Source: Nocardia neocaledoniensis
Lineage (GTDB): Bacteria; Actinomycetota; Actinomycetes; Mycobacteriales; Mycobacteriaceae
Direction of reading: 5' to 3'
DNA: 64,000 nucleotides
NCBI RefSeq assembly: GCF_029868625.1
Contig: NZ_JARWOJ010000136.1
Span: 1 to 64,000 of the forward strand
This document shows positions 1-64,000 of this stretch, piece by piece (position 1 is the first letter of the stretch; the number at the start of each line of letters is the position of its first letter). The notes under the pieces were generated by a model. That model had not been told where the DNA came from and did not search any database. It saw only the letters and a list, made by a program, of their open reading frames with translations. Position numbers and translations under genes: made by a program.

Positions 1-171
1 CCACGGGCCTCATCGGATTCGGCGAGGCGTACATGACGGGCGACTGGTCGGCCCCCGATCCCGCGGCGGTCCTCACCGTGGTGGCCCGGCGCCCCCGCCC
101 CCGGGAGCCCCCCCCGCCCCCCGCGCCGTGGGGGGGGGGGGGGGCCCCGCGGGCCCCGGGGCCCCCCGCGC
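1..171. other. Degraded contig end / assembly artefact
   Basis: Bases 1-80 are an exact copy of 339-418, inside the methyltransferase gene that follows. After base 80 the text becomes a G/C-only smear with runs of up to 14 G, and it loosely follows 419-460 with bases replaced by C or G. Normal codon usage resumes near base 172. This looks like a poor read tail joined at a contig end rather than biology, so the true 5' end of the first gene is not represented. Confidence 0.75.
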
Positions 172-1387
172 CGACGCCGGTCGCCTGGTCGCGGCGGCAT
201 TGTTCCGCCGTGCCGTGTGGCGGCTTCCGCTGCGGGTCGAGCTGCCCGACGGCACCGTGTTCGGCGGTGGGGCCGACGACCCCACGGCGCCGCTGATGGT
301 TCTGCACGACCCGGACGCCTTCGCCACCCGCCTCGGCGCCACGGGCCTCATCGGATTCGGCGAGGCGTACATGACGGGCGACTGGTCGGCCCCCGATCCC
401 GCGGCGGTCCTCACCGTGCTCGCCGGGCGCCTCGGCGAGCTGGTCCCCGCGCCGCTGCAGGCACTGCGGACGCTGTTCCTGCCGAGGCAACCCGCCCTCA
501 CCAGGGCCACACCGGACGGCGCCCGCGGCAACGCCGCACACCATTACGACCTGTCCAACGACTTCTTCGCCGCGTTCCTCGACGAGACGATGACGTACTC
601 GGCGGCGCTGTTCGATCGGCTCGACCCCGCACCGGAGTGGGACGACCTCGCCGGCGCCCAGCGCGCCAAGATCGACCGCCTGCTCGACGCGGCCGGGGTG
701 GGACCCGGCACGTCCGTGCTCGAGATCGGGACCGGCTGGGGCGAACTCGCCATCCGGGCCGCGAGCCGTGGGGCCACCGTCCACTCCGTCACGCTCTCGC
801 GGCAGCAGCTGGAGCTGGCCCGCCGGCGGGTCGCCGCGGCCGGGCTCGCCGACCGCGTGACCATCGACCTGTGCGACTACCGCGAGGTCGAGGGCCGCTA
901 CGACGCCGTGATCTCGGTGGAGATGATCGAAGCCGTCGGCTACGACTTCCTGGCCGAGTACCTGACCGTGCTGGAACGGGCACTGGCGCCGGGCGGTCGC
1001 GTCGCCCTGCAGGTCATCACCATGCCGCACGACCGGATGCGCGTCAGCCGGACCACCCACACCTGGGTGCAGAAGTACATCTTCCCCGGCGGCTTCCTGC
1101 CCTCGGCGGAACTGCTGACCGAGCTGCTGGCCCGACACACCGCCCTGGAACCGGTGGACCGCCACAGCCTGGGGCAGCATTACGCGCACACCCTGCGCCT
1201 GTGGCGGGAGCGCTGCACCGACGCCGAGGAACGCATCGCCGCACTCGGTTTCGACGAGGTCTTCCGGCGGATGTGGCGGCTCTACCTCGCGTACTCGGAG
1301 GCCGGATTCCGATCGGGCTACCTGGACAGCCTGCAAGTGATCCTGCGGCGCACGCCGCGGACGACAGGGAAGGAGGCGTCGCGATGA
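128..1387 (+). CDS. Cyclopropane-fatty-acyl-phospholipid synthase family methyltransferase (5' end unreliable)
   Basis: SAM-dependent methyltransferase of the CFA/mycolic-acid cyclopropane synthase family, which adds a methylene or methyl group to unsaturated acyl chains of membrane lipids. Visible features are the family N-terminal stretch with GFGEAYMTGDW, the HHYDLSNDFF motif, the SAM loop VLEIGTGWGELA, EMIEAVG and the KYIFPGGFLPS segment. Length is about 419 aa, usual for the family. The ATG at 128 lies in the corrupted contig end, so residues before about DAGRLVAAAL (base 172) should not be trusted and the real start is lost. Its stop overlaps the next start by 4 bp (ATGA), implying coupling with the membrane protein and SDR genes downstream. 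Position near a photolyase and a B12-type MerR regulator suggests membrane remodelling under light or oxidative stress (inference). Confidence 0.88.
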   Translation: MGGGGGPAGPGAPRADAGRLVAAALFRRAVWRLPLRVELPDGTVFGGGADDPTAPLMVLHDPDAFATRLGATGLIGFGEAYMTGDWSAPDPAAVLTVLAGRLGELVPAPLQALRTLFLPRQPALTRATPDGARGNAAHHYDLSNDFFAAFLDETMTYSAALFDRLDPAPEWDDLAGAQRAKIDRLLDAAGVGPGTSVLEIGTGWGELAIRAASRGATVHSVTLSRQQLELARRRVAAAGLADRVTIDLCDYREVEGRYDAVISVEMIEAVGYDFLAEYLTVLERALAPGGRVALQVITMPHDRMRVSRTTHTWVQKYIFPGGFLPSAELLTELLARHTALEPVDRHSLGQHYAHTLRLWRERCTDAEERIAALGFDEVFRRMWRLYLAYSEAGFRSGYLDSLQVILRRTPRTTGKEASR

Positions 1388-1755
1388 CGTCCACGGTGCC
1401 ATCACGAATCCTCGGCGTGGCGACCGCCGCCTACGGTGTCGCCGTCGCGGTCCGGCCCGAAATCCTGCTGCGGCCCAGTGGACTCGGCACCGGCGGCGAA
1501 GCGGGCCTGCGCGCGTTGGCGCGCTCGGTCGCGTTGCGTGACGTCTGCTCGGGGCTGGCGCTGGCGACGGCGACCGGACCACGTGCGCGCGCGGTGGCCG
1601 CCGCCGTCCGGATCGGATCCGACGCCGTCGACACGGCCGTGTTCGCGCACGCGCTGCGGGGCAGGCCCGAGCGGGGCAAGACCTTGCTGGTGACCACGGT
1701 GTGGGGGCTGCTGTGCTCGGCGGCCGCCGCCTACGAACACCTCGGACAGGAGTGA
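1384..1755 (+). CDS. Small hydrophobic membrane protein (DUF4267-like)
   Basis: A 123-aa protein whose ATG overlaps the stop of the methyltransferase gene (ATGA). It begins with an uncharged segment (ILGVATAAYGVAVAVRP) and has further hydrophobic helices, including LLVTTVWGLLCSAAAA near the C terminus, so three or four membrane spans are likely. The layout, with an Arg/Ala-rich loop containing SVALRDVCSGLALA, resembles the small actinobacterial DUF4267-type membrane proteins; this is a recollection of family style and could not be checked. No enzymatic motif is visible. It sits between the lipid methyltransferase and the SDR/DUF2867 gene with 5 bp to the latter, so it is very probably part of the same mRNA. 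Confidence 0.75.
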   Translation: MTSTVPSRILGVATAAYGVAVAVRPEILLRPSGLGTGGEAGLRALARSVALRDVCSGLALATATGPRARAVAAAVRIGSDAVDTAVFAHALRGRPERGKTLLVTTVWGLLCSAAAAYEHLGQE

Positions 1756-1760
1756 TTCCC

Positions 1761-3272
1761 ATGCGTTGCGTGGTCTTCGGCGCCACCGGCTATATCGGTG
1801 GCCGACTCGTTCCGGAACTGCTCGCGGCCGGGCACTCGGTGCGGGTGCTGGCGCGCGATCCGGGCAAACTCGTCGACGCGACGTGGCGCGAGAACGTCGA
1901 GGTCCTGCGCGGCGACGTCACCCGCGCGGAGGACGTGCGCGCCGCGCTGGCCGGACAGGACGTCCTCTACTACCTCGTGCACTCGCTGGGGCGTGCGGAC
2001 TTCGAGGACGTGGATCGCGAGGCGGCGAGTCTGGTCGCCGCGGAATCCGCGCACGCGGGACTGACCAGGGCGGTGTACCTCGGTGGGATCACGCCCGCGG
2101 GCCAGGAGCTGTCCAGGCACCTCTCCTCCCGTGCCGAGGTGGGTGAGATCCTGCTCAGCGGCCCGACCCCGGCGGTGGTGTTGCGCGCGGCGGTGATCAT
2201 CGGGTCCGGATCGGCCAGTTTCGAGATCCTGCGCTATCTCACCGAGCGGCTGCCCGTCATGGTGACGCCGCGCTGGGTGCGCAGCCGGGTGCAGCCCATC
2301 GCGGTCCGCGACGTGCTGCACTACCTGGTGCGCGCGGCCGAGCTGCCCGGCGCCGTGAACGACGCGTTCGACATCGGCGGGCCCGACGTGCTCACCTACG
2401 AGGGCATGATGCGCGGCTACGCCGTGGCGGCCGAGCTGCCGCGCCGGGTGATCGTGCCGGTTCCGGTGCTCACGCCCTGGCTGTCGGCGCAGTGGGTCAA
2501 CCTGGTGACGCCGGTGCCACGTGCCATCGCCGTGCCACTGATGGAGTCGCTCGTCAACGACGTCGTCTGCGCGGACCACCGGATCGCCGACCACATTCCC
2601 GATCCGGCGGACGGGCTCACGCCGTACGCCCGCGCGGTGAGCCTGGCGCTGCGCCGCGTCCGCGATCGGGATGTGCCCACCCGATGGTCGGACGCGGGCC
2701 TGCCCGACGCGCCGTCGGACCCGCTGCCGACCGACCCGGACTGGTCCGGCGGATCGCTGTACAGCGATGTGCGCGAACGGGATACGACCGCCGATCCGGG
2801 CACGCTCTGGAATGTGCTCGAAGCCGTCGGCGGCGAGCACGGGTGGTACTCCTTCCCGCTGGCCTGGTCGTTGCGCGGGTGGATCGACCGGCTGTCCGGC
2901 GGTGTCGGGCTCCGGCGCGGCCGCCGCGACCCGCACCGCCTGCACGTGGGCGAGGCGCTGGACTGGTGGCGGGTCGAACACCTCGACCGCGGACGCGAGC
3001 TACGTCTGCGCGCCGAGATGCGGGTGCCTGGACGTGGCTGGCTCGAACTGTCGGTCACCCCGGCGGCCGGCGGCGGTTCGCACTACCGCCAGCGGGCCCT
3101 GTTCGAACCGCGTGGGCTGGCCGGTCACCTCTACTGGAAGGCGCTCAGCCCGTTCCACGCCATCATCTTCGGCGGCATGGCCCGCAACATCACCGGTGCC
3201 GCCGAGGGGACCGCGCCGACCACGGGGCCGGACTCGCCACGACGGTCCGTCAGCGACCGACGCAGTCGATGA
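1761..3272 (+). CDS. SDR family NAD(P)-binding protein with C-terminal DUF2867
   Basis: 503 aa. The N-terminal half is an atypical short-chain dehydrogenase/NmrA-like Rossmann domain with the nucleotide motif GATGYIGG at residues 7-14, followed by DVLYYLVHSLG. The C-terminal ~190 residues match the DUF2867 pattern, with YSDVRERDTTADPGTLW, a GWYSF segment and a final LYWKALSPFHAIIFGGMARNI. The same two-domain arrangement is widespread beside photolyase and CFA synthase genes in light-responsive bacterial clusters (established association). The ATG at 1761 is chosen because it follows the previous stop by 5 bp and immediately precedes the Rossmann motif; an earlier in-frame start at 1701 would lie inside the upstream gene. 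The 3' end overlaps the convergent photolyase gene by 23 bp. Confidence 0.85.
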   Translation: MRCVVFGATGYIGGRLVPELLAAGHSVRVLARDPGKLVDATWRENVEVLRGDVTRAEDVRAALAGQDVLYYLVHSLGRADFEDVDREAASLVAAESAHAGLTRAVYLGGITPAGQELSRHLSSRAEVGEILLSGPTPAVVLRAAVIIGSGSASFEILRYLTERLPVMVTPRWVRSRVQPIAVRDVLHYLVRAAELPGAVNDAFDIGGPDVLTYEGMMRGYAVAAELPRRVIVPVPVLTPWLSAQWVNLVTPVPRAIAVPLMESLVNDVVCADHRIADHIPDPADGLTPYARAVSLALRRVRDRDVPTRWSDAGLPDAPSDPLPTDPDWSGGSLYSDVRERDTTADPGTLWNVLEAVGGEHGWYSFPLAWSLRGWIDRLSGGVGLRRGRRDPHRLHVGEALDWWRVEHLDRGRELRLRAEMRVPGRGWLELSVTPAAGGGSHYRQRALFEPRGLAGHLYWKALSPFHAIIFGGMARNITGAAEGTAPTTGPDSPRRSVSDRRSR

Positions 3273-4560
3273 TCGGCTCGGGATACGTCGCCGGATCGAT
3301 GTTCTCGCGCCAGGGGCGGTGGATGCGGGCGCCCGGCAGGTGGGCGAGCTCGGGCAGCCAGCGCCGCACGTAGGTCCCCTCGGGGTCGTAGCGATCGGCT
3401 TGGCGCACGGGGTTCAGCACCCGGTTGGGCCGGGTATCGGTCCCGGTCCCCGCCGCCCACTGCCAATTGAGCTGATTGTTGGCCAGATCCCCGTCGACGA
3501 GCCAGTACAGGAAATGTCGCGCGCCGAGCCGCCAGTCCTGGCGAAGTGACTTGGTGAGGAAGCTCGCCGCGATCAACCGCGCCCGCCCGGGCAGCCAGCC
3601 CTCGGCCCGCAGTTGCCGCATCGCGGCGTCGACGATCGGATACCCGGTGCGACCGTCGCGCCAGTCGTCGACGGCGCGGTCGTCAGCCGGGCCGAGCGGA
3701 GTGCGCCGACGATAGTCCGACCAGGCGGCATCGGGGCGAGCGGCGAGGACCTGGTGGTGGAAGTCCCGCCAGGCGAGCTGGCGGGCGAAGGCGAGCCCAC
3801 CCTCCGACGAGGTGTCGACCCGGCCGACCACCTCGGTGGGGGACAGGCAGCCGAAATGCAGGTGCGCCGACAGCCGGGACGTCGCGTCGGCGCCGAGATC
3901 GTCGTTGTCGCGGGCGTAGTGGTCGATCGGCCCGGCGAGCCAATCATGAAGGAGCGCACGGCCGGTCGTCTCCCCGCCGACCGTCAGCCGGGGTGAGGGC
4001 TCGCCGGAACTGAGATCGCTCCCGGTGGGCAAGGCCTCACCGTGGACCGGCGGCACGGAGAGCGCGCGCGGCGTCGGCAGCGGGCTGCGCCGGTGCACGT
4101 CGATCCACCGCCGGAAATACGGGGTGAACACCGCGAAGTGATCGCGCCCCGTCGACGGCGCGAGTTCGGTGGAGGTGGCGGTGACGGAACCGGCGTGGCA
4201 GTGCACGGCGCGGCCTAGTCGTGCGCGCAGCGCGTGTTCTCGCTGTGCGCTGTAGCGGCTGACGTCGTCGGCCAGGTGCACGCTCGTGGCGCCGGTCTCG
4301 TCGACCACGCGCGCGACCTCGTCGACCACGTGGCCGCGGCGAACGATGAGCGCGCCACCCCGGTCACGCAGCGCGGCGTCGAGCTCGGCCAGTGCCGCCG
4401 CGAGGAAATGCGCGCGATTCGGCGGGCATCGATCGGGCACCAGGGCCTCGTCGACGACGAACAGCGGCACGACCTGATCGGCGGCGCGAGCCGCCGCCGT
4501 GAGCGCCGGGTTGTCGGTGACCCGGAGGTCACGGGTGAACAGCGCGACGGCGACGCTCAT
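3250..4560 (-). CDS. phr: Deoxyribodipyrimidine photolyase
   Basis: 436-aa class I CPD photolyase that uses blue light and FADH- to split cyclobutane pyrimidine dimers. The N-terminal antenna-binding domain starts with VALFTRDLRVTDNPAL; the FAD domain contains SRLSAHLHFGCLSPTE, the block YWLVDGDLANNQLNWQWAAG and the signature DRYDPEGTYVRRWLPEL. Length is typical for the class. The start ATG (4560-4558) overlaps the stop of the lipocalin gene (ATGA), so translation is probably coupled. Expression is likely governed from the lipocalin/MerR divergent promoter region. A cryptochrome is less likely because the photolyase Asn/Trp lesion-binding block is intact. Confidence 0.95.
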   Translation of the reverse strand: MSVAVALFTRDLRVTDNPALTAAARAADQVVPLFVVDEALVPDRCPPNRAHFLAAALAELDAALRDRGGALIVRRGHVVDEVARVVDETGATSVHLADDVSRYSAQREHALRARLGRAVHCHAGSVTATSTELAPSTGRDHFAVFTPYFRRWIDVHRRSPLPTPRALSVPPVHGEALPTGSDLSSGEPSPRLTVGGETTGRALLHDWLAGPIDHYARDNDDLGADATSRLSAHLHFGCLSPTEVVGRVDTSSEGGLAFARQLAWRDFHHQVLAARPDAAWSDYRRRTPLGPADDRAVDDWRDGRTGYPIVDAAMRQLRAEGWLPGRARLIAASFLTKSLRQDWRLGARHFLYWLVDGDLANNQLNWQWAAGTGTDTRPNRVLNPVRQADRYDPEGTYVRRWLPELAHLPGARIHRPWRENIDPATYPEPIIDCVGR

Positions 4561-5150
4561 CGCGCGCAGAGCGGCCGCAGATCGGTACGACCGCCGGTCG
4601 TCGGTGAGACGAGGTACACGCACGGGTCCTGGCCCGCCGTCCGGATCGCCTCGTCGATCCGCTGCCAGGTGGCCTCGTCCAGCGACGGCGTGCGCGCGAG
4701 TACGAAGCCCGAAAGCCTGCTCGGCGAGGTGACCAGGGCCCACTCGTAGTCCGGGCCGAGCGCGGTCACGATGTAGTTGGTCGCCCCCGCGCGTTCGTCC
4801 TGGCCGGGCACGCCGGGGAAGCTCACGTGCAGCTGTGCGTTGGTGACCGGGTCGTTCACCGTCGCCGTGCCGCGAATCTCGGACGTGCCGCCTGCCCAGG
4901 TGCGGCAGCGGTTGTACACGCCGATGTCGCCCTGTGCGTCCAGGGTGTAGGTGGCGGTGGTGTCGCGGGCGCAATCGAGGTTGAACACCTGCGGTATCGC
5001 GGCGAGCTGGCGCCACTCACCGAGATAGCGGTCCAGGTCGAGCGCTGGGACCGGCGCCGGTGGCGCGGCGTTCGCGGTGCCGGCGCCGAGCAGACCCGCG
5101 GCCAGGGCGGCGAACAGGGCGGTGGTTCTCGGGAGACGACGAGTGCGCAC
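4557..5150 (-). CDS. Secreted lipocalin family protein (Blc-like)
   Basis: 197 aa with a Sec-type signal peptide (RTRR, a hydrophobic ALFAALAAGLLGAG core, ANA/A cleavage). The lipocalin signature DLDRYLGEWRQLAAIP follows at about residue 42, and later motifs include a YNRC segment and DYEWALV. Bacterial lipocalins bind fatty acids or lysophospholipids at the envelope, fitting the adjacent lipid methyltransferase. No lipobox Cys is seen, so it should be secreted rather than lipidated. The GTG at 5150 is selected because AGGAG lies six bases upstream and the signal peptide starts there. It is the first gene of a two-gene unit with the photolyase. Confidence 0.88.
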   Translation of the reverse strand: MRTRRLPRTTALFAALAAGLLGAGTANAAPPAPVPALDLDRYLGEWRQLAAIPQVFNLDCARDTTATYTLDAQGDIGVYNRCRTWAGGTSEIRGTATVNDPVTNAQLHVSFPGVPGQDERAGATNYIVTALGPDYEWALVTSPSRLSGFVLARTPSLDEATWQRIDEAIRTAGQDPCVYLVSPTTGGRTDLRPLCAR

Positions 5151-5169
5151 GGAAACTCCTCGAAATCGA

Positions 5170-5188
5170 TGGTATGGCCACGGTACCA
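5170..5188. promoter_or_regulatory. Inverted repeat between lipocalin and MerR genes, candidate MerR operator
   Basis: TGGTA (5170-5174), nine bases, then TACCA (5184-5188). The wider 10-base arms GATGGTATGG and CGGTACCACC match at 7 of 10 positions. It lies 20-38 bases upstream of the lipocalin GTG, in the only divergent spacer of the cluster, where a MerR-type repressor or activator would be expected to bind. That the neighbouring regulator binds here is inference. Confidence 0.4.
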
Positions 5189-5330
5189 CCAAACGATGCA
5201 CAATTGATTCATGACTACGCGTGCGCGGAAGAGCGTCGACCCGCCGGATCCGCGGGCCGGCCGGGCGCTTCCGACGCGCGCCTTCCCGGCCGCGTCGGCG
5301 GCGTGGGCGCGGCCGGGGCAGAATGACACG

Positions 5331-6167
5331 ATGCCCGCCGGTTCCGCCCCCGCCTCCGCCGTGGCCGGTTACACGGTGCGCTCGGTCGCTGAGCGGCTCG
5401 GCATTCCGACCGCCACGCTGCGCAGCTGGAATCGCCGCTACGGCATCGGGCCCGCCCAGGACCGGCCCGGCAGACACCGCCTGTACTCCGATGCCGACAT
5501 CGCCGTGCTCGAGCACATGCTCGAACTGATCGGCGGCGGCGCGAGCCCGGCGAGCGCCGCGGCGGCGGCCCGCGGCCCGGCACCCGCGCTGGGTGATCGC
5601 GCTGCCCTGCTGGACGCGGCGTTCGCGCTGGACACGGCGGCCGCGTGCGCACAGCTCGAGGCGCACGTGCGAGCCTACGGCGTCGTGCGGACGTGGGACT
5701 CCCTGTGCCGCCCCGCCTTCGGCGACATCGTCGCGCGCCAGGGCGCGGGCGAGCGGTGCATCGATGTCGAACACCTGCTGTCGTGGTCGATCGCGGCGGT
5801 CATGCAGCGGGTGGTGTCGGTGCCGAGCACCGCCCCGGCGCTGCTGGCGTGCACGAGCGGCGAGACCCACTCGCTGCCGCTGGATGTGCTGCGCGCCGGC
5901 CTGGCCGAGGCCGGGATCGGCGCGCGCATGCTGGGCGCCGACGTGCCGACCGAGGCCCTGGCCGGTGCCCTGGCGCGGCAGGCGAGCGCGCCGCCGGTGC
6001 TGCTGTGGTCCCAGCGCGAATCGACGGCACTGACCTCCGCGGTGCTGGCCTGCCTGGAGGTCGGGGCGCGGGTGCTGGTGGGTGGCCCCGGGTGGGACGT
6101 GGTGCTGCTGCCCGACGGGGTGGAGCGCGTCGACGGCTTGGCTGCCGCGATCGACGCGCTCAGCTGA
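5331..6167 (+). CDS. MerR family regulator with B12-binding-like domain (LitR/CarH type)
   Basis: 278 aa. The N-terminal MerR winged helix YTVRSVAERLGIPTATLRSW with GRHRLYSDADI is followed by a helical bundle and a Rossmann-like cobalamin domain. In LitR/CarH photoreceptors adenosylcobalamin is held by a W-x9-EH motif and a lower-ligand His in a GExH context. Here EH occurs in DVEHLLSW and GETH in CTSGETHSLP, but the Trp position is Gln. Light breaks the Co-C bond and releases repression in the known family; whether that holds here is uncertain because of the missing Trp. The gene is divergent from lipocalin–photolyase, the usual target set. An in-frame ATG at 5211 would add 40 residues with low-complexity sequence; 5331 is preferred because it directly precedes the HTH. 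Confidence 0.83.
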   Translation: MPAGSAPASAVAGYTVRSVAERLGIPTATLRSWNRRYGIGPAQDRPGRHRLYSDADIAVLEHMLELIGGGASPASAAAAARGPAPALGDRAALLDAAFALDTAAACAQLEAHVRAYGVVRTWDSLCRPAFGDIVARQGAGERCIDVEHLLSWSIAAVMQRVVSVPSTAPALLACTSGETHSLPLDVLRAGLAEAGIGARMLGADVPTEALAGALARQASAPPVLLWSQRESTALTSAVLACLEVGARVLVGGPGWDVVLLPDGVERVDGLAAAIDALS

Positions 6168-6255
6168 CAACAATCGACGCGTCTTCGATGCGGCCGCACG
6201 GCCCGACCCCGGCCTCCCGGACTCATGTGCACACGGATGACGGTGGACTCCGCGT

Positions 6256-7443
6256 CTAGGGCCCCAGCAGGGTGACTGCTCGGAGCGCGAGGTGGAGTTC
6301 GGCCGAGTGCACCGGGTCGGCGGTGTCGCGACCGGTGAGGTCCCGAATCTTGCGCAGGCGATACCGCAGGGTGTTGCGGTGGCAGTGCAACGCGTCGGCG
6401 GCCGCCGCGGTCGAGCCGCGGTGGCGGTACCAGGCGTCGAGCGCGGTGATCAGATCATCGCGCTCGGGCGCGGGCAGGCGCAGCACCGGCCCGAGGATCT
6501 GGGCGGTGGCTCGCCTGCTGGCCTCGGGCACCGTGACGAGCAGATGCGCGAGGGGCTCGCTGCCGAACCGGACGACGGTGCGCGCACCCGGCCGGGCGCT
6601 GCGGGCGGCCAGCCGTGCCTCGGTCAGCGCGCCGGGAATGGCGGTCGGGCTGGTGAAGGCGGTGCTGAGGCCGATCCGGCCGTCGACGAGCTCGACCAGC
6701 GCGGCGGCGGCGCGCTCGATCGCGGCCGGGTTCGCCGCGGTCAGCAACCCGGTGTGTGAATCGATCTGGGAATCCCACACCGATCTCGCCCCGAGCTCTT
6801 TCACCGTGCCGACCAGGCCGGCGGGCAGGGCGGCGCCCGGATCGGCGGCCTCGATCGACACCACCGCGAAGGTGCCGTACTCGGAGAGGCCGAGGGTGCG
6901 CAGGGCCGACAGGGTACGGGCGGGATTGTTGGAGTGGTCGTCGAAAAGCGTACGGATCAAACGGCTCTGGGCCTGGGCGTCGACATGGGCGAGCATCACC
7001 TCGGTCTCGCGATAGGACTCGACCGCCGCGTCGGAGAACGTGTCGATCAGCTCCCACAGCCGGGTGGCCAGATCGTGCAGTCGTGGATCGCCGGGTCCGG
7101 TGGACCTGGCGGTGAGTTCCTCCCAGGTCAACCGGCCACCGAGGCGGTAGGCGTGCAGCAGCGCCGCGATCGGGACCCCGCGTTCGGCCTTGAGCCTGCC
7201 GACCGCGCGCGCGTCCTGCAGGCGCGTCGGCTGGGTGCCCGCGAGCGCGCTGATGATCGCGGTGAGATTGGCCAGGCACGCCTGGCGCAGTTCCTCGGCC
7301 GTCAGCAGGCCGGCGTCGGCGTAGGAGCGGTCGGTGTCGACGATGCGGGTGACCAGTTCGTCGGCCATCGCCGCCACCGAGTCGAGCAGGGTCGTGGCCA
7401 GTCCGAGGGACGGCGCGGAGACGGTCGGCGGTGGTGCGGTCAC
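6256..7443 (-). CDS. PucR/CdaR family transcriptional regulator
   Basis: 395 aa. The C terminus carries the PucR-type HTH with GSTAAAADALHCHRNTLRYR followed by LRKIRDLTGRD. The middle holds a GGDEF-like/CdaR regulatory fold, and the N terminus is helical (RsbRD-N-like, with ADAGLLTAEELRQACLANL). Members usually activate or repress neighbouring catabolic genes in response to a substrate. It is transcribed divergently from the aldehyde dehydrogenase–GMC oxidoreductase operon, the likely target. The start is a GTG at 7443. Two related inverted repeats in the intergenic spacer are candidate operators. Confidence 0.88.
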   Translation of the reverse strand: MTAPPPTVSAPSLGLATTLLDSVAAMADELVTRIVDTDRSYADAGLLTAEELRQACLANLTAIISALAGTQPTRLQDARAVGRLKAERGVPIAALLHAYRLGGRLTWEELTARSTGPGDPRLHDLATRLWELIDTFSDAAVESYRETEVMLAHVDAQAQSRLIRTLFDDHSNNPARTLSALRTLGLSEYGTFAVVSIEAADPGAALPAGLVGTVKELGARSVWDSQIDSHTGLLTAANPAAIERAAAALVELVDGRIGLSTAFTSPTAIPGALTEARLAARSARPGARTVVRFGSEPLAHLLVTVPEASRRATAQILGPVLRLPAPERDDLITALDAWYRHRGSTAAAADALHCHRNTLRYRLRKIRDLTGRDTADPVHSAELHLALRAVTLLGP

Positions 7444-7488
7444 GTGTCCACCCTAGCCGTGGGGTCGTGACCGACGCCACTCTAGGGC

Positions 7489-7502
7489 TGTGCACACGCA
7501 CA
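7489..7502. promoter_or_regulatory. Candidate PucR operator 1 (TGTGC-N4-GCACA)
   Basis: Perfect 5-base inverted repeat TGTGC/GCACA with a four-base spacer, 46 bases upstream of the pucR-like start. It shares architecture with a longer copy at 7596-7613, suggesting both are bound by the same regulator. The assignment to the PucR protein is inferred from position. Confidence 0.4.
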
Positions 7503-7595
7503 TGCGGCCTTTCGGCGGCGGTGGACTACGGCGCAGCTAGGCGGGATATATGCAGTGGTGTGCGCAGCCTTGTTCATGGCCCACGTCACCGCGTC

Positions 7596-7613
7596 TTTGT
7601 GCACGCGCACAAA
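7596..7613. promoter_or_regulatory. Candidate PucR operator 2 (TTTGTGC-N4-GCACAAA)
   Basis: Perfect 7-base inverted repeat with a four-base spacer, located 114 bases upstream of the aldehyde dehydrogenase start in the divergent spacer. Its core TGTGC-N4-GCACA repeats the site at 7489-7502, 107 bases away. A pair of like-spaced palindromes between divergent genes is typical of cooperative regulator binding. Confidence 0.5.
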
Positions 7614-7727
7614 CGCGATGCGGGGCGATCCGCAACGCGGGCACATGGTGCACAGCCCCTCGCCGTGTCCAGAATCGATCACCTCGTCCACCCCGCGTGG
7701 ACCGACCGACAGTTGTGGAGGATCGCA

Positions 7728-9443
7728 GTGATCACCGAGAAGGCAGACCCCACCCTGGACGCCGTGGACGCCGCGTTGTCCGATCTCGTCGACGGCGAGC
7801 GGAAGTGGGCGGCGACCTCGCTGCGCGAGCGCCGCTGGCTGCTCGACCGGGTCCGTGAACTCACCGGGCGGCACGCTCAGGACTGGGTCGAGGCCGCCAC
7901 CCGCATCAAAGGTCTGCCTGCCTCCTCACCGTTGGTGGGGGAGGAATGGATCTCGGGGCCCTATGTCATGGCCGCCGCGCTCGGTGTGCTGGCCGACACC
8001 CTGGAAACCCTCGCGCGTGGCGAGAGCCCGCTCGACAAGGCGAGTTTCGGCGTCGCGGGCGACCGGGTGACCGTCGACGTGCTGCCGGCGAACGCGTTCG
8101 ACGCGCTGCTGCTCAACGGTTTCAGCGCGCAGGTGTGGCTGCGCCGCGGGGTCAGCAGTGCGGCCGCCAAGGCCGAAGCCGGTCTCGCCCAGCGGGATCC
8201 GGCCCGCACCAACGGGATCGGCGCCGTGCTCGGCGCGGGCAACATCACCTCCATCGCGCCGCTGGACGTGCTCTACGAGCTGATCGCGCACAATCGGGTC
8301 GTCGCGCTGAAGCTCAACCCGATCACCGATCCGCTGCTGCCGGTGTTCGCCGAGATCCTGGCCCCGCTGATCGAGCTCGGCGCGGTGCGGCTGCTGACCG
8401 GCGGCGCCGAGGTCGGTGCCGCCCTGGTCGGCGACGACCGCGTCGACCACGTGCACATGACCGGCAGCGCGCGCACCCACGACGCGATCGTCTGGGGCAC
8501 GGGCGCCGAGGCGGCGGAACGCAAGCGCGCCGGTACGCCGAAGCTGACCAAGCCCGTCACCAGTGAACTCGGCGGCGTGTCACCGACGATCGTGCTCCCC
8601 GGCGACTGGAGTGACGCCGACATCGCCTTCCAGGCCGAGCACGTCGCGACCCAGCGCCTGCACAACGGCGGATACAACTGCGTCGCCGCCCAGGCGCTGA
8701 TCGTCTCCGCGGACTGGCCGCAGAAGGATCAGTTCCTCGCCGCGGTGCGCGCGGCGTTGGCGCAGGCGCCTGCCCGCCCGGCCTACTACCCCGGCAGCGA
8801 CGAGCGTGTCGCGGGGGCGCGGCGGATCTACCCCGATGCCGAGCGGCTCGGCCCGAACGGCGAACGTCTGCTCGTCACGGGGATCGCGTGCTCCTCGGAC
8901 GAGCCGCTCCTGACCGAGGAGTACTTCGCGCCGGTGTTCGGCATCGTCGAGATCCCGGGTACGGGAGCGGAATTCGCGCGGTCGGCGGCCCGCACCGCCA
9001 ACGACGCCTTCGCGGGCACGCTCGGCGTGAACGTGATCGCCGCGCCGCGGACCATCGACGAGCTCGGTGCGGCTTTCGACGTGCTGATCGAGGACCTGCG
9101 TTACGGCACGGTGGCGATCAACGCCTGGACCGGTGTCGGCTACCTGACCCCGACCGCGGCCTGGGGCGCGTTCCCCGGCCACACCATCGACGACGTGGGG
9201 AGCGGAATCGGGGTGGTGCACAACGCCTGGCTGATCGACGGGGTGGAGCGCACCGTCGTGCGTGGCCCGTTCCGGCCCGCCCCGCGGTCGCTGCTGCGCG
9301 GCGAGTTCGCCCTCTCGCCGAAGCCGCCGTGGTTCGTCGGCAACAAGACCGCCGCGAGCACCGGCAGGCTGCTCGCGGGATTCGCCGCCGACCCCGGCTG
9401 GCTGCGCCTGCCCGCGATCTTCGCCTCGGCTCTGCGCGGCTGA
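7728..9443 (+). CDS. Aldehyde dehydrogenase family protein
   Basis: 571 aa, NAD(P)-dependent oxidation of an aldehyde to the acid. Catalytic elements are visible: the general-base Glu in SELGG (E280) and the nucleophile Cys in GGYNCVAAQ (C318). The nucleotide-binding region is GAGNITSIAPLDVLYEL. It is longer than standard ALDHs (~490 aa), and the N-terminal ~90 residues and a C-terminal RGPFRPAPRSLLRGEF tail are extra. The GTG at 7728 is preceded by GGAGG at good spacing; the long open frame upstream is non-coding. With the GMC oxidoreductase 25 bp downstream it probably forms an alcohol-to-aldehyde-to-acid pathway, regulated by the divergent PucR protein. The substrate is unknown. Confidence 0.9.
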   Translation: MITEKADPTLDAVDAALSDLVDGERKWAATSLRERRWLLDRVRELTGRHAQDWVEAATRIKGLPASSPLVGEEWISGPYVMAAALGVLADTLETLARGESPLDKASFGVAGDRVTVDVLPANAFDALLLNGFSAQVWLRRGVSSAAAKAEAGLAQRDPARTNGIGAVLGAGNITSIAPLDVLYELIAHNRVVALKLNPITDPLLPVFAEILAPLIELGAVRLLTGGAEVGAALVGDDRVDHVHMTGSARTHDAIVWGTGAEAAERKRAGTPKLTKPVTSELGGVSPTIVLPGDWSDADIAFQAEHVATQRLHNGGYNCVAAQALIVSADWPQKDQFLAAVRAALAQAPARPAYYPGSDERVAGARRIYPDAERLGPNGERLLVTGIACSSDEPLLTEEYFAPVFGIVEIPGTGAEFARSAARTANDAFAGTLGVNVIAAPRTIDELGAAFDVLIEDLRYGTVAINAWTGVGYLTPTAAWGAFPGHTIDDVGSGIGVVHNAWLIDGVERTVVRGPFRPAPRSLLRGEFALSPKPPWFVGNKTAASTGRLLAGFAADPGWLRLPAIFASALRG

Positions 9444-9468
9444 GCCCCAACCTTCCCGGGAGAACCAG

Positions 9469-11043
9469 ATGAACACCAGCACTGCCGATTACGTCGTCGT
9501 CGGTACCGGCTCGGCGGGCGCGGTGCTCGCCGCGCGCCTGAGCGAGCGGTCGGGCACCAGCGTCATCGCGCTCGAAGCCGGACCCGAGGACAAGAACCAG
9601 GCCGTCCACATTCCGGCGGCCTTCTCCAAGCTGTTCCAGACCGACCTCGACTGGAACTACCTGACCACCCCGCAATCCGAGCTCGGTGATCGCCGCGTCT
9701 TCTGGCCGCGCGGCAAGATGCTGGGCGGATCGTCGTCGATGAACGCCATGATGTGGGTGCGCGGCTATGCCGCCGACTACGACGAATGGGCCCGGCTCGC
9801 GGGGCCGGACTGGTCGTTCGCGAACGTGGTCGAGTACTTCCGGCGCATCGAATCCGTCGAGGACGCCGCCGAACCCGACGAGGGCCGCTCCGGACCGCTG
9901 CGGATCTCGCACCAGCGCAGCGCCAGGGCATGGACCGAGGACTTCCTGGCCGCCGCCGAACACGCCGGCTTCAAGCGCGAACGCGCGAATCTGCCCCAGC
10001 CGGAGGGCTTCACGCAGACCATGGTGTGTCAGCGACGCGGCGCGCGCTGGAGCACCGCCGACGCCTACCTGAAGCCCGCGCGCAAACGCTCGAACCTGAC
10101 CGTGCTCACCGGCGCGCAGGCGACCCGGATCCTGTTCGAGGGCACGCGCGCCGTCGGTGTCGAATACCGCAGGGGCGGCAGCACGCACACGGTGCGCGCG
10201 CACCGGGAAGTGGTGCTGTGCGGTGGTGCGATCAACACCCCGCAGCTGTTGCAGCTCTCGGGCGTCGGCGATCAGGAACAGTCACGCCGCCACGGCATCC
10301 CGGTCGTGCGCCACCTGCCCGAGGTCGGCCGCAACCTCACCGATCACCTGATCTCGCTGCTCGGCTTCGCGGTCGACTCCGACACGCTGTTCGCCGCGGA
10401 GAAGCCGCTGGAGCTGCTCGACTATCTGGCCCGGCGCCGCGGCATGCTCACCTCCAACGTCGGTGAGGCGTACGGCTTCGTGCGCAGCAGGCCCGAACTC
10501 GAACTGCCGGATCTGGAGATCATCTTCGGGCCCGCCCCGTTCTACGACGAGGGGATCGGCGTGGCGCCCGGGCACGGCATCGCCCTCGGCCCGATCCTGC
10601 TCCAGCCCCGTAGCCGCGGCACTGTGACGCTCGCCTCCGGCGATCCGCTGGCCAAGGCGGTCGTCGACCCCCGGTATCTGTCGGATCCCGACGGCGCCGA
10701 CCGCGCCGCCATGCTCGCGGGACTGCGCATCGCCCACCGCATCGTGACCGCCGAACCGCTCGGCTCCCGGATCGGCCGTTTCCTGCAACCGAAGCGCGCC
10801 AAGGAGACCGTCGAGGACACCCTCGCCGACGCCCTCACCTGGCACTCCCACACCCTCTACCACCCGACCAGCACCTGCCGGATGGGTACCGACCCCGACA
10901 GCGTCGTCACCCCGGAACTGAAGGTCCGTGGCCTCGACGGCCTGCGCGTCGCCGACGCCTCGGTGATGCCGACCATCATCCGCGGCCACACCCACGCGCC
11001 CGCGGTGGTCATCGGGGAGCGGGCGGCCGACCTGCTCCGCTGA
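9469..11043 (+). CDS. GMC family FAD-dependent oxidoreductase (choline-dehydrogenase-like)
   Basis: 524 aa. The FAD-binding motif VVGTGSAGAVLAARLSE opens the protein; the GMC signature follows in WPRGKMLGGSSSMNAMMWVRG (residues ~81-101), and the catalytic His region LYHPTSTCRMG and C-terminal RGHTHAPAVVIGERAADL are present. Members oxidise primary alcohols to aldehydes. The ATG at 9469 has GGGAGA upstream. It lies 25 bp after the aldehyde dehydrogenase gene, so the product aldehyde would be handled by the partner enzyme. Closest functional types are choline, PEG and medium-chain alcohol dehydrogenases; the sequence alone does not fix the substrate. Confidence 0.92.
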   Translation: MNTSTADYVVVGTGSAGAVLAARLSERSGTSVIALEAGPEDKNQAVHIPAAFSKLFQTDLDWNYLTTPQSELGDRRVFWPRGKMLGGSSSMNAMMWVRGYAADYDEWARLAGPDWSFANVVEYFRRIESVEDAAEPDEGRSGPLRISHQRSARAWTEDFLAAAEHAGFKRERANLPQPEGFTQTMVCQRRGARWSTADAYLKPARKRSNLTVLTGAQATRILFEGTRAVGVEYRRGGSTHTVRAHREVVLCGGAINTPQLLQLSGVGDQEQSRRHGIPVVRHLPEVGRNLTDHLISLLGFAVDSDTLFAAEKPLELLDYLARRRGMLTSNVGEAYGFVRSRPELELPDLEIIFGPAPFYDEGIGVAPGHGIALGPILLQPRSRGTVTLASGDPLAKAVVDPRYLSDPDGADRAAMLAGLRIAHRIVTAEPLGSRIGRFLQPKRAKETVEDTLADALTWHSHTLYHPTSTCRMGTDPDSVVTPELKVRGLDGLRVADASVMPTIIRGHTHAPAVVIGERAADLLR

Positions 11044-11168
11044 CGTCACGGGACGCGCACGGCGCCACGCCCCCGGAATCGCCGCTCGAGTAAACGGCCC
11101 GGGAATGGGCATTCAGGGGAGCGTGGGCCGTCGGCCCTGACGTGTAGGCGGGAAGAGGAATCTCGAGG

Positions 11169-11666
11169 GTGATGATGAGGCGCGCGATAGCGATTGTGGC
11201 AGTGGCTGTTCCGGCGACGTTCGTCGTCCCCGGCACCGGTTCCGCGCAGCTGCCCATGTGTTCGGCCGACATGCTGAGTGTGACCACCCGGCAGGACGCG
11301 GCCCCCACCGGACAGAACAAGCTGCGCGTGGTGCTCACCAACACCTCCCAGCGCAGCTGCGTGGTCCAGGGCTATCCGGGCATCGACCTGACCGGCCCCG
11401 ATCACCCGACCTTCGGGCCGACCTTCTCGGTGCCCCGCCAGGAGACCGGCACCGCCCCCATCACCGTGGCCCCCGGCGCGGCGGTGAGCAGCGAACTCAC
11501 CTATCTGCCGGACGGACCCGACGGCTGGGCGCCCACCACGATCGTCGTCACCCCGCCCGACACCGACACCTCGCTGGAGGTGCCGTGGCCCCAGGCGGGC
11601 AGCGTCGCCAGGCAGGACGCCGCCACCCACCCCGGCACCTTCATCAGTCCACTCCAGCTGGTCTGA
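11169..11666 (+). CDS. Secreted DUF4232 protein
   Basis: 165 aa with a signal peptide (MMMRR, hydrophobic core AIAIVAVAVPATFVV, cleavage near GSA). The mature part has the DUF4232 pattern: an early Cys in LPMCSADMLSV, the LVLTNTS-type motif LRVVLTNTSQRSC with VVQGYPGIDL, and a C-terminal GTFISPLQLV. The two Cys residues probably form a disulfide. DUF4232 proteins are common secreted or lipoprotein factors of actinomycetes with no known function. The GTG at 11169 is eight bases after GAGGAA; ATGs at 11172 and 11175 are alternatives. It is convergent with the FAD oxidoreductase gene, 12 bp apart. Confidence 0.85.
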   Translation: MMMRRAIAIVAVAVPATFVVPGTGSAQLPMCSADMLSVTTRQDAAPTGQNKLRVVLTNTSQRSCVVQGYPGIDLTGPDHPTFGPTFSVPRQETGTAPITVAPGAAVSSELTYLPDGPDGWAPTTIVVTPPDTDTSLEVPWPQAGSVARQDAATHPGTFISPLQLV

Positions 11667-11678
11667 GGCGAGCGGCGC

Positions 11679-13460
11679 TCAGCCGTCGAGGAGATGGGGG
11701 AGGCCGGCGCGGAAGCGGTCGGCGTCGACGGCCTTGGCGGCCGCGAAGGCGGGGAGCGAGACCAGGGGGAAGATCTGGGCGCGCGGGGACGGGTCGTCGG
11801 CGGCGTCGAGGATGGCGTTGGCGGCGGCGCGGCCGGATTCGTTGGCGCCCTCCATCGTGGCCAGGTCGATGTGGCTGCGGACGTGGTCGCCGCCGAAGAA
11901 CAGGTTCGGGATCGCGCAGTGCGCGTCGGGCCGGTGGTCGTAGGAGCCGACCGTGTTCACCAGCAGCGGCGTCGCGTTGTGGATGCCGTCGCCGGACCAG
12001 GTGATCCCGGGGTCCAGGTGCCACGAGTGGATGTCTTCGGCGCGCAACCACCCGGTGCCGGTGTTGAGCCAGGCTTCGAGCTGCGCCCAGGTCTCGATGG
12101 CGATCTCCGCCGCGCTGCACTCCTTGGCGGTGCGGCCGAAGCGGATTCCCGGTGTGTCCCAATCGGAGATGTCGACCGAGAGGCACTCGAGCACTGAGCC
12201 GTCACCGTAGGTGGCGGGAAAATCGCCGACCCACATCGGTGCCTGCCGCAGGGCCGTGAGTGCCCATGGCGACCCGAGCGCGGCGATGTGCCCCTCCGGG
12301 ATCTCGGTGGGGCGGCGCAGGTAGTACTGGATGCCGACCATCCAGTCGGTGACCAGCTCGCGCATCCCCGCCAGGCGCGGATCGGCGTCCAGGAGGGGAC
12401 CGTCGAGCAGCCGCACCGCGCGCTCCACCGGCATGGCGCACACGTAGTGGTCGGCGGTCACCGTGGTCGTCCCGCCCCCGCCGGACACCGTCGCCGAGGC
12501 GATCCGGCCATCCGACAGCCGCAGCGCGGTCGCGCCCTGCCCGAGCACGAAACGCACACCGAGCGAGCGCAGGTACTCCACCCACGGATCGATCCAGGCG
12601 GCGTTGGTCGGCCGGTTCAGGATCCGGTCGACGCCGCCGGAGAACTGCGGGATCGTGCCGGAGGCGGCCAGCACCAGTGCCTCGCCGATCGTGCCGATGG
12701 TGCGGGCCGAGCTGGTCTGCGGTTTCGCGGCGACGGTGATCCTGGTGAGCGCGTTCACCAGGTACTTCCGGTACGCGGCCGACTTGCCCTCGGCCCGCAT
12801 GATCTGCTCCCAGGTGACGTATTCCCACTGGCCGAAGCGCCGCTCGGGGCTCGAGGTGAACCACACCAGCATCTGCTTGGCGAAGAACGCGAGCTCGTGC
12901 GGGGGCAGGCCGGGCACGAACCCGAGGGCGCCGATGATGCTGTTCTGCAACAGTTCCGGCGTCAGCTGGCCGAGCCCGCCGAGCTCGACGGGCGCGAAGA
13001 TCGGCGGGAGCCCCTCGAACCCGGCGACCGTGCCCTCGACCCGGACCAGGTTGTCGAGCACGCCGTTCGGGTTGCCGGGGAACGGGATCCGGCTCATCGT
13101 GTCGGGCACGTGCTGATAGCAACCGGGGAAGAACCGGAATCCGTGCTCGCCCGGCAGTTCCGCGCGCCCGGGTGAGGCCGTGCCGGGCACCCCCATGCTG
13201 CGGGCCTTGCCGCCGAGGAACGCCGGCTCGTAGACGGTGACGTCGTATCCCCGCTCGACCAGCTCGTGGGCGGCGCTCAGACCCGCCATACCGCCACCGA
13301 AGACGGCCACGGTCTTGCCGCCGGTGCGCAGGGCGGGCGAGCGCGGTGCCGCGGCGGCGCCAGGAGGAGCGACGGCGAGCGCGGCGCCGGTAACGAGTCC
13401 GGCGCGTAGCGCGGTGCGCCGGGTGATCGGGGCGGACAACGGTGTCGGCTGATCAGGCAT
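11679..13460 (-). CDS. Tat-exported FAD-dependent oxidoreductase (hydroxysqualene-dehydroxylase/amine-oxidase-like)
   Basis: 593 aa. A twin-arginine signal TRRTALRAGLVTGAALAVA with an Ala-rich cleavage region precedes the FAD-binding motif VAVFGGGMAGLSAAHELVERG, typical of the phytoene-desaturase/HpnE/monoamine-oxidase superfamily. Further blocks are LPGEHGFRFFPGCYQHVPDTM and the C-terminal FAD contact FFGGDHVRSHIDLATMEGA. Actinobacterial homologues are often named hydroxysqualene dehydroxylase, but no hopanoid genes are present here, so the substrate is open. The ATG at 13460 follows AGGAG. It overlaps the end of the upstream FAD monooxygenase by 8 bp, so the two are an operon controlled from the TetR-type operator at 14896-14912. 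Confidence 0.85.
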   Translation of the reverse strand: MPDQPTPLSAPITRRTALRAGLVTGAALAVAPPGAAAAPRSPALRTGGKTVAVFGGGMAGLSAAHELVERGYDVTVYEPAFLGGKARSMGVPGTASPGRAELPGEHGFRFFPGCYQHVPDTMSRIPFPGNPNGVLDNLVRVEGTVAGFEGLPPIFAPVELGGLGQLTPELLQNSIIGALGFVPGLPPHELAFFAKQMLVWFTSSPERRFGQWEYVTWEQIMRAEGKSAAYRKYLVNALTRITVAAKPQTSSARTIGTIGEALVLAASGTIPQFSGGVDRILNRPTNAAWIDPWVEYLRSLGVRFVLGQGATALRLSDGRIASATVSGGGGTTTVTADHYVCAMPVERAVRLLDGPLLDADPRLAGMRELVTDWMVGIQYYLRRPTEIPEGHIAALGSPWALTALRQAPMWVGDFPATYGDGSVLECLSVDISDWDTPGIRFGRTAKECSAAEIAIETWAQLEAWLNTGTGWLRAEDIHSWHLDPGITWSGDGIHNATPLLVNTVGSYDHRPDAHCAIPNLFFGGDHVRSHIDLATMEGANESGRAAANAILDAADDPSPRAQIFPLVSLPAFAAAKAVDADRFRAGLPHLLDG

Positions 13461-14871
13461 GGTGTTCTCCTGGACCTGCGGTGGTGAGCGGGGCGCGCGG
13501 CCTCGGTGCCGCGACGTGAGAGCTCGTGCCACGCAGGGTCGTTCGCGTGGTGCGCCAGTCGCCGGCCGCGTCGCGGAGTTCGCGCGCCAGGTCGGCGAGG
13601 ACGGCGGGGAGGTCGTCGCGCTGATGGCGCAGCGCGCCGACCGCCAGGCGCAGCGCCCTGGCCGGGGTGTACAGCTCGGCGGGCCTGCGGGTACGGGCGA
13701 AGATGCCCGTGGTGATGCGCGCGAGGTCCGGATCGTCCACGGCCGCGCGATAAAGCTCGATCTCCAAGGGGCGCATGGCTTCACCGCGCGCCAGCCGATT
13801 GGTCCAGTGGAAGATCTCGCGGCATTCGACGACGCGGCGGCGCTCCCACTCCGCCAGCGCCGTGTCGAGGGCCTCGGGGTCGTCCAGGACGTCCGCGACG
13901 GTCTCGCCGAGGGTGCGGCCGTAGTGCAGCGCGTCGCGGATGCCCTGGGCGGTGACGGGATCCTTGAAGTGCCCGGAGTCGCCGGGCAGGGCCCAGCCGG
14001 GACCGGTGGAGCGGCGGAAGTAGGAGGCGATCCCGGTGGCGGACCGGACCCGGCCCACCCGCTCGCAGCCGCGCAGCCGCTCGGTCAGCGCGGGAATCCG
14101 GTCCAGCGCGGCGGTGTAGCGGCGCTCCGCCGCGCCGGGACCGCGACCGCCCCCGGGCTCCACCGGTGGCTGGACCAGGCTGAGTACCAGCCCGTCGTCG
14201 CAGGGGAAGGCCGTGCCGAGATCGGCGCCCGCGCGCCACTGCGCCGCGACGTGGCGTGGGGCGTCCGGTGAATCACGCCAGTACGCGAAGTAACAGTCGC
14301 GCCCGCTGGGCACGGTCAGGAACGGCTCTTCGACGCCCACCGCCCGCGCGACGGTGCTGCGCCGCCCGTCCGCGCCGACCACCAGGTTCGCCCGGATCTC
14401 CCGGAGCCTTCCCGCGCTGTCGACGTAACACACACCGGCACACCGAGTTCCGTCCCACACCACCGAGGTGACCCGGCAGCGTGGCCGCACCTGCGCGCCC
14501 GTGGCGACCGCTGTGCGCACCAGTGCGTCGTCGAGTCCGGTGCGGCGCACGCACATCGTGTAGTCGATGCCGTCGACCGCGGGGAAGGCGGCGCTGACCC
14601 CGTATCCCGCGCCGTGCGCGTAGGCCTCCGTCAGCCGGGGCGCGCCGAGTGCTTCGACGGCCGCAAGAGCACCGAGCCGGCTCAGCTCGGCCAGCCCGGC
14701 GGGCCAGAGCAGGTGGGTCGACAGCGTGTCCGAGGGCAGTGCGGCCGCGTCGAGGACGACGACCTCGCGTCCGGCCGCCGCCAGCGTCGTCGCGGTCGCC
14801 GAGCCGGCGCAGCGCGCGCCGACCACGACGACGTCGGCCCATTCGAGCGCGGTGCCAGGGGAATCGACCAT
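13453..14871 (-). CDS. FAD-dependent monooxygenase / geranylgeranyl-reductase-like oxidoreductase
   Basis: 472 aa. The FAD motif ADVVVVGARCAGSATATTLAAAGREVVVLD starts at about residue 13 (first part of the class A flavoprotein fold), the GADGRRSTVAR motif is present, and the second FAD contact GDSGHFKDPVTAQGI matches the GD(A/S)xHxxxPxxxQG pattern. These enzymes hydroxylate aromatic substrates or reduce isoprenoid double bonds. The ATG at 14871, with GAGG upstream, is preferred over a TTG at 14889. The coupled downstream gene encodes a Tat-exported FAD enzyme. The promoter carries a perfect palindrome, so repression by the divergent TetR protein is likely. Confidence 0.87.
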   Translation of the reverse strand: MVDSPGTALEWADVVVVGARCAGSATATTLAAAGREVVVLDAAALPSDTLSTHLLWPAGLAELSRLGALAAVEALGAPRLTEAYAHGAGYGVSAAFPAVDGIDYTMCVRRTGLDDALVRTAVATGAQVRPRCRVTSVVWDGTRCAGVCYVDSAGRLREIRANLVVGADGRRSTVARAVGVEEPFLTVPSGRDCYFAYWRDSPDAPRHVAAQWRAGADLGTAFPCDDGLVLSLVQPPVEPGGGRGPGAAERRYTAALDRIPALTERLRGCERVGRVRSATGIASYFRRSTGPGWALPGDSGHFKDPVTAQGIRDALHYGRTLGETVADVLDDPEALDTALAEWERRRVVECREIFHWTNRLARGEAMRPLEIELYRAAVDDPDLARITTGIFARTRRPAELYTPARALRLAVGALRHQRDDLPAVLADLARELRDAAGDWRTTRTTLRGTSSHVAAPRPRAPLTTAGPGEHHA

Positions 14872-14895
14872 GGGAACCGCCTCGGTCAAACAGTC

Positions 14896-14912
14896 TCGGA
14901 CAGTGTGTCCGA
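14896..14912. promoter_or_regulatory. TetR operator TCGGACA-N3-TGTCCGA
   Basis: Perfect 7-base inverted repeat with a three-base centre, 25 bases upstream of the FAD monooxygenase ATG and between it and a divergent TetR gene. Size and symmetry fit a TetR dimer site. Occupancy would block the promoter of the FAD operon. Confidence 0.65.
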
Positions 14913-15071
14913 TTGATGATGGGGTGCGGGCGCGGCGGTGTCAACAGCCCACTCGCGCACCAAGATCGGGAGGTCGCGTGCCCGCCGACGCTTCGCCGCC
15001 CGGCCTGCGGGCACAATGGGTCGCATGGTCTACGTCATCGCATCGGCCGCGCCGCCGGTGCCGGGTCGCCG

Positions 15072-15722
15072 ATGCCGTCGCTGACTCGCGTCCCGCGATC
15101 GGCGCGCAAACCCCCCGAGGATCGGCGCGCCGAGTTCGAGCGCCGGGTGCTGGCGGCCGTCGAAGACCTGCTCGCCGACGGCACACCGTTCACCGAGATC
15201 GCCGTGCAGAAGATCGCCGCGGCCTCCGGCTCGGCCCGTTCCACGTTCTACCGCTACTTCCCGGACAAGAGCAGGCTGCTGATCCGGATGGCGGAGCTGG
15301 CCACCACCGACCTGTTCGCGGCGGCCGAATCCTGGTGGGGCGCCGAGCACACCGATCGGCAGGCCGGTGTCGTCGCGGCCATGCGCGCGATGATCGGTGG
15401 TTTCCGTGACCATCGCTACCTGCTGCTCGCACTCAGCGAAGTCGCCTCCTACGACCGGGAAGTCGGCGCCTACTGGCGTTCGCGGGTGGCGACGTTCCTC
15501 GAACTGGTGCGTGCCCGGCTCGAGGCCGAACGCGCGGCGGGCCGGGTCGGGCCGCGGCTCGATCCCCAGGCCACCGCGCTGGTGCTCACCTCGATGGTGG
15601 AACGCACGATCTCGGTGGCCTTCGCCGTCGACACCGGCATCGACGACGAGGCATTGGCCGAATCGCTGGGGCGCGCGATCTGGCTCGTCGTCTACGGTGA
15701 CGCGCCCCCGGCCGCGGAGTGA
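15072..15722 (+). CDS. TetR/AcrR family transcriptional regulator
   Basis: 216 aa. The N-terminal TetR HTH is EIAVQKIAAASGSARSTFYRYF followed by PDKSRLLIRMAEL; the remainder is a helical ligand-binding domain. It is divergent from the two-gene FAD oxidoreductase operon and a perfect palindrome lies between them, so it most likely represses that operon and perhaps itself. The ATG at 15072 is chosen because it lies shortly before the HTH; longer in-frame extensions overlap the divergent gene. It is convergent with the MpaB-like gene, only 9 bp apart. Confidence 0.88.
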   Translation: MPSLTRVPRSARKPPEDRRAEFERRVLAAVEDLLADGTPFTEIAVQKIAAASGSARSTFYRYFPDKSRLLIRMAELATTDLFAAAESWWGAEHTDRQAGVVAAMRAMIGGFRDHRYLLLALSEVASYDREVGAYWRSRVATFLELVRARLEAERAAGRVGPRLDPQATALVLTSMVERTISVAFAVDTGIDDEALAESLGRAIWLVVYGDAPPAAE

Positions 15723-15731
15723 CGGTCGCTG

Positions 15732-16667
15732 TCAGCGGCGGGCCACGTGGAGCTCGGGCTCGGGGGCGAACGAGGTCAAGCCGATGTCACGGTATTTGGT
15801 GACCAACCGCTCGTACTTGCGCCGGTTCCGCGCCATCGGTGAGTCGGTGACCGCCGCGGGCAGCCGCTGGTAGGCGACGCGCAGCACCGCGGTGAGCACG
15901 CGGAACTCGATGTCGTGCCTGCGATTCCAGCTGATCGGCATCTTGGCGCGGACCCGCGGGTGCATGATGCCGCAGCCCAGGATCATGGCGAGGTGGCCGA
16001 AGGTGGGCGCGCCGAGCCGCCACAGCGGGCCGACGGCGGCGGGTAGGAAGTCCGGTCGGGGCGAACGCCGGACGGTGCCGGTGGCCGCCTCGAGCGCCGG
16101 GGTGACGCGCAGCTCGGTGATCATGCGCTCGTAGTGCTCGACCAGCTCCGCGTAGTCGGCGATGGGCCGCGAATTGCCGGGCAGGTGCAGGCCGCTCGTC
16201 TTGTGCAGGTAGTGCTCCCAGATCGCCTGGCTCTCCTCGGCCGTCGGGGTGTCGCCGGTGAGCGCGAGGTAGGCGCCGCGCTGGACGAAGAAGGTCGAGT
16301 AGAGGATCCAGTTCCACGACTGCGGGTTGAGCGCCGAGTACCGTTCCCCGTCGGGTCCGACGCCCTTGACGTCGCGGTGCAGCAGCATCAGCCGCTGTGA
16401 CTCGGCGTCACGGTCGGCGTCCTCGCCGTGGTAGATCAGCTGATCGGCCGCCGCGGTGCGGACCGCGCGGCTCCACGGCTCGTTCCGCGTGCGCCCGGTC
16501 GCCTCGAGCGCGGCCGAGACCGGCGGCAGCATCGGCTGGTCGAACAGCGCGACGCCGAACAATCCGAACAGGATCGATCCGCCGACGTTCTCGAAACGTG
16601 CGACCGCGCCGGTGGTGGTCCGGGTGGCGTCGACCGCGAGTTCTTGGTGCGGCACGGGACAGGTCAT
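15732..16667 (-). CDS. Oxygenase MpaB family / DUF2236 protein
   Basis: 311 aa. The DUF2236 pattern is visible in GSILFGLFGVALFDQPMLPPVSAAL, the central DAESQRLMLLHRDVKGVG with SALNPQSWNWILYSTFF, and a C-terminal VLRVAYQRLPAAV. The family includes latex-clearing protein Lcp and fungal MpaB, which are haem b oxygenases; several His residues (in YHGED, LLHRD, EHYLH, EHYERM) could serve as haem ligands. The start ATG has AAGGAG nine bases before it. The gene is divergent from a TetR regulator and three like inverted repeats occupy the spacer, so strong ligand-dependent control is likely. Confidence 0.85.
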   Translation of the reverse strand: MTCPVPHQELAVDATRTTTGAVARFENVGGSILFGLFGVALFDQPMLPPVSAALEATGRTRNEPWSRAVRTAAADQLIYHGEDADRDAESQRLMLLHRDVKGVGPDGERYSALNPQSWNWILYSTFFVQRGAYLALTGDTPTAEESQAIWEHYLHKTSGLHLPGNSRPIADYAELVEHYERMITELRVTPALEAATGTVRRSPRPDFLPAAVGPLWRLGAPTFGHLAMILGCGIMHPRVRAKMPISWNRRHDIEFRVLTAVLRVAYQRLPAAVTDSPMARNRRKYERLVTKYRDIGLTSFAPEPELHVARR

Positions 16668-16700
16668 CGGTGAACTCCTTTGTTCCGCCTACAGCTGTTC

Positions 16701-16718
16701 TGGTGTTACACGACACCA
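16701..16718. promoter_or_regulatory. TetR operator copy 1 (TGGTGT-N6-ACACCA)
   Basis: Perfect 6-base inverted repeat with a six-base spacer, 34 bases upstream of the DUF2236 start. It is one of three sites of the form TGGTGY-N6-RCACCA within 110 bp of divergent spacer. Position suggests repression of the oxygenase gene. Confidence 0.6.
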
Positions 16719-16725
16719 AAACCAG

Positions 16726-16747
16726 TCTGGTGTCAGAGTGCACCAGA
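16726..16747. promoter_or_regulatory. TetR operator copy 2 (TCTGGTGT-N6-GCACCAGA)
   Basis: Inverted repeat with 8-base arms matching at 7 of 8 positions and the same six-base spacer as the flanking copies. It is the longest of the three and lies about 25 bases centre to centre from copy 1. Confidence 0.6.
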
Positions 16748-16791
16748 ATTGGCGGATGGTCAAGAGTGCGCGGCGGCCCTCTCCATTACTC

Positions 16792-16809
16792 TGGTGCAGT
16801 GCAGCACCA
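16792..16809. promoter_or_regulatory. TetR operator copy 3 (TGGTGC-N6-GCACCA)
   Basis: Perfect 6-base inverted repeat with a six-base spacer, 36 bases upstream of the TetR ATG. Located to give autoregulation of the regulator gene. Confidence 0.6.
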
Positions 16810-16844
16810 CAAACTTCGGTGGGCAGCGGATCGGGAGGTGGCGC

Positions 16845-17507
16845 ATGGCTGAACAGCCCAGCACCGCGGCGGCGCGAGCCTATGGGGGAGTCGCCGCCGA
16901 GGAACGTCGGTCCCGCCGGCGCGACGCGCTCCTCGACGCCGCGCTCGACCTGCTCGCCGAGGGCGGCGCGCCCGCGGTCACCAAGCGGGCGATCTGCGCC
17001 AGGGCCAAGCTCAACGACCGCTACTTCTACGAGCACTTCACCGACCGTGACGCCCTGCTCACCGCGCTGGTGGAGGAGCACACCGCGCTCGGCATCCTCG
17101 AGGTGGTCGCCGCCGCCCACGCGGCCGCGCCCGACATCCACAGCCAGGTCTACGCCGCCGCCGACGCCGCGATCGGCTTCCTGCTCGCCGACCCCCGTCG
17201 CCCCGCCCTGCTGCTCAACGCGCACAGCACCGAATCACTGCAAGCCGCCCGCCTCACCACCCAGCACGCCATCGCCCGCGCCATGTCGGCCGTCGCCCGC
17301 GAACTCGTCGCCGAACCCGCCGACCCCCTCGACTCCGACCTGGCCGCCTACACCGTCGTCAGCGGGTGCCTCGAACTCGTCGCCGCGTGGATGCGCGAGG
17401 AATTCCCCGCCACCCGAGCGCATCTCACCGACCTCATCGCCCGCCTCCTGCTGATCACCGACAACTCGGGCGTCTTGCAGGTGGCGGGGGCCAAGCCGCC
17501 GCGCTGA
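16845..17507 (+). CDS. TetR/AcrR family transcriptional regulator
   Basis: 220 aa. The HTH is unusually short of consensus but recognisable: AVTKRAICARAKLNDRYFYEHFTDRDALL after an RRDALLDAALDLLAEGG helix. The C-terminal domain is Ala/Leu-rich helical. The ATG at 16845 is preceded by GGAGG with good spacing. It is divergent from the MpaB-like oxygenase gene, with three matched inverted repeats in the 177-bp spacer. Regulation of the oxygenase and of itself is inferred. About 160 bp of non-coding sequence follows before the convergent LysR gene; nothing is recognised in it. Confidence 0.88.
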   Translation: MAEQPSTAAARAYGGVAAEERRSRRRDALLDAALDLLAEGGAPAVTKRAICARAKLNDRYFYEHFTDRDALLTALVEEHTALGILEVVAAAHAAAPDIHSQVYAAADAAIGFLLADPRRPALLLNAHSTESLQAARLTTQHAIARAMSAVARELVAEPADPLDSDLAAYTVVSGCLELVAAWMREEFPATRAHLTDLIARLLLITDNSGVLQVAGAKPPR

Positions 17508-17669
17508 CGGCGATCGCGAGCCGGCGCTGCGACCTGTCGGATCGAACCACTCCGCCGGTGTCGGACGATGGGAGATCATCCGCACCGCAGCCGAACTGCT
17601 GGTCCCGAGGCGCTCTTCGTGTTCTGGATACCGCGCCGGGGCACAGCCTTCCACGAACGGAGCGACGTA

Positions 17670-18566
17670 CTAGTCGTTCCCGCTGACTTCGGCAGCGCAC
17701 CTGACGAATTCGCGGATACGGCTGGTCTCCGCTGACTCCAGCCATACCGGTGCCCAGTGGAGGTCCGGCGCATCGGCGATGGGGAGGTAGGCCACGCCGG
17801 GACGCGGATAGAAGCGCGCGGCGTGTTCCCCGACGGGAAAGACCCCTTTGCCCGCGGCGACCAGAGCCAGGATTTCCGAGAACGTTTCGGCTACCGGACC
17901 TTCGCGCACCGGCTTGCCGGCCGGGGTCCGCTCGGGAACCCGGTGCCGCAGTGTCGCTTCCGGCAGCCCGCGCGGGTGTATCACCGGGTACGCGGCGAAG
18001 ACCTCTCGGGTCACGGTGGACATCCGGGTGATCGGGTGGTCATCGGCGACCGCGAGCAGCAGCGGCTCGGTGATCAAGACCGGCCCGACCGCGAGTTCGT
18101 GAACGGGCAGTGCGGTGATGAGAACATCGAGCCCGCCCGCGAACACGCGCTCGCAGGCATCGTGGATCTGGGCCTCGTGAATATGCACCTGGCAGTCGGG
18201 ATGACGGCCGCTGAACCGCGCGACGGCGTTGAGCAGTACCTGCCCGGCCACCGCGCCGACGAACCCGACCCGCAGATCACCGGTGATCCCGCGCCCGGCG
18301 TTGACCGCACGCTGTTCCGCCGCCTCCATCTCGGCAACCAGCGGACGCAGGTCCTCGGCGAGCCGAGCTCCGATCCCGGTGGGCTCGACCCTGCGGCTGG
18401 TGCGCGTGAACAACTTGGCGCCGATCCGGCGCTCCAAGCGTTGCAGAATTCGGCTGACCTGGCCGGTCGTCAGCCGGAGGCGGGCGGCGGTGCGGCCGAA
18501 ATGCAATTCCTCGGCCAGGGTCAACAGCACCTCGACCTCGGGTCGATCGAGCACCTCATCCTCCAT
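17670..18566 (-). CDS. LysR family transcriptional regulator
   Basis: 298 aa. The LysR winged HTH is at residues 10-70 (VLLTLAEELHFGRTAARLRL, then TGQVSRILQRLERRIGAKLF), followed by a type-2 periplasmic-binding-like co-inducer domain beginning GDLRVGFVGAVAGQ. It is divergent from the DHFR-like gene. A CGTTG-N9-CAACG repeat adjoins its start codon and fits the T-N11-A style LysR box. LysR proteins usually activate the divergent gene and repress themselves; the inducer is unknown. Confidence 0.92.
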   Translation of the reverse strand: MEDEVLDRPEVEVLLTLAEELHFGRTAARLRLTTGQVSRILQRLERRIGAKLFTRTSRRVEPTGIGARLAEDLRPLVAEMEAAEQRAVNAGRGITGDLRVGFVGAVAGQVLLNAVARFSGRHPDCQVHIHEAQIHDACERVFAGGLDVLITALPVHELAVGPVLITEPLLLAVADDHPITRMSTVTREVFAAYPVIHPRGLPEATLRHRVPERTPAGKPVREGPVAETFSEILALVAAGKGVFPVGEHAARFYPRPGVAYLPIADAPDLHWAPVWLESAETSRIREFVRCAAEVSGND

Positions 18567-18585
18567 CGTTGTATCCAGCGCAACG
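18567..18585. promoter_or_regulatory. Candidate LysR box CGTTG-N9-CAACG
   Basis: Perfect 5-base arms separated by nine bases, immediately upstream of the LysR ATG. The spacing contains the T-N11-A pattern usual for LysR sites, and the position suits autorepression. Short arms keep confidence modest. Confidence 0.35.
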
Positions 18586-18682
18586 AATGTAGCCGTAATC
18601 GATGTTGATGCTTTCTCGGGGCGGACCGATCGTTGATCTCGATCACGCGGGTGTCACGCGTGACAGGACCGAGGAGTTGGAA

Positions 18683-19225
18683 ATGGCCGACCGAAAGATC
18701 GTCTCCGGACTGTTCATCTCGCTGGACGGAGTGGTGGGTGCGCCCGAGCAGTGGACCTTCGATCACATGACCCCGGAGGCGGGAGAGGTGATCTTCGGGA
18801 TGATCGACGACGCCGACACGATGCTGCTCGGTCGCAACACCTACGAGGAGTTCGCCGGGTACTGGTCCACGCAGACCGGACCACGAGCCGAGGCGATGAA
18901 CGGCATCCGCAAACTCGTGGCCTCCACGACCATGACGGCCGCCGAGTGGGACAACAGCGAAGTCATCGACGGTGACCTGATCGAGCGCCTGACCGAGGTG
19001 AAGAACACTCCGGGAAAGAACATCAACACCTCGGGAAGCATCTCGGTGGTGCGTGCCCTGCTCGAGGCCGGACTGCTCGACGATCTGCACCTGTTCGTCT
19101 TCCCCGTCGTCCTGGGCGATGGTCAGCGGCTCTTCGCGGACAGCGCCAAGAGAACCGACCTCGCGCTCGCCGGTGCCCGCACCTTCGACTCGGGGATCGT
19201 GCACCTGCACTACACCTCGGCGTGA
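18683..19225 (+). CDS. Dihydrofolate reductase family protein (RibD C-terminal fold)
   Basis: 180 aa. The fold is indicated by KIVSGLFISLDGVVGAPEQW near the N terminus, DTMLLGRNTYEEFAGYW, the middle KNINTSGSISVVRALLEAGLLDDL and the end FPVVLGDGQRLF. Members resemble bacterial DHFR/RibD reductases and bind NADPH, but most stand-alone actinobacterial copies have unknown substrates and do not replace folate DHFR. GAGGAG precedes the ATG at 18683. The gene is divergent from the LysR regulator, which probably controls it. A 13-bp-stem hairpin terminates it just downstream. Confidence 0.9.
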   Translation: MADRKIVSGLFISLDGVVGAPEQWTFDHMTPEAGEVIFGMIDDADTMLLGRNTYEEFAGYWSTQTGPRAEAMNGIRKLVASTTMTAAEWDNSEVIDGDLIERLTEVKNTPGKNINTSGSISVVRALLEAGLLDDLHLFVFPVVLGDGQRLFADSAKRTDLALAGARTFDSGIVHLHYTSA

Positions 19226-19255
19226 ACCCGGCCGTCACCGTCGTCGCTGCCGACA

Positions 19256-19289
19256 CCGGTGCGGTGCCGCCTGGCGGGCACCGCACCGG
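19256..19289. terminator. Hairpin terminator between convergent genes
   Basis: Perfect 13-bp stem (19256-19268 with 19277-19289) and an eight-base loop, placed between the convergent DHFR-like gene and the 100-aa hypothetical gene. No T-run follows, as is common for actinobacterial hairpin terminators. Confidence 0.6.
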
Positions 19290-19304
19290 GGGCCGGTGCC
19301 ACCG

Positions 19305-19607
19305 TCAGGCCGCGAGCGCGGCGGCGATCTTCGCCGCCATGGCCGTGACGGCGGGGCTCGGCGCGCCCTTGCCGGACTGCGTGGCGGCGTCGACGGCGAC
19401 CAGGACGGTGTCGCGGAAATCGGCCGCTTCGCCGGGCTGGTCGGCCAGGCACGCCATCGCGGCGGTCAGGGCGGGCAGCACCTGGTCGGCGAGTTCGGCG
19501 GCGGTCTTGCCCGGCAGCCGGATGTCACGGGACTTGGCCGAGAGCACGTGCCCGGTGAGCCCGGTGGCGGAGGTCAGGGCGGTGGTCCCCCACCGACCTG
19601 ACGTCAC
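19305..19607 (-). CDS. Hypothetical protein, 100 aa
   Basis: An Ala-rich, mostly helical protein whose third codon positions are almost all G or C, matching genuine genes in this window. Segments such as KTAAELADQVLPALTAAMACLA and AVTAMAAKIAAALAA suggest an amphipathic helical bundle; there is no signal peptide. The only upstream start is a GTG at 19607 without a convincing ribosome site, so the N terminus is uncertain. I do not recognise the family. It is convergent with the DHFR-like gene and divergent from the nitrilase-like gene. Confidence 0.5.
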   Translation of the reverse strand: MTSGRWGTTALTSATGLTGHVLSAKSRDIRLPGKTAAELADQVLPALTAAMACLADQPGEAADFRDTVLVAVDAATQSGKGAPSPAVTAMAAKIAAALAA

Positions 19608-19734
19608 ACTGACAGCCGCGCTGACACGGTCACGAGGTGAACGGCGCGTGATCTCGGTCTCCCTGACGTGCGGAATCGGCCGGGCCGGGTGTCTGTCCTC
19701 GTAGAACGTGTCACGGCTGGCTACGAGGAGAACG

Positions 19735-20613
19735 ATGACGAGCAGGGTGCGAGTGGCGGCGGTTCAGGCCGAGCCCCGGTGGCTGGACCTGTCGGCCGGA
19801 GTGGACCAGGTCATCGCGTTGATCGAGGCCGCGTCGGATCAGGGCGCCCGGCTCGTCGCCTTCCCCGAGACGTTCGTTCCCGGTTTCCCGTGGTGGATGT
19901 GGCTGCCCGCGGTGCAGTGGGACGCCGACATCCTCGCCAGGTACCGGGCCAATTCGATGGCCGCCGACGGCCCGGAACTGCGGGCGATCCGCTATGCGGC
20001 GCGACGGCGCCGGATCCACGTCGGCCTCGGCTTCTCCGAGCGGGCGGGCGACGGCGTGTTCATGTCCCAGGCCCTGATCGACGACCAGGGCGCCGTCACC
20101 GTGGCCCGCAAGGCCTTGCCCACGGCCCTGGAACGCACCGTCTTCGGCATGGCCGTGCGGCGTCCGCTGGTGCGCGACACCGCGCTCGGCCGGATCGGCG
20201 TCCTCGGCGGCACCGACCACTTCCTGCCCGGGGTGTGCGAGGCCATGCACACGGCGGGTGAACACATCCACCTGGCGTCCTGGCCCGGCTTCACCGTCGC
20301 CCGACGGGATACCGAATCCGATGTGGCGCAACTGAGTACCGCCGCCTGCCGCCGTTACGCGCGGGCCGGCCACAGCTATCTGATCGCGCCGACGGCGGTG
20401 GTACCGCTGCCCGGATGGCAGGCCGACGACGCGGGCCGCCCGGATGTGCTGCACGGCCGCAGCGGCGTCGCGCGGATCCTCGGACCCGACGGCCGCGACC
20501 TCGCCACACCGCTGCGTCCCGACGAGGAGGGCCTGCTCGTCGCCGACCTCATCGTCGCCACCGCCGCCGACCGCCGCCCCGCGCCGCCCGGCGCCGACCG
20601 CGCCCTCGCCTGA
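19735..20613 (+). CDS. Nitrilase-superfamily carbon-nitrogen hydrolase homologue lacking the catalytic Cys
   Basis: 292 aa. The fold is clear: VRVAAVQAEP at the start, the catalytic Glu in FPETFVPGFPWW (E45), the catalytic Lys in ARKALPT (K126), and ASWPGF late. In true nitrilases the nucleophile sits in a motif like LNCWEHF; here the aligned segment is VLGGTDHF, with Gly at the Cys position (G159) and Thr/Asp for the next two residues. It should therefore be unable to form the thioimidate intermediate and may bind rather than hydrolyse, or use another residue (a Cys lies 8 residues later in GVCEAM). GAGGAG precedes the ATG at 19735. Confidence 0.85.
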   Translation: MTSRVRVAAVQAEPRWLDLSAGVDQVIALIEAASDQGARLVAFPETFVPGFPWWMWLPAVQWDADILARYRANSMAADGPELRAIRYAARRRRIHVGLGFSERAGDGVFMSQALIDDQGAVTVARKALPTALERTVFGMAVRRPLVRDTALGRIGVLGGTDHFLPGVCEAMHTAGEHIHLASWPGFTVARRDTESDVAQLSTAACRRYARAGHSYLIAPTAVVPLPGWQADDAGRPDVLHGRSGVARILGPDGRDLATPLRPDEEGLLVADLIVATAADRRPAPPGADRALA

Positions 20614-20647
20614 TCCCGGAACCGGCCTGTCCCCGGCGACGGCGACG

Positions 20648-21088
20648 TCAGCGGTCCGGGGTGGCCTCGTGGCCGGGGCGGCCGTGGGTGCGCCGGGCTT
20701 CCTTCATCTCGGCCTCGTACAGGTGGGTGCGGCCGCCGACGAGCGCGTCGCGGATCTCGCGTTCGAGCTGCCGGAACCGTGTGTAGTAGCCCTCGTCGTA
20801 TTCCTCCACGATCTGGAAGGTCCACCGGCCGGGCAGCACATTGCGGCCGACCAGTTCGGTGGCGAGCCGGTCGGCGAGCTGCTCGTGGCCTGCTTCGCGC
20901 AGCATGTCCACCGCTTCACCGAGCGCGAGATCAGCGCCCCCGGTGAGCTGGTGGAAGCTGTAGAGGTGCCCGCGGGCCCGCTCGGTGGTCTCCAGCGCCT
21001 CGGACAGTTTGCCCACCGCGGCCACGGTCGCCGTGTCGACGCCCGCGGGCCGCTGGTGCCGCTCGGCGGGCTGCTCGTTGTCGGTCAT
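20648..21088 (-). CDS. Conserved hypothetical protein, 146 aa
   Basis: A soluble, charged, helical protein with no signal or membrane segment. Features are KLSEALETTERARGHLYSFHQLTGGADLALG, DMLREAGHEQLADRLATELVGRN, and an aromatic/acidic block FQIVEEYDEGYYTRFRQLERE. I recall proteins of this style as conserved hypotheticals in Nocardia and mycobacteria but cannot name a domain. Codon usage is typical of the window. It lies 20 bp downstream of the epoxide hydrolase on the same strand, so it may be cotranscribed with it. Confidence 0.75.
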   Translation of the reverse strand: MTDNEQPAERHQRPAGVDTATVAAVGKLSEALETTERARGHLYSFHQLTGGADLALGEAVDMLREAGHEQLADRLATELVGRNVLPGRWTFQIVEEYDEGYYTRFRQLEREIRDALVGGRTHLYEAEMKEARRTHGRPGHEATPDR

Positions 21089-21108
21089 GTCACGAGGCTA
21101 TCGACGCG

Positions 21109-22245
21109 TCAGGGAATGCCGAGGAAGAAGGCGCGGATGTCGTCGGCGAGGAGCCGCGGCTCCTCCATCGCGGGGAAGTGGCCGCCCTCGGTGAACTCGC
21201 TCCAGTGGCCGATCGACGTGCCCGGGTCCATCACGCGGCGCACGAGCGGATGGCTGTCGAACACGGCCCATCCGGCCGGCACATCCGAGGCCATGATCAA
21301 GTCGAGTTCGGCGTGCGCGGCCTCGTAGTAGAACTGCGCGCTCGACTCGCCGCTGCGAGTGAACCAGTACAGGCTGATATCGGTGAGGAGCTGGTCGCGG
21401 TCGACCGACTCGTCCGGTGTCCGATTGTCGCCTGCGGCCCGGGTTTTGAACTTCTCGGCGATCCACGCGAGCTGACCGACCGGCGAGTCGGTGAGCGCCG
21501 CGCCGATCGTGTCCGGTCGATGGTCGTGCATCGCGAGATACCCGCGCTCGGGGACGTACTCGGCGCGCGCCGCCGCGAGCTGGGCGGTTTCGTCATCGGA
21601 CAGGCCGTCGGGGTGCGGGAACTTGTCGCCGATCAACCCGAGCAATCGGCGGTCGGCGCCGATGTGCGTGCCGATGACGCGTTCGGGGTAGAGCGCGGCG
21701 AGGCGGCCGGCGATGCCGGAACCGATGTCGGTGCCGTGGGCCGCGAATCTCTCGTAGCCCAGCCGCGTCATGATCTCGGCGAAGGCGTCCGTCGCGCGCG
21801 CCAGTTCCCAGCCGGTCCCCGAGAGCGGGGTGGAGAACCCGAAGCCGGGCAGCGACGGGATCACCACATGGAACCGGTCGGTCAGCAGCGGGACGAGTCG
21901 CTGGTACTCGACGAACGAGCCCGGCCAGCCGTGGTTCAGCATCAGCGGAGTGGCCTGCGGATTCGCCGATCGCGCGTGGACGAGGTGGAACCGCTGGCCG
22001 TCGACGACGGTCGTGAACTGGTCGTGCTCGTTGAGTTTCGCCTCCTGCGCGCGCCAGTCGAACCCGTCGCGCCAGTACTCGGCGAGTTCCCTCAGATACA
22101 CCAGCGGAACGCCCCGGCTGAAGTCGCTGCGATCGTCTCGGCCCGGCACGGGGATCGGCCAGCGTGTGCGGGTCAGCCGGTGGCGAAGGTCGTCGATGTC
22201 GTCCTGGGGGATGTCGATGCGGAACGGGATGAGTGCGTTGTCCAT
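21109..22245 (-). CDS. Epoxide hydrolase family protein (alpha/beta hydrolase with EHN domain)
   Basis: 378 aa. The EHN N-terminal cap PFRIDIPQDDIDDLRHRLTRTRWP is followed by the oxyanion motif HGWPGS (105-110), the nucleophile Asp in AAHGTDIGSG (D173) and the catalytic His in EGGHFPAMEEP (H356). Such enzymes open epoxides by an alkyl-enzyme intermediate on the Asp; microsomal-type and juvenile-hormone-type hydrolases are relatives. It is divergent from a WYL-domain regulator with only 51 bp between start codons, so the regulator very probably controls it. Confidence 0.92.
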   Translation of the reverse strand: MDNALIPFRIDIPQDDIDDLRHRLTRTRWPIPVPGRDDRSDFSRGVPLVYLRELAEYWRDGFDWRAQEAKLNEHDQFTTVVDGQRFHLVHARSANPQATPLMLNHGWPGSFVEYQRLVPLLTDRFHVVIPSLPGFGFSTPLSGTGWELARATDAFAEIMTRLGYERFAAHGTDIGSGIAGRLAALYPERVIGTHIGADRRLLGLIGDKFPHPDGLSDDETAQLAAARAEYVPERGYLAMHDHRPDTIGAALTDSPVGQLAWIAEKFKTRAAGDNRTPDESVDRDQLLTDISLYWFTRSGESSAQFYYEAAHAELDLIMASDVPAGWAVFDSHPLVRRVMDPGTSIGHWSEFTEGGHFPAMEEPRLLADDIRAFFLGIP

Positions 22246-22296
22246 GACGCTGACGTTCGCAGGTAATGCGGCAGGATAGCTTCCGCGATTGCTGGA

Positions 22297-23271
22297 ATGA
22301 TCGAGAAGATGTTGGAAACCTCGGCCCGCCTGCTCGAGCTGCTGTCATTGCTCCAGCTCAGGCGCGACTGGACGAGCTCCGAGCTCGCGGACCGGCTCGC
22401 GGTGAGCTCGCGGACGGTGCGCGCCGACATCGGCAAGCTGCGGTCGCTCGGCTATCCCGTGGACGCGCGCCCCGGAGTCGCGGGCGGGTACCGGCTGGTC
22501 GCCGGGACGGCGATGCCCCCACTGCTGCTCGACGACGACGAGGCCGTCGCGGTCGCGGTCGGCCTTGGCGCGGTCGCGAACCAACGGCTCGGTATCGAAG
22601 AGACATCGCTGACCGCGCTCGCGAAGCTGGAGCAGGTGCTGCCCTCGCGTCTGCGCCGGCGCGTCGAGGCGGTTCGCGAGGCGACCAGCGTCGTTCCAGG
22701 GGCGCAGCCGCCGCTCGATCTCTCGGTACTCGCGACGATCGCCGCCGCGATCCGCGCCAGCGAACGGCTCCGGTTCGGATACACGAAGCACGACGGTGGC
22801 GTCGGCCCCCGGCACACCGAACCGGAACGGCTGGTGACCTGGGGGTCGATGTGGTACCTGCTCGCTTGGGATCTCGACCGTGCCGACTGGCGGGTCTTCC
22901 GGGTGGACCGCATGGGTTCGCCCACACCGACGGGTGCGCGATTCCACCCCCGTGACACCCCACGCGACACCGCCGTCGCCTACGTCGTCCGCCGCGTCAG
23001 CAAGGCGTCCTGGGCATACCGCGCCAGGGTGCTCGTGCACGCACCCGCCGCCGAGGTCGCCGCGAAGATCCGGATTCCGGTCGATATCGAGGTGGTCGAC
23101 GAGTCCACCTGCCGGATCGAGCTGGGTTCCCCCGATCCGGACCGGCTCGCACTGGCGCTGGCCCAGCTCGACGTCGACATCGAGGTGATCGACGGCGACG
23201 CGCTCGCTGCGGCGTTCGACCGCCTCGCGACGAGGTTCCGTCGCGCGGCGGGTGACGCGTCGTCGGTGTGA
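22297..23271 (+). CDS. HTH_11/WYL-domain transcriptional regulator
   Basis: 324 aa. A DeoR-like winged HTH (SARLLELLSLLQLRRDWTSS with ELADRLAVSSRTVRADIGKL) is followed by a WYL domain (LRFGYTKHDGG with TEPERLVTWGSMWYLLAWDLDR, and a WCX-like C-terminal strand set). WYL domains sense small ligands or nucleic acids. An alternative ATG at 22309 is possible. It is divergent from the epoxide hydrolase, the likely target. Confidence 0.9.
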   Translation: MIEKMLETSARLLELLSLLQLRRDWTSSELADRLAVSSRTVRADIGKLRSLGYPVDARPGVAGGYRLVAGTAMPPLLLDDDEAVAVAVGLGAVANQRLGIEETSLTALAKLEQVLPSRLRRRVEAVREATSVVPGAQPPLDLSVLATIAAAIRASERLRFGYTKHDGGVGPRHTEPERLVTWGSMWYLLAWDLDRADWRVFRVDRMGSPTPTGARFHPRDTPRDTAVAYVVRRVSKASWAYRARVLVHAPAAEVAAKIRIPVDIEVVDESTCRIELGSPDPDRLALALAQLDVDIEVIDGDALAAAFDRLATRFRRAAGDASSV

Positions 23272-23436
23272 GCCCGGGCGGATCTCGCCCTCGGCCGTCC
23301 GGAATCAATCCGGTCACAGCTTCTGCCGGAGGCGATCCGGCGTGGTCAGATGGACATATCGGTCGGCTCTAGTCACCAGGTCCGGCCGGGCAATGTCGAG
23401 GCGTGCCGAATGCTTCGAGATGGTGGGTAGCCGTCG

Positions 23437-23868
23437 ATGGAGTCTCGTCCCCACAGTGTGGAGCTCGTCCTTCCTGACACCGGTGCAGACCTCAGCCGGC
23501 GACTGCAGGCCGACCTCGACCTGCGTGCCGACGCGGTGATCCTGCACGTCTACGGCGAGGCCGACGCCTACACCCGGCCCCGCTGGCGGGCCATCCTCGA
23601 CGCCGCCGTCGCCGAAGCCGCACCCCGTGGCCGCCTGGTGGTGGACGTGACCGCGATCCAGTTCATCGGCTGCCGTCCCATCCTGGATCTGGCCGAGCGC
23701 GCCCAGCGAGCCACGACCGGCGGGGTGCGGGTCGCGATGTTCAACCCGTATCCCGGCGTGATCGACCGCGTGATCACCATCGCCGGGCTCTCGGCCTGGC
23801 TGCCTGTCTACCCCACCCTGGCCGCGGCCCTGGCCTTCGCACCGACGTCTGACACCATGACCAGGTGA
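23437..23868 (+). CDS. STAS-domain protein (anti-sigma-factor-antagonist-like, non-canonical)
   Basis: 143 aa with a STAS fold: ADAVILHVYGEADAYTRPRW, then RGRLVVDVTAIQFIGCRPILDL, and VRVAMFNPYPGVIDRVITIAG. In SpoIIAA/RsbV antagonists the loop is DSSG and its Ser is phosphorylated by the anti-sigma kinase; here the loop reads GCRP, so no Ser is available. It overlaps the following histidine kinase gene by 4 bp (GTGA), indicating an operon. It may therefore act as an unphosphorylatable partner or ligand sensor for the kinase. No RsbW-like kinase is nearby. Confidence 0.8.
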   Translation: MESRPHSVELVLPDTGADLSRRLQADLDLRADAVILHVYGEADAYTRPRWRAILDAAVAEAAPRGRLVVDVTAIQFIGCRPILDLAERAQRATTGGVRVAMFNPYPGVIDRVITIAGLSAWLPVYPTLAAALAFAPTSDTMTR

Positions 23869-25115
23869 TCGAGGCCCTGCGCTCCGCGCGAGACAAAGCA
23901 CGGCGGTTGCCGGGCGCTGTCTGGTACCTGGTGGTCGGCGGTGGCACCGCGCTGCTCGCGTTGTTCGCGGTGATCGGCCTGCTGATCGTCGGCGCGTTCT
24001 GCCTGATCGGCGTCGGAATACCCGCGCTGCCCGAGGCGGTTCGGCTGGTCCGGCCGTTGGTGTCGTTCGAACGGCGCAGGGCGGCAGGGTATCTCGGCCA
24101 ACCGGCGGTGGGGGTCTATCAGCCCCTCACCGGCGGGCTGCGGCAGCGGGTCGCGACGGTGTTCACCGACCCGGCGAACCGCCGGGACTTCGGCTGGCTG
24201 GTCGCGCACGCGCTCACCGGCATCTATCTCGCGGTGTTCGCCGTGGCGCTGCCGCTGAGCACCCTCGTTCAGCTGGCGATTCCGGGATTCTGGCAGCTGA
24301 TGCCGCCGGGGCAGGAGTTCGCCAGTTTCGGCTTCGCGGTCGACTCGTGGCCGACGGCCATCCTGAGCTTCGTCCTGGCGTTCCCGCTGGCCCTGGTGAC
24401 CCTGCAGGTTCCGGTGGCCGCGCGCTGGCAGGCGATGGCCACCCGGGCGATGCTGAGACCGGCCGAAGACGCCCTGCTGGCCGACCGCGTCGCGACCCTC
24501 ACCGCGACCAGGGCCGCCGCCCTCGACGCGCACGGCGCCGAGCTGCGCCGGATCGAGCGTGACCTGCACGACGGCGCGCAGGCCCGGCTCGCGGCGGTCA
24601 TCATGCAGCTCGGGATGGCCGACCAGCTGCGCGACCAGGACCCGGACACCGCGCGGGAGCTGGTGCGCAAGGCGCAGGACACCGCGACGGCCGCGCTGGC
24701 CGAACTGCGTGACGTGGTGCGCAACGTGTATCCGCCGGTGCTCGCCGATCGCGGCCTGGCCAGTGCCGTCTCGGCGGTGGCCGCCCGCAACCCGATCCCC
24801 TGTGTGCTCGACCTCCGCGAGGTGGGCAGACGCCCCGCCGCGGTGGAGGCGGCGGCGTACTTCGTCATCACCGAGGCGCTCACCAACGCCACCAAGCACT
24901 CCGGCGCCACGGGCATCGACCTGGTGCTCGGCGGTACGCCCGAGCTGTTGACGATCGAGATCCGCGACGACGGGGTCGGCGGCGCCGTGGAGATCTACGA
25001 CGGCGGGCTGGCCGGTATCCGGCGCAGGGCCGAGGCGCTCGACGGCCGGATGGTGCTGAGCAGTCCACCCGGTGGCCCTACTGTATTGCGGGTGGAGTTG
25101 CCGTGCGGATCATGA
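23865..25115 (+). CDS. Two-component sensor histidine kinase (HisKA_3 type)
   Basis: 416 aa. The N-terminal ~200 residues hold several membrane helices (ALLALFAVIGLLIVGAFCLIG, then FGWLVAHALTGIYLAVFAVA, and AILSFVLAFPLALVTL). The dimerisation/phosphoacceptor motif is RIERDLHDGAQARL (H235), and the HATPase end has TEALTNATKHSGA, DDGVGG and GLAGIRRRAEAL. This is the NarX/DesK-like family that phosphorylates LuxR-type regulators. The GTG start overlaps the STAS gene, and its end overlaps the response regulator start by 13 bp, so all three are one operon. The signal is unknown; the large N-terminal region resembles actinobacterial membrane sensor modules. Confidence 0.93.
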   Translation: MIEALRSARDKARRLPGAVWYLVVGGGTALLALFAVIGLLIVGAFCLIGVGIPALPEAVRLVRPLVSFERRRAAGYLGQPAVGVYQPLTGGLRQRVATVFTDPANRRDFGWLVAHALTGIYLAVFAVALPLSTLVQLAIPGFWQLMPPGQEFASFGFAVDSWPTAILSFVLAFPLALVTLQVPVAARWQAMATRAMLRPAEDALLADRVATLTATRAAALDAHGAELRRIERDLHDGAQARLAAVIMQLGMADQLRDQDPDTARELVRKAQDTATAALAELRDVVRNVYPPVLADRGLASAVSAVAARNPIPCVLDLREVGRRPAAVEAAAYFVITEALTNATKHSGATGIDLVLGGTPELLTIEIRDDGVGGAVEIYDGGLAGIRRRAEALDGRMVLSSPPGGPTVLRVELPCGS

Positions 25116-25747
25116 TCGCCGAGGACGATGCCCTGCTGCGGGAGGGCCTGGTACTGCTACTGAGCACGGCGGGCATCGAGGTGGCCGCCGCCGTGGACAA
25201 CGCTGACGACTTCCTCGCCGCGGTGGCCGCGCAGCGCCCGGACGCGGTCGTCGTCGATGTGCGCCTGCCGCCGACGTTCACCGACGACGGATTGCGCGCG
25301 GCCGTCCGCGCACGCGAACTGCATCCCGGACTGCCGGTGCTGGTGCTGTCGTCCTGGGTGGAGGACAGCTACGCCGCCGAACTGCTCGGCGACGGCATGG
25401 GCGGCGTCGGTTATCTGCTCAAGGAGCGCGTCGGCAAGGTGGATCGCTTTCTCGATTCACTGCGCCGCGTCGCGGCGGGTGGCACCGCCATGGACCCCGA
25501 GGTGATCTCGCAACTGCTGGTGCGTCGCAAGGCCGACGATCCGATGGCCGCGCTGACCGCCCGCGAGCGCGAGGTGCTCGCGCTGATGGCGGAGGGGCAC
25601 AACAACGCGACCATCGCCGAGCGGCTGGTGGTCAGCGAAGGCGCTGTGCACAAACACATTCGGAGCATCTTCGCGAAGCTCGGGCTCTCCGCCGAGGACG
25701 TCGGCCACCGCCGGGTACTCGCCGTGCTCGCCTACCTGAACGCGTGA
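25103..25747 (+). CDS. LuxR/NarL-type response regulator
   Basis: 214 aa. Receiver domain with acidic pocket AEDD and phosphoacceptor in VVVDVRLPP (D52), conserved Ser in VLVLSSW and Lys in LLKERVG. The C-terminal LuxR HTH is ALTAREREVLALMAEGHNN followed by IAERLVVSEGAVHKHIRSIF. It is translated from a GTG inside the end of the kinase gene. Convergent to it are two lipoprotein hydrolase genes, possible but unproven targets. Confidence 0.94.
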   Translation: MRIMIAEDDALLREGLVLLLSTAGIEVAAAVDNADDFLAAVAAQRPDAVVVDVRLPPTFTDDGLRAAVRARELHPGLPVLVLSSWVEDSYAAELLGDGMGGVGYLLKERVGKVDRFLDSLRRVAAGGTAMDPEVISQLLVRRKADDPMAALTAREREVLALMAEGHNNATIAERLVVSEGAVHKHIRSIFAKLGLSAEDVGHRRVLAVLAYLNA

Positions 25748-25750
25748 AGC

Positions 25751-25773
25751 CCCCAACCCCTCGGGGTTCGGGG
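25751..25773. terminator. Hairpin between convergent response regulator and hydrolase genes
   Basis: C- and G-tract hairpin with about 10 paired bases and one bulge, four bases after the response regulator stop. No T-run. It probably ends transcripts from both sides. Confidence 0.45.
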
Positions 25774-25783
25774 CCGCACCCGG

Positions 25784-27289
25784 TCAGTCGGCTCGACAGG
25801 TCAGGTCGTCGGCGGGCAGCGTGCCGTCGCGGAAGTAGGTGTTCACCGCCGCGTACACGCAGGAGTTCGGGTAGCGCCCGAAGATCCAGTGGATCGGCAC
25901 ATCCTCGAGGGTGACCATGCGGGAGGCGCTCAGGTCCTCGTGCAGGGCGACCGCTCCGTCGTAGGCGGTCCTGGTGTCACCGGTGGACTGCACGATCAGC
26001 GCGGGCACCTGGTTGCGCACCTCCGTCGCGGGTTCGGCGGGCGGGGCCCAGAACGCGCACGGGGTGATGTTGTTGGAGAACCCGGCGAACACCGGTTGGG
26101 CGGCGCGCGCGGCCTCGATATTGCGCAGATAGAACGCCGGATCGCGCGGTGCGGCGACGTCACCGCACATGATGGCCATCTGTGCGGAATTGTCCTTCGG
26201 CCGCGCCTTCATCGCGAATCCGAGGGTGGCGTCCAAGGTTTCGTCGAGCTGGGCGGGGTTGCCCGCGGCCGCGTCGGCGATGGTGCGGAGCTGACCGGCG
26301 AGCATCCCGTACTGGTCCGGGCTGTCCAGCCCGACGAACAACACCACCGGCAGCCAGTGTTCGTCGATCTCGTACTCACCCACCCGGATCGGCTCGTCCG
26401 CCGCCTGCCGGATCAGGTCCTGCACGGCGGCGCGCACCTGAGCCCGGCTGGTGCCGAAGTGGTATTCGCCGTCGCGTTCGGCGACCCAATCCGCCCACAG
26501 GTCGAGCGCGGCCTCGTTGGCCGGACCCATGGCCTGCATCATCGCGACCGTCCCGTACGCGTCCGGGTCGGCCGCGCTGTCCAGCACCATCCGGTCGCTG
26601 CGTTCGGGGAACATCTGCATGTACACCGCACCGAGGTAGGTGCCGTACGACGTGCCGAAGTAGCTGATCTTCTCCGCGCCGAGGACGCCGCGGATGAGGT
26701 CCATGTCCCGCGCGGTGTTGCGGGTGGTGATGTGCGGCAGTCGATCCCCTTCGGTGGCGGCGCAGCGGTCGGCCAGATCACGATGTGCCGCGACGGATTC
26801 CGCGAAGCCGTCCGCGTCGAGGCCCGCCGAGTGCAGCCCGAAGCCGACCGGCCAGTCACAGTCGACCGCGGAGGAGCGCCCGACCCCGCGCGGGTCCATA
26901 CCGATCAGGTCGTAGCGGGCCCGCACCTCGGGCGTCATGGCCTGGCCGACGGCGACCATGAAATCCAGACCTTCGCCGCCGGGACCGCCGGAGTTCGACA
27001 GCATGACGCCGCGCTGCGGGTCGGTGCCCGCGAGCCGCGAAATGGCCACCGTCAGTGTCGGTCCCTGCGGGTCGGCGTAGTCCACCGGCACGGTGACGTC
27101 GGCGCATTGTGCCCCGGCCTCGTCCAATGTCGGTACCCCGCAGGCTTTCCACTCGAGCCGCTGACCGGTGAATCGGTCCGGCACCGCGGTGCGCGGATTC
27201 GCCTCGGCCTCGGGCCCGGCACAGCCGATCAGTCCGGCACAGGCCACCAGGCTGGTCAAGGCCGCCGTCAGCCCTTTCACGCGTTTCAC
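25784..27289 (-). CDS. Lipoprotein alpha/beta hydrolase (tripeptidyl-aminopeptidase-like, TAP C-terminal domain)
   Basis: 501 aa. A lipoprotein signal (KRVKGLTAALTSLVACAG followed by LIGC, lipidated C23) is followed by an alpha/beta-hydrolase core with the oxyanion motif SNSGGPGGEG and nucleophile in YFGTSYGTYLG (S214). A C-terminal TAP-like segment NQVPALIVQSTGDTRTAYDGA contributes the acid/base region, with His in DVPIHWIF. Homologues in actinomycetes are secreted tripeptidyl aminopeptidases or mycobacterial CaeA/SlpD-type proteases. AGGAG lies five bases before the GTG at 27289. The serine-hydrolase lipoprotein gene lies upstream on the same strand, 58 bp away. Confidence 0.9.
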   Translation of the reverse strand: MKRVKGLTAALTSLVACAGLIGCAGPEAEANPRTAVPDRFTGQRLEWKACGVPTLDEAGAQCADVTVPVDYADPQGPTLTVAISRLAGTDPQRGVMLSNSGGPGGEGLDFMVAVGQAMTPEVRARYDLIGMDPRGVGRSSAVDCDWPVGFGLHSAGLDADGFAESVAAHRDLADRCAATEGDRLPHITTRNTARDMDLIRGVLGAEKISYFGTSYGTYLGAVYMQMFPERSDRMVLDSAADPDAYGTVAMMQAMGPANEAALDLWADWVAERDGEYHFGTSRAQVRAAVQDLIRQAADEPIRVGEYEIDEHWLPVVLFVGLDSPDQYGMLAGQLRTIADAAAGNPAQLDETLDATLGFAMKARPKDNSAQMAIMCGDVAAPRDPAFYLRNIEAARAAQPVFAGFSNNITPCAFWAPPAEPATEVRNQVPALIVQSTGDTRTAYDGAVALHEDLSASRMVTLEDVPIHWIFGRYPNSCVYAAVNTYFRDGTLPADDLTCRAD

Positions 27290-27347
27290 TGTTTCTCCTC
27301 AGACGTTTGTTCGGCGACAGGGCCGCGAGCACTGGTGTGCGGGGCGA

Positions 27348-28535
27348 TCACGAGGCGCACAGGGCCGCGTTCAGCACGCCGTCGACCGCCTGGGCCGCCT
27401 GCTCGGTGGTCGGCAACTGGTTGACGGTGACGGTCACCGCCGTGCCGTCGGCCGTCACACCGTTGCGTGTCTCGAAGCCGGGAATGCTGCCGCCGTGCCC
27501 CCAGACTTCTTTGCCGCACGGCGTGGTCCGGTGGATCAGGGCGAGTCCGTAGTCGGCGCCCGGCATGCGGTCGAACGGCACCGTGCGCCGCATCTCGGCC
27601 AATTGCGCGGGCGGCAACAGCTTTCCGGTCAGCAGCGCGGTGAAGAACCGGTTCATGTCGGACGCGGTGGCGATCATGTCACCCGCGGTCGCGCCCCAGG
27701 ACGGATCGAAGTCGGTGAAATCCACCGGCGCACCGTTGATCTGGTGATATCCACGGGCGTGCGGGCCGCGAATGCCGGTTTCGCGGGCAGCGGGCACATA
27801 GGTGTCGCGCAGGCCGAGCGGCTCGAGGATTCGGCGCCCGATCTCGTCGGCGGCCGAATGGCCGGTCACCCGCTCGATCAGCAGACCGGCCAGCAGGTAA
27901 TTGGTATTCGTGTAGACCGATTTCGCGCCCGGTTCGTACTGCGGCGGCATCGTCATCGCCCGGCGGACCAGCTCGATCATCTCGAAGTGCTGCCACCGCA
28001 GGGCTTCCTCGTCGGGGTCGAGCTGTTCGGAATTCTGGGCGGTGATGCCGTCACCGGAACCACGACCGAGATAGTCCGGCACGCCACTGGTGTGCTGCAA
28101 CACCTGCCGCACCGTGATCCGGTTGCCGTCGTTGCCGTTGCCGCGCACCACGCCGGGCAGGTAGCGCTCGATCGGCGCGTCCAGGTCGACCTCGCCCTCG
28201 GCGACCAGTTGCATGATCACCGTCGCCACATAGGTTTTCGTGTTGCTGCCGATCCGGACGCGCGCGTCCTGCGGGAACGGCGTGCGCGTGCCCAGATCGC
28301 CGACCCCCGCGGTGAACACGCGATGCCCGGCGGGGCCGTCGATCACCACCTGCACACCGGGAAACCCCTGGCGCATCAGCGTGTCCATCGCGGTGGCCAC
28401 GGCGGGTGGTGGCGTCTGGGCCTGGTCCGCTGAGTCCACCGTCGTCTCACCACCACACGCGGCCGCGGCGAGCACCGCGCCTGCCACGACCACCGAGAGA
28501 ACCGCTTTACCGGACTTCCGCCGAAATGGGCTCAT
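27348..28535 (-). CDS. Serine hydrolase lipoprotein, class C beta-lactamase/DD-peptidase family
   Basis: 395 aa. A signal peptide ending in a lipobox (VLAAAAC, C27) is followed by the active-site tetrad SNTK (S97, K100), the YxN motif in KSVYTNTNY (Y208), and the HGG triad in WGHGGSIPG. This is the D-alanyl-D-alanine carboxypeptidase/esterase branch rather than a dedicated beta-lactamase, though the sequence alone cannot exclude lactam hydrolysis. It is surface-anchored and likely acts on peptidoglycan or small esters, and forms a tandem with the TAP-like lipoprotein downstream. Confidence 0.9.
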   Translation of the reverse strand: MSPFRRKSGKAVLSVVVAGAVLAAAACGGETTVDSADQAQTPPPAVATAMDTLMRQGFPGVQVVIDGPAGHRVFTAGVGDLGTRTPFPQDARVRIGSNTKTYVATVIMQLVAEGEVDLDAPIERYLPGVVRGNGNDGNRITVRQVLQHTSGVPDYLGRGSGDGITAQNSEQLDPDEEALRWQHFEMIELVRRAMTMPPQYEPGAKSVYTNTNYLLAGLLIERVTGHSAADEIGRRILEPLGLRDTYVPAARETGIRGPHARGYHQINGAPVDFTDFDPSWGATAGDMIATASDMNRFFTALLTGKLLPPAQLAEMRRTVPFDRMPGADYGLALIHRTTPCGKEVWGHGGSIPGFETRNGVTADGTAVTVTVNQLPTTEQAAQAVDGVLNAALCAS

Positions 28536-28661
28536 GAGCAGCGTCTTCCTCCTGTTCGAGTCGCGGAAGGCGAGTGCCTTCCGGACGATTCGAGCCTAGG
28601 AATCCGACGCCGTCGCGCCCATGCCACGAGCACCCGAAAACTGGGTACCGCCTGCCGGTGT

Positions 28662-28689
28662 GCCGTGGTGGTGCCAGCACCACCACGGC
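28662..28689. terminator. Strong hairpin between SDR and serine hydrolase genes
   Basis: Perfect 13-base inverted repeat (28662-28674 with 28677-28689) separated by two bases, 23 bp downstream of the SDR stop on the minus strand. Likely terminates the SDR transcript before the next gene. Confidence 0.55.
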
Positions 28690-28711
28690 GACCGCGGTGG
28701 CTACACCGGTG

Positions 28712-29518
28712 TCAGTGGGCAGGTTCCCACACCGACGGCCAGTCGCGTCCCCGGAACGCCGCGTCGACCCCTCCGTCGACGAACACCACCGACCCGACGA
28801 AATAGGAGGATTCCGGTCCGAGCAGGAAGGCGACGAGTGCGGCGACTTCCTGCGCGGTCCCGCCCCGACCGGCCGGCACCGTCGCCAGGAACCCTTCCAT
28901 GGCCGCCCCGATGAGCGGGTCCTTGCGGCCTTCCTGCGTCATCGGGGTGTCGATGATTCCGGGTGCGACCGCGTTGAGACGAATGCCGTCCCTGATGTAG
29001 TTCGCCGACTGTGTCCGCGCGTAGTAGGCCAGCGCCGCTTTGGTGGCGGGGTATGCCTGGATGGCCGCGAGCTCACCGAAGGACGCGGCGATCTCGTTCG
29101 CTCTCGCCTCGTCGTGTTCGAGGCACGCGTCGGCGAGCTCGACGGGCCAATTCGGTTGTGTGGTGGTCGAATTCGAACTGACCAAGACCACCGAGGGATT
29201 CTCGCCCGCGGCGAGCAACGGCCGGAGACCTTCCAGGAGATCGATGGCGCCGAAGTAGTTGACCCCGATCAGGCGCGAAGCGGACCTGCCGGTCGCGGCG
29301 GCGAGACCGGCGAAGGGGACGAATCCGTCGAGGCTGCCGTCGAGCAGGGTGGTGGCCCGCGCCACCGCCTCGGCCCGGCCCTCCGCGGTGCTCAGATCGA
29401 CGGTGATGTCCGCTTCGCGCAGGTCGATGCCGATCACGCGGTGACCGTCGGCCTCGAGGCGTTTCTTGGTGGCGGCACCGATGCCGGATGCTGTTCCGGT
29501 GATGACGTAGGTGCTCAA
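28712..29518 (-). CDS. SDR family oxidoreductase
   Basis: 268 aa classical short-chain dehydrogenase. Cofactor motif VITGTASGIG (residues ~5-14), Asp in GIDLREADI indicating NAD(H) preference, a Ser-rich VLVSSNSTT strand, the catalytic YPATK and the C-terminal FVDGGVDAAF. An inserted ELADACLEHDEARANEIAASF segment is typical of the 3-alpha-hydroxysteroid-dehydrogenase-like subgroup. The start is TTG at 29518 with GAGGA about six bases upstream; no in-frame ATG lies near. It is flanked downstream by a strong hairpin. Confidence 0.9.
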   Translation of the reverse strand: MSTYVITGTASGIGAATKKRLEADGHRVIGIDLREADITVDLSTAEGRAEAVARATTLLDGSLDGFVPFAGLAAATGRSASRLIGVNYFGAIDLLEGLRPLLAAGENPSVVLVSSNSTTTQPNWPVELADACLEHDEARANEIAASFGELAAIQAYPATKAALAYYARTQSANYIRDGIRLNAVAPGIIDTPMTQEGRKDPLIGAAMEGFLATVPAGRGGTAQEVAALVAFLLGPESSYFVGSVVFVDGGVDAAFRGRDWPSVWEPAH

Positions 29519-29584
29519 CGGCTTCCTCTCGGAGGTGGGTCGGGAAAGGAGGCCAAGGCTATCGGCGCGCGGCCGCGCTGCCCG

Positions 29585-29814
29585 TCATCCATCCCGCTGG
29601 GAGGGAGGTCCGATGCCGGCGAGGTGCGGCCTTCCCGTGAGCTGAGCAACGGCTTCGGCGACTCCGTTTTCGCCGAGCGGGCTCGGAGATCGAGCAGGGT
29701 GCTGGCGAAGCCGTGGGGGAGGTGGTCCCGCAGGACGTCCATTCCGGTGGTTGCCACGTAGGTCGGCGGCATCGCGGTCAGGTCCGCTGCCGCCCCGCGT
29801 CGCTGCGAGGCCAT
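29585..29814 (-). pseudogene. Esterase (HSL-type alpha/beta hydrolase) C-terminal remnant, frameshifted
   Basis: The minus strand encodes AADLTAMPPTYVATTGMDVLRD, which matches the hormone-sensitive-lipase-family block DLxGLPPxxVxTAxxDPLRD that precedes the catalytic Asp and His. No N-terminal HGGG or GDSAG part is present, and after about residue 47 the frame continues better in another register (LGENGVAEAVAQL). The remnant sits in a 528-bp stretch (29519-30046) that otherwise shows no gene. The call rests on one motif and could be chance. Confidence 0.4.
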
Positions 29815-30046
29815 GGAGGTCGCGTCGGGCCCTGCCTCGGCCGGGGCGTGACCATCGAGCGCGGGAAGTCCGAAGGTTTGCCTGATGGCGCTGTGATGTC
29901 ACACACATGCGTGTATCGGCAAGTGCATCGAAGTCTATTGAGGTAGCGAGAGGTTTGCGGAGTAGTGGTGGAATCCGCTCACGCGCGTCGCGGCGGTAGG
30001 GCGGTCGAGTCGTGTTCGGGTGACTGTCGGAGAGTCGAGGTTCGTG

Positions 30047-30568
30047 ATGCGGGTGGTCGATGTGGATGCGGACCTCGTCGTCGATTGGGTGGTGCGGCTA
30101 CTGCCCGCGGCGGCGCTGCGTGGCGTCGCCCGGTCGGAGACGGCTGACCGGATCGCCGGTCAGCCGATGGTGTCCGAACGGATGCTGCTCAGGCGAAACG
30201 GACTGATCCGGTACCGGCACCGGTTGCGGCGAGCCGCGATCGAGCTGGAGAGCGTGGTCGACGTCCTGGAGCCACCGGGCAGAAAGGTGGCCGCGTGGGA
30301 GCACGACGCACATGTGTACGCCGAAGTCGGGGCGGCGTGTATGGATCTGGCCTACCGGGTCGAGTACTTCCTGGCGGACACCGGTGAGGAGGCGGGCCGA
30401 TGGGCGGTTCGAGTCGTGCACGCGGCTCACCGCCTCGACAGGTACATCAGGCCGGGGGAACTGACCCGCCTCGCGCGGGGCAGCTATTACTCGCTGATCG
30501 ATACCGCCGTCCTGGACGGTCGGGGACGGCTCGAATCGACCATGGTCCGAGGAGAGAACAACGCTTAG
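30047..30568 (+). CDS. Hypothetical protein, 173 aa
   Basis: Codon bias is consistent with a real gene, and GAGG lies six bases before the ATG at 30047 (a GTG at 30020 is an alternative). The protein is soluble and rich in Arg and Val: VVDVDADLVVDWVVRLLPAAA at the N terminus, an Arg-rich LLRRNGLIRYRHRLRR, then a helical AEVGAACMDLAYRVEYFLADTGEEAG and HRLDRYIRPGELTRLARG. No known domain is recognised and there is no membrane segment. It lies just upstream of a small zinc-ribbon gene on the same strand, but that gene has its own promoter. Confidence 0.65.
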   Translation: MRVVDVDADLVVDWVVRLLPAAALRGVARSETADRIAGQPMVSERMLLRRNGLIRYRHRLRRAAIELESVVDVLEPPGRKVAAWEHDAHVYAEVGAACMDLAYRVEYFLADTGEEAGRWAVRVVHAAHRLDRYIRPGELTRLARGSYYSLIDTAVLDGRGRLESTMVRGENNA

Positions 30569-30633
30569 GCGTGGCCTATGGCTGTCATGATCGAATCGCG
30601 AGCGGTCGCCTCTCCTACCTGCGCGATCGATAC

Positions 30634-30652
30634 TATAGTCGAACGTATGTTC
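30634..30652 (+). promoter_or_regulatory. Promoter -10 plus LexA/SOS-like box (TCGAAC-N4-GTTC)
   Basis: A -10-like TATAGT (30634-30639) is joined to TCGAAC-GTAT-GTTCCC starting at 30639. The actinobacterial LexA consensus is TCGAAC-N4-GTTCGA (established knowledge); ten of its twelve fixed bases match. The ATG of the next gene (30647) lies inside the box, about where transcription should start, implying a leaderless mRNA repressed by LexA (inference). Confidence 0.5.
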
Positions 30653-30871
30653 CCATCGATGTGCGAGTCGACGCGCCCTTATCTGCGGGTCGGTGTCTGG
30701 ATGGAGCCCTCGCCGCGGTTCTGCCCGAACGGTCACCGTCTCGGTGCCGGGCGCGCGATCGTCGCCGCGCTGCCGTGCCGCCGCGTCGGCGGGCACCATC
30801 GCGCGCACACCTGCATCGCCTGTGGCGCGACCACCTACAGCCCGCCGGCGCACAACGACTGCGAGCACTGA
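30647..30871 (+). CDS. Small zinc-ribbon-like protein, 74 aa
   Basis: Cys/His arrangement typical of a zinc-binding mini-protein: RFCPNGH, LPC, then HTCIACGATTYSPPAHNDCEH at the C terminus. Four Cys plus several His could hold one or two zinc ions. I recall similar ~70-aa proteins as uncharacterised in Nocardia-related genomes. The ATG at 30647 is preferred as a leaderless start because a -10 hexamer ends seven bases before it; ATG 30659 is the alternative. An in-frame ATG at 30578 lies upstream of the promoter. The overlapping LexA-like box suggests DNA-damage control. Confidence 0.6.
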   Translation: MFPSMCESTRPYLRVGVWMEPSPRFCPNGHRLGAGRAIVAALPCRRVGGHHRAHTCIACGATTYSPPAHNDCEH

Positions 30872-30901
30872 CCACGCGGACTTCGCGACCGGAACGCGGA
30901 C

Positions 30902-31090
30902 TCAGCGCGGACCGAGGCCGGCCATCAGCAGGTCGACCGACTGTTCGGCCAGGCGGTCGGGTATGTCGCCGTCGAACTGCGTCACATACATGTGGACGAG
31001 CCCGCCCAGGGTCAGCATGGTCAGCCGCGGGTTGGTGCCTGCGGCGACTTCGCCGCGCTCGATACCGCGCCCCGCGATGCAGTAAATCTC
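30902..31090 (-). pseudogene. TetR C-terminal domain remnant (HTH missing)
   Basis: The minus strand encodes the last 63 codons of a TetR-type ligand domain, from IAGRGIERGEVAAGTNPRL through MLTLGGLVHMYVT to DRLAEQSVDLLMAGLGPR and a TGA. An in-frame TAG lies directly upstream, no start codon fits, and the DNA-binding half is absent. The break point is followed within 8 bp by a palindrome and a strong rightward promoter that the lost regulator may have controlled. Confidence 0.65.
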
Positions 31091-31097
31091 CTATGGT

Positions 31098-31131
31098 GAA
31101 TGTAGACATTCTGGAAGAGTCAGTATATAGT
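31098..31131 (+). promoter_or_regulatory. Near-consensus promoter with palindromic operator over the -35
   Basis: TAGACA (31103-31108), 17 bases, TATAGT (31126-31131): five of six and five of six matches to the sigma-A consensus, rare in this GC-rich DNA. The 14-base palindrome GAATGT-AG-ACATTC (31098-31111) overlaps the -35 box, so binding there would repress. It points at the small ORF downstream and adjoins the TetR remnant. Confidence 0.6.
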
Positions 31132-31224
31132 CGGTGTCGTTCCGGTTGAGATATCAGATTGCCGGGCAGGTGAACTGCTCGGGATGACAGTTCAACCGTC
31201 CCCTCTGGCGGAGGCGCGAATCCG

Positions 31225-31398
31225 GTGCACTCGGCCGGGCCGCCGGAGGGGGCGAAGACCGCGAACCATGCAGCACCGCAGGAGAAACCGACAATCTTGG
31301 AGGTGGTGGCCACTGAGCAGTCATTTACCAGTCCCGCATCCCGGGAAGTGTCGGATGCGGTGTCCCGGATCGGCCTTCACGGCCGGTTGAGTAAATGA
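31225..31398 (+). CDS. Small ORF, 57 aa, function unknown
   Basis: An open frame from GTG 31225 to TGA 31398, with GGAGG ten bases before the GTG, lying between a strong promoter (31103-31131) and a 12-bp-stem hairpin (31422-31450). The C-terminal part reads ATEQSFTSPASREVSDAVSR then IGLHGRLSK and is polar and compositionally protein-like; the N-terminal half is Pro/Ala/Glu-rich. Internal TTG/GTG codons at 31297-31306 with an overlapping GGAGG could give a ~30-aa version. An ORF in another frame (ATG 31184) is Arg/Trp-rich and looks spurious. No family is recognised; a regulatory leader peptide or small secreted-independent factor are both possible. Confidence 0.4.
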   Translation: MHSAGPPEGAKTANHAAPQEKPTILEVVATEQSFTSPASREVSDAVSRIGLHGRLSK

Positions 31399-31421
31399 AA
31401 TCAATCCCTCAGACGTAAACC

Positions 31422-31450
31422 AGGCCCCGGCGCCCAGCGCGCCGGGGCCT
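31422..31450 (+). terminator. Hairpin terminator after the small ORF, upstream of MerR gene
   Basis: Perfect 12-bp stem (31422-31433 with 31439-31450), five-base loop, no T-run. It is 23 bases after the small ORF stop and 25 bases before the MerR GTG, so MerR expression would need read-through or a separate promoter, and attenuation is possible. Confidence 0.65.
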
Positions 31451-31475
31451 TCCGGCATTGAACCCGAGAGGTCTC

Positions 31476-31829
31476 GTGCAGCACCCGAACATCGATCCCG
31501 CCGACGGCCTCACCGCCGCGGACAAACTCGACGACGACACCTATCCCGCCTACAGCATGGGTCGCGCCGCGGCGATCCTCGGTGTCACCCAGGCCTTCCT
31601 GCGCGGCCTCGACGCCGCCGGGCTGCTCACCCCGCAGCGGTCCGCCGGCGGGCACCGCCGCTACTCGCGCTACCAACTGCGTATCGCCGCACGCGTGCGC
31701 GAACTCGTCGACGCGGGCAACGGGCTGGACGCGGCGTGCCGGATCGTCATTCTCGAGGATCAGCTCGCCGAGGCACAGCGCATCAACATCGACCTGCAGC
31801 GTGAACTCGACAGCCGGGGCGACAGCTGA
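31476..31829 (+). CDS. Short MerR family regulator, 117 aa
   Basis: The MerR HTH with YSMGRAAAILGVTQAFLRGL, then the wing GGHRRYSRYQLRIAARVREL, and a long C-terminal helix IVILEDQLAEAQRINIDLQREL that should form the dimerisation coiled coil. No effector-binding domain follows, as in HspR-like or BldC-like proteins. The GTG at 31476 has GAGAGG five bases upstream; a TTG at 31458 would extend it by six residues. Regulator of unknown targets; a terminator-like hairpin precedes it. Confidence 0.85.
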   Translation: MQHPNIDPADGLTAADKLDDDTYPAYSMGRAAAILGVTQAFLRGLDAAGLLTPQRSAGGHRRYSRYQLRIAARVRELVDAGNGLDAACRIVILEDQLAEAQRINIDLQRELDSRGDS

Positions 31830-31868
31830 CGTCGGGTCGACCGAGCGCCGCCCGCGCCGGGCCCGGCC

Positions 31869-32435
31869 TCATCCGGTCTCGGCTCGAATCGCCGACCGCA
31901 TGACCGCCCGCACCGCCAGCGGCGGGTCGTCGGTGATCCGGGTGATCCCCGCGAGTCCGACGCCGAGCATCAGGAGCCGGCCCGCGGCCATGCGCGCCGC
32001 CGTCGTGTCGGCGAGCACGTCGGCCAGTACGCCGGTGAGGACGTCGGTCAAACGCGTGAGGGTTTCGACATAGGCGTTCGCGACCGGGCCGCGTATCTGG
32101 GCGTGCGCGCCGGCCTCGGCCCACCGGGCCAGCGCGTTTCCCTCGTCGCCGCTCTCGTCGACCAGGTCGGCGAAGAACAGTGCCAGCGCGGCGGCCGCAT
32201 CGAGGCCGACGATCGCGCGCTGATAGGCCTCGATCTCGCGGGCCGCGTAGCGCCGCCACGCCTCGGCCACGAGGTCATCGGTCGAGGTGAAGTGATGGTG
32301 TATCTGTCCCTGCGAGCCGCCGAGCTCGCTCGCGACGGCCCGTGCCGTCACCGCGCTCAGTCCTTCTCGTGCCACCACCGCGGCGGCCGCCTCGACGATC
32401 GAGTCACGGCGCGCGGCGCGGGCCAGATAAGCCAT
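31869..32435 (-). CDS. TetR family transcriptional regulator
   Basis: 188 aa. HTH with RDSIVEAAAAVVAREGLSA, ARAVASELGGSQGQIHHHFTSTDDLV. The C-terminal domain (helical, with LALFFADLVDESGDEGN and a LLMLGVGLAGI segment) resembles the TetR_C_6/BetI-like group. The start ATG at 32435 has a G-rich ribosome site five bases upstream. It is divergent from a GNAT acetyltransferase, with a perfect 9-base-arm operator between them, so it very likely represses that gene and possibly itself. Confidence 0.9.
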   Translation of the reverse strand: MAYLARAARRDSIVEAAAAVVAREGLSAVTARAVASELGGSQGQIHHHFTSTDDLVAEAWRRYAAREIEAYQRAIVGLDAAAALALFFADLVDESGDEGNALARWAEAGAHAQIRGPVANAYVETLTRLTDVLTGVLADVLADTTAARMAAGRLLMLGVGLAGITRITDDPPLAVRAVMRSAIRAETG

Positions 32436-32518
32436 CCATTCCCCCTCACGCGTTCGCTCGGCCTCGGACACCGAACCTCGAGGTGCGATCGTACGCGGCG
32501 GAAAAGCGGTGGACACCA

Positions 32519-32540
32519 AATTTGTACATGGGTACAAATT
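32519..32540. promoter_or_regulatory. TetR operator AATTTGTAC-N4-GTACAAATT
   Basis: Perfect 9-base inverted repeat with a four-base spacer, AT-rich against the surroundings. It ends six bases before the GNAT ATG and lies 84 bases upstream of the divergent TetR start. This is a typical TetR site; the proximity to the ATG implies the GNAT mRNA is leaderless or that the operator overlaps the start of transcription. Confidence 0.75.
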
Positions 32541-32545
32541 GACGC

Positions 32546-33142
32546 ATGTCCACCACGATCCGCCCCTTGACCACCGCAGACCTCGACCGCGCAGCGCAGA
32601 TCCTCGGCGCGGCCTTCGCCGACTACCCCTGGACGAACTGGTGCGTCGCCGAAGACGCCCACGTGGAACGCATCTCATCGCTGCAGCGCGTCTACCTCGA
32701 GCACCTGGCGCTGCCACACGGGAGCGCCTTCATCGACGGCACCGGCAACGGCGTGATCGCCTTCCTCCCGCCGGACACCCCGGCGCCGGCGGCGGAGGTG
32801 TCGGCCAGGATCGCGCACCTGCACGGCGACCGACTCGATCACCTGATGACGGCCGAAGAACAGATCTCGAGGCTGCCGGTCCCCGACGACGCCTGGGTGC
32901 TGGCGACCATCGGCACCACACCGCACTCCCGAGGAACCGGGCTCGGCACCGCGCTGATGAAACACGGCCTGACCGAACTCGACCGCGCCGGCCACGCCTG
33001 CTGGCTCGACACCTCGACCGAACGAAACCTCCCGCTGTATCAGCGATTCGGATTCACGGTCGTGGACCACCTCGTCCTCGACGGCGGCGACGTGCCGGTG
33101 TGGCGAATGCACCGCCGCGCAGCCACGCACCCGGCGGGGTGA
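32546..33142 (+). CDS. GNAT family N-acetyltransferase
   Basis: 198 aa. The acetyl-CoA pyrophosphate loop is in LATIGTTPHSRGTGLGTALM (R/Q-x-x-G-x-G/A type), with the C-terminal LYQRFGFTVVDHLVLDGGDVPVW typical of GNATs. The N-terminal IRPLTTADLDRAAQILGAAF is the family opening. No canonical ribosome site precedes the ATG because the TetR operator occupies that position. The likely regulator is the divergent TetR protein; substrate unknown, perhaps a small amine or xenobiotic. Confidence 0.9.
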   Translation: MSTTIRPLTTADLDRAAQILGAAFADYPWTNWCVAEDAHVERISSLQRVYLEHLALPHGSAFIDGTGNGVIAFLPPDTPAPAAEVSARIAHLHGDRLDHLMTAEEQISRLPVPDDAWVLATIGTTPHSRGTGLGTALMKHGLTELDRAGHACWLDTSTERNLPLYQRFGFTVVDHLVLDGGDVPVWRMHRRAATHPAG

Positions 33143-33148
33143 GACGCC

Positions 33149-33183
33149 GAATATCCTGGACCACGGCAGGGTCCAGGATATTC
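33149..33183. terminator. Bidirectional hairpin terminator
   Basis: Perfect 14-bp stem (33149-33162 with 33170-33183) and a seven-base loop, between the convergent GNAT and MFS genes. One of the strongest hairpins in the window; AT-rich at its base, which would help termination in either direction. Confidence 0.75.
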
Positions 33184-33222
33184 CGGCCTAACGGCCGGTG
33201 CTGTGCGGTCCGGTTCGCCGGC

Positions 33223-34644
33223 TCAGACCAGCAATCCGTCCGACTCTCCGCGGCGGTTCACCTCGAGGTTCCGCACCGCGATATTCGGTGGCGCTACGAC
33301 CGGGTCGGCGACGGAGGACACTTCTTCCAACGATCGGCCCTTGGTCTCGGGGGACATGAAGAAGCAGATCACGAAAGCCACCGCGGTCAACACGGCGCCG
33401 AACATCATCGTGGTGCCCGTTCCCAGCTCGGCGATGCTCAGTGGCAGTAGGTACGTGCCGGTGGCGGCGCCGAAACGGCTGACCGCCGTGGCGATTCCCA
33501 CGGCCGTGGCCCGGAACTCGGTCGGGAAGAGTTCGTTGGGGTAGATCCACACGAGGATGCTCGGCCCACCGGAGATGAAGGCGTACGCGCAGAACGCGGC
33601 GACCACGAACCAGAGCGGTCCGTCGGCCCACAGCCACAGTCCGGCCAGCGGCAGCACCATCAGGGCCAGGGGGATCACGGCGATGGGACGTCGACCCCAC
33701 TTCTCCACCAGCAGCAGCGCCGGAATGGAACCGGCCACGATGAGCCCGATGACGACGGTCTCCACGATGAGGCCGGTGGATCCGCCGCCGGAGATGTCGA
33801 ACCCGGACAGGATGGTGGGCAGGAAGGTCAACAGCGCGTACAGCGGGGTGACGACGGCCAGGTAGAGGACGCTGCACATGACGAGCCGGGCGAGATACTG
33901 TCCACGGAAATAGATCCGCAGGTCTGTCCCCGGCTTGTCCGCTCGGTCCTCGACGGTGACCGAGGAGAGGTCGAGTTTTTCGCCGTAGATCTTCTCGACC
34001 ACGGCCTCCGCGTCGGCGACCCGGCCGTTCTTCAGCAGCCACCGCGGTGACTCGGGGATGCCACGTCGCACAAGGATCACGATCACCCCGAGGATCGCGC
34101 TGGAAGCCAGGAGCAGTCGCCAGTGGTCGTTGCCGCCGGAGATGCCGACGACGAGCGCGCCCACGATGTAGGCCGAGACGGCGCCGGCCGACCACGCAAC
34201 GGCTGACATTCCCACCATCGCGCCGCGCTTCTTGGTGGGCGTGAACTCGGTGAGCAGCGAGGTGGCGATCGGATAGTCCGCGCCGATCGCCGCGCCGATG
34301 ACGAAGCGAAGGACGATGAGCTGCCATGGCTCCTGGACGAACACCGACATGGCGCAGGCGAGGACCAACACGACGAGGTCGAGCGCGTACATCTTCTCGC
34401 GACCGATGCGGTCGGTGAGGAATCCGAACACGGTGGCACCGAAGAAGATGCCGATCAGGGAGGCGGCGCCGATCAGGCCCGCCTCGGCTGTCGTCGGGTG
34501 AAGCTGTTCGGATACCCCGAGCAGTGCCACGCCGATGATGCTCATGACGTAGCCGTCCAGGAACGGTCCGCCACAGCATGCGATCAGGAGTTTGGTGTGG
34601 AACCCGCGCTGTGCGGGTCTGTCCATCACGTCGAAGGAACTCAT
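33223..34644 (-). CDS. MFS transporter (sugar-porter/metabolite:H+ symporter type)
   Basis: 473 aa with about 12 membrane helices. Family motifs are visible: the loop 2-3 motif GFLTDRIGREKMYALD, the motif after helix 6 GIPESPRWLLKNGR, VEKWGRRPIAV in loop 8-9, and the C-terminal FFMSPETKGRSLEEVSS. The PESPRWL and PETKGRS motifs define the sugar-porter/aromatic-acid symporter branch. It is the most distal gene of a five-gene minus-strand operon with an acyl-CoA ligase and beta-oxidation enzymes, so it is inferred to import the carboxylic acid that they degrade. The spacing from the enoyl-CoA hydratase stop is 81 bp. Confidence 0.9.
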   Translation of the reverse strand: MSSFDVMDRPAQRGFHTKLLIACCGGPFLDGYVMSIIGVALLGVSEQLHPTTAEAGLIGAASLIGIFFGATVFGFLTDRIGREKMYALDLVVLVLACAMSVFVQEPWQLIVLRFVIGAAIGADYPIATSLLTEFTPTKKRGAMVGMSAVAWSAGAVSAYIVGALVVGISGGNDHWRLLLASSAILGVIVILVRRGIPESPRWLLKNGRVADAEAVVEKIYGEKLDLSSVTVEDRADKPGTDLRIYFRGQYLARLVMCSVLYLAVVTPLYALLTFLPTILSGFDISGGGSTGLIVETVVIGLIVAGSIPALLLVEKWGRRPIAVIPLALMVLPLAGLWLWADGPLWFVVAAFCAYAFISGGPSILVWIYPNELFPTEFRATAVGIATAVSRFGAATGTYLLPLSIAELGTGTTMMFGAVLTAVAFVICFFMSPETKGRSLEEVSSVADPVVAPPNIAVRNLEVNRRGESDGLLV

Positions 34645-34725
34645 GTCGTCTCCACTACGTTCGAATTGAGTGCCCGCACCCTCGAGGTGGCGGGCGGGTC
34701 GGCCGGGCGCGGCGGCCGGGTGCCG

Positions 34726-35454
34726 CTAGGGCGTTGTCTTGTTGAGCGCCGAGTAGGCGAGCTGCTCGAGCAGCAACGCGGCGTGATGCGGGGTATCGGC
34801 GCTGAGGGTCAAGACCTGCTTGGTGACGCTCAGCGCCAAGGGCGAATACGCCGCGAGGTCATGGGCGATTCTCAGCGCGTGCGCGATATGCCCTGCGGGG
34901 TCGGCGGTTTCGCTGACGACCCCCCACCGCTCGGCCTCGGCGATGTCGAACCGACGACCGCGCAGGACGAGGTCACGAGCGCGCCCCACGCCCACGATCC
35001 GGGTGATCCGGGCGACGCCGCCCGAGGAGGGAAGAATCCCGATGCCGATCTCGGGGAATCCGAACACCGCGCCGGGATCGGCGACGCGGATGTCGGTGGC
35101 GAGGGCGAGTTCGAGCCCACCACCGAGGCAGTAGCCGGTGATCGCCGACACGGTCGGCTGCGGTAGCCCCGCCAGCACCTCGTACACCGAGCCCGAGGCT
35201 CGGTAGTATTCGGCGATCGCCTCCGGCGTCATGGAGCGGAGTTCGGTGACATCCGCGCCGGCCGAGAACACCGATTCGCCGCCGGTGAGGACGACCGCGT
35301 GGCTCGTCCGCACCTCGGTGGTCCGCAGGGCGCCGAGTAGCTCGGCTTCCATGTGCGTGGACAGGGCGTTTCGCTTCCGCTCTCGCCGCAGCGTGATGAC
35401 GGCGACGGTGCCGTCGCGGTGCACCTCGACGGCGCCGGCGTTCTCGGTCGGCAC
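34726..35454 (-). CDS. Enoyl-CoA hydratase/isomerase family protein
   Basis: 242 aa crotonase-fold enzyme. Oxyanion-hole elements are FSAGADVTELRS and ITGYCLGGGLELALATDIRV; the catalytic Glu is likely in FGFPEIGIGILPSSGG. It would hydrate 2-enoyl-CoA in beta-oxidation. The GTG at 35454 is chosen because it lies 4 bp after the acyl-CoA dehydrogenase stop and the crotonase domain starts there; an upstream open frame overlaps that gene. The last ~60 residues contain the usual trimerisation helix region (LSVTKQVLTLS). Confidence 0.9.
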   Translation of the reverse strand: MPTENAGAVEVHRDGTVAVITLRRERKRNALSTHMEAELLGALRTTEVRTSHAVVLTGGESVFSAGADVTELRSMTPEAIAEYYRASGSVYEVLAGLPQPTVSAITGYCLGGGLELALATDIRVADPGAVFGFPEIGIGILPSSGGVARITRIVGVGRARDLVLRGRRFDIAEAERWGVVSETADPAGHIAHALRIAHDLAAYSPLALSVTKQVLTLSADTPHHAALLLEQLAYSALNKTTP

Positions 35455-35458
35455 GATG

Positions 35459-36658
35459 TCACACCCCGTCCGTGGCGTACCGGAACGACAGCAGGTTGTC
35501 CAGGCCGCGCTTGTTGGCCTCGTTCGCGATGACGAGACGCTGGATCTCCGAGGTTCCCTCCCAGATCCGGTCGACACGCAGTTCACGCCACAGCCGCTCG
35601 ACGGGGTAGTCGCGAATGTAGCCACGTCCGCCGAAGATCTGGACGGCCCGGTCGACCACCCGGTTCGATGCCTCGGAGGCCGCGAGCTTGACCGTCGCCG
35701 CCTTGGCGTGCAGCGTCTTTCGGAGATCGGTGTCGTTCGGGTCGGCCTGGTCGAACTCCCAGGCGACCTGGTGGGTGAGGGCCCGATTGGTCGCGATGTC
35801 GACGACGGAGTCCGCGATCATCGCCTGGATGAGCTGACGATTGATCAGGGGCTCGCCACCCTGGACCCGCTCCCGCGCCCAGTCCACTGCCAAAGTCAGC
35901 GCGCGCTCGGCGGCACCGATCGTGCGCGCGCCGATCATCAACCGTTCCTCGGTGAACCAGTCGCGGGTGAGGTCGTGGCCCTGTCCGATGCCGCCGAGCA
36001 CGGCGTCCGCTCCCACCCGGACGTTCTCGAAGACGAACTCGGGGTGCTCGTAGACGAAGGTGTGCGTGTAGCGCGGGACGTTCTTGATCTTCACACCCGG
36101 GGTGTCGACGTCGATGAGGAAGATCGTCGCCGCGTGCTCCGGTTCGACATTGGCCAGCACGATGAGATAGTCGGCGACATCACCGACGGTGACGAACCAC
36201 TTCTCGCCGTTGATGAGGTAGCCGCCCTGGCCGTCCGGTGTCGCCGTGGTGCTCGCGGCGGAGAAGTCCGAACCCGCGTTCGCCTCGGAGATCGCGACAG
36301 CGTCGCGGCGGTCGCCGCGGGCACCGGGGATCAGGTAGCGCTCCCGCTGCTCCGGGGTGGCGTGGGTGAGCGGGTTCGCGGGACGCCACACGGTGTCCCA
36401 CAACGCGTTGGTGAGCTTGCCGAGTTCATCCTGGACCACCGCCTGTTCGAGCACCGTCAGTCCGGCGCCGCCGTATTCGACCGGGGTGTTGATCGCCTGG
36501 AGCCCTGATGCGAGCACCGCGGCCTTGATGGTGGCGTGCGATTCGTCGGACAGTCCGTTGTTCTTCTCGCACTCGTCCTCGAACTGCATGATCGTGTCGG
36601 TGAGGGCCCGTGCGCGCTTCTTGAGCTCGGCCAGGCGCGGGCTGTATGCGAATTCCAT
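35459..36658 (-). CDS. Acyl-CoA dehydrogenase
   Basis: 399 aa FAD enzyme that introduces the alpha-beta double bond of acyl-CoA. Signature blocks are AISEANAGSDFSAASTTA, the mid-domain NGEKWFVTVGDVADYLIVLA, and the C-terminal QIFGGRGYIRDYPVERLWRE with RIWEGTSEIQ, where the catalytic-base Glu is in WEGT. Length is typical. The ATG at 36658 lies 20 bp downstream of the acyl-CoA ligase stop. Its product feeds the enoyl-CoA hydratase encoded next. Confidence 0.94.
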   Translation of the reverse strand: MEFAYSPRLAELKKRARALTDTIMQFEDECEKNNGLSDESHATIKAAVLASGLQAINTPVEYGGAGLTVLEQAVVQDELGKLTNALWDTVWRPANPLTHATPEQRERYLIPGARGDRRDAVAISEANAGSDFSAASTTATPDGQGGYLINGEKWFVTVGDVADYLIVLANVEPEHAATIFLIDVDTPGVKIKNVPRYTHTFVYEHPEFVFENVRVGADAVLGGIGQGHDLTRDWFTEERLMIGARTIGAAERALTLAVDWARERVQGGEPLINRQLIQAMIADSVVDIATNRALTHQVAWEFDQADPNDTDLRKTLHAKAATVKLAASEASNRVVDRAVQIFGGRGYIRDYPVERLWRELRVDRIWEGTSEIQRLVIANEANKRGLDNLLSFRYATDGV

Positions 36659-36678
36659 GGTGTCGGTACTTCCTTCGG

Positions 36679-38751
36679 TCAGAGGGTGTTCGATGAGGTG
36701 AGGACGATTCGCGCGTCGAGTCCGAGCGCGTGCTTGGGGGTGACGAACAGCGGATTGATCTCGAGTTCCGCGATCTCGGGGTGCGCGGCGGCCACGGCGG
36801 TGACCGCCGCGATCGCCGCAGCGGCCGCGTCGACGTCGACGGCCGGTCGGCCACGGAATCCCGCGAACAGTGCGGTCGCCCTGAGGCTTTCGATCAGCCC
36901 GCGTGCGGTCGCCGCGTCCACCGGGGCGAGCGCGAAGGCGACATCGGCGAGGACCTCGGTGTAGACCCCGCCGAGGCCGACCATCGCGACCGGTCCGAAC
37001 CGAGGATCGGTCTGCACGCCGACGATGAGTTCGATGCCGTCGCTCAGATCGGCCATGCGCTCCACGCAGTAGGAGGGCGCCGCGAGCGCGTCGTCCATGG
37101 TGCGGAACGCTTCGGTGAGCTGCTGCGGGGTTCGCAGGCCGAGCGCCACCCCGCCGGAGTCGGACTTGTGGAGCAACCCCATGGCCTTCAGCACGACGGG
37201 GTATCCCATGGTGTCGGCCGCGGCCAGCGCCTCGGCGCCGTCGCGCACCAGTTCGGCGTCCGGGAATTCCACGCCGGCGCGGCGGAAGAGTTCCCTGGAC
37301 TCCCAGTATCCGTCGCCGGTGACCGGCTCGACCGGCGTGTCCCGGACGTCCGCGCAGCACTGTGGCGCAGTGGTTCCCGCGATGACTCCGAGCGCGCCCG
37401 CGGCGTCCTCCACCGCCTGGAAGACCGGGACTCCGTCGTCGGCGAGGGCACGTGCCGCCGCGCTGTCGGGATGCATCGTGTGGACGACGACGGGCTTGTG
37501 GTGGGCGCGCGCCGTCGCCGCCATCGCGCGGGCGGTATCGATCTCCGCGCGGGCGAGGTTCTCGCCGTAACTGCCGTAGCCACCGAAGTATCCGGTGAGC
37601 AGGACGGAGTCGATGTCCGGGTTCCGCAGGATGGTGTCGAGTACCGAGACGAACGAGGTGATGTCCTGTTCGCCGGCGCCGGCCAGGTCGACGGGGTTGC
37701 TCACCCCGGCCGACGGCGGCAACAGGGTGCGCAGCGCGTCGCTGGTCTCGGTGTCGAACTGCGGAACCGAGAGTCCGGCCGCCTCGAGCACATCCGATGC
37801 GACACCGGCGTGCCCGCCGCCGTCGGCGACGACGCCGACTCTGCGCACCGCCGTCGGTCCGTAGCTGAGGAGTGTGGCCGTGACGTCCGCGAGTTGCCGC
37901 GGACTCGACACGCGATAGACCCCCGCGGCGCGGCACGCGGCGTCGATGACCGCGCTGTCGGAGGTCAGCGAACCCGTGTGCGACTTCGCCCCACGGATGG
38001 ATGCCTCGCTGCTACCCACCGTCAGCAGCAGCACCGGTGTCCCGGCCCGGGCCGCCTCGGCGGCGGCATCGACGAACGCCCGCCCGTCACCGAAGTCCTC
38101 GCAGTACACGGCGATCAGGTCGGTGGCGTCGTGGTCGACACAGGAGCGGATGAGGTCGGCGGCGTTCAGGTCGGCCTGGTTGCCCAGCGAAGCGAACCGG
38201 GAGAACCCATGGCCCCGGGCCTCGAGGAACCGACTCAGTTCGAGCGCCATGTTGCCGCTCTGGGACAGCAGGGCGACCCGGCCCGCGGGCAGCGGGTTCG
38301 AGGCCAGCGTCAGCGAGGTGCTGGAGTCGGAGACGCCGAGGCAGTTCGGCCCGAGCAGGACGGCCCCAGCGGCCCTGACCCGCTGCACGACGCGATCCTG
38401 CACAGCCTTGCCCGCGGCGCCGAGTTCGGCGAAACCGGCGGTGACTCCGACGATCGCGGTGGCACCGGCGGCGAGGGCGTCGTCCACCGCCTCCTCGAAA
38501 CCCTGTGCGGGAACGGTGATGACGACGAGATCGACGCACTCGTCGAGTTCGGAAAGGCTCCGGAGCGTGGGCTGCCCCAGGATGCGGTCGCCGCGACGAT
38601 TGACGAGATGGACGGATCGGTGGTCCCGCATCCGGAGCGCTTGGACGCTGAGCCAGTTGCCGTATTTCGTCTCGTCGTTGCTCGCGCCGAGGACGGCGAC
38701 CGACCGGGGGTCGAACAGCGCCGTGAGGTCGCGGTCGGTGGTCGTGCTCAT
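36679..38751 (-). CDS. NDP(ADP)-forming acyl-CoA ligase (acetate–CoA ligase family, fused alpha/beta)
   Basis: 690 aa. The CoA-binding and ligase-CoA domains come first (FDPRSVAVLGASNDETKYGNW, VLLGPNCLGVSDSS, RVALLSQSGNMALE, GNQADLNAADLI), with the phosphohistidine in IRGAKSHTGSLTSD. The ATP-grasp domain follows (GYPVVLKAMGLLHKSDSGGV, VGVQTDPRFGPVAMVGLGGV, and AELEINPLFVTP). This activates an acid to its CoA thioester with ADP + Pi release, unlike AMP-forming ligases. The ATG overlaps the SDR stop (ATGA). It is the committed step of the operon; substrate unknown. Fused ligases of this type serve acetate, pimeloyl, feruloyl-like and dicarboxylic acids in known cases. Confidence 0.92.
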   Translation of the reverse strand: MSTTTDRDLTALFDPRSVAVLGASNDETKYGNWLSVQALRMRDHRSVHLVNRRGDRILGQPTLRSLSELDECVDLVVITVPAQGFEEAVDDALAAGATAIVGVTAGFAELGAAGKAVQDRVVQRVRAAGAVLLGPNCLGVSDSSTSLTLASNPLPAGRVALLSQSGNMALELSRFLEARGHGFSRFASLGNQADLNAADLIRSCVDHDATDLIAVYCEDFGDGRAFVDAAAEAARAGTPVLLLTVGSSEASIRGAKSHTGSLTSDSAVIDAACRAAGVYRVSSPRQLADVTATLLSYGPTAVRRVGVVADGGGHAGVASDVLEAAGLSVPQFDTETSDALRTLLPPSAGVSNPVDLAGAGEQDITSFVSVLDTILRNPDIDSVLLTGYFGGYGSYGENLARAEIDTARAMAATARAHHKPVVVHTMHPDSAAARALADDGVPVFQAVEDAAGALGVIAGTTAPQCCADVRDTPVEPVTGDGYWESRELFRRAGVEFPDAELVRDGAEALAAADTMGYPVVLKAMGLLHKSDSGGVALGLRTPQQLTEAFRTMDDALAAPSYCVERMADLSDGIELIVGVQTDPRFGPVAMVGLGGVYTEVLADVAFALAPVDAATARGLIESLRATALFAGFRGRPAVDVDAAAAAIAAVTAVAAAHPEIAELEINPLFVTPKHALGLDARIVLTSSNTL

Positions 38752-39593
38752 CGCGCCACCTCGCGCTTCGGCTCGAGCTCCGGCGCGCGGTGTCCCGCGC
38801 CCCAGGCGTCGGCGCCGCCGTCGACGACCACGGTCGTCCCGGTGACATAGCTTCCGGCTCGCGAGGCGAGGAAGGTGACGACCCCGGACACATCCTCGGC
38901 CGTGCCGAGGCGTCCGAGGGGCACGGCCGACACCCAGGCCGCGCGGGCCTCCGGGGTGTAGTTGCCTTCCATCCCTTCGGTCGCGATGGTGCCGGGCGCG
39001 ATGCAGATCGACCGGATCCCGTATCGGCTCCACTCGAGCGACAGCCCGGAGGCGAGATTCTCGAGTGCCGCGCGGGCCGAGCTGGCGTGCACCATCGAGG
39101 CGATGCCGCGGCGGGGCGAGAACGCCATGAAGAAGAGGCAGCCGGAGCGCTGCGGAATCATCGCGCGGACAGCGACCTCCCTGGTCACCGCCCAGGTGGC
39201 ATCGACGGCGAGCCGGTGAACGGCACGCCATCCCTTGCTGGTGATGTCTTCGGCGGCGGCCGCGAACTGGCCGCCCGCGTTGTTGACGAGGATGTCGATC
39301 CGGCCGAACCGGGCGAGGGCCTGGTCGACCAGCCTGGTCACCTGATCCTCCTCGCGAATGTCGGCCGGTACCGCCAGCACGCGAGCTCCCAGCGCCTCGA
39401 TGTCGGCCGCGGTCTTCTCGAGTGGTTCGGGCCGCCGCCCGCTGATCACGACGTCCGCGCCACACCTCGCCATGTCCAGGGCGATCGCGCGTCCGATCCC
39501 GGTGCCTCCACCGGTGATCAACGCCACCCGTCCGCGATGGACGTCGGGTCGCAGCAGCTGCCCGACACCACCACCTGGGATCTCACATTCCAT
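38748..39593 (-). CDS. SDR family protein, 2,4-dienoyl-CoA-reductase-like
   Basis: 281 aa. The NADPH-binding motif is ALITGGGTGIGRAIALDMARCG with SGRRPE after beta-2, and NNAGGQFAAAAEDI follows. At the catalytic position the usual YxxxK is missing; the segment reads MVHASSARAALENLASGLSLEW, which fits the Tyr-less peroxisomal 2-enoyl/2,4-dienoyl-CoA reductase group. It is the first gene of the operon, 266 bp from the divergent TetR gene, and would handle unsaturated CoA intermediates. GGAGG precedes the ATG at 39593. Confidence 0.88.
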   Translation of the reverse strand: MECEIPGGGVGQLLRPDVHRGRVALITGGGTGIGRAIALDMARCGADVVISGRRPEPLEKTAADIEALGARVLAVPADIREEDQVTRLVDQALARFGRIDILVNNAGGQFAAAAEDITSKGWRAVHRLAVDATWAVTREVAVRAMIPQRSGCLFFMAFSPRRGIASMVHASSARAALENLASGLSLEWSRYGIRSICIAPGTIATEGMEGNYTPEARAAWVSAVPLGRLGTAEDVSGVVTFLASRAGSYVTGTTVVVDGGADAWGAGHRAPELEPKREVAR

Positions 39594-39630
39594 CGAAGCT
39601 CCGCCTCCTCGCGGGTCAAACAGTCGACTG

Positions 39631-39644
39631 ACTGATGCATCAGT
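39631..39644. promoter_or_regulatory. TetR operator copy 1 (ACTGA-TGCA-TCAGT)
   Basis: Perfect 14-base palindrome 38 bases upstream of the first operon gene (SDR). It matches the ACTGA-N4-TCAGT pattern repeated near the TetR gene. Confidence 0.65.
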
Positions 39645-39796
39645 TATAGCGTGATGCAGCCCACATCTGTCAAGGGCTCCCTGCAAATCTTCGCTCCGCC
39701 CCAGCTCGGTCCGGTCGCAAAATATGGGTTTGACCTGCTATTTGTGGGTCGAATGAAAATCGGACGCCAAGGCGCGGCGGGTTGTCCAGAAACTGA

Positions 39797-39808
39797 CTGA
39801 CGCGTCAG
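39797..39808. promoter_or_regulatory. TetR operator copy 2 (ACTGA-CGCG-TCAGC)
   Basis: Perfect 12-base palindrome CTGACGCGTCAG; with flanks it fits ACTGA-N4-TCAGT at 9 of 10 fixed positions. It lies 52 bases upstream of the TetR GTG, within the likely promoter. Confidence 0.6.
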
Positions 39809-39822
39809 CAGGTCGCGTATGT

Positions 39823-39836
39823 TTTGATTGATCAGT
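39823..39836. promoter_or_regulatory. TetR operator copy 3 (degenerate ACTGA-N4-TCAGT)
   Basis: TTTGA-TTGA-TCAGT matches the pattern with a complete right arm and three of five bases in the left arm, overlapping CAGTCAGT repeats. It lies 24 bases before the TetR start and would give autoregulation. Confidence 0.4.
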
Positions 39837-39859
39837 CAGTGGCTGTAGAAGGAGGGACT

Positions 39860-40468
39860 GTGACCACTCAACTCACCGAGGACGCGCGGCGGACCAAGAT
39901 CCTCGACGCCGCTGCTCAGTTGATCGCCGAACGCGGATATCACGCGGTCCGGATCTCCGACATCGCGAAAGTCGTCGGCACCAGCACCGGGGCGGTGCAC
40001 TACTACTTTCCCGGCAAGAGCGACGTGTTGACGGCCGCTCTCCGGCACGCGATCGACAACGCGTTCGAACGGCAGAGCCGGGAACTCAAGCCGATCGACA
40101 ACGCCCACGAACGTCTGCTGCGCCTGATCGACATGCAACTTCCCCGAGTCGGTCCGCTGCGCGACGAGTGGTCGATCTGGCTCCAGTTCTGGGCCGAGGC
40201 CACGTTGCGGCCGGAGTTGCGCCCGTTCCACAACACCTACTACGCCCGTTGGCACGACACCGTTGTCCGCATCGTCCGCCGGGGGCAACGTCAGGAGATC
40301 TTCCGCACCGATGTCGATCCGGAAACCATCGCGCAGCGGCTGACCGCCCTCACCGACGGGACAGCGATCCAGGTATTGACCGGTGCGCCGACGATGACCG
40401 TGGCCGCCATGAAAGAGGTTCTCGTGCAGTTCGTGCACGATGAGCTCATCGCGCCGCCGACCTGGTGA
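39860..40468 (+). CDS. TetR family transcriptional regulator of the acyl-CoA operon
   Basis: 202 aa. HTH: RRTKILDAAAQLIAERGYHA, VRISDIAKVVGTSTGAVHYYFPGKSDVL. The C-terminal domain is BetI/TetR_C_6-like (WSIWLQFWAEATLRPELRP). The GTG at 39860 is preceded by GGAGGG. It is divergent from the five-gene catabolic operon, with three related palindromes in the 266-bp spacer. An acyl-CoA intermediate is the most plausible inducer, as for FadR, PaaR and KstR-type regulators (inference). Confidence 0.9.
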   Translation: MTTQLTEDARRTKILDAAAQLIAERGYHAVRISDIAKVVGTSTGAVHYYFPGKSDVLTAALRHAIDNAFERQSRELKPIDNAHERLLRLIDMQLPRVGPLRDEWSIWLQFWAEATLRPELRPFHNTYYARWHDTVVRIVRRGQRQEIFRTDVDPETIAQRLTALTDGTAIQVLTGAPTMTVAAMKEVLVQFVHDELIAPPTW

Positions 40469-40674
40469 TCCGCCTCGGCGGGGACAGGCGGTTCGCCGGA
40501 AGTCCGGTGCGCTCCGGTCAGGTGTCGACCATCCGGTGATCAGGCGGGCCGATCCAGGAATACCGACAGGCGATCCGCGTGTTGTGGATCGTGGGTGAAT
40601 CGAAGAATAATCGCCGAAAGCAGGGGTGGACCCGAAAGATGCCCAGGTCAGCGGTGGGATAGGCTTTGTCGGTC

Positions 40675-41901
40675 ATGGAGTCGGCTATTACGGGCCCGGT
40701 CAACGGTGCGCCCGACACGGTCTACCTCGATCACGCGGCGACCACTCCGATGGTGCCCGCCGCGGTCGAGGCGATGACGGCTGCGCTGGGCACAGTGGGT
40801 AATGCCTCGTCGTTGCACGGGTCGGGGCGGGCGGCGCGGCGGGCGCTGGAGGAGGCGCGCGAGTCGATCGCGGCCGATCTGGGGGCGCGGCCGTCGGAGG
40901 TGATCTTCACCTCCGGGGGGACCGAGAGCGACAACCTGGCCGTCAAGGGCATCTACTGGGGGCGCAGGGCGGCCGATCCGCGGCGCACCAGGATCGTCAC
41001 CAGCGCGGTCGAGCATCACGCGGTGCTCGACGCCGTCGAGTGGCTGGAGAAGCACGAGGGCGCGCGGGTCAGCTGGCTGCCCGTCGACGCCGAGGGTGTC
41101 GTGTCGGCGCAGGCGCTGCGCGCGGAACTGGCCGAGCACGCCGACGAGGTGGCGCTGGTCAGCGTCATGTGGGCCAACAACGAGGTCGGCACCATTCAGC
41201 CGATCGCCGAATTGGCGGCCGTCGCACAGGAATTCGACATCCCGATGCACAGCGACGCGATCCAGGCGGTGACCCAGATCCCGATCGACTTCGGCACGAG
41301 CGGGCTGGCGGCACTGAGCGTGGCCGCGCACAAGGCGGGCGGTCCGCACGGCATCGGTGTGCTGCTGCTCGGCAGGCAGGTTCCGTGTGTGCCGCTGGTC
41401 CACGGCGGCGGGCACGAGCGTGACCTGCGGTCGGGCACCTCCGATGTGGCCGCCGCGGCCGGGATGGCCGCCGCGCTGCGCGCGGCCGTCGGTGACCTGC
41501 CCGCGCGCGCCGAAAGGCTGCGTGGCCTGCGTGACCAGCTGATCGCGGGGGTGCGGTCCGTCGTGCCCGAAGCGGTGCTCAACGGTCCACTCGACGAGCG
41601 CCGGCTGCCCGGCAACGCCCACTTCACCTTCCCCGGCTGCGAGGGTGACTCGCTGCTCATGCTGCTCGACGCCGCGGGCGTCGAATGTTCCACCGGGTCG
41701 GCCTGCAACGCGGGCGTGGCCTCGCCGAGTCATGTGCTCATCGCGATGGGGGTGGAGCCGTGGCAGGCGCGCAGTTCGCTGCGGTTCTCGCTCGGCCACA
41801 CCTCGGCCGGGACCGATATCGACACACTGGTGACCGTTCTGCCGCAGGTCATCGAACGGGCCAGGGCCGCGGGCCTGGCCGGCGCTAGAGGAGGTGCCTG
41901 A
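40675..41901 (+). CDS. iscS: Cysteine desulfurase (IscS/NifS family)
   Basis: 408 aa PLP enzyme that removes sulfur from cysteine as a persulfide. PLP lysine is in [12 protein letters not shown] (K220) and the persulfide Cys in [12 protein letters not shown] (C338, followed by a second Cys). Early motifs [21 protein letters not shown] and [12 protein letters not shown] are intact. The ATG at 40675 is favoured over an in-frame TTG at 40666. Its stop overlaps the mnmA ATG by one base, so sulfur is probably handed directly to MnmA for tRNA thiolation, as in mycobacteria. Confidence 0.95.
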
Positions 41902-43016
41902 TGCGAGTACTCGCCGCGATGAGTGGTGGCGTCGATTCGGCGGTGGCCGCGGCGCGGGCCGTCGACGCCGGTCACGAGGTGGTCGGGGTGCACCTGGCGC
42001 TGTCGGCGTCACCGGGCACGCTGCGCACCGGGTCGCGCGGTTGCTGCTCCAAGGAGGACGCCGGTGACGCGCGCCGCGCCGCCGACGTACTCGGCATCCC
42101 GTTCTACGTCTGGGACTTCGCCGACCGTTTCAAGGAAGACGTGATCGACGATTTCGTCGCCGCCTACGCCGCGGGCGAGACGCCGAATCCGTGCCTGCGC
42201 TGCAACGAGAAGATCAAGTTCTCCGCCCTCGCCGACCGGGCGCGGGCGCTGGGCTTCGACGCCGTGGTCACCGGCCACTACGCCCGGCTCGAAGACGGCG
42301 TGCTGCGCCGTGCCGTCGACGCCGACAAGGACCAGTCCTACGTGCTCGCGGTGCTCACCGCCGAGCAGCTCTCGCGCGCCATGTTCCCGGTGGGCGACAC
42401 CCCGAAGCCGCGCATCCGCGAGGAGGCCGCCGAGCGGGGGCTGGCCGTGGCGAACAAGCCCGACAGCCACGACATCTGCTTCATCCCCTCCGGCGACACC
42501 CGCGCGTTCCTCGGCGCCAAGATCGGCATCCGCCCCGGCGCCCTGGTCGACTCCGACGGCACGGTGCTCGGCGAGCACGAGGGCGTGCACGGTTTCACCG
42601 TCGGCCAGCGCAAGGGCCTCGGCCTGACCCACACCGCCGCCGACGGCAAGCCGCGCTACGTCACCGGGATCGATCCCGATTCGGGCACGGTCAAGGTCGG
42701 GTCGGTGGAGGAACTGCAGGTCGACGTCGTCACGGCCGATCGCGCCATCTGGACCTCGGGTGTGCGGCCGACCGAGCCGATCGAGTGCGTCGTCCAGGTG
42801 CGCGCGCACGGCGGCACCGCGCCGGCCGTGGTGACCCCGGCGGGCGAGGGTTTTGTCGCCCGGCTACGCGAACCGCTCACCGGCGTCGCCAAGGGCCAGG
42901 CCATCGTGCTGTACCTGCCCGACGCCGAGGGCGGCGACACGGTGGTCGGCAGCGGCACGATCAACGGCACCGACCGCGCGGGTGTCGCGGCGGATCAGGT
43001 AGACGTTTCGGCCTGA
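41901..43016 (+). CDS. mnmA: tRNA-specific 2-thiouridylase MnmA
   Basis: 371 aa. Inserts sulfur at U34 of Lys, Glu and Gln tRNAs using ATP and persulfide sulfur. The PP-loop is [14 protein letters not shown]; the catalytic Cys pair is in [12 protein letters not shown] (C98) and [10 protein letters not shown] (C193), comparable with E. coli C102/C199. [11 protein letters not shown] and the C-terminal beta-barrel are present. It follows iscS without spacing. Confidence 0.97.
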
Positions 43017-43110
43017 CGACGAGGCGCTCTCGCGGGATCGGTAGCTCTCACCGGCACGCGAAGGCACCGGCGGGTGACGGCGACTCGAAGACACGAAAGG
43101 TGCACAGCGC

Positions 43111-46423
<3,313 letters not shown>

Positions 46424-46435
46424 CGAGCGTGCGCG

Positions 46436-46454
46436 CGGTGGGCCGGGCCCACCG
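46436..46454. terminator. Hairpin between ligA and secreted protein gene
   Basis: Perfect 8-bp stem CGGTGGGC/GCCCACCG with a three-base loop, 12 bases after the ligA stop and just before the convergent small gene. Likely bidirectional terminator without a T-run. Confidence 0.5.
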
Positions 46455-46463
46455 TGCGACCGA

Positions 46464-46817
46464 TCAGTTCGGGGTGACGGTGACGGTGGCGCTGGTCTGC
46501 CCGCGCAGCTGGAACTGGGCGCACTGCCCGTTGCTGATCTCCACGTGCCTGCGCAGCTTCTTGCTCTCGCTGTCGATGTCGATCGTCACGTCGGTGCTGG
46601 TCATCGAGCACACTTTCGAGACACCGGCCAGCACATAGGTCTGCGAGCCCGCGCCCTGACAGGAGTTCGTCTCGTCACCGAGGAACACCCGGGCGGTCCC
46701 GTTCGGGCACGGGTCGGCGACCGCGTTCGGCGCGCCGAGCAACACCACCGGCACCGCGGCACCCGCGGTCACCGCCGCGACGACCACTCCGCGCACCATC
46801 ATCCGAACAGCCATCAC
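46464..46817 (-). CDS. Small secreted protein, 117 aa
   Basis: A signal peptide (GVVVAAVTAGAAVPVVLLGA then NAVADP cleavage) is followed by a mature domain with four Cys (PCPNGTARVFL, NSCQGAG, KVCSMTST, GQCAQFQL), probably two disulfides, and a beta-rich QTSATVTVTPN end. It is recognisable as an extracellular actinobacterial protein but no family is assigned. GTG 46817 is preferred for its spacing from GAGGA; GTG 46823 and ATG 46814 are alternatives. Confidence 0.75.
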   Translation of the reverse strand: MMAVRMMVRGVVVAAVTAGAAVPVVLLGAPNAVADPCPNGTARVFLGDETNSCQGAGSQTYVLAGVSKVCSMTSTDVTIDIDSESKKLRRHVEISNGQCAQFQLRGQTSATVTVTPN

Positions 46818-47032
46818 GCGCACCCATCCTCGTCATCGTCCGACACCTGGCGACCGGCGTGGCCGCGGTTGCCCAGCATGCTAGTAGCTCGCGGGAGAAC
46901 ACGCCCGGTCATCACCGGACCCGGCCGACGCCCCTAGACTGCGCACGGACGCGGGCGATTCGCCGGGTTCGGACCGATTCGGTCCGCGGCGGCGTCCTCC
47001 AGGCTGGCCAGTTCGAGAGGCGGTACGACCCC

Positions 47033-48235
47033 TTGCTGCGTAGTTTTCAGGTGACCAATCACGGATCGCTGGCCGAGGCGCAGCAGTTGCGGTTGAGCAA
47101 GGGCGGCGGGAGTTCGGTGGCCGTGCCGGTGACGGCGGTGCACGGGGTGGCGGCGTCGGGGAAGACGAGTCTGGTCGACGCGCTCGCGCAGATGCGTGAC
47201 GCGGTGCTGCACTCGGTGAGTGGCTGGGACCCCTACGCCGGGCCGGTGCGCAGGCCGCATCTCGGATTCGCCGAGCGCCCCACGGAATTCGTCGCCGGCT
47301 TCGTCGCCGAGGGGGTGCCCTACACCTATGGTTTCCGCCTCGACAACGCCGATGTGATCGCGGAGTGGCTCTACACGCATCCGCGCTCGCGCAAGCGGAT
47401 CGTGTTCGAGCGCACCGGCGATCAGGTCAAGATCGGACCGATGTTCGAGGCCGCCCGCTACGGCGTCGCCGCGCTGGTCCCGCTGGTGCGGCCCAACGCG
47501 TTGCTGCTGAGCCTGGCCGGGCAGCTCTACGCCGAGGCCCTGGTCCCCGCGTATCGCTGGTTCGCCGCGAACCTGCGGGTGCAGCAGGGCGAGGCCGACA
47601 CCGACGCGCTCGCGCACGATCTCGGCAGCCACATCTCCCGCTCACCCGACAACGCCGCCCGCCTGCTGATGCTGCTGCGCACCGCCGACCTGGGCATCGA
47701 GGACCTGCTCGTCGCCGAACACGATCCGATGTACGCCGACTACCTGCGCGACCTCGACGCCGAGATCGCCGGACTGACCAGTCGATTCGAGCACGGTGGC
47801 GCCGACCCGATCCTGGTGGAGCGGGAACTGAGCACCCTGCGCGCGGCCCGTGACGCGCTGTATCGCCGGATGGTGGAGCGCCGCGGCGCCGGGCTGAGCC
47901 TGGTCCACGAGGGCGTCGACGTGCCGTTCGAACTGGCCGACGAGTCCACCGCCACCAGATCCCTGCTGCGGGTGCTGCCCGCGATGCTGGAGGCGCTCGA
48001 CACCGGCCAGGTCCTCGCCGTCGACGACCTCGGTGCCGGACTGCCGGTGGAGGAGACCGACCGGCTCGTGCAGCTGTTCCAGAACCCGGAGACGAATGCC
48101 CGTGGGGCGCAACTGATCTACACCACCGCCAACCGCGCGCTGATCGACCGCAACAACGGCCGCTCGCAGCGCACCCGCACCGCCGTGTGGCAGCTGCGCC
48201 GGGAGCGGGGCGTCAGCGAACTCACTCCGCTGTGA
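47033..48235 (+). CDS. AAA/ABC-type ATPase of the COG1106 (RloA/AbiEii-like) family, degenerate motifs
   Basis: 400 aa. The opening SFQVTNHGSLAEAQQL, Walker A VHGVAASGKTSLVDAL (K44) and C-terminal GAQLIYTTANRALID belong to the AAA_15/COG1106 ATPases found in anti-phage systems and elsewhere. Usual members read ESDGTR, then VIDELDxSLHP, then FTTHD; here these read ESTATR, AVDDLGAGLPVEET (D331-D332) and YTTANR. So the signature Gly, the Walker B Glu (replaced by Asp) and the switch His are altered. The TTG at 47033 is the best start. No toxin or nuclease gene is adjacent. It may be a regulatory ATP-binding protein rather than an active ATPase. Confidence 0.78.
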   Translation: MLRSFQVTNHGSLAEAQQLRLSKGGGSSVAVPVTAVHGVAASGKTSLVDALAQMRDAVLHSVSGWDPYAGPVRRPHLGFAERPTEFVAGFVAEGVPYTYGFRLDNADVIAEWLYTHPRSRKRIVFERTGDQVKIGPMFEAARYGVAALVPLVRPNALLLSLAGQLYAEALVPAYRWFAANLRVQQGEADTDALAHDLGSHISRSPDNAARLLMLLRTADLGIEDLLVAEHDPMYADYLRDLDAEIAGLTSRFEHGGADPILVERELSTLRAARDALYRRMVERRGAGLSLVHEGVDVPFELADESTATRSLLRVLPAMLEALDTGQVLAVDDLGAGLPVEETDRLVQLFQNPETNARGAQLIYTTANRALIDRNNGRSQRTRTAVWQLRRERGVSELTPL

Positions 48236-48279
48236 CGCCGTCGGCGTGACCGCGCTGTCCGCGCAGGTCGAGGCCTACC

Positions 48280-48636
48280 ATGGGAGTCATGCTCGAAGTG
48301 GTGATGGCGGCGGCCATGGTGACGATGTTGCTCGTGACGCTCGGCGCCGTGTTCGCACACCGGTTCGGCCGCGGCGGCGCCCCGAATGTCGAGCAGGGTT
48401 CGCTCGTCGTCACCGGGGTCAGCCCGTTGCCCGCCATGACCGGCGAGCACTACGTGACGATCACCGGCACGCTGGTCGGGCCGTCGGTCCCCGAGACGGT
48501 GGTGTACCGGCGGTTCGCGTGGGATGCCGCGCAGTGGCCCTCGATCGGTGATCATCTCGTCGTGGCCTATCCGCCGCGCAATCCCCGCAACTGGATCGCC
48601 CAGCATCCGGGGATGCGGTCCTACCTCGGATCGTGA
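48280..48636 (+). CDS. Small membrane-anchored hypothetical protein, 118 aa
   Basis: An N-terminal membrane segment (LEVVMAAAMVTMLLVTLGAVFA) is followed by a soluble beta-rich domain (QGSLVVTGVSPLP, YVTITGTLVG, VVYRRFAWDAAQWPSIGDHLVVAYPPR). Probably a single-pass protein with its C-terminal domain outside. No domain recognised. The ATG at 48280 or at 48289 could be the start. It lies 44 bp after the ATPase gene. Confidence 0.7.
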   Translation: MGVMLEVVMAAAMVTMLLVTLGAVFAHRFGRGGAPNVEQGSLVVTGVSPLPAMTGEHYVTITGTLVGPSVPETVVYRRFAWDAAQWPSIGDHLVVAYPPRNPRNWIAQHPGMRSYLGS

Positions 48637-48703
48637 TTCTCACCAGCGTCCTGACCCGCGGGTGAGGTGCGGATCACAAGCACGCGGATGGGATCATGGC
48701 CGT

Positions 48704-49225
48704 ATGCAGGGCAAGTACCACCAGGTCACGGAGAACGGTCTTCTCCTCCGCACCGCCACCCCCGACGACTACACCGCCGTGGACGAGCTGACGGTCCAGG
48801 TCTACGTCGGTGACGGCTACATCGACCCCGATGACGGTTACGTGCGCGAACTCGGTGACGTCGCGCACCGGGCCGCCGCGGCCGAGGTGCTGGTCGCCGT
48901 GCACGAGGACCGGATCGTCGGTTCGCTCACCGTCGCCGCGCCGGGCACGCCCTACGCGGAGATCGCCCGGCCGGGTGAGCTGGAGTTCCGCATGCTCGCG
49001 GTGTCGAAGGACGCGCGTGGCCTCGGCGTCGGCACCGCGCTGGTGCGCGCGGTGATCGACGAGGCACGGGCCGGTGGCTACGACGCCGTGGCGTTGACCA
49101 CCATGGGCACGATGGTCGACGCGCACCGCATCTACAAGCGGCTGGGATTCGTCGGTGTGCCGGAACGGGATTGGGCCACCGACGACGGCCTGCCGCTGTA
49201 CGTGATGCGGCTGGCGCTCAGCTGA
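48704..49225 (+). CDS. GNAT family N-acetyltransferase
   Basis: 173 aa. Acetyl-CoA-binding motif AVSKDARGLGVGTALVRAVI, N-terminal LLLRTATPDDYTAVDELTVQVY and C-terminal IYKRLGFVGVPERDW. It overlaps the end of the convergent ACT-domain gene by 8 bp. In mycobacteria the corresponding locus near gatC is occupied by different genes, so this is probably lineage-specific. Substrate unknown. Confidence 0.9.
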   Translation: MQGKYHQVTENGLLLRTATPDDYTAVDELTVQVYVGDGYIDPDDGYVRELGDVAHRAAAAEVLVAVHEDRIVGSLTVAAPGTPYAEIARPGELEFRMLAVSKDARGLGVGTALVRAVIDEARAGGYDAVALTTMGTMVDAHRIYKRLGFVGVPERDWATDDGLPLYVMRLALS

Positions 49226-49868
49226 GCACGGTCGCGACGATCCCGGCCAGATAGCCCAGCCGGGCCACCTCCGACGGCCGGAATTCCGGCCCGCCCGGCC
49301 TGCCGAGCAGCAGCGCCTTACCGGTGTTGCCCAGCGGCGCGGCCGCGAGCTTGGTGTCCATGTCGCGCCAGATCTGCGGCACCCAGTCGGCCTCGCCGTC
49401 GAGCCACGACGGCTTCTCCAGCGGCATCCACGGTGCCGAACCCGCTTGCGTCTCAGGCGCACTCGGGCTGCCGACCACCCGGTAGGCCCCCGCGGGGCCC
49501 ATGCCGATGATCGTCGACCAGCCCACCCGCAGCACGCGCGGCACCCCGTCGACGAGGACCTGCATCCGATCGTCGCGGGCGCTGGCCACCTGGTCGATCA
49601 GCTCGAGTTCGCGATGGGTGTCGAGCACCCCGGAGTAGGGCCGGATCGAGTCGACGCTCACATCGTGCACCGATTCCGCGGCGGTGATGAGGGTGTCGGG
49701 CAGGGCGCCGGTGGGGACCTCCACCACGAGGTCGTCGACGGCGAACCCGGCGCCTCGCTCCACGACGTCGAGCGAGAGGATGTCCGCGCCGACCCCGCCG
49801 AGGGCGAGTGCGAGGGAACCGAGGCTTCCCGGTCGATCCGGAAGTTGCACGCGGAGCAGGAATGACAC
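49218..49868 (-). CDS. ACT-domain protein (Rv3013-like)
   Basis: 216 aa. The N-terminal ACT domain SFLLRVQLPDRPGSLGSLALALG with GADILSLDVVERG is typical of amino-acid-sensing modules, followed by a second, less recognisable C-terminal region. A homologue occupies the same position in mycobacteria. AGGA lies six bases before the GTG at 49868. It is divergent from gatC across a 234-bp spacer that must hold promoters for both. Confidence 0.88.
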   Translation of the reverse strand: MSFLLRVQLPDRPGSLGSLALALGGVGADILSLDVVERGAGFAVDDLVVEVPTGALPDTLITAAESVHDVSVDSIRPYSGVLDTHRELELIDQVASARDDRMQVLVDGVPRVLRVGWSTIIGMGPAGAYRVVGSPSAPETQAGSAPWMPLEKPSWLDGEADWVPQIWRDMDTKLAAAPLGNTGKALLLGRPGGPEFRPSEVARLGYLAGIVATVLS

Positions 49869-50102
49869 GTGCGTTCCTTTCCTAGGGCCGGGTGGTCCGA
49901 GACGAATACCCGGTGACGCAATACTTACACCCCCGAACGCGGGTTCTCGACTCGAAGTATGCGCCCAACCGCACGACATGCGCGAACTTTCGAGGGAGGT
50001 GGTGGGCCCGGTCGGCGCGGGGCGGGTGCGTCGGGGGCCCGCGGACCCGCTGACTAGGCTGTACCCACTACTGCCTAAACCGAAGCCGAAAGGGGTCCCG
50101 CG

Positions 50103-50399
50103 GTGCCCGCAATCTCCCGCGACGAGGTCGCTCACCTCGCCCGGCTGTCCCGGCTGGCGTTGACCGACGCCGAACTCGACCAGTTCGCCGGTCAGCTGGA
50201 TTCGATCCTCAGCCACGTGCGGACCATCTCCGAGGTCGCCGCCGACGTCCCCGCCACCGCGTCGCCGAATCCGACGACCAATGTGACCAGGCCCGACGTG
50301 GTCGTGCCAGGTCTGACTCCCGAGCAGGCGCTGGACCAGGCGCCCGCCGTGGAGGAGCAGCGTTTCCTGGTCCCGCAGATCCTGGGAGAGGGCGAATGA
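50103..50399 (+). CDS. gatC: Asp-tRNA(Asn)/Glu-tRNA(Gln) amidotransferase subunit GatC
   Basis: 98 aa small subunit that stabilises the GatA–GatB complex converting misacylated Glu-tRNA(Gln) and Asp-tRNA(Asn). Typical pattern [22 protein letters not shown] and [15 protein letters not shown], ending in the Pro-rich region that wraps GatA. GTG start; the stop overlaps the gatA ATG by 4 bp. Confidence 0.96.
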
Positions 50400-51883
50400 G
50401 TGAGCTGACCACGCTGTCGGCGGCCGAGCTGGCAGCCAAGATCCACGGTGGCGAGGTGTCCTCGACCGAGGTCACCCAGGCGCACCTGGATCGCATCGCC
50501 GCGGTCGACGGTGAGCTCAACGCCTTCCTGCACGTCGCGGGCGACCAGGCACTGGCCGCGGCCGCCGTGGTCGACGCCGCGCTGGCCGCGGGGGAGACCC
50601 CGGCCTCCGCGCTGGCGGGAGTTCCGTTGGCGCTCAAGGATGTCTTCACCACCACCGACATGCCGACCACGTGCGCGTCGAAGGTGCTGGAGGGCTGGAT
50701 GTCGCCCTACGACGCGACGGTCACCACCCGGCTGCGCGCCGCGGGCATCCCGATCCTCGGCAAGACCAATATGGACGAGTTCGCGATGGGCTCCTCCACG
50801 GAGAACTCCGCCTACGGCCCCACCCGCAACCCGTGGGACACCACCCGCATCCCCGGCGGCTCGGGCGGCGGTTCGGCGGCGGCGCTGGCCTCGTTCCAGG
50901 CCCCGCTGGCCATCGGCACCGACACCGGCGGCTCCATCCGTCAGCCCGCCGCGGTCACCGCGACGGTCGGCGTGAAGCCCACCTACGGCACCGTCTCGCG
51001 CTACGGTCTCGTCGCGTGCGCGTCGTCGCTGGATCAGGGCGGCCCGTGCGGTCGCACGGTGCTCGACACCGCGCTGCTGCACGAGGTGATCGCCGGGCAC
51101 GATCCGCGCGACTCCACCTCCCGCGACGTGCCGGTGGCCCCGGTGGTCGCGGCCGCGAAGCAGGGCGCCAACGGCGACCTGTCCGGCGTGCGCGTCGGCG
51201 TGGTGCGTGAATTGCATTCCGACAGTTACCAGCCCGGTGTGCTGGCCTCCTTCGACGCCGCGGTCGCGGTGCTGAAGGAACTCGGCGCCGAGGTGATCGA
51301 GGTGTCGTGCCCGAACTTCGAGTACGCGCTGTCCTCGTACTACCTGGTGATGCCCTCGGAGGTGTCGTCGAACCTGGCCCGCTTCGACGCGATGCGTTAC
51401 GGCCTGCGCGTCGGTGACGACGGCAGCCACAGCGCCGACCAGGTGATGTCGCTGACCCGGGAGGCCGGTTTCGGCCCGGAGGTCAAGCGCCGCATCATCA
51501 TCGGCACCTACGCCCTCTCGGCCGGGTACTACGACGCCTACTACGGTCAGGCGCTCAAGGTCCGCACGATGATCGCGCAGGACTTCGACAAGGCCTACGA
51601 GCAGGTCGACGTGCTGGTCTCGCCGACGAGCCCGTTCACCCCGTGGAAGCTGGGCGAGAAGGTCGACGACCCGCTGGCCATGTACCTGTCGGACCTGTGC
51701 ACGCTGCCGACCAACCTGGCCGGGCACTGCGGCATGTCGGTGCCGTCGGGGCTGTCCGCCGACGACAACCTGCCGGTGGGCCTGCAGATCATGGCGCCCG
51801 CGCTGGCCGATGACCGGCTGTACCGGGTGGGCGCGGCCTACGAGCTCGCCCGGGGCGCGCTGCCCGTGCCCGCGGCGGTCTGA
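50396..51883 (+). CDS. gatA: Amidotransferase subunit GatA
   Basis: 495 aa glutaminase/amidase subunit. The Ser-cis-Ser-Lys triad is visible: K81 in LALKDVF, S156 in [10 protein letters not shown] and S180 in [10 protein letters not shown], matching the known GatA triad. It generates ammonia for transamidation. Overlaps gatC. The expected partner gatB, close by in mycobacteria, is not seen in this window, so GatB must be encoded elsewhere. Confidence 0.97.
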
Positions 51884-51897
51884 GCCGAGACGAACAG

Positions 51898-51939
51898 CGG
51901 GGTGCGCGGGGCCGGATCGGCCTGGCGCACCCCGTTTTT
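51898..51939 (+). terminator. Rho-independent terminator of gatCA
   Basis: Perfect 10-bp stem (51898-51907 with 51925-51934), a nested GC hairpin in the loop and a run of five T (51935-51939). It ends the gatCA transcript and abuts the stop of the convergent SRPBCC gene. This is the most classical terminator seen in the window. Confidence 0.85.
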
Positions 51940-52373
51940 CAGATCTCGGTGGCCCGCTTCGCGACGCCGGCGGTCATCGCGGTGAAGCCCGCGCGCAGGT
52001 GCTTGCCGAGGACCAGGCTCACCACCGGGCTCAGCCAGCCCGCCAGGGTGAATCGCGATTCGTAGCGGCAGCGGTCGGCGCCCAGCGGCACCACGGTGTG
52101 CGAGCGCAGGCTGTGCAGCGCGCCCGCGGGCACCGGCTTCATCGTGTAGCTGAACTCGGTGCCCGGGGTGTGGCTGCGGATCCATTCGCGCTGGGGGCGC
52201 TCGTTGCCGCCGAGGTTCACCTTCATGTCGATCGGCTCGCCCGGCACCAGGGTGGTCGCCGCCTCGTAGCAGAAGGTGTTCCATTCGCCGTAGCGACCGA
52301 AATCGGTGAGGACCTCCCACACCTTCTCGGCGGGGACGTCGATCTCGATCGTTTCGTCGATAGTCAGGGCCAT
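51939..52373 (-). CDS. SRPBCC (START/polyketide-cyclase-like) family protein
   Basis: 144 aa with the helix-grip fold: ETIEIDVPAEKVWEVLTDFGRY at the start, WIRSHTPGTEFSYTMKP, and the long C-terminal helix region LRAGFTAMTAGVAKRATEI. Such proteins bind small hydrophobic ligands; no catalytic residues are evident. The ATG at 52373 is followed by a typical start. It lies 39 bp downstream of the PLA2-like gene on the same strand. Confidence 0.88.
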   Translation of the reverse strand: MALTIDETIEIDVPAEKVWEVLTDFGRYGEWNTFCYEAATTLVPGEPIDMKVNLGGNERPQREWIRSHTPGTEFSYTMKPVPAGALHSLRSHTVVPLGADRCRYESRFTLAGWLSPVVSLVLGKHLRAGFTAMTAGVAKRATEI

Positions 52374-52412
52374 GCGTGAAAACTAGGACATGTTCTAGTT
52401 TTCGGCAAGCGA

Positions 52413-53165
52413 TCAGACCAGGCGTCGGCGCCGTTTCCGCAGCGCGTCGATGATCACCGCCGAGGCCGCCGTCGCCGCGAACAGCCCGAGCACCGTGCGC
52501 GCCAGCGGCCACAGGTTCGGCCGGTCGGCCGGATCGGTCTCGGCGAAGACGTTCTCCACCACCGGGGCGCCGTACTCCTGGCGCCGCGAATTCACGTCGA
52601 CCGCGGTGAACGCGATATCAGCCATCACCCCGCAGCGGGCGCGGGAGAACTCGTCGTCACGCAGCTCGCAGGCCGCGTGGATGCGGCGGTTCAGCGCCGC
52701 GTCCACCGAACGCCGGGCCCACGGGCCGAGCGGCTCGTCGACCCGTTCGGCATAGCGCAGCATGTCGTAGCCCAGGTCGTGCGCCTTGCAGGCCGCGGCG
52801 AACTCGGCGGGCAACGTCACCGGCGAGGAGCAGCTGCCGTTCGGGTTCAGCAGCAGACCGTCCTGCTGCGCCGGGTCGTAGCCGAACTTGTAGCCGAAGT
52901 CGCGCGGGATCAGCGAGGTGGCGTCGGGATCGTCGTCGGTGAGCGCGCGGACCACCGCGGCCGCCGCGACGTTCTCGGTGCCGCCGGGAGTGGTGCCCAT
53001 CGCGCCCGGCGCCGACATGACGACCGCGGCGGCCATGGCCACCCCGGCGGTGCACAGGGCGACCCCGCTGCGGCGGCGGTGGGTGGTGTCGGGCGCGGAG
53101 GAGGCGGCGGAGACTGCGGTACGGGCACGGCGAGCGGCGGGTACCGGGCGAAGCGGGGTGTTCAT
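52413..53165 (-). CDS. Phospholipase-A2-like membrane protein
   Basis: 250 aa. An N-terminal membrane segment (SGVALCTAGVAMAAAVVM) precedes a domain with the prokaryotic PLA2 pattern: FGYKFGYD, then CSSPVTLPAEFAAACKAHDLGYDM, where the catalytic His-Asp pair would be H129-D130, and LNRRIHAACELRDDEFSRARC with paired Cys. A C-terminal helix (ARTVLGLFAATAASAVIIDAL) and a basic RKRRRR end suggest a second membrane anchor. PLA2 would release fatty acids from phospholipid; activity is unproven. It is divergent from a histidine kinase with 165 bp between. Confidence 0.78.
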   Translation of the reverse strand: MNTPLRPVPAARRARTAVSAASSAPDTTHRRRSGVALCTAGVAMAAAVVMSAPGAMGTTPGGTENVAAAAVVRALTDDDPDATSLIPRDFGYKFGYDPAQQDGLLLNPNGSCSSPVTLPAEFAAACKAHDLGYDMLRYAERVDEPLGPWARRSVDAALNRRIHAACELRDDEFSRARCGVMADIAFTAVDVNSRRQEYGAPVVENVFAETDPADRPNLWPLARTVLGLFAATAASAVIIDALRKRRRRLV

Positions 53166-53330
53166 GGCCTCCGACGGTAAGGAGCGGGGCGCGCGGCGGG
53201 CATCCCGCTGCGGACCGGTTCTCGGGACGCGCGGGCGGGTGACCCGGCGCCGGGGTCACACCAGGGTAGGGGGTCCGATTTGGCACGTGGGTATGAGGTC
53301 CGCCGACCGGCCGGTTCGTAGGCTCGTGCC

Positions 53331-54494
53331 ATGCTTGGACAACTGCGCCCCGCCGCGCGCCGAATCGCCGTGCGCACCTGGTTCGATATCGGGACCGTCG
53401 CGGTCGCGCTGATCCTCTACAGCATCGCCTGGCCGACCCTGTTCGTCACCCACGAGGTGCCCGCGCCGCTCGCCCCGCTGCTCGCCGCGCTCGCGGTGTT
53501 CCCGATCCTGTTCGTGCGGATCAACCCGGCGCTGGGCTGGGCCGTCTCGGCGGGGTCCGCGCTGCTGATCTCGCTGGCACTGTCCTCGACGCCGGGCAAC
53601 GACGTGCCGTTCCAGGTGGTGCACATCATCGTGCTGTTCGTGCTGCTGTTCGCGGTGGCGCTGCGGGCTCCGGTGCCGATCGTCGTGGTGGCCTGGGCGG
53701 CGCAGTCGATGCTGTTCGCCACCACGATGCCCGGCTCGGCCACCGGACCGCTGTGGGGCTGGCCGATCGGGCTCGGCGCCATCGCGCTGTTCGGATACCT
53801 GCTGCGCACGCTGGTCGCCTCGCGGCGCAAGCTCGAACAGCAGGAGGAGGTCACCGAGGTCGAACGCGCGCGGCGGGCCATTCTCGAGGAGAAGGCGCGC
53901 ATCGCGCGTGACCTGCACGATGTCGTCGCCCACCACATGTCGATGGTGGTGGTGCAGGCCCAGACCGCGCCCTACCGGATCACCGACCTCGATCCAGCGG
54001 CACGGACCGAGTTCGAGTCCATCGGCGCCACCGCGCGGACCGCGCTCAACGAGATCCGCGGCATGCTCGGGGTACTGCGCAGCGACGGGCAGTTGCCCGA
54101 GCACGCGCCCCAGCCGCGCGCGGTCGACGTGCCCGAGCTGTGCGCCTCGGCCAAGCGGGCCGGGATGCCGGTCGAGTGGACCGTCACCGGCTCGCTGGAA
54201 TCGGTTCCGGAGACGACCGGGCTCACCATGTACCGCGTGGTGCAGGAATCCATGGCCAACGCGGCCAGGCACGCGCCGGGCGCCCCGGCACTCGTCGCGG
54301 TCGCCGTCGGCCCCGGCGCGGTGACGGTGACCGTCCGCAACGCGGCCTCGGCGACCGTGCCGCGCCCCGGCCTCGGCGGCGGGCACGGCATCGACGGGAT
54401 GCGTACCAGGGTCGAGGCGGTCGGCGGCGAACTCGACGCCGGACCCACCGGCGACGGCGGCTTCGAGGTGTCGGCGAAACTGCCCATCGCGTAG
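53331..54494 (+). CDS. Two-component sensor histidine kinase (HisKA_3 type)
   Basis: 387 aa. The N-terminal ~165 residues contain five or six membrane helices (FDIGTVAVALILYSIAWPT, LLAALAVFPILFV, AGSALLISLALS, VHIIVLFVLLFAVA); the phosphoacceptor motif is RIARDLHDVVAHHMSM (H196), and the HATPase region ends ARHAPGAPALV, GGGHGIDGMRTRVEAVGG. It pairs with the NarL-type regulator 77 bp downstream. The many membrane passes without a periplasmic loop suggest sensing in the membrane, as in DesK or VraS/LiaS-like kinases. Confidence 0.94.
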   Translation: MLGQLRPAARRIAVRTWFDIGTVAVALILYSIAWPTLFVTHEVPAPLAPLLAALAVFPILFVRINPALGWAVSAGSALLISLALSSTPGNDVPFQVVHIIVLFVLLFAVALRAPVPIVVVAWAAQSMLFATTMPGSATGPLWGWPIGLGAIALFGYLLRTLVASRRKLEQQEEVTEVERARRAILEEKARIARDLHDVVAHHMSMVVVQAQTAPYRITDLDPAARTEFESIGATARTALNEIRGMLGVLRSDGQLPEHAPQPRAVDVPELCASAKRAGMPVEWTVTGSLESVPETTGLTMYRVVQESMANAARHAPGAPALVAVAVGPGAVTVTVRNAASATVPRPGLGGGHGIDGMRTRVEAVGGELDAGPTGDGGFEVSAKLPIA

Positions 54495-54571
54495 GCGTGC
54501 CCGCCCGAGCGCGCCGACCGCGCGCGAAAGACCCGCGAACGCATCGCCTCTGCGCGCATTAGGGTGGTCGA

Positions 54572-55237
54572 GTGGCAATTACCGTTTTGATCGCCGACGA
54601 CCAGGCGATGGTCCGGCAAGGCTTCGGCGCGCTACTCGGCGCGCAGCCCGACATCAGCGTCATCGGGGACGCGGCCGACGGGCGGATCGCGGTCACCGAG
54701 GCCAAGCGGTTGCGGCCCGACGTCGTCCTCATGGACGTGCGCATGCCCGAGATGAACGGGCTGGAGGCCGCCCGCGCGATCCTGGCCGCCGGCTTCGATC
54801 CGCCGGTGCGCGTGCTGATGCTCACCACCTTCGACATCGACGACTACGTGTACGAGGCGCTGAGCCTGGGCGCGAGCGGGTTCCTGCTCAAGGACGCGCC
54901 CGCCGAGGAGCTCGTGCGGGCGGTGCGCGTGGTGGCCGACGGCGAGGCGCTGCTGGCCCCGACCATCACGCGCCGGCTGATCGCCGACGTCACCCGGCGG
55001 CGCAGCACGGCGCGCACCCCCGCCGCGCCCGCGCTGGCCTCGCTCACCCCGCGCGAACGCGAGGTACTCGAACTGGTCGCCAAGGGACTGTCGAACACCG
55101 AGATCGCTGCCGCGCTGTACGTCGCCGAGCAAACGGTGAAAACCCATGTCTCCAAGGTCTTCTCGAAGCTCGGCCTGCGCGACCGGGCCCAAGCCGTGGT
55201 GCTGGCCTATGAATCCGGCCTGGTCGTCCCCGGCTGA
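54572..55237 (+). CDS. LuxR/NarL-type response regulator
   Basis: 221 aa. Receiver domain with DD pocket in LIADDQAMV, phosphoacceptor in VVLMDVRMPEM (D55), LTTFD and LKDAP. C-terminal LuxR HTH: LASLTPREREVLELVAKGLSN then TEIAAALYVAEQTVKTHVSKVF. GTG start. Convergent downstream is the class-A-like serine hydrolase gene. Confidence 0.95.
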   Translation: MAITVLIADDQAMVRQGFGALLGAQPDISVIGDAADGRIAVTEAKRLRPDVVLMDVRMPEMNGLEAARAILAAGFDPPVRVLMLTTFDIDDYVYEALSLGASGFLLKDAPAEELVRAVRVVADGEALLAPTITRRLIADVTRRRSTARTPAAPALASLTPREREVLELVAKGLSNTEIAAALYVAEQTVKTHVSKVFSKLGLRDRAQAVVLAYESGLVVPG

Positions 55238-55247
55238 GCCGCCGGGC

Positions 55248-56144
55248 TCAGCGCGGGCACACGCCGCCGCGCAGCTCCGGCAGATGCCGGGCCAGCAGCA
55301 ACGCCATCCGGTCCAACAGCGCGGTGGTGTCGTCGAAGGTGCCCGAATCCGCTTGCGCGGCAAGGGCGACCGCCAGCTGGCCGCTGCCCACCGGCACCAG
55401 CCCGAACTGGCGCACCGTGTACATGCCGGTGTCGTCGTCGGGGCCCCAGCCGCCCTTGAACTCGGTGTCGTCGAGCAGGCCCAGACCCCAGCCCTGGTCG
55501 GGGGTGATCTCGCCCATCAGTGTCGTGACCACCTCGGTCTGCGGCAGGCACGGCAGCCGCGAGGCGAAGCGCACCTGATTGGCCAGCGACCATTCGGTGC
55601 CGCCGAACGAGGTGTAGTCGAGTTCGGTGCGCAGGCTCTCCTTGCCTGCCGGGATGTCGCCCGCCTCGTCGAGCACCTGCTGCACGGCCGCGGCCGCCTC
55701 CTCGCCGTCGCCGAGCGATTCCCAGAGCCCGTAGGCGGCGTCGTTGTCCGACACCGTGATCGCGGCCTGCACCATCTCGAAGATCGACTGGTCCTGATCG
55801 TGGCGCAGCGCGGCCACGGCCAGCGGCACCTTCATCGTGGACCAGGCGATGCCGGTGGTCCAGTCGCCGTAGATCGTCATCCGGCCGCCGCCGACGGGCA
55901 TCAGCGCCATCCCGACCTGGCCGGGCAACTGGGCCTGCAACTGGGTGAACTCCGCGGTCAGCGAGTCGGGCCGCATGATCGACAGGCCTGGGTTCCCGGC
56001 GTCCTCACTGCTCACCGCGACCGTCGGGGCACGCACCGCGGCCGGGGCGTCCGGCAACGCGCACGAAGCGCTCAGCGCGGCCGAAACGAGCACCACACTG
56101 TGCAGCAGTCCGCGAACGACCGCTGCCCTCCCTATGGAATTCAC
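55248..56144 (-). CDS. Secreted class-A beta-lactamase-fold serine hydrolase
   Basis: 298 aa with a signal peptide (RGLLHSVVLVSAALSASC); the SAC-like Cys could be a weak lipobox. Active-site elements of the class A/penicillin-binding fold are present: AWSTMKVP (S102, K105) for SxxK, TVSDNDAA (S132-D133-N134) for SDN, and EFKGGWG replacing the usual KTG. Relatives are annotated as serine hydrolases in Nocardia and mycobacteria and often lack beta-lactamase activity; the KGG change and position near sensing and signalling genes fit a cell-wall role. GGAGGA lies upstream of the GTG at 56144. Confidence 0.85.
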   Translation of the reverse strand: MNSIGRAAVVRGLLHSVVLVSAALSASCALPDAPAAVRAPTVAVSSEDAGNPGLSIMRPDSLTAEFTQLQAQLPGQVGMALMPVGGGRMTIYGDWTTGIAWSTMKVPLAVAALRHDQDQSIFEMVQAAITVSDNDAAYGLWESLGDGEEAAAAVQQVLDEAGDIPAGKESLRTELDYTSFGGTEWSLANQVRFASRLPCLPQTEVVTTLMGEITPDQGWGLGLLDDTEFKGGWGPDDDTGMYTVRQFGLVPVGSGQLAVALAAQADSGTFDDTTALLDRMALLLARHLPELRGGVCPR

Positions 56145-56340
56145 CACCGGATCCTCCCCACCACCCACTGCGCGTCGGCGCTGATCTTCGGCGGTGCAAA
56201 CTACTCGTCGAGCGCGTCCGGACGATCCCGGACGACTGATGGCAAGTTTCACCGATTTTCGGCGAGAATTCGAATGAACGTGGTCACACGCGGTCGCGGG
56301 TGCCATGCTGGTCCGCCACGGAGGCCGGAAGGGGGTCGCG

Positions 56341-59300
56341 GTGCTCGAGATTGGTGAGGTGTTCGCCGGGTTCACCGTCGAGCGGACGCTCGGCCAGGGC
56401 GGCATGGGCACGGTGTACCTGGCGCGGCATCCGCGGCTGGACCGGTTGACCGCGCTCAAGCTGCTCAATCGGGACCTGTTCGCCGACGCGCGTATTCGCG
56501 CGCGGTTCGAGCGGGAGGCCGATCTCGCCGCCGGGCTCGACCATCCCGGCATCGTCACCGTCTTCGATCGTGGCGCCGAGGGCGAACAGCTGTGGATCAG
56601 CATGCAGTACGTCGACGGGATCGACGCGGCCACCGTCGACCCGATGACGCTGCCGCCCGAGCGGGCCGTGCAGATCATCGAAGGGGTCGCCGACGCGCTG
56701 GACTACGCGCACGGCAGAGGCGTGCTGCACCGTGACGTGAAGCCGGCCAACATCCTGCTGGCCCGCTCCAGCGGTGGTCAGGGCGAGCGGGTATTCCTCA
56801 CCGACTTCGGGATCGCCCGCCTGCGCGCCGATTCCACCCATCTGACCCAGCAGGGCATGTTCACCGCGACGCTGGCCTACGCCTCGCCCGAACAGATGAC
56901 CGGCGCCGAACTCGACCACCGCTCCGATCAGTACTCCCTGGCCTGCGCCCTGTACTGGCTGTTCACCGGCGTCGCCCCCTTCGATTCCCCCGACCCGAAC
57001 GAGATCATCCGCGGCACCCTGCACCTGCCCCCGCAACCGCTGGCCCTGCGCCGCCACGGTCTCCCACCCGCGCTCGACGCGGTCCTCGCCGCCGCCATGG
57101 CCAAACATCCCGCCGCCCGCTTCGACTCCTGCACCGCCTTCGCCAAGGCGGCCCGCAAGGCCCTCACCTCCAACACCCCACCCGTCCTGCCCCGGCCCGC
57201 GGCCTACTACCCACCCGCTCCCCAGCCGTCCGCGGGTCCGTACCCACCGCCCGCCGCCGGCTACGCGCCCCAGCCGTCCCCGCCGAGACAGCCCGCCCCC
57301 CAACCCCATTGGGCACCCGTCGCACCGCAGGCGGCCGCAGCGCCACCACGCGTACCACCTGCGCCGGCGCCGCCGCACCCTGGCTCCGCCTCGCCCGTTC
57401 CGCATCCGGGTTCCGCTTCGCCCGTTCCGCATCCGGGTTCCGCATCGCCCGCGCCGCCGCATTCGGGTCTTGCTTCGCCTGCGCCGCATCCGGGTTCTGC
57501 TTCGCCCGCGCCGCCGCAGCGGGGGGCCGTTTCGCCTGCGCCGCAGGTGAGCTCGGCTTCACCAGCACTGGTACCGCAGCACTCTGACTCCGTTTCGCCC
57601 GCGCCGCCGCATTCGGGCGCGGTTCCGCCTGCGCCGCACGCGAGCTCGGCATCGCCTGCCCCGGCGCCGCCGCACCCTGACGCGGCTTCGTCTGCGCCGC
57701 AACCTGACTCCGTTTCGCCCGCGCCGCCGCGTTCGGGCGCAGTTTCGCCTGCCCCGCATGCAACCTCTGCTCCACCTGCGCCGGCACCGTCGCACCCTGA
57801 CTCGGCTTCATCTGCGCCGCAGCCGGGCTCGGCTTCGCCCGCGCCGTACGCGAGCGCCGCTTCGCCCGGCGCGCAGCGACCTGTCCCGGTCGTCCACCCC
57901 GAACCCGCGCGCTCTGGGGCACAGCACCCTCCGCAGTCGCCCGGGCCGGCAGCTGGGGAGGCCAACCTCCAGGCCCAGCCCGGGGGAGCGCAACCGCGCG
58001 ATCTGCACGGTGCGGCGCAACACTATTCGGCCGCCCCGCCCGTGGTGCGAGGAGAATCCACACCGCCCGTGGTGGGGCAGGATCTGACACCGTCGCCGTC
58101 GGTGCTGCCCGGCGACGAGCCGGGATCGTCTGTCTCGGGCGGCGCACCGGCGGGGAGTTCGGTAGGTGGGCAGCAGGATGTCACGGCTCACGGAGAGCGT
58201 GCCCAGCCCCGAGATCCGGCGGCCGCGCAGGCCCGCGATCGTGGCGCGGTCGGCGACCGATCCTCGCCGCCGCACCCCGACGGATCCGGGTCGGCGATCA
58301 CCGATGTCGTGCCGATGCCGGAGTCCGCGCGGTGGGCCGCGAACGCGAACGCGCCGACCACCGTCACCTCGATAGCGAGCTCGGCCGGCACCCCCGATCA
58401 GCCTGAAATACTCACTGGTCCAGCGGATTCCGTGGAAGCACCTCCGCTCGTGGATGAAGGTGGTGTCGCCGCTCCGGGCGTCGTCGGTGCTGCCTCCGAG
58501 AAACTACCGGGGTTCGTCGCGGACGAGGTGTACACGTCGGTCGCCGATCCAACCGGTGTCGGCGGCGATGGCGGTGCTTCGTCCGAGGAACTGCCGGGGT
58601 TCGCAGCGGACGAAGCGGGCACGTCGGTCGCCGACCCGGCCGGCGTCGGCGGCGGTTCCGATCCGGCGGGGTCGGACCGGCCACCGAGCGCTGCGGCTTC
58701 GGGCGCCCCGGTCCCCGGTTCGGCCGGTTCCCCCGCGATGACCGGTGCCCCGGGACCTGCCGCAGTAGACGCCGAGGCCGATGCCGCCGGTGAGTCAACC
58801 GATTCGCCTGGAGTTCTGGCGGTGGACGGTGGTGTTGACGTCGACGGCCGCGCTGTCGTCGACGGTGGCGCGGTGGGCGGCGGAACTTCCGCGGGCAACA
58901 GTGGCGCTGCGGCCGGCGGCGCTGGCTCGCCTGACGGCGGTGGCGGTGGCTCGGCCGACGGCAGTGGCTCTGTGGGCGGCGGAACTTCCGCGGGCAACAG
59001 TGGCGCTGCCGTCGGTGGCGGTGGCTCGCCTGACGGCGGTGGCGGCGGGTTGGCCGACGGCGGTGGCGCGGTGGGCGGCGGGACTTCCGCGGGCAACAGT
59101 GGCGCTGCGGCTGGTGGCACTGCGGTCGGTGGTGGCGGTGGCTCGGCAGACGGCACTGGGGGTGGCGCGGTCGGGGACGATGGCGCTGCGGACCCGGACA
59201 AGCCGTTCGACATGGGTGAGAGCGACTCGGCCCCACGGAATGTGGCGCAGCATCATGCGTCCGCTGGGGGGCAAGGTGTTCCGTCGGCCGAAGGCGCGCA

Positions 59301-60069
59301 TCCGGGCCCTGCGCCGCGAGGTGTTCATCCGTATCCCACACCACCGCCGCCGATGGGACGGGCCCGGCCCGGCCCACGGCTGCCCGTGCCGAAGCGGATA
59401 TCGGGTCTGCATCGGCTGGGGTGGTTGGCGCTCGTCGGTCTCGTGGTGGCGCTGGTGGCGTTGCTGGTGGCGCTGGTCGCCGTGGTGTTCGGTGGCGACG
59501 ACGAGGACGCGGCGCCGGATGCCGCCGCGGCGGGTCCGTCGAGTTCCGCTACGACAGTGGGTGATTCGTTCGCGAAGAGTCGGCGCGTGTTTCCGACCTT
59601 GGTCCCGCAGGGCGTCGCGGGCGAGGGTCAGGGTTATCGGGGCGCGCGCTGTTTCGCGGTGCGGTCGGTCAGTGAGCTGGAATGGAAAGAACCGGCACTG
59701 CAATGGAATCCGATCAGCGCCGGCTGGCAGTGTGAGCGCACCGACAACAACGCGGGCTCGGTGAGCTACCTCGTGCTCGAGTACCCCACCGCCGCGCACG
59801 CCCGGTCGGTCGTCGAGGCACTGCCCGCCGCGATCCGCTACCCCGGCGACAAGGACGGCGTCGAATTCGACCTGCGCCGCTGGGTGGTCCCCGACCCCGC
59901 GAGCACCCGCATGAGCACCGCCCATCAGGTGATCGGTTTCCCCGAGGACGACCTGCGCGCGAACTACCTCATCGCCGTGAGCCGCCGCGGCAGCAGCGGC
60001 ACCGCGGGCGCCCCACGCCCCTCCGCCCAGGACGAGGTCACCGCCTGGTGGGAGGACGTTCAACTCTGA
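56341..60069 (+). CDS. Transmembrane serine/threonine protein kinase with very long low-complexity linker
   Basis: 1242 aa. The Hanks-type kinase domain is at residues ~1-275: Gly loop LGQGGMGTVYLA, Lys in TALKLLN (K40), HRDVKPANIL (D132), DFG (D155) and SPEQMTG. Residues ~276-1010 are a low-complexity linker: first Pro/Ala/Ser repeats around SASPAPP, later Gly-rich 33-aa repeats starting VGGGTSAGNSGAA. A single membrane helix (LALVGLVVALVALLVALVAVVF, ~1027-1050) precedes an extracellular ~190-aa domain with two Cys (RGARCFAVR and GWQCERT). The GTG at 56341 has a G-rich ribosome site; ATG 56305 would add 12 aa. Probably senses envelope status. Divergent from the serine hydrolase. Confidence 0.9.
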   Translation: MLEIGEVFAGFTVERTLGQGGMGTVYLARHPRLDRLTALKLLNRDLFADARIRARFEREADLAAGLDHPGIVTVFDRGAEGEQLWISMQYVDGIDAATVDPMTLPPERAVQIIEGVADALDYAHGRGVLHRDVKPANILLARSSGGQGERVFLTDFGIARLRADSTHLTQQGMFTATLAYASPEQMTGAELDHRSDQYSLACALYWLFTGVAPFDSPDPNEIIRGTLHLPPQPLALRRHGLPPALDAVLAAAMAKHPAARFDSCTAFAKAARKALTSNTPPVLPRPAAYYPPAPQPSAGPYPPPAAGYAPQPSPPRQPAPQPHWAPVAPQAAAAPPRVPPAPAPPHPGSASPVPHPGSASPVPHPGSASPAPPHSGLASPAPHPGSASPAPPQRGAVSPAPQVSSASPALVPQHSDSVSPAPPHSGAVPPAPHASSASPAPAPPHPDAASSAPQPDSVSPAPPRSGAVSPAPHATSAPPAPAPSHPDSASSAPQPGSASPAPYASAASPGAQRPVPVVHPEPARSGAQHPPQSPGPAAGEANLQAQPGGAQPRDLHGAAQHYSAAPPVVRGESTPPVVGQDLTPSPSVLPGDEPGSSVSGGAPAGSSVGGQQDVTAHGERAQPRDPAAAQARDRGAVGDRSSPPHPDGSGSAITDVVPMPESARWAANANAPTTVTSIASSAGTPDQPEILTGPADSVEAPPLVDEGGVAAPGVVGAASEKLPGFVADEVYTSVADPTGVGGDGGASSEELPGFAADEAGTSVADPAGVGGGSDPAGSDRPPSAAASGAPVPGSAGSPAMTGAPGPAAVDAEADAAGESTDSPGVLAVDGGVDVDGRAVVDGGAVGGGTSAGNSGAAAGGAGSPDGGGGGSADGSGSVGGGTSAGNSGAAVGGGGSPDGGGGGLADGGGAVGGGTSAGNSGAAAGGTAVGGGGGSADGTGGGAVGDDGAADPDKPFDMGESDSAPRNVAQHHASAGGQGVPSAEGAHPGPAPRGVHPYPTPPPPMGRARPGPRLPVPKRISGLHRLGWLALVGLVVALVALLVALVAVVFGGDDEDAAPDAAAAGPSSSATTVGDSFAKSRRVFPTLVPQGVAGEGQGYRGARCFAVRSVSELEWKEPALQWNPISAGWQCERTDNNAGSVSYLVLEYPTAAHARSVVEALPAAIRYPGDKDGVEFDLRRWVVPDPASTRMSTAHQVIGFPEDDLRANYLIAVSRRGSSGTAGAPRPSAQDEVTAWWEDVQL
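57361..57870 (+). repeat. Degenerate Pro/Ala/Ser-encoding tandem repeats in the kinase gene
   Basis: Repeated units of roughly 30-45 bp encoding SASPAP, PHPGSASP and similar, more than ten copies with point differences. They create a long proline-rich linker after the kinase domain. The GC-rich, strand-symmetric composition also opens long false ORFs on the opposite strand. Confidence 0.85.
58873..59130 (+). repeat. 99-bp tandem repeat, three copies, Gly-rich part of the kinase linker
   Basis: The unit beginning GTGGGCGGCGG recurs at 58873, 58972 and 59071, period exactly 99 bp, so 33 residues are repeated in frame (VGGGTSAGNSGAA then a Gly/Ser/Asp-rich stretch). The third copy diverges after ~45 bp. 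Such in-frame repeats can expand or contract without breaking the reading frame. Confidence 0.9.
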
Positions 60070-60098
60070 CCATCGTCCGCTAGAACCCGAGGAGAGCT

Positions 60099-61091
60099 GT
60101 GAAACTGCTCGTCACCGGCGGTGCCGGATACATCGGCGGCGTGACCGCGCACCGACTCGTCGTCGCCGGGCATGAGGTCCACGTGCTCGACAATCTGGCC
60201 ACCGGCTTCCGGGAGAACGTCCCGGCCGCGGCGACGTTCCACGAGATGTCGGTGCACGACGTGGCCGAGATCCTCACGCCCGGAGCGGGATTCGACGGTG
60301 TGCTGCATTTCGCCGCGTCGATCGAGGTGGCCGAATCGGTACGGAACCCGGAGAAGTACTGGCACAACAACATCGAGGGCTCGTTGGCCCTGCTGCGTGC
60401 GATCCGCCGCGCTGCGGTTCCGCGGTTGATCTTCTCCAGCACCGGCAGCATGTACACCGGCGACGGCCGGACTCCCTTCGACGAACAGGCCGAGGTGCGG
60501 CCGAACAATCCTTACGCCGCGACGAAATTCACCGTGGACCAGATGATCGCGGGGGAGTGCGGCGCCTCGACCACGCTGGGCGCGGCGTCACTGCGCTACT
60601 TCAACGCCTCGGGCGCGGTCCGCACGGCCGACGGTGTGCGGCTCGGCGAGCGGCACGATCCCGAATCGCATCTGATCCCGATCCTGCTGCAGGCGGCCGA
60701 CGGGCAGCGCCCCCGTTTCACCCTCTTCGGCACCGACTATCCGACCGAGGACGGCACCTGCGTGCGGGACTACGTCCACGTCGCCGACCTCGCCGACGCA
60801 CACCTGCTCGCGCTCGACGCGGTCCGGCCCGGCGAACACGAGGTGTTCAACCTGGGCAACGGCCACGGCTTCTCCAACCGCGAGATCATCGACGCCGTGC
60901 TCGCCGTGACCGGCGCGGACTTCCCGATCGACATCGAGGACAGGCGACCCGGTGATCCGGCGGTCTGCGTCGCGTCCTCGGCCAAGGCGCACCAGCGCCT
61001 CGGCTGGACTCCGCGCCGGACGCGGGTCGCGGAGATCATCGGCGACGCGTGGGAATTCCATCGCGCCATGCTGACGGGCGCCGCGCGCTGA
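60099..61091 (+). CDS. galE: UDP-glucose 4-epimerase GalE
   Basis: 330 aa. Interconverts UDP-glucose and UDP-galactose, the source of galactofuranose for arabinogalactan. NAD motif VTGGAGYIGG at the N terminus, SSTGSMY (S113-Y119) and catalytic YAATK (Y139, K143), then YFNASGA and the C-terminal ERRPGDP-like DRRPGDPAVCVASSAKA. GAGGAG before the GTG at 60099; 30 bp after the kinase stop, so read-through is possible. A related substrate (UDP-sugar epimerase) cannot be excluded. Confidence 0.93.
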   Translation: MKLLVTGGAGYIGGVTAHRLVVAGHEVHVLDNLATGFRENVPAAATFHEMSVHDVAEILTPGAGFDGVLHFAASIEVAESVRNPEKYWHNNIEGSLALLRAIRRAAVPRLIFSSTGSMYTGDGRTPFDEQAEVRPNNPYAATKFTVDQMIAGECGASTTLGAASLRYFNASGAVRTADGVRLGERHDPESHLIPILLQAADGQRPRFTLFGTDYPTEDGTCVRDYVHVADLADAHLLALDAVRPGEHEVFNLGNGHGFSNREIIDAVLAVTGADFPIDIEDRRPGDPAVCVASSAKAHQRLGWTPRRTRVAEIIGDAWEFHRAMLTGAAR

Positions 61092-61094
61092 CGG

Positions 61095-61133
61095 CGTCGC
61101 GGTGTCACCGGGCGGCCCGGCGACACCGCGACG
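61095..61133. terminator. Hairpin between galE and ABC permease gene
   Basis: Perfect 12-bp stem (61095-61106 with 61122-61133) and a fifteen-base loop with an inner GC hairpin, directly after galE and five bases before the convergent permease stop. It should terminate from both directions. Confidence 0.7.
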
Positions 61134-61137
61134 TTCG

Positions 61138-63630
61138 TCAGTCCACCGCCAGCGCCGCGACGATCGGCATCCGCGCCGCCCGGAAGGCGGGCGGGATCGA
61201 CCCGAGCAGCGCGAGCGCCAGGGCGACGATGCCGTACACCAGCAGCAGGGGGCTCGGCCGGTACACGATGTCGATCGTCATGGCGTGGCCGATGGCCACG
61301 GTGCCGAGATACTGCACCCCGACGCCGATCACGAGTCCGATGGCGGCGCCGATGAATCCGATGCCCGCGGCCTCGGCCAGCACCGAGCGCAACAGGAACT
61401 TGCGATTGGTGCCCATGGCCCGCAACACGCCGAGTTCCCTGCGCCGCTCCAGGACCGACAGCATCAGCGTATTGAGCAGCGCCACCGTCGCCACCAGCAC
61501 CACGATCCACAGGATCATGTTGCTCATCGCCGCGCCCTGCTGCACGCCCGAGGAGATGGCGTTCACCATGTCGTTTCCGGTCGCGACGTAGAACTCCTCG
61601 GGGACCGCGGCGCGGACCGCCGCGCGCACCGCCTCGGGATCGGCACCCGGGGTGTACTCCACCGACAGGATCGTCTCGCCGGGCCGCTGATACCACTCAC
61701 GCATCTGATCCAGGTTCATCATCACCACACCCGAGACGGCGGTGAAGTACGGAATCACCTGCAGGACAGGCACGGTCCGGGCGCCGGAGGGCGTGGGCAT
61801 GGTGATCTCGTCACCGGCGGCCAGATGCATCGACCGGGCCACGTCGCGGGTCACGACCACCCCTTCCCGGCGCTCCATCCGCTCGACCACGCCCGGATCG
61901 ACCGCGCTCAGCCTGCTCTCGTCGGGCGTCGCCGGATAGCCCTGCAGCATCACCCGCCCGGTGCCCACCGTGGCGAACGCCATCTGCGCGGGCCGCACCG
62001 ACGCGACGCCCGGCACCGCGGCCACCTTCTCGCGCACCGCCGGCGGCAGCACCGGACCGGTCGGGAACTGCTCGACCGGGCTCGCGCTGACATACAGGTC
62101 CGTGTCGCCCAGGCTCTCGAACGATTCGGTCGCCGAGTCGACCATGTTGCCGGACGCGCCACCGAGCGCCACTACGGCGGCGACGCCGATCATCACCGTC
62201 ATCGCGGTCGCCCACACGCGGCGCGGTGCGCGTCCGAGGGTGGTGGCGCCGAGTGCGCCGGGCGCGCCGAACCAGCGTGCGATCCCGGCGGCGCCGCGCA
62301 CGATCGGGCCGGTGGCGGCGAAGCAGAGCAGCACCGCCGCGGCGAAGGAGGTCGAGATGGCGCCCAGCGAGATCCGCCCGAGGTCGAGGAATGCCAGAAC
62401 GACGGCCACACCGACGAGGCCGAGCCCGCCGGCCAGCGCCACCCAGCGCAGGATCGCGTTGTCGGCGGCCGAATCGCTCGCCTCCACCGGCGCCAGCGCC
62501 TCGACCGGCGCGACTTTGTAGACCTGGCGTGCCGCGATCGCCGCGGCCAGCACGGTCGCCACCACGCACGCCACGATCGCGGCGGGCACCGCGTAGTTCG
62601 GCACCATGAACTCGGTGCGCGATTCCACCGACTGCACGATCGCCGCGGGCAGGCGCTCGATCGCGAACCGGCCCATCACCGCGCCGATCGCCGAGCCGAT
62701 GGCACCGCCGATCAGACCGAGCAGCGCCGCCTCGACCAGCAGATCGCGCACCATCGGCCCGCGCTGCCCGCCGATCGCCCGTAGCAGCGACAGTGTCGGC
62801 CTGCGCTGGGCCACCGCCATGCTCATCGCGTTGTAGATCAGGAACGCCGACACCATCAGCGCCGCCGCCGACGACATCAGCGTGGAGTACCGCATGATCT
62901 GGATCGCGCCGCCGGCCTGCGCGGTCCGCAGGCTGGGCTCGGCCACCACGGCACGCCCGTCCACGACCGCGGTGAGATCGGAACGCAGCTGCCCGATGTC
63001 GGTGCCGGGCTTCGGCAGGATCTGCACGGAGTCGAGCCGGTCGACGCGGTTGGTGAGCAACTGCGCGAGCGGTAGCGGGGCGGCGATCAGGTGACCGCCG
63101 TTGAGCCGGTTGGTCGCCTCGTCGTCGAGCACCCCCGCCACTGTCGCGGTGCCCCAGCCGATCGGAACGCTGTCGCCCACCTGGTAGCCCATGGCGGCGC
63201 CGACCAGCACCCCGCGCGGCGTGCTGACGAGCTTCGCGGTGTGCTCCGACATCGGGCCGGCCAGATCGCCACCGAGCGCGGCGACATTCGCGTCGGCGCC
63301 GACCAGCATGGCCCGGTCGGGACCGGCGCCGAGCGTCGTGCGCAGCATCGGCACCGCCGTGGCCACGCCGGGCGTGGCGGTGATCCGGGCGAGCAGCGAC
63401 TGTTCGAAGCCGGCGTCGGTGATGCCGGTGATCTCGAGTTCGGCATCGCCGGCCAGGCCCTGGGTGAGCCGGTCGACCGACCCGGTCACCGAGCCGGAGA
63501 TGCTCAGCACGGCGACCAGCAGGGACGCCGACACCGCCATCACCGCCGTCGACATGACGGTGCGGCCAGGATGACGGATCAGTTCACCGATATTGAACAG
63601 CCGCAACCGATCCCACATGGCCGCGATCAT
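61138..63630 (-). CDS. ABC transporter permease, FtsX/MacB type (two FtsX domains)
   Basis: 830 aa with about eight to ten membrane helices. Two FtsX-like halves are recognisable: the N-terminal MSTAVMAVSASLLVAVLSISG helix, large extracytoplasmic domains (MacB-PCD-like, containing VVDGRAVVAEPSL and VVERMERREGVVVTRDVARS), the mid helices around AALMVSAFLIYNAMSMAVAQRRPTL, and the C-terminal ILWIVVLVATVALLNTLMLS with RRRELGVLRAMGTNRKF. Such permeases move lipids, lipoproteins or peptides with a LolD/MacB-like ATPase. Starts at ATG 63630; an alternative ATG lies at 63618. It overlaps the ATPase gene by 4 bp (ATGA). Confidence 0.92.
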   Translation of the reverse strand: MIAAMWDRLRLFNIGELIRHPGRTVMSTAVMAVSASLLVAVLSISGSVTGSVDRLTQGLAGDAELEITGITDAGFEQSLLARITATPGVATAVPMLRTTLGAGPDRAMLVGADANVAALGGDLAGPMSEHTAKLVSTPRGVLVGAAMGYQVGDSVPIGWGTATVAGVLDDEATNRLNGGHLIAAPLPLAQLLTNRVDRLDSVQILPKPGTDIGQLRSDLTAVVDGRAVVAEPSLRTAQAGGAIQIMRYSTLMSSAAALMVSAFLIYNAMSMAVAQRRPTLSLLRAIGGQRGPMVRDLLVEAALLGLIGGAIGSAIGAVMGRFAIERLPAAIVQSVESRTEFMVPNYAVPAAIVACVVATVLAAAIAARQVYKVAPVEALAPVEASDSAADNAILRWVALAGGLGLVGVAVVLAFLDLGRISLGAISTSFAAAVLLCFAATGPIVRGAAGIARWFGAPGALGATTLGRAPRRVWATAMTVMIGVAAVVALGGASGNMVDSATESFESLGDTDLYVSASPVEQFPTGPVLPPAVREKVAAVPGVASVRPAQMAFATVGTGRVMLQGYPATPDESRLSAVDPGVVERMERREGVVVTRDVARSMHLAAGDEITMPTPSGARTVPVLQVIPYFTAVSGVVMMNLDQMREWYQRPGETILSVEYTPGADPEAVRAAVRAAVPEEFYVATGNDMVNAISSGVQQGAAMSNMILWIVVLVATVALLNTLMLSVLERRRELGVLRAMGTNRKFLLRSVLAEAAGIGFIGAAIGLVIGVGVQYLGTVAIGHAMTIDIVYRPSPLLLVYGIVALALALLGSIPPAFRAARMPIVAALAVD

Positions 63631-64000
63631 GCGTCGACCCGCGCTGCCACGACGTCGTCGGCGTCGATGCGGCCGTCGTGCAGGGTGATCACCCGATCGC
63701 AGTGGGCGACAGCGCCCATGTCGTGGGTCACCATCACGACCGAATTGCCCTGTGCGGTGATCTCACCCAGCAGTTCCAGGATCGACGCGCCGGTCTTGGA
63801 GTCCAGATTGCCGGTGGGCTCGTCGGCCAGGATCAGCGGTGGATCCATGATCAGTGACCGCGCCACCGCGACGCGCTGCATCTGCCCACCGGACAGTTCG
63901 GCGGGCCGGTGCTGGGCCCGGTCGCCGAGGCCTACCAGCTCGAGCAGTTCCAGCGCGCGCGGCTTGGCCTTGCGTAAACCGGTGCCGTCCAGCAACTTCG
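63627..64000 (-). CDS. ABC transporter ATP-binding protein (partial, runs off the window)
   Basis: The last ~124 residues of a LolD/MacB-type ATPase are present: signature ABC motif LSGGQMQRVAVARSL, Walker B LILADEPTGNLDS, switch His VTHDMGAVAHC and the C-terminal DGRIDADD tail. The N-terminal part with Walker A lies beyond base 64000. It overlaps the permease start, so ATPase and permease form one operon with the ATPase first. Confidence 0.95.
   Translation of the reverse strand, partial: KLLDGTGLRKAKPRALELLELVGLGDRAQHRPAELSGGQMQRVAVARSLIMDPPLILADEPTGNLDSKTGASILELLGEITAQGNSVVMVTHDMGAVAHCDRVITLHDGRIDADDVVAARVDA

Follow-up and report, generated by a model that had tools for sequence, protein, structure and literature searches.

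A predicted receptor Ser/Thr kinase of Nocardia carries, between its kinase domain and its membrane helix, a repetitive linker of about 763 residues, and comparison across the genus gives good support to the conclusion that this linker changes length in frame, by tandem duplication in many species. The reading preferred here, held as a whole with moderate confidence, is that of a PknF-like kinase in a PknH-like layout whose extreme, evolvable tether bears a candidate phospho-docking motif. Under this reading, the ectodomain would bind an envelope cue and cluster the receptor, while the linker would serve as a flexible tether giving the kinase access to partners far from its anchor, so that above a minimum the exact linker length would be nearly neutral. 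An island in the linker containing T654 and T673 would be autophosphorylated and would dock either an FHA-domain protein or a substrate, and the adjacent LuxR-type response regulator would be a likely substrate or partner, providing a functional link between the kinase and a two-component pair.

Layout of the receptor kinase

The gene lies in a 64,000-nucleotide stretch of DNA, referred to as the window, where its open frame runs on the forward strand from a GTG codon at 56341 to a stop at 60069, encoding 1242 residues without an internal stop. The features discussed below are as follows.

53331–54494, forward strand: syntenic histidine kinase (HisKA_3), 56–100% identical, present at 32 of 34 orthologous loci
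54572–55237, forward strand: syntenic LuxR-type response regulator, 85–100% identical, near the kinase at all 34 orthologous loci
56341–57135, forward strand: Ser/Thr kinase domain, predicted PknF-like (residues 1–265; Pfam Pkinase, E 8.8e-37)
57136–59424, forward strand: predicted cytoplasmic low-complexity linker (residues 266–1028; composition, hydropathy and repeats)
57371–57877, forward strand: in-frame Pro/Ala/Ser-rich tandem repeats with periods of 27, 57, 93 and 120 bp (TRF, direct repeats)
58270–58392, forward strand: conserved island (residues 644–684; nine-species linker alignment) with S649, T654 (58300–58302) and T673 (58357–58359)
58485–58654, forward strand: in-frame 87-bp tandem pair (TRF)
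58865–59159, forward strand: Gly-rich 99-bp tandem array (TRF, 3.0 copies, 84% matches)
59320–59424, forward strand: conserved basic juxtamembrane segment (residues 994–1028), the last ~15 residues conserved in all nine clade species
59425–59490, forward strand: predicted transmembrane (TM) helix (residues 1029–1050; 20-residue hydropathy maximum, mean 3.3)
59491–60066, forward strand: predicted extracytoplasmic domain (residues 1051–1242, 192 aa; alignment and AlphaFold2 model)

The order of these features points to a single-pass receptor Ser/Thr kinase, with a topology predicted from hydropathy and the conserved C-terminal domain. The protein kinase landmarks are present as HRDVKP at residue 130 and DFG at residue 155, and among PDB chains the kinase domain matches 7naa best (E 5.2e-70), a chain that we take to be PknF; on sequence grounds the domain is classed as PknF-like.

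The linker measures 763 or 765 residues depending on where the transmembrane helix is taken to start (hydropathy places it at approximately 1029–1031) and consists of Pro/Ala/Gly/Ser-rich sequence with 18% Pro and 4.7% ILMFWYC. This composition, together with hypervariability, suggests that the linker is disordered; a charge-hydropathy estimate does not class it as disordered (mean H 0.456 against a boundary of 0.429), which counts against the preferred reading. According to polymer scaling, 763 disordered residues would span approximately 25–30 nm, compared with 5–6 nm for 50 residues, and if the linker is indeed disordered, rigid coupling through the membrane would therefore be unlikely. Tandem repeats occupy 44% of the linker with a best TRF score of 429; none of 200 local codon shuffles exceeded 5.5% coverage or a score of 127. 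A GGGTSAGN repeat, first at 58876, fits the copy starts that the earlier note named for the 99-bp repeat; its account of a giant kinase with a very long, stop-free repetitive linker, including Pro/Ala/Ser repeats and an in-frame 99-bp tandem repeat, is borne out. A separate idea derived from the GC skew flip, in which the Gly-rich half of the linker would have arisen by inversion of the Pro-rich half, was dropped; inverted matches were only 22–33 nt long.

The same note had given 50–100 residues as the linker length of most actinobacterial receptor kinases. Among 34 other kinase frames of this genome, drawn from 44 kinase matches, 18 pass the transmembrane cut-off (mean hydropathy 2.2) with linkers of 21–152 aa, and in one paralog below the cut-off the best hydrophobic stretch lies 202 aa from the kinase.

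The ectodomain had been described as a new, non-PASTA domain of about 190 residues with two cysteines, and its size, cysteines and lack of a PASTA match in Pfam all agree with this description. The cysteines of the whole protein are found at 202 and 264 in the kinase and at 1104 and 1131 in the ectodomain; the latter pair is invariant in 36 aligned ectodomain sequences and probably forms a disulfide. A confident AlphaFold2 model built with these 36 sequences (pLDDT 85.3, pTM 0.80) shows an alpha/beta fold. In the structure search that the earlier note had proposed, Foldseek gave no match at E ≤ 0.001 and VIA-align showed likenesses to TiME 7cu8 (Z 8.4), DcrB (8.4), Tsi3 (8.3), LpqN (6.9) and 4esq, the extracellular domain of PknH (Z 7.7, rmsd 3.5, 128 aligned), the last falling within the range of common arrangements. 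These values are middling, none stands clearly above the rest, and they may reflect only a common arrangement. Novelty is thus upheld in part: no Pfam family exceeds its cut-off and relatives were found in Nocardia genomes alone among those searched, while the predicted fold resembles, at middling Z, that of the PknH extracellular domain and other envelope proteins. Besides PASTA, two specific assignments were rejected by sequence, namely PknH_C (PF14032), with no Pfam match here, none genome-wide at E ≤ 0.001 and an hhalign probability of 7.2%, and DUF7373 (PF24088), with 16 bits against a cut-off of 27, E 0.011 and an hhalign probability of 2.7%; sub-threshold DUF7373 matches occur in six of 36 family members (best E 2.8e-4).

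Evolution of the tether across Nocardia

Relatives of the ectodomain were found in 76 of 148 genomes, that is, in 76 of 88 Nocardia genomes (the window's own included) and in none of the 60 others of the order, the weak matches including paralogs. The closest match lies in N. neocaledoniensis DSM 44717 (NZ_QGTL01000001.1; G058), with an ectodomain 94% identical, and is treated here as belonging to a sister species. A set of 39 loci was compared, comprising the window, one from each of 36 other genomes (G082 and the 35 best-matching ones), L104 as an additional locus of G058, and L063 (N. rhizosphaerihabitans); it leaves out G004, which ranked between, and 39 weaker matching genomes. Linkers were measured where kinase and ectodomain share one open frame, which is the case at 35 loci; the other four (L066, on the same contig as L064, and L077, L079 and L083) have no kinase match in frame and all sit at contig ends. 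Since no response regulator stands beside L104, this locus is regarded as a paralog and the other 34 as orthologous.

Over these 34 loci, linker length ranges from 79 to 765 aa, the window having the longest, and the paralog has 53 aa. The earlier proposal of a variable-length tether therefore holds between species, and variation between strains is predicted. Kinase domains of the 33 other orthologs measured are 73–99% identical to that of the window.

Between the window and the sister species, the kinase is 99.2% identical (dN/dS 0.01), the ectodomain 93.8% (0.08) and the juxtamembrane segment 91.4% (0.06), while the linker differs in length by 159 aa. Within the linker, the proximal stretch and the island are each 79% identical and the remainder is 31–53% identical with many gaps, more than half of the residues of the 99-bp array lying opposite gaps; linker dN/dS values of 0.34–0.68 are doubtful because they rest on this gap-rich alignment. 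That kinases 99% identical carry linkers 159 aa apart indicates that tether length shifts by frame-preserving insertions, partly tandem duplications. Among 69 TRF rows over 35 linkers, some of them overlapping, 67 have a period divisible by 3, and the units differ between species. No TRF row was obtained for 11 of the 35 linkers, some of them long (491, 319 and 321 aa), so duplication is not visible everywhere, a point that counts against the preferred reading. That reading is favored because linker length varies so widely over orthologs with conserved kinases, because dN/dS is low in the kinase, ectodomain and juxtamembrane segment while most of the linker diverges, and because the repeat periods keep the frame in species-specific units.

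The conserved island and competing explanations

The docking part of the preferred reading relies on the nine-species linker alignment (871 columns; the further clade member L066, which is cut, was omitted). At the chosen threshold, residues 644–684 form the single internal conserved block, other blocks adjoining the kinase or the membrane. Residues 266–1010 hold 111 Ser/Thr, of which T654 and T673 alone are Thr throughout the nine species, no other linker position being all-Thr, and S649 is Ser throughout; the phosphorylation platform suggested in the earlier note thereby narrows in this clade to T654 and T673 as candidate sites, plus the invariant S649. The first island Thr lies 194–389 residues past the kinase and 123–377 from the transmembrane helix (T654 and T673 are 19 residues apart in the window), so the island moves about within the linker and keeps its sequence.

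Nine of 35 linkers together contain 11 matches to the pattern [APS]T[DET]V[VTA], compared with a shuffle mean of 0.35, a count that is descriptive only since the pattern was picked after seeing the data; in three of these nine, which come from a different clade, the sequence is HPTTVTAY. Outside the nine-species clade, 22 of 26 linkers lack a match even to a looser pattern. The island as a general motif was rejected, a profile search of 86 genomes (part of the genus) giving 20 matches, of which only five are strong (E ≤ 4.1e-18), each of them to this kinase; the other 15 lie at E 0.005–0.09. Eight of these 15 weak matches cover model positions 8–26 or 8–28 in frames of 379–472 aa and may represent one recurrent gene.

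These data bear directly on a spacer explanation, under which the linker, of low complexity and prone to slippage, would be passive and lack a docking site, the island being a slow-evolving remnant. This explanation is consistent with the 159-aa jump between sister species with nearly identical kinases, the scarcity of the loose motif outside the clade and an island dN/dS of 0.44, which is not low and comes from only 43 codons; the last two observations also weaken the preferred reading. A spacer of this kind is nevertheless somewhat unlikely, as it does not readily account for one internal block conserved in nine species with two invariant Thr, retained while its distances to the kinase and the membrane vary.

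The preferred reading of a tether with a docking island gains a candidate partner from the neighborhood, because the LuxR-type response regulator stands at every orthologous locus and because there is a precedent in PknH, which is described in PMC12919924 as phosphorylating the response regulator DosR at T198 and T205, sites said to be at the dimer interface. The final ~22 residues of the adjacent regulator contain no Thr (judged by eye, unaligned with DosR), in contrast to T198/T205 of DosR, which counts against this assignment. At the two loci without a histidine kinase match (L075, L097), the contig breaks off beside the regulator. A divergent lipoprotein-like gene and an FtsX-type permease accompany many orthologous loci, not all, and a downstream epimerase occurs only in the window and N. 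neocaledoniensis among the loci compared. A bolder proposal, in which T654 and T673 form a private autophosphorylated docking switch on a length-free tether that joins the kinase to the adjacent histidine kinase and response regulator as a mixed Ser/Thr-His-Asp unit of Nocardia, is advanced as unlikely and speculative.

Length itself might also be adaptive, longer tethers either reducing the effective kinase concentration for trans-autophosphorylation or extending reach to cytoplasmic substrates. In a midpoint-rooted tree of joined kinase and ectodomain pieces, linkers longer than 300 aa fall into three separate clades, and a deletion in the proline-rich region of PknH is hypothesized in PMC7785237 to affect virulence in M. 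bovis; such a length rheostat is considered quite improbable. An assembly or frame artefact, with misassembled repeats or a linker that is not one reading frame, could be suspected from the 432-contig draft (in which the window's copy number of the 99-bp repeat is as assembled), from a GC3 of 0.69–0.74 in the linker versus 0.90 in the kinase and from L083 (1,340-contig assembly), where a stop interrupts the linker frame no more than 93 bases from the contig end, so that a stop, frameshift or contig-end error lies in that linker, yet such an artefact is very improbable, given that kinase and ectodomain share one open frame at 34 loci besides the window, that long linkers in one-contig genomes (G038, 408 aa; G044, 508 aa) make a general assembly error unlikely and that the 99-bp copies, mutually only 79–86% alike, make short-read collapse unlikely.

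Comparison with known receptor kinases

This Nocardia family offers a way into the question of why proline-rich linkers exist in bacterial receptor kinases: natural linkers of 79–765 aa on closely similar kinases, together with two Thr singled out in one clade among 111 Ser/Thr, make the tether-length and docking hypotheses directly testable. Among the papers listed in a literature search restricted to titles and abstract openings, none dealt with this kinase or with repeat-bearing linkers in Nocardia kinases.

PASTA kinases (PknB/Stk1) share the kinase domain and single-pass topology and differ in the domain that gives them their name, which is missing here; the NCBIfam PASTA-kinase model scores 250.9 against a cut-off of 450. 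To DUF7373, the likeness of the ectodomain is sub-threshold only. PknF-type kinases are the closest in the kinase domain, as judged by the match to 7naa, while the mycobacterial kinases examined (30 of 65 matches) have linkers of 29–134 aa where a transmembrane helix was found, and none of these 30 frames matches the ectodomain profile at E ≤ 1 within the 1.5 kb covered beyond each kinase. The best kinases in four mycobacterial genomes are at most 57% identical to this kinase domain.

PknH is the nearest counterpart in layout. As described in PMC7785237, it consists of a kinase, a proline-rich region, a single transmembrane helix and an extracellular sensor, the same order as here, and its ectodomain fold is resembled by the predicted one at a middling Z of 7.7, which may reflect only a common arrangement. 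It differs in that linkers here reach 765 aa and the ectodomain lacks a PknH_C sequence match. In the kinase domain, identity reaches 57% with other mycobacterial kinases, compared with 40–44% for three (one of them partial) of the four whose contig and frame length agree with those of a PknH_C match, and 54% for the fourth. According to PMC7785237, about 100 bp of the PknH proline-rich region are deleted in some tuberculosis-complex lineages, and the role of that region is unknown. Tether variation is therefore already known in kind from PknH (PMC7785237), and in Nocardia it is far larger and extends across the genus.

Linker of the kinase

Within the kinase gene (56341..60069, + strand), GC content at third codon positions is 0.69-0.74 across the linker (57193-59295), in contrast to 0.90 in the kinase domain. 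In a relative with a fragmented assembly (L083, 1-1497), a stop lies in the linker frame no more than 93 bases from the contig end, reflecting either a broken gene or a contig-end error.

Flanking genes

55248-56198, divergent lipoprotein-like gene adjoining the kinase
60099-61091, NAD-dependent epimerase gene after the kinase
contig C135, ~67-70 kb (locus L101, 16926-19901), second Ser/Thr kinase, open frame of 1156 aa

The lipoprotein-like gene is kept at many orthologous loci and is without a match in the Pfam search; its product, judged only by eye, resembles a beta-lactamase. Of the loci compared, just those of the window's genome and N. neocaledoniensis have the epimerase gene after the kinase, and it is perhaps a recent insertion into a conserved neighbourhood. 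The second kinase, located ~7 kb downstream just past the window's edge, has no clear transmembrane helix in the part examined.

DUF7373 and Ser/Thr kinases

The kinase ectodomain shows a faint match to DUF7373, which has 10 matches in the window's genome (L155-L164; contigs C335, C119, C76, C187 and C344). By coordinates, seven of these have a Ser/Thr kinase match no more than ~1.2 kb away, a closeness which suggests that kinase and DUF7373 genes are partners.
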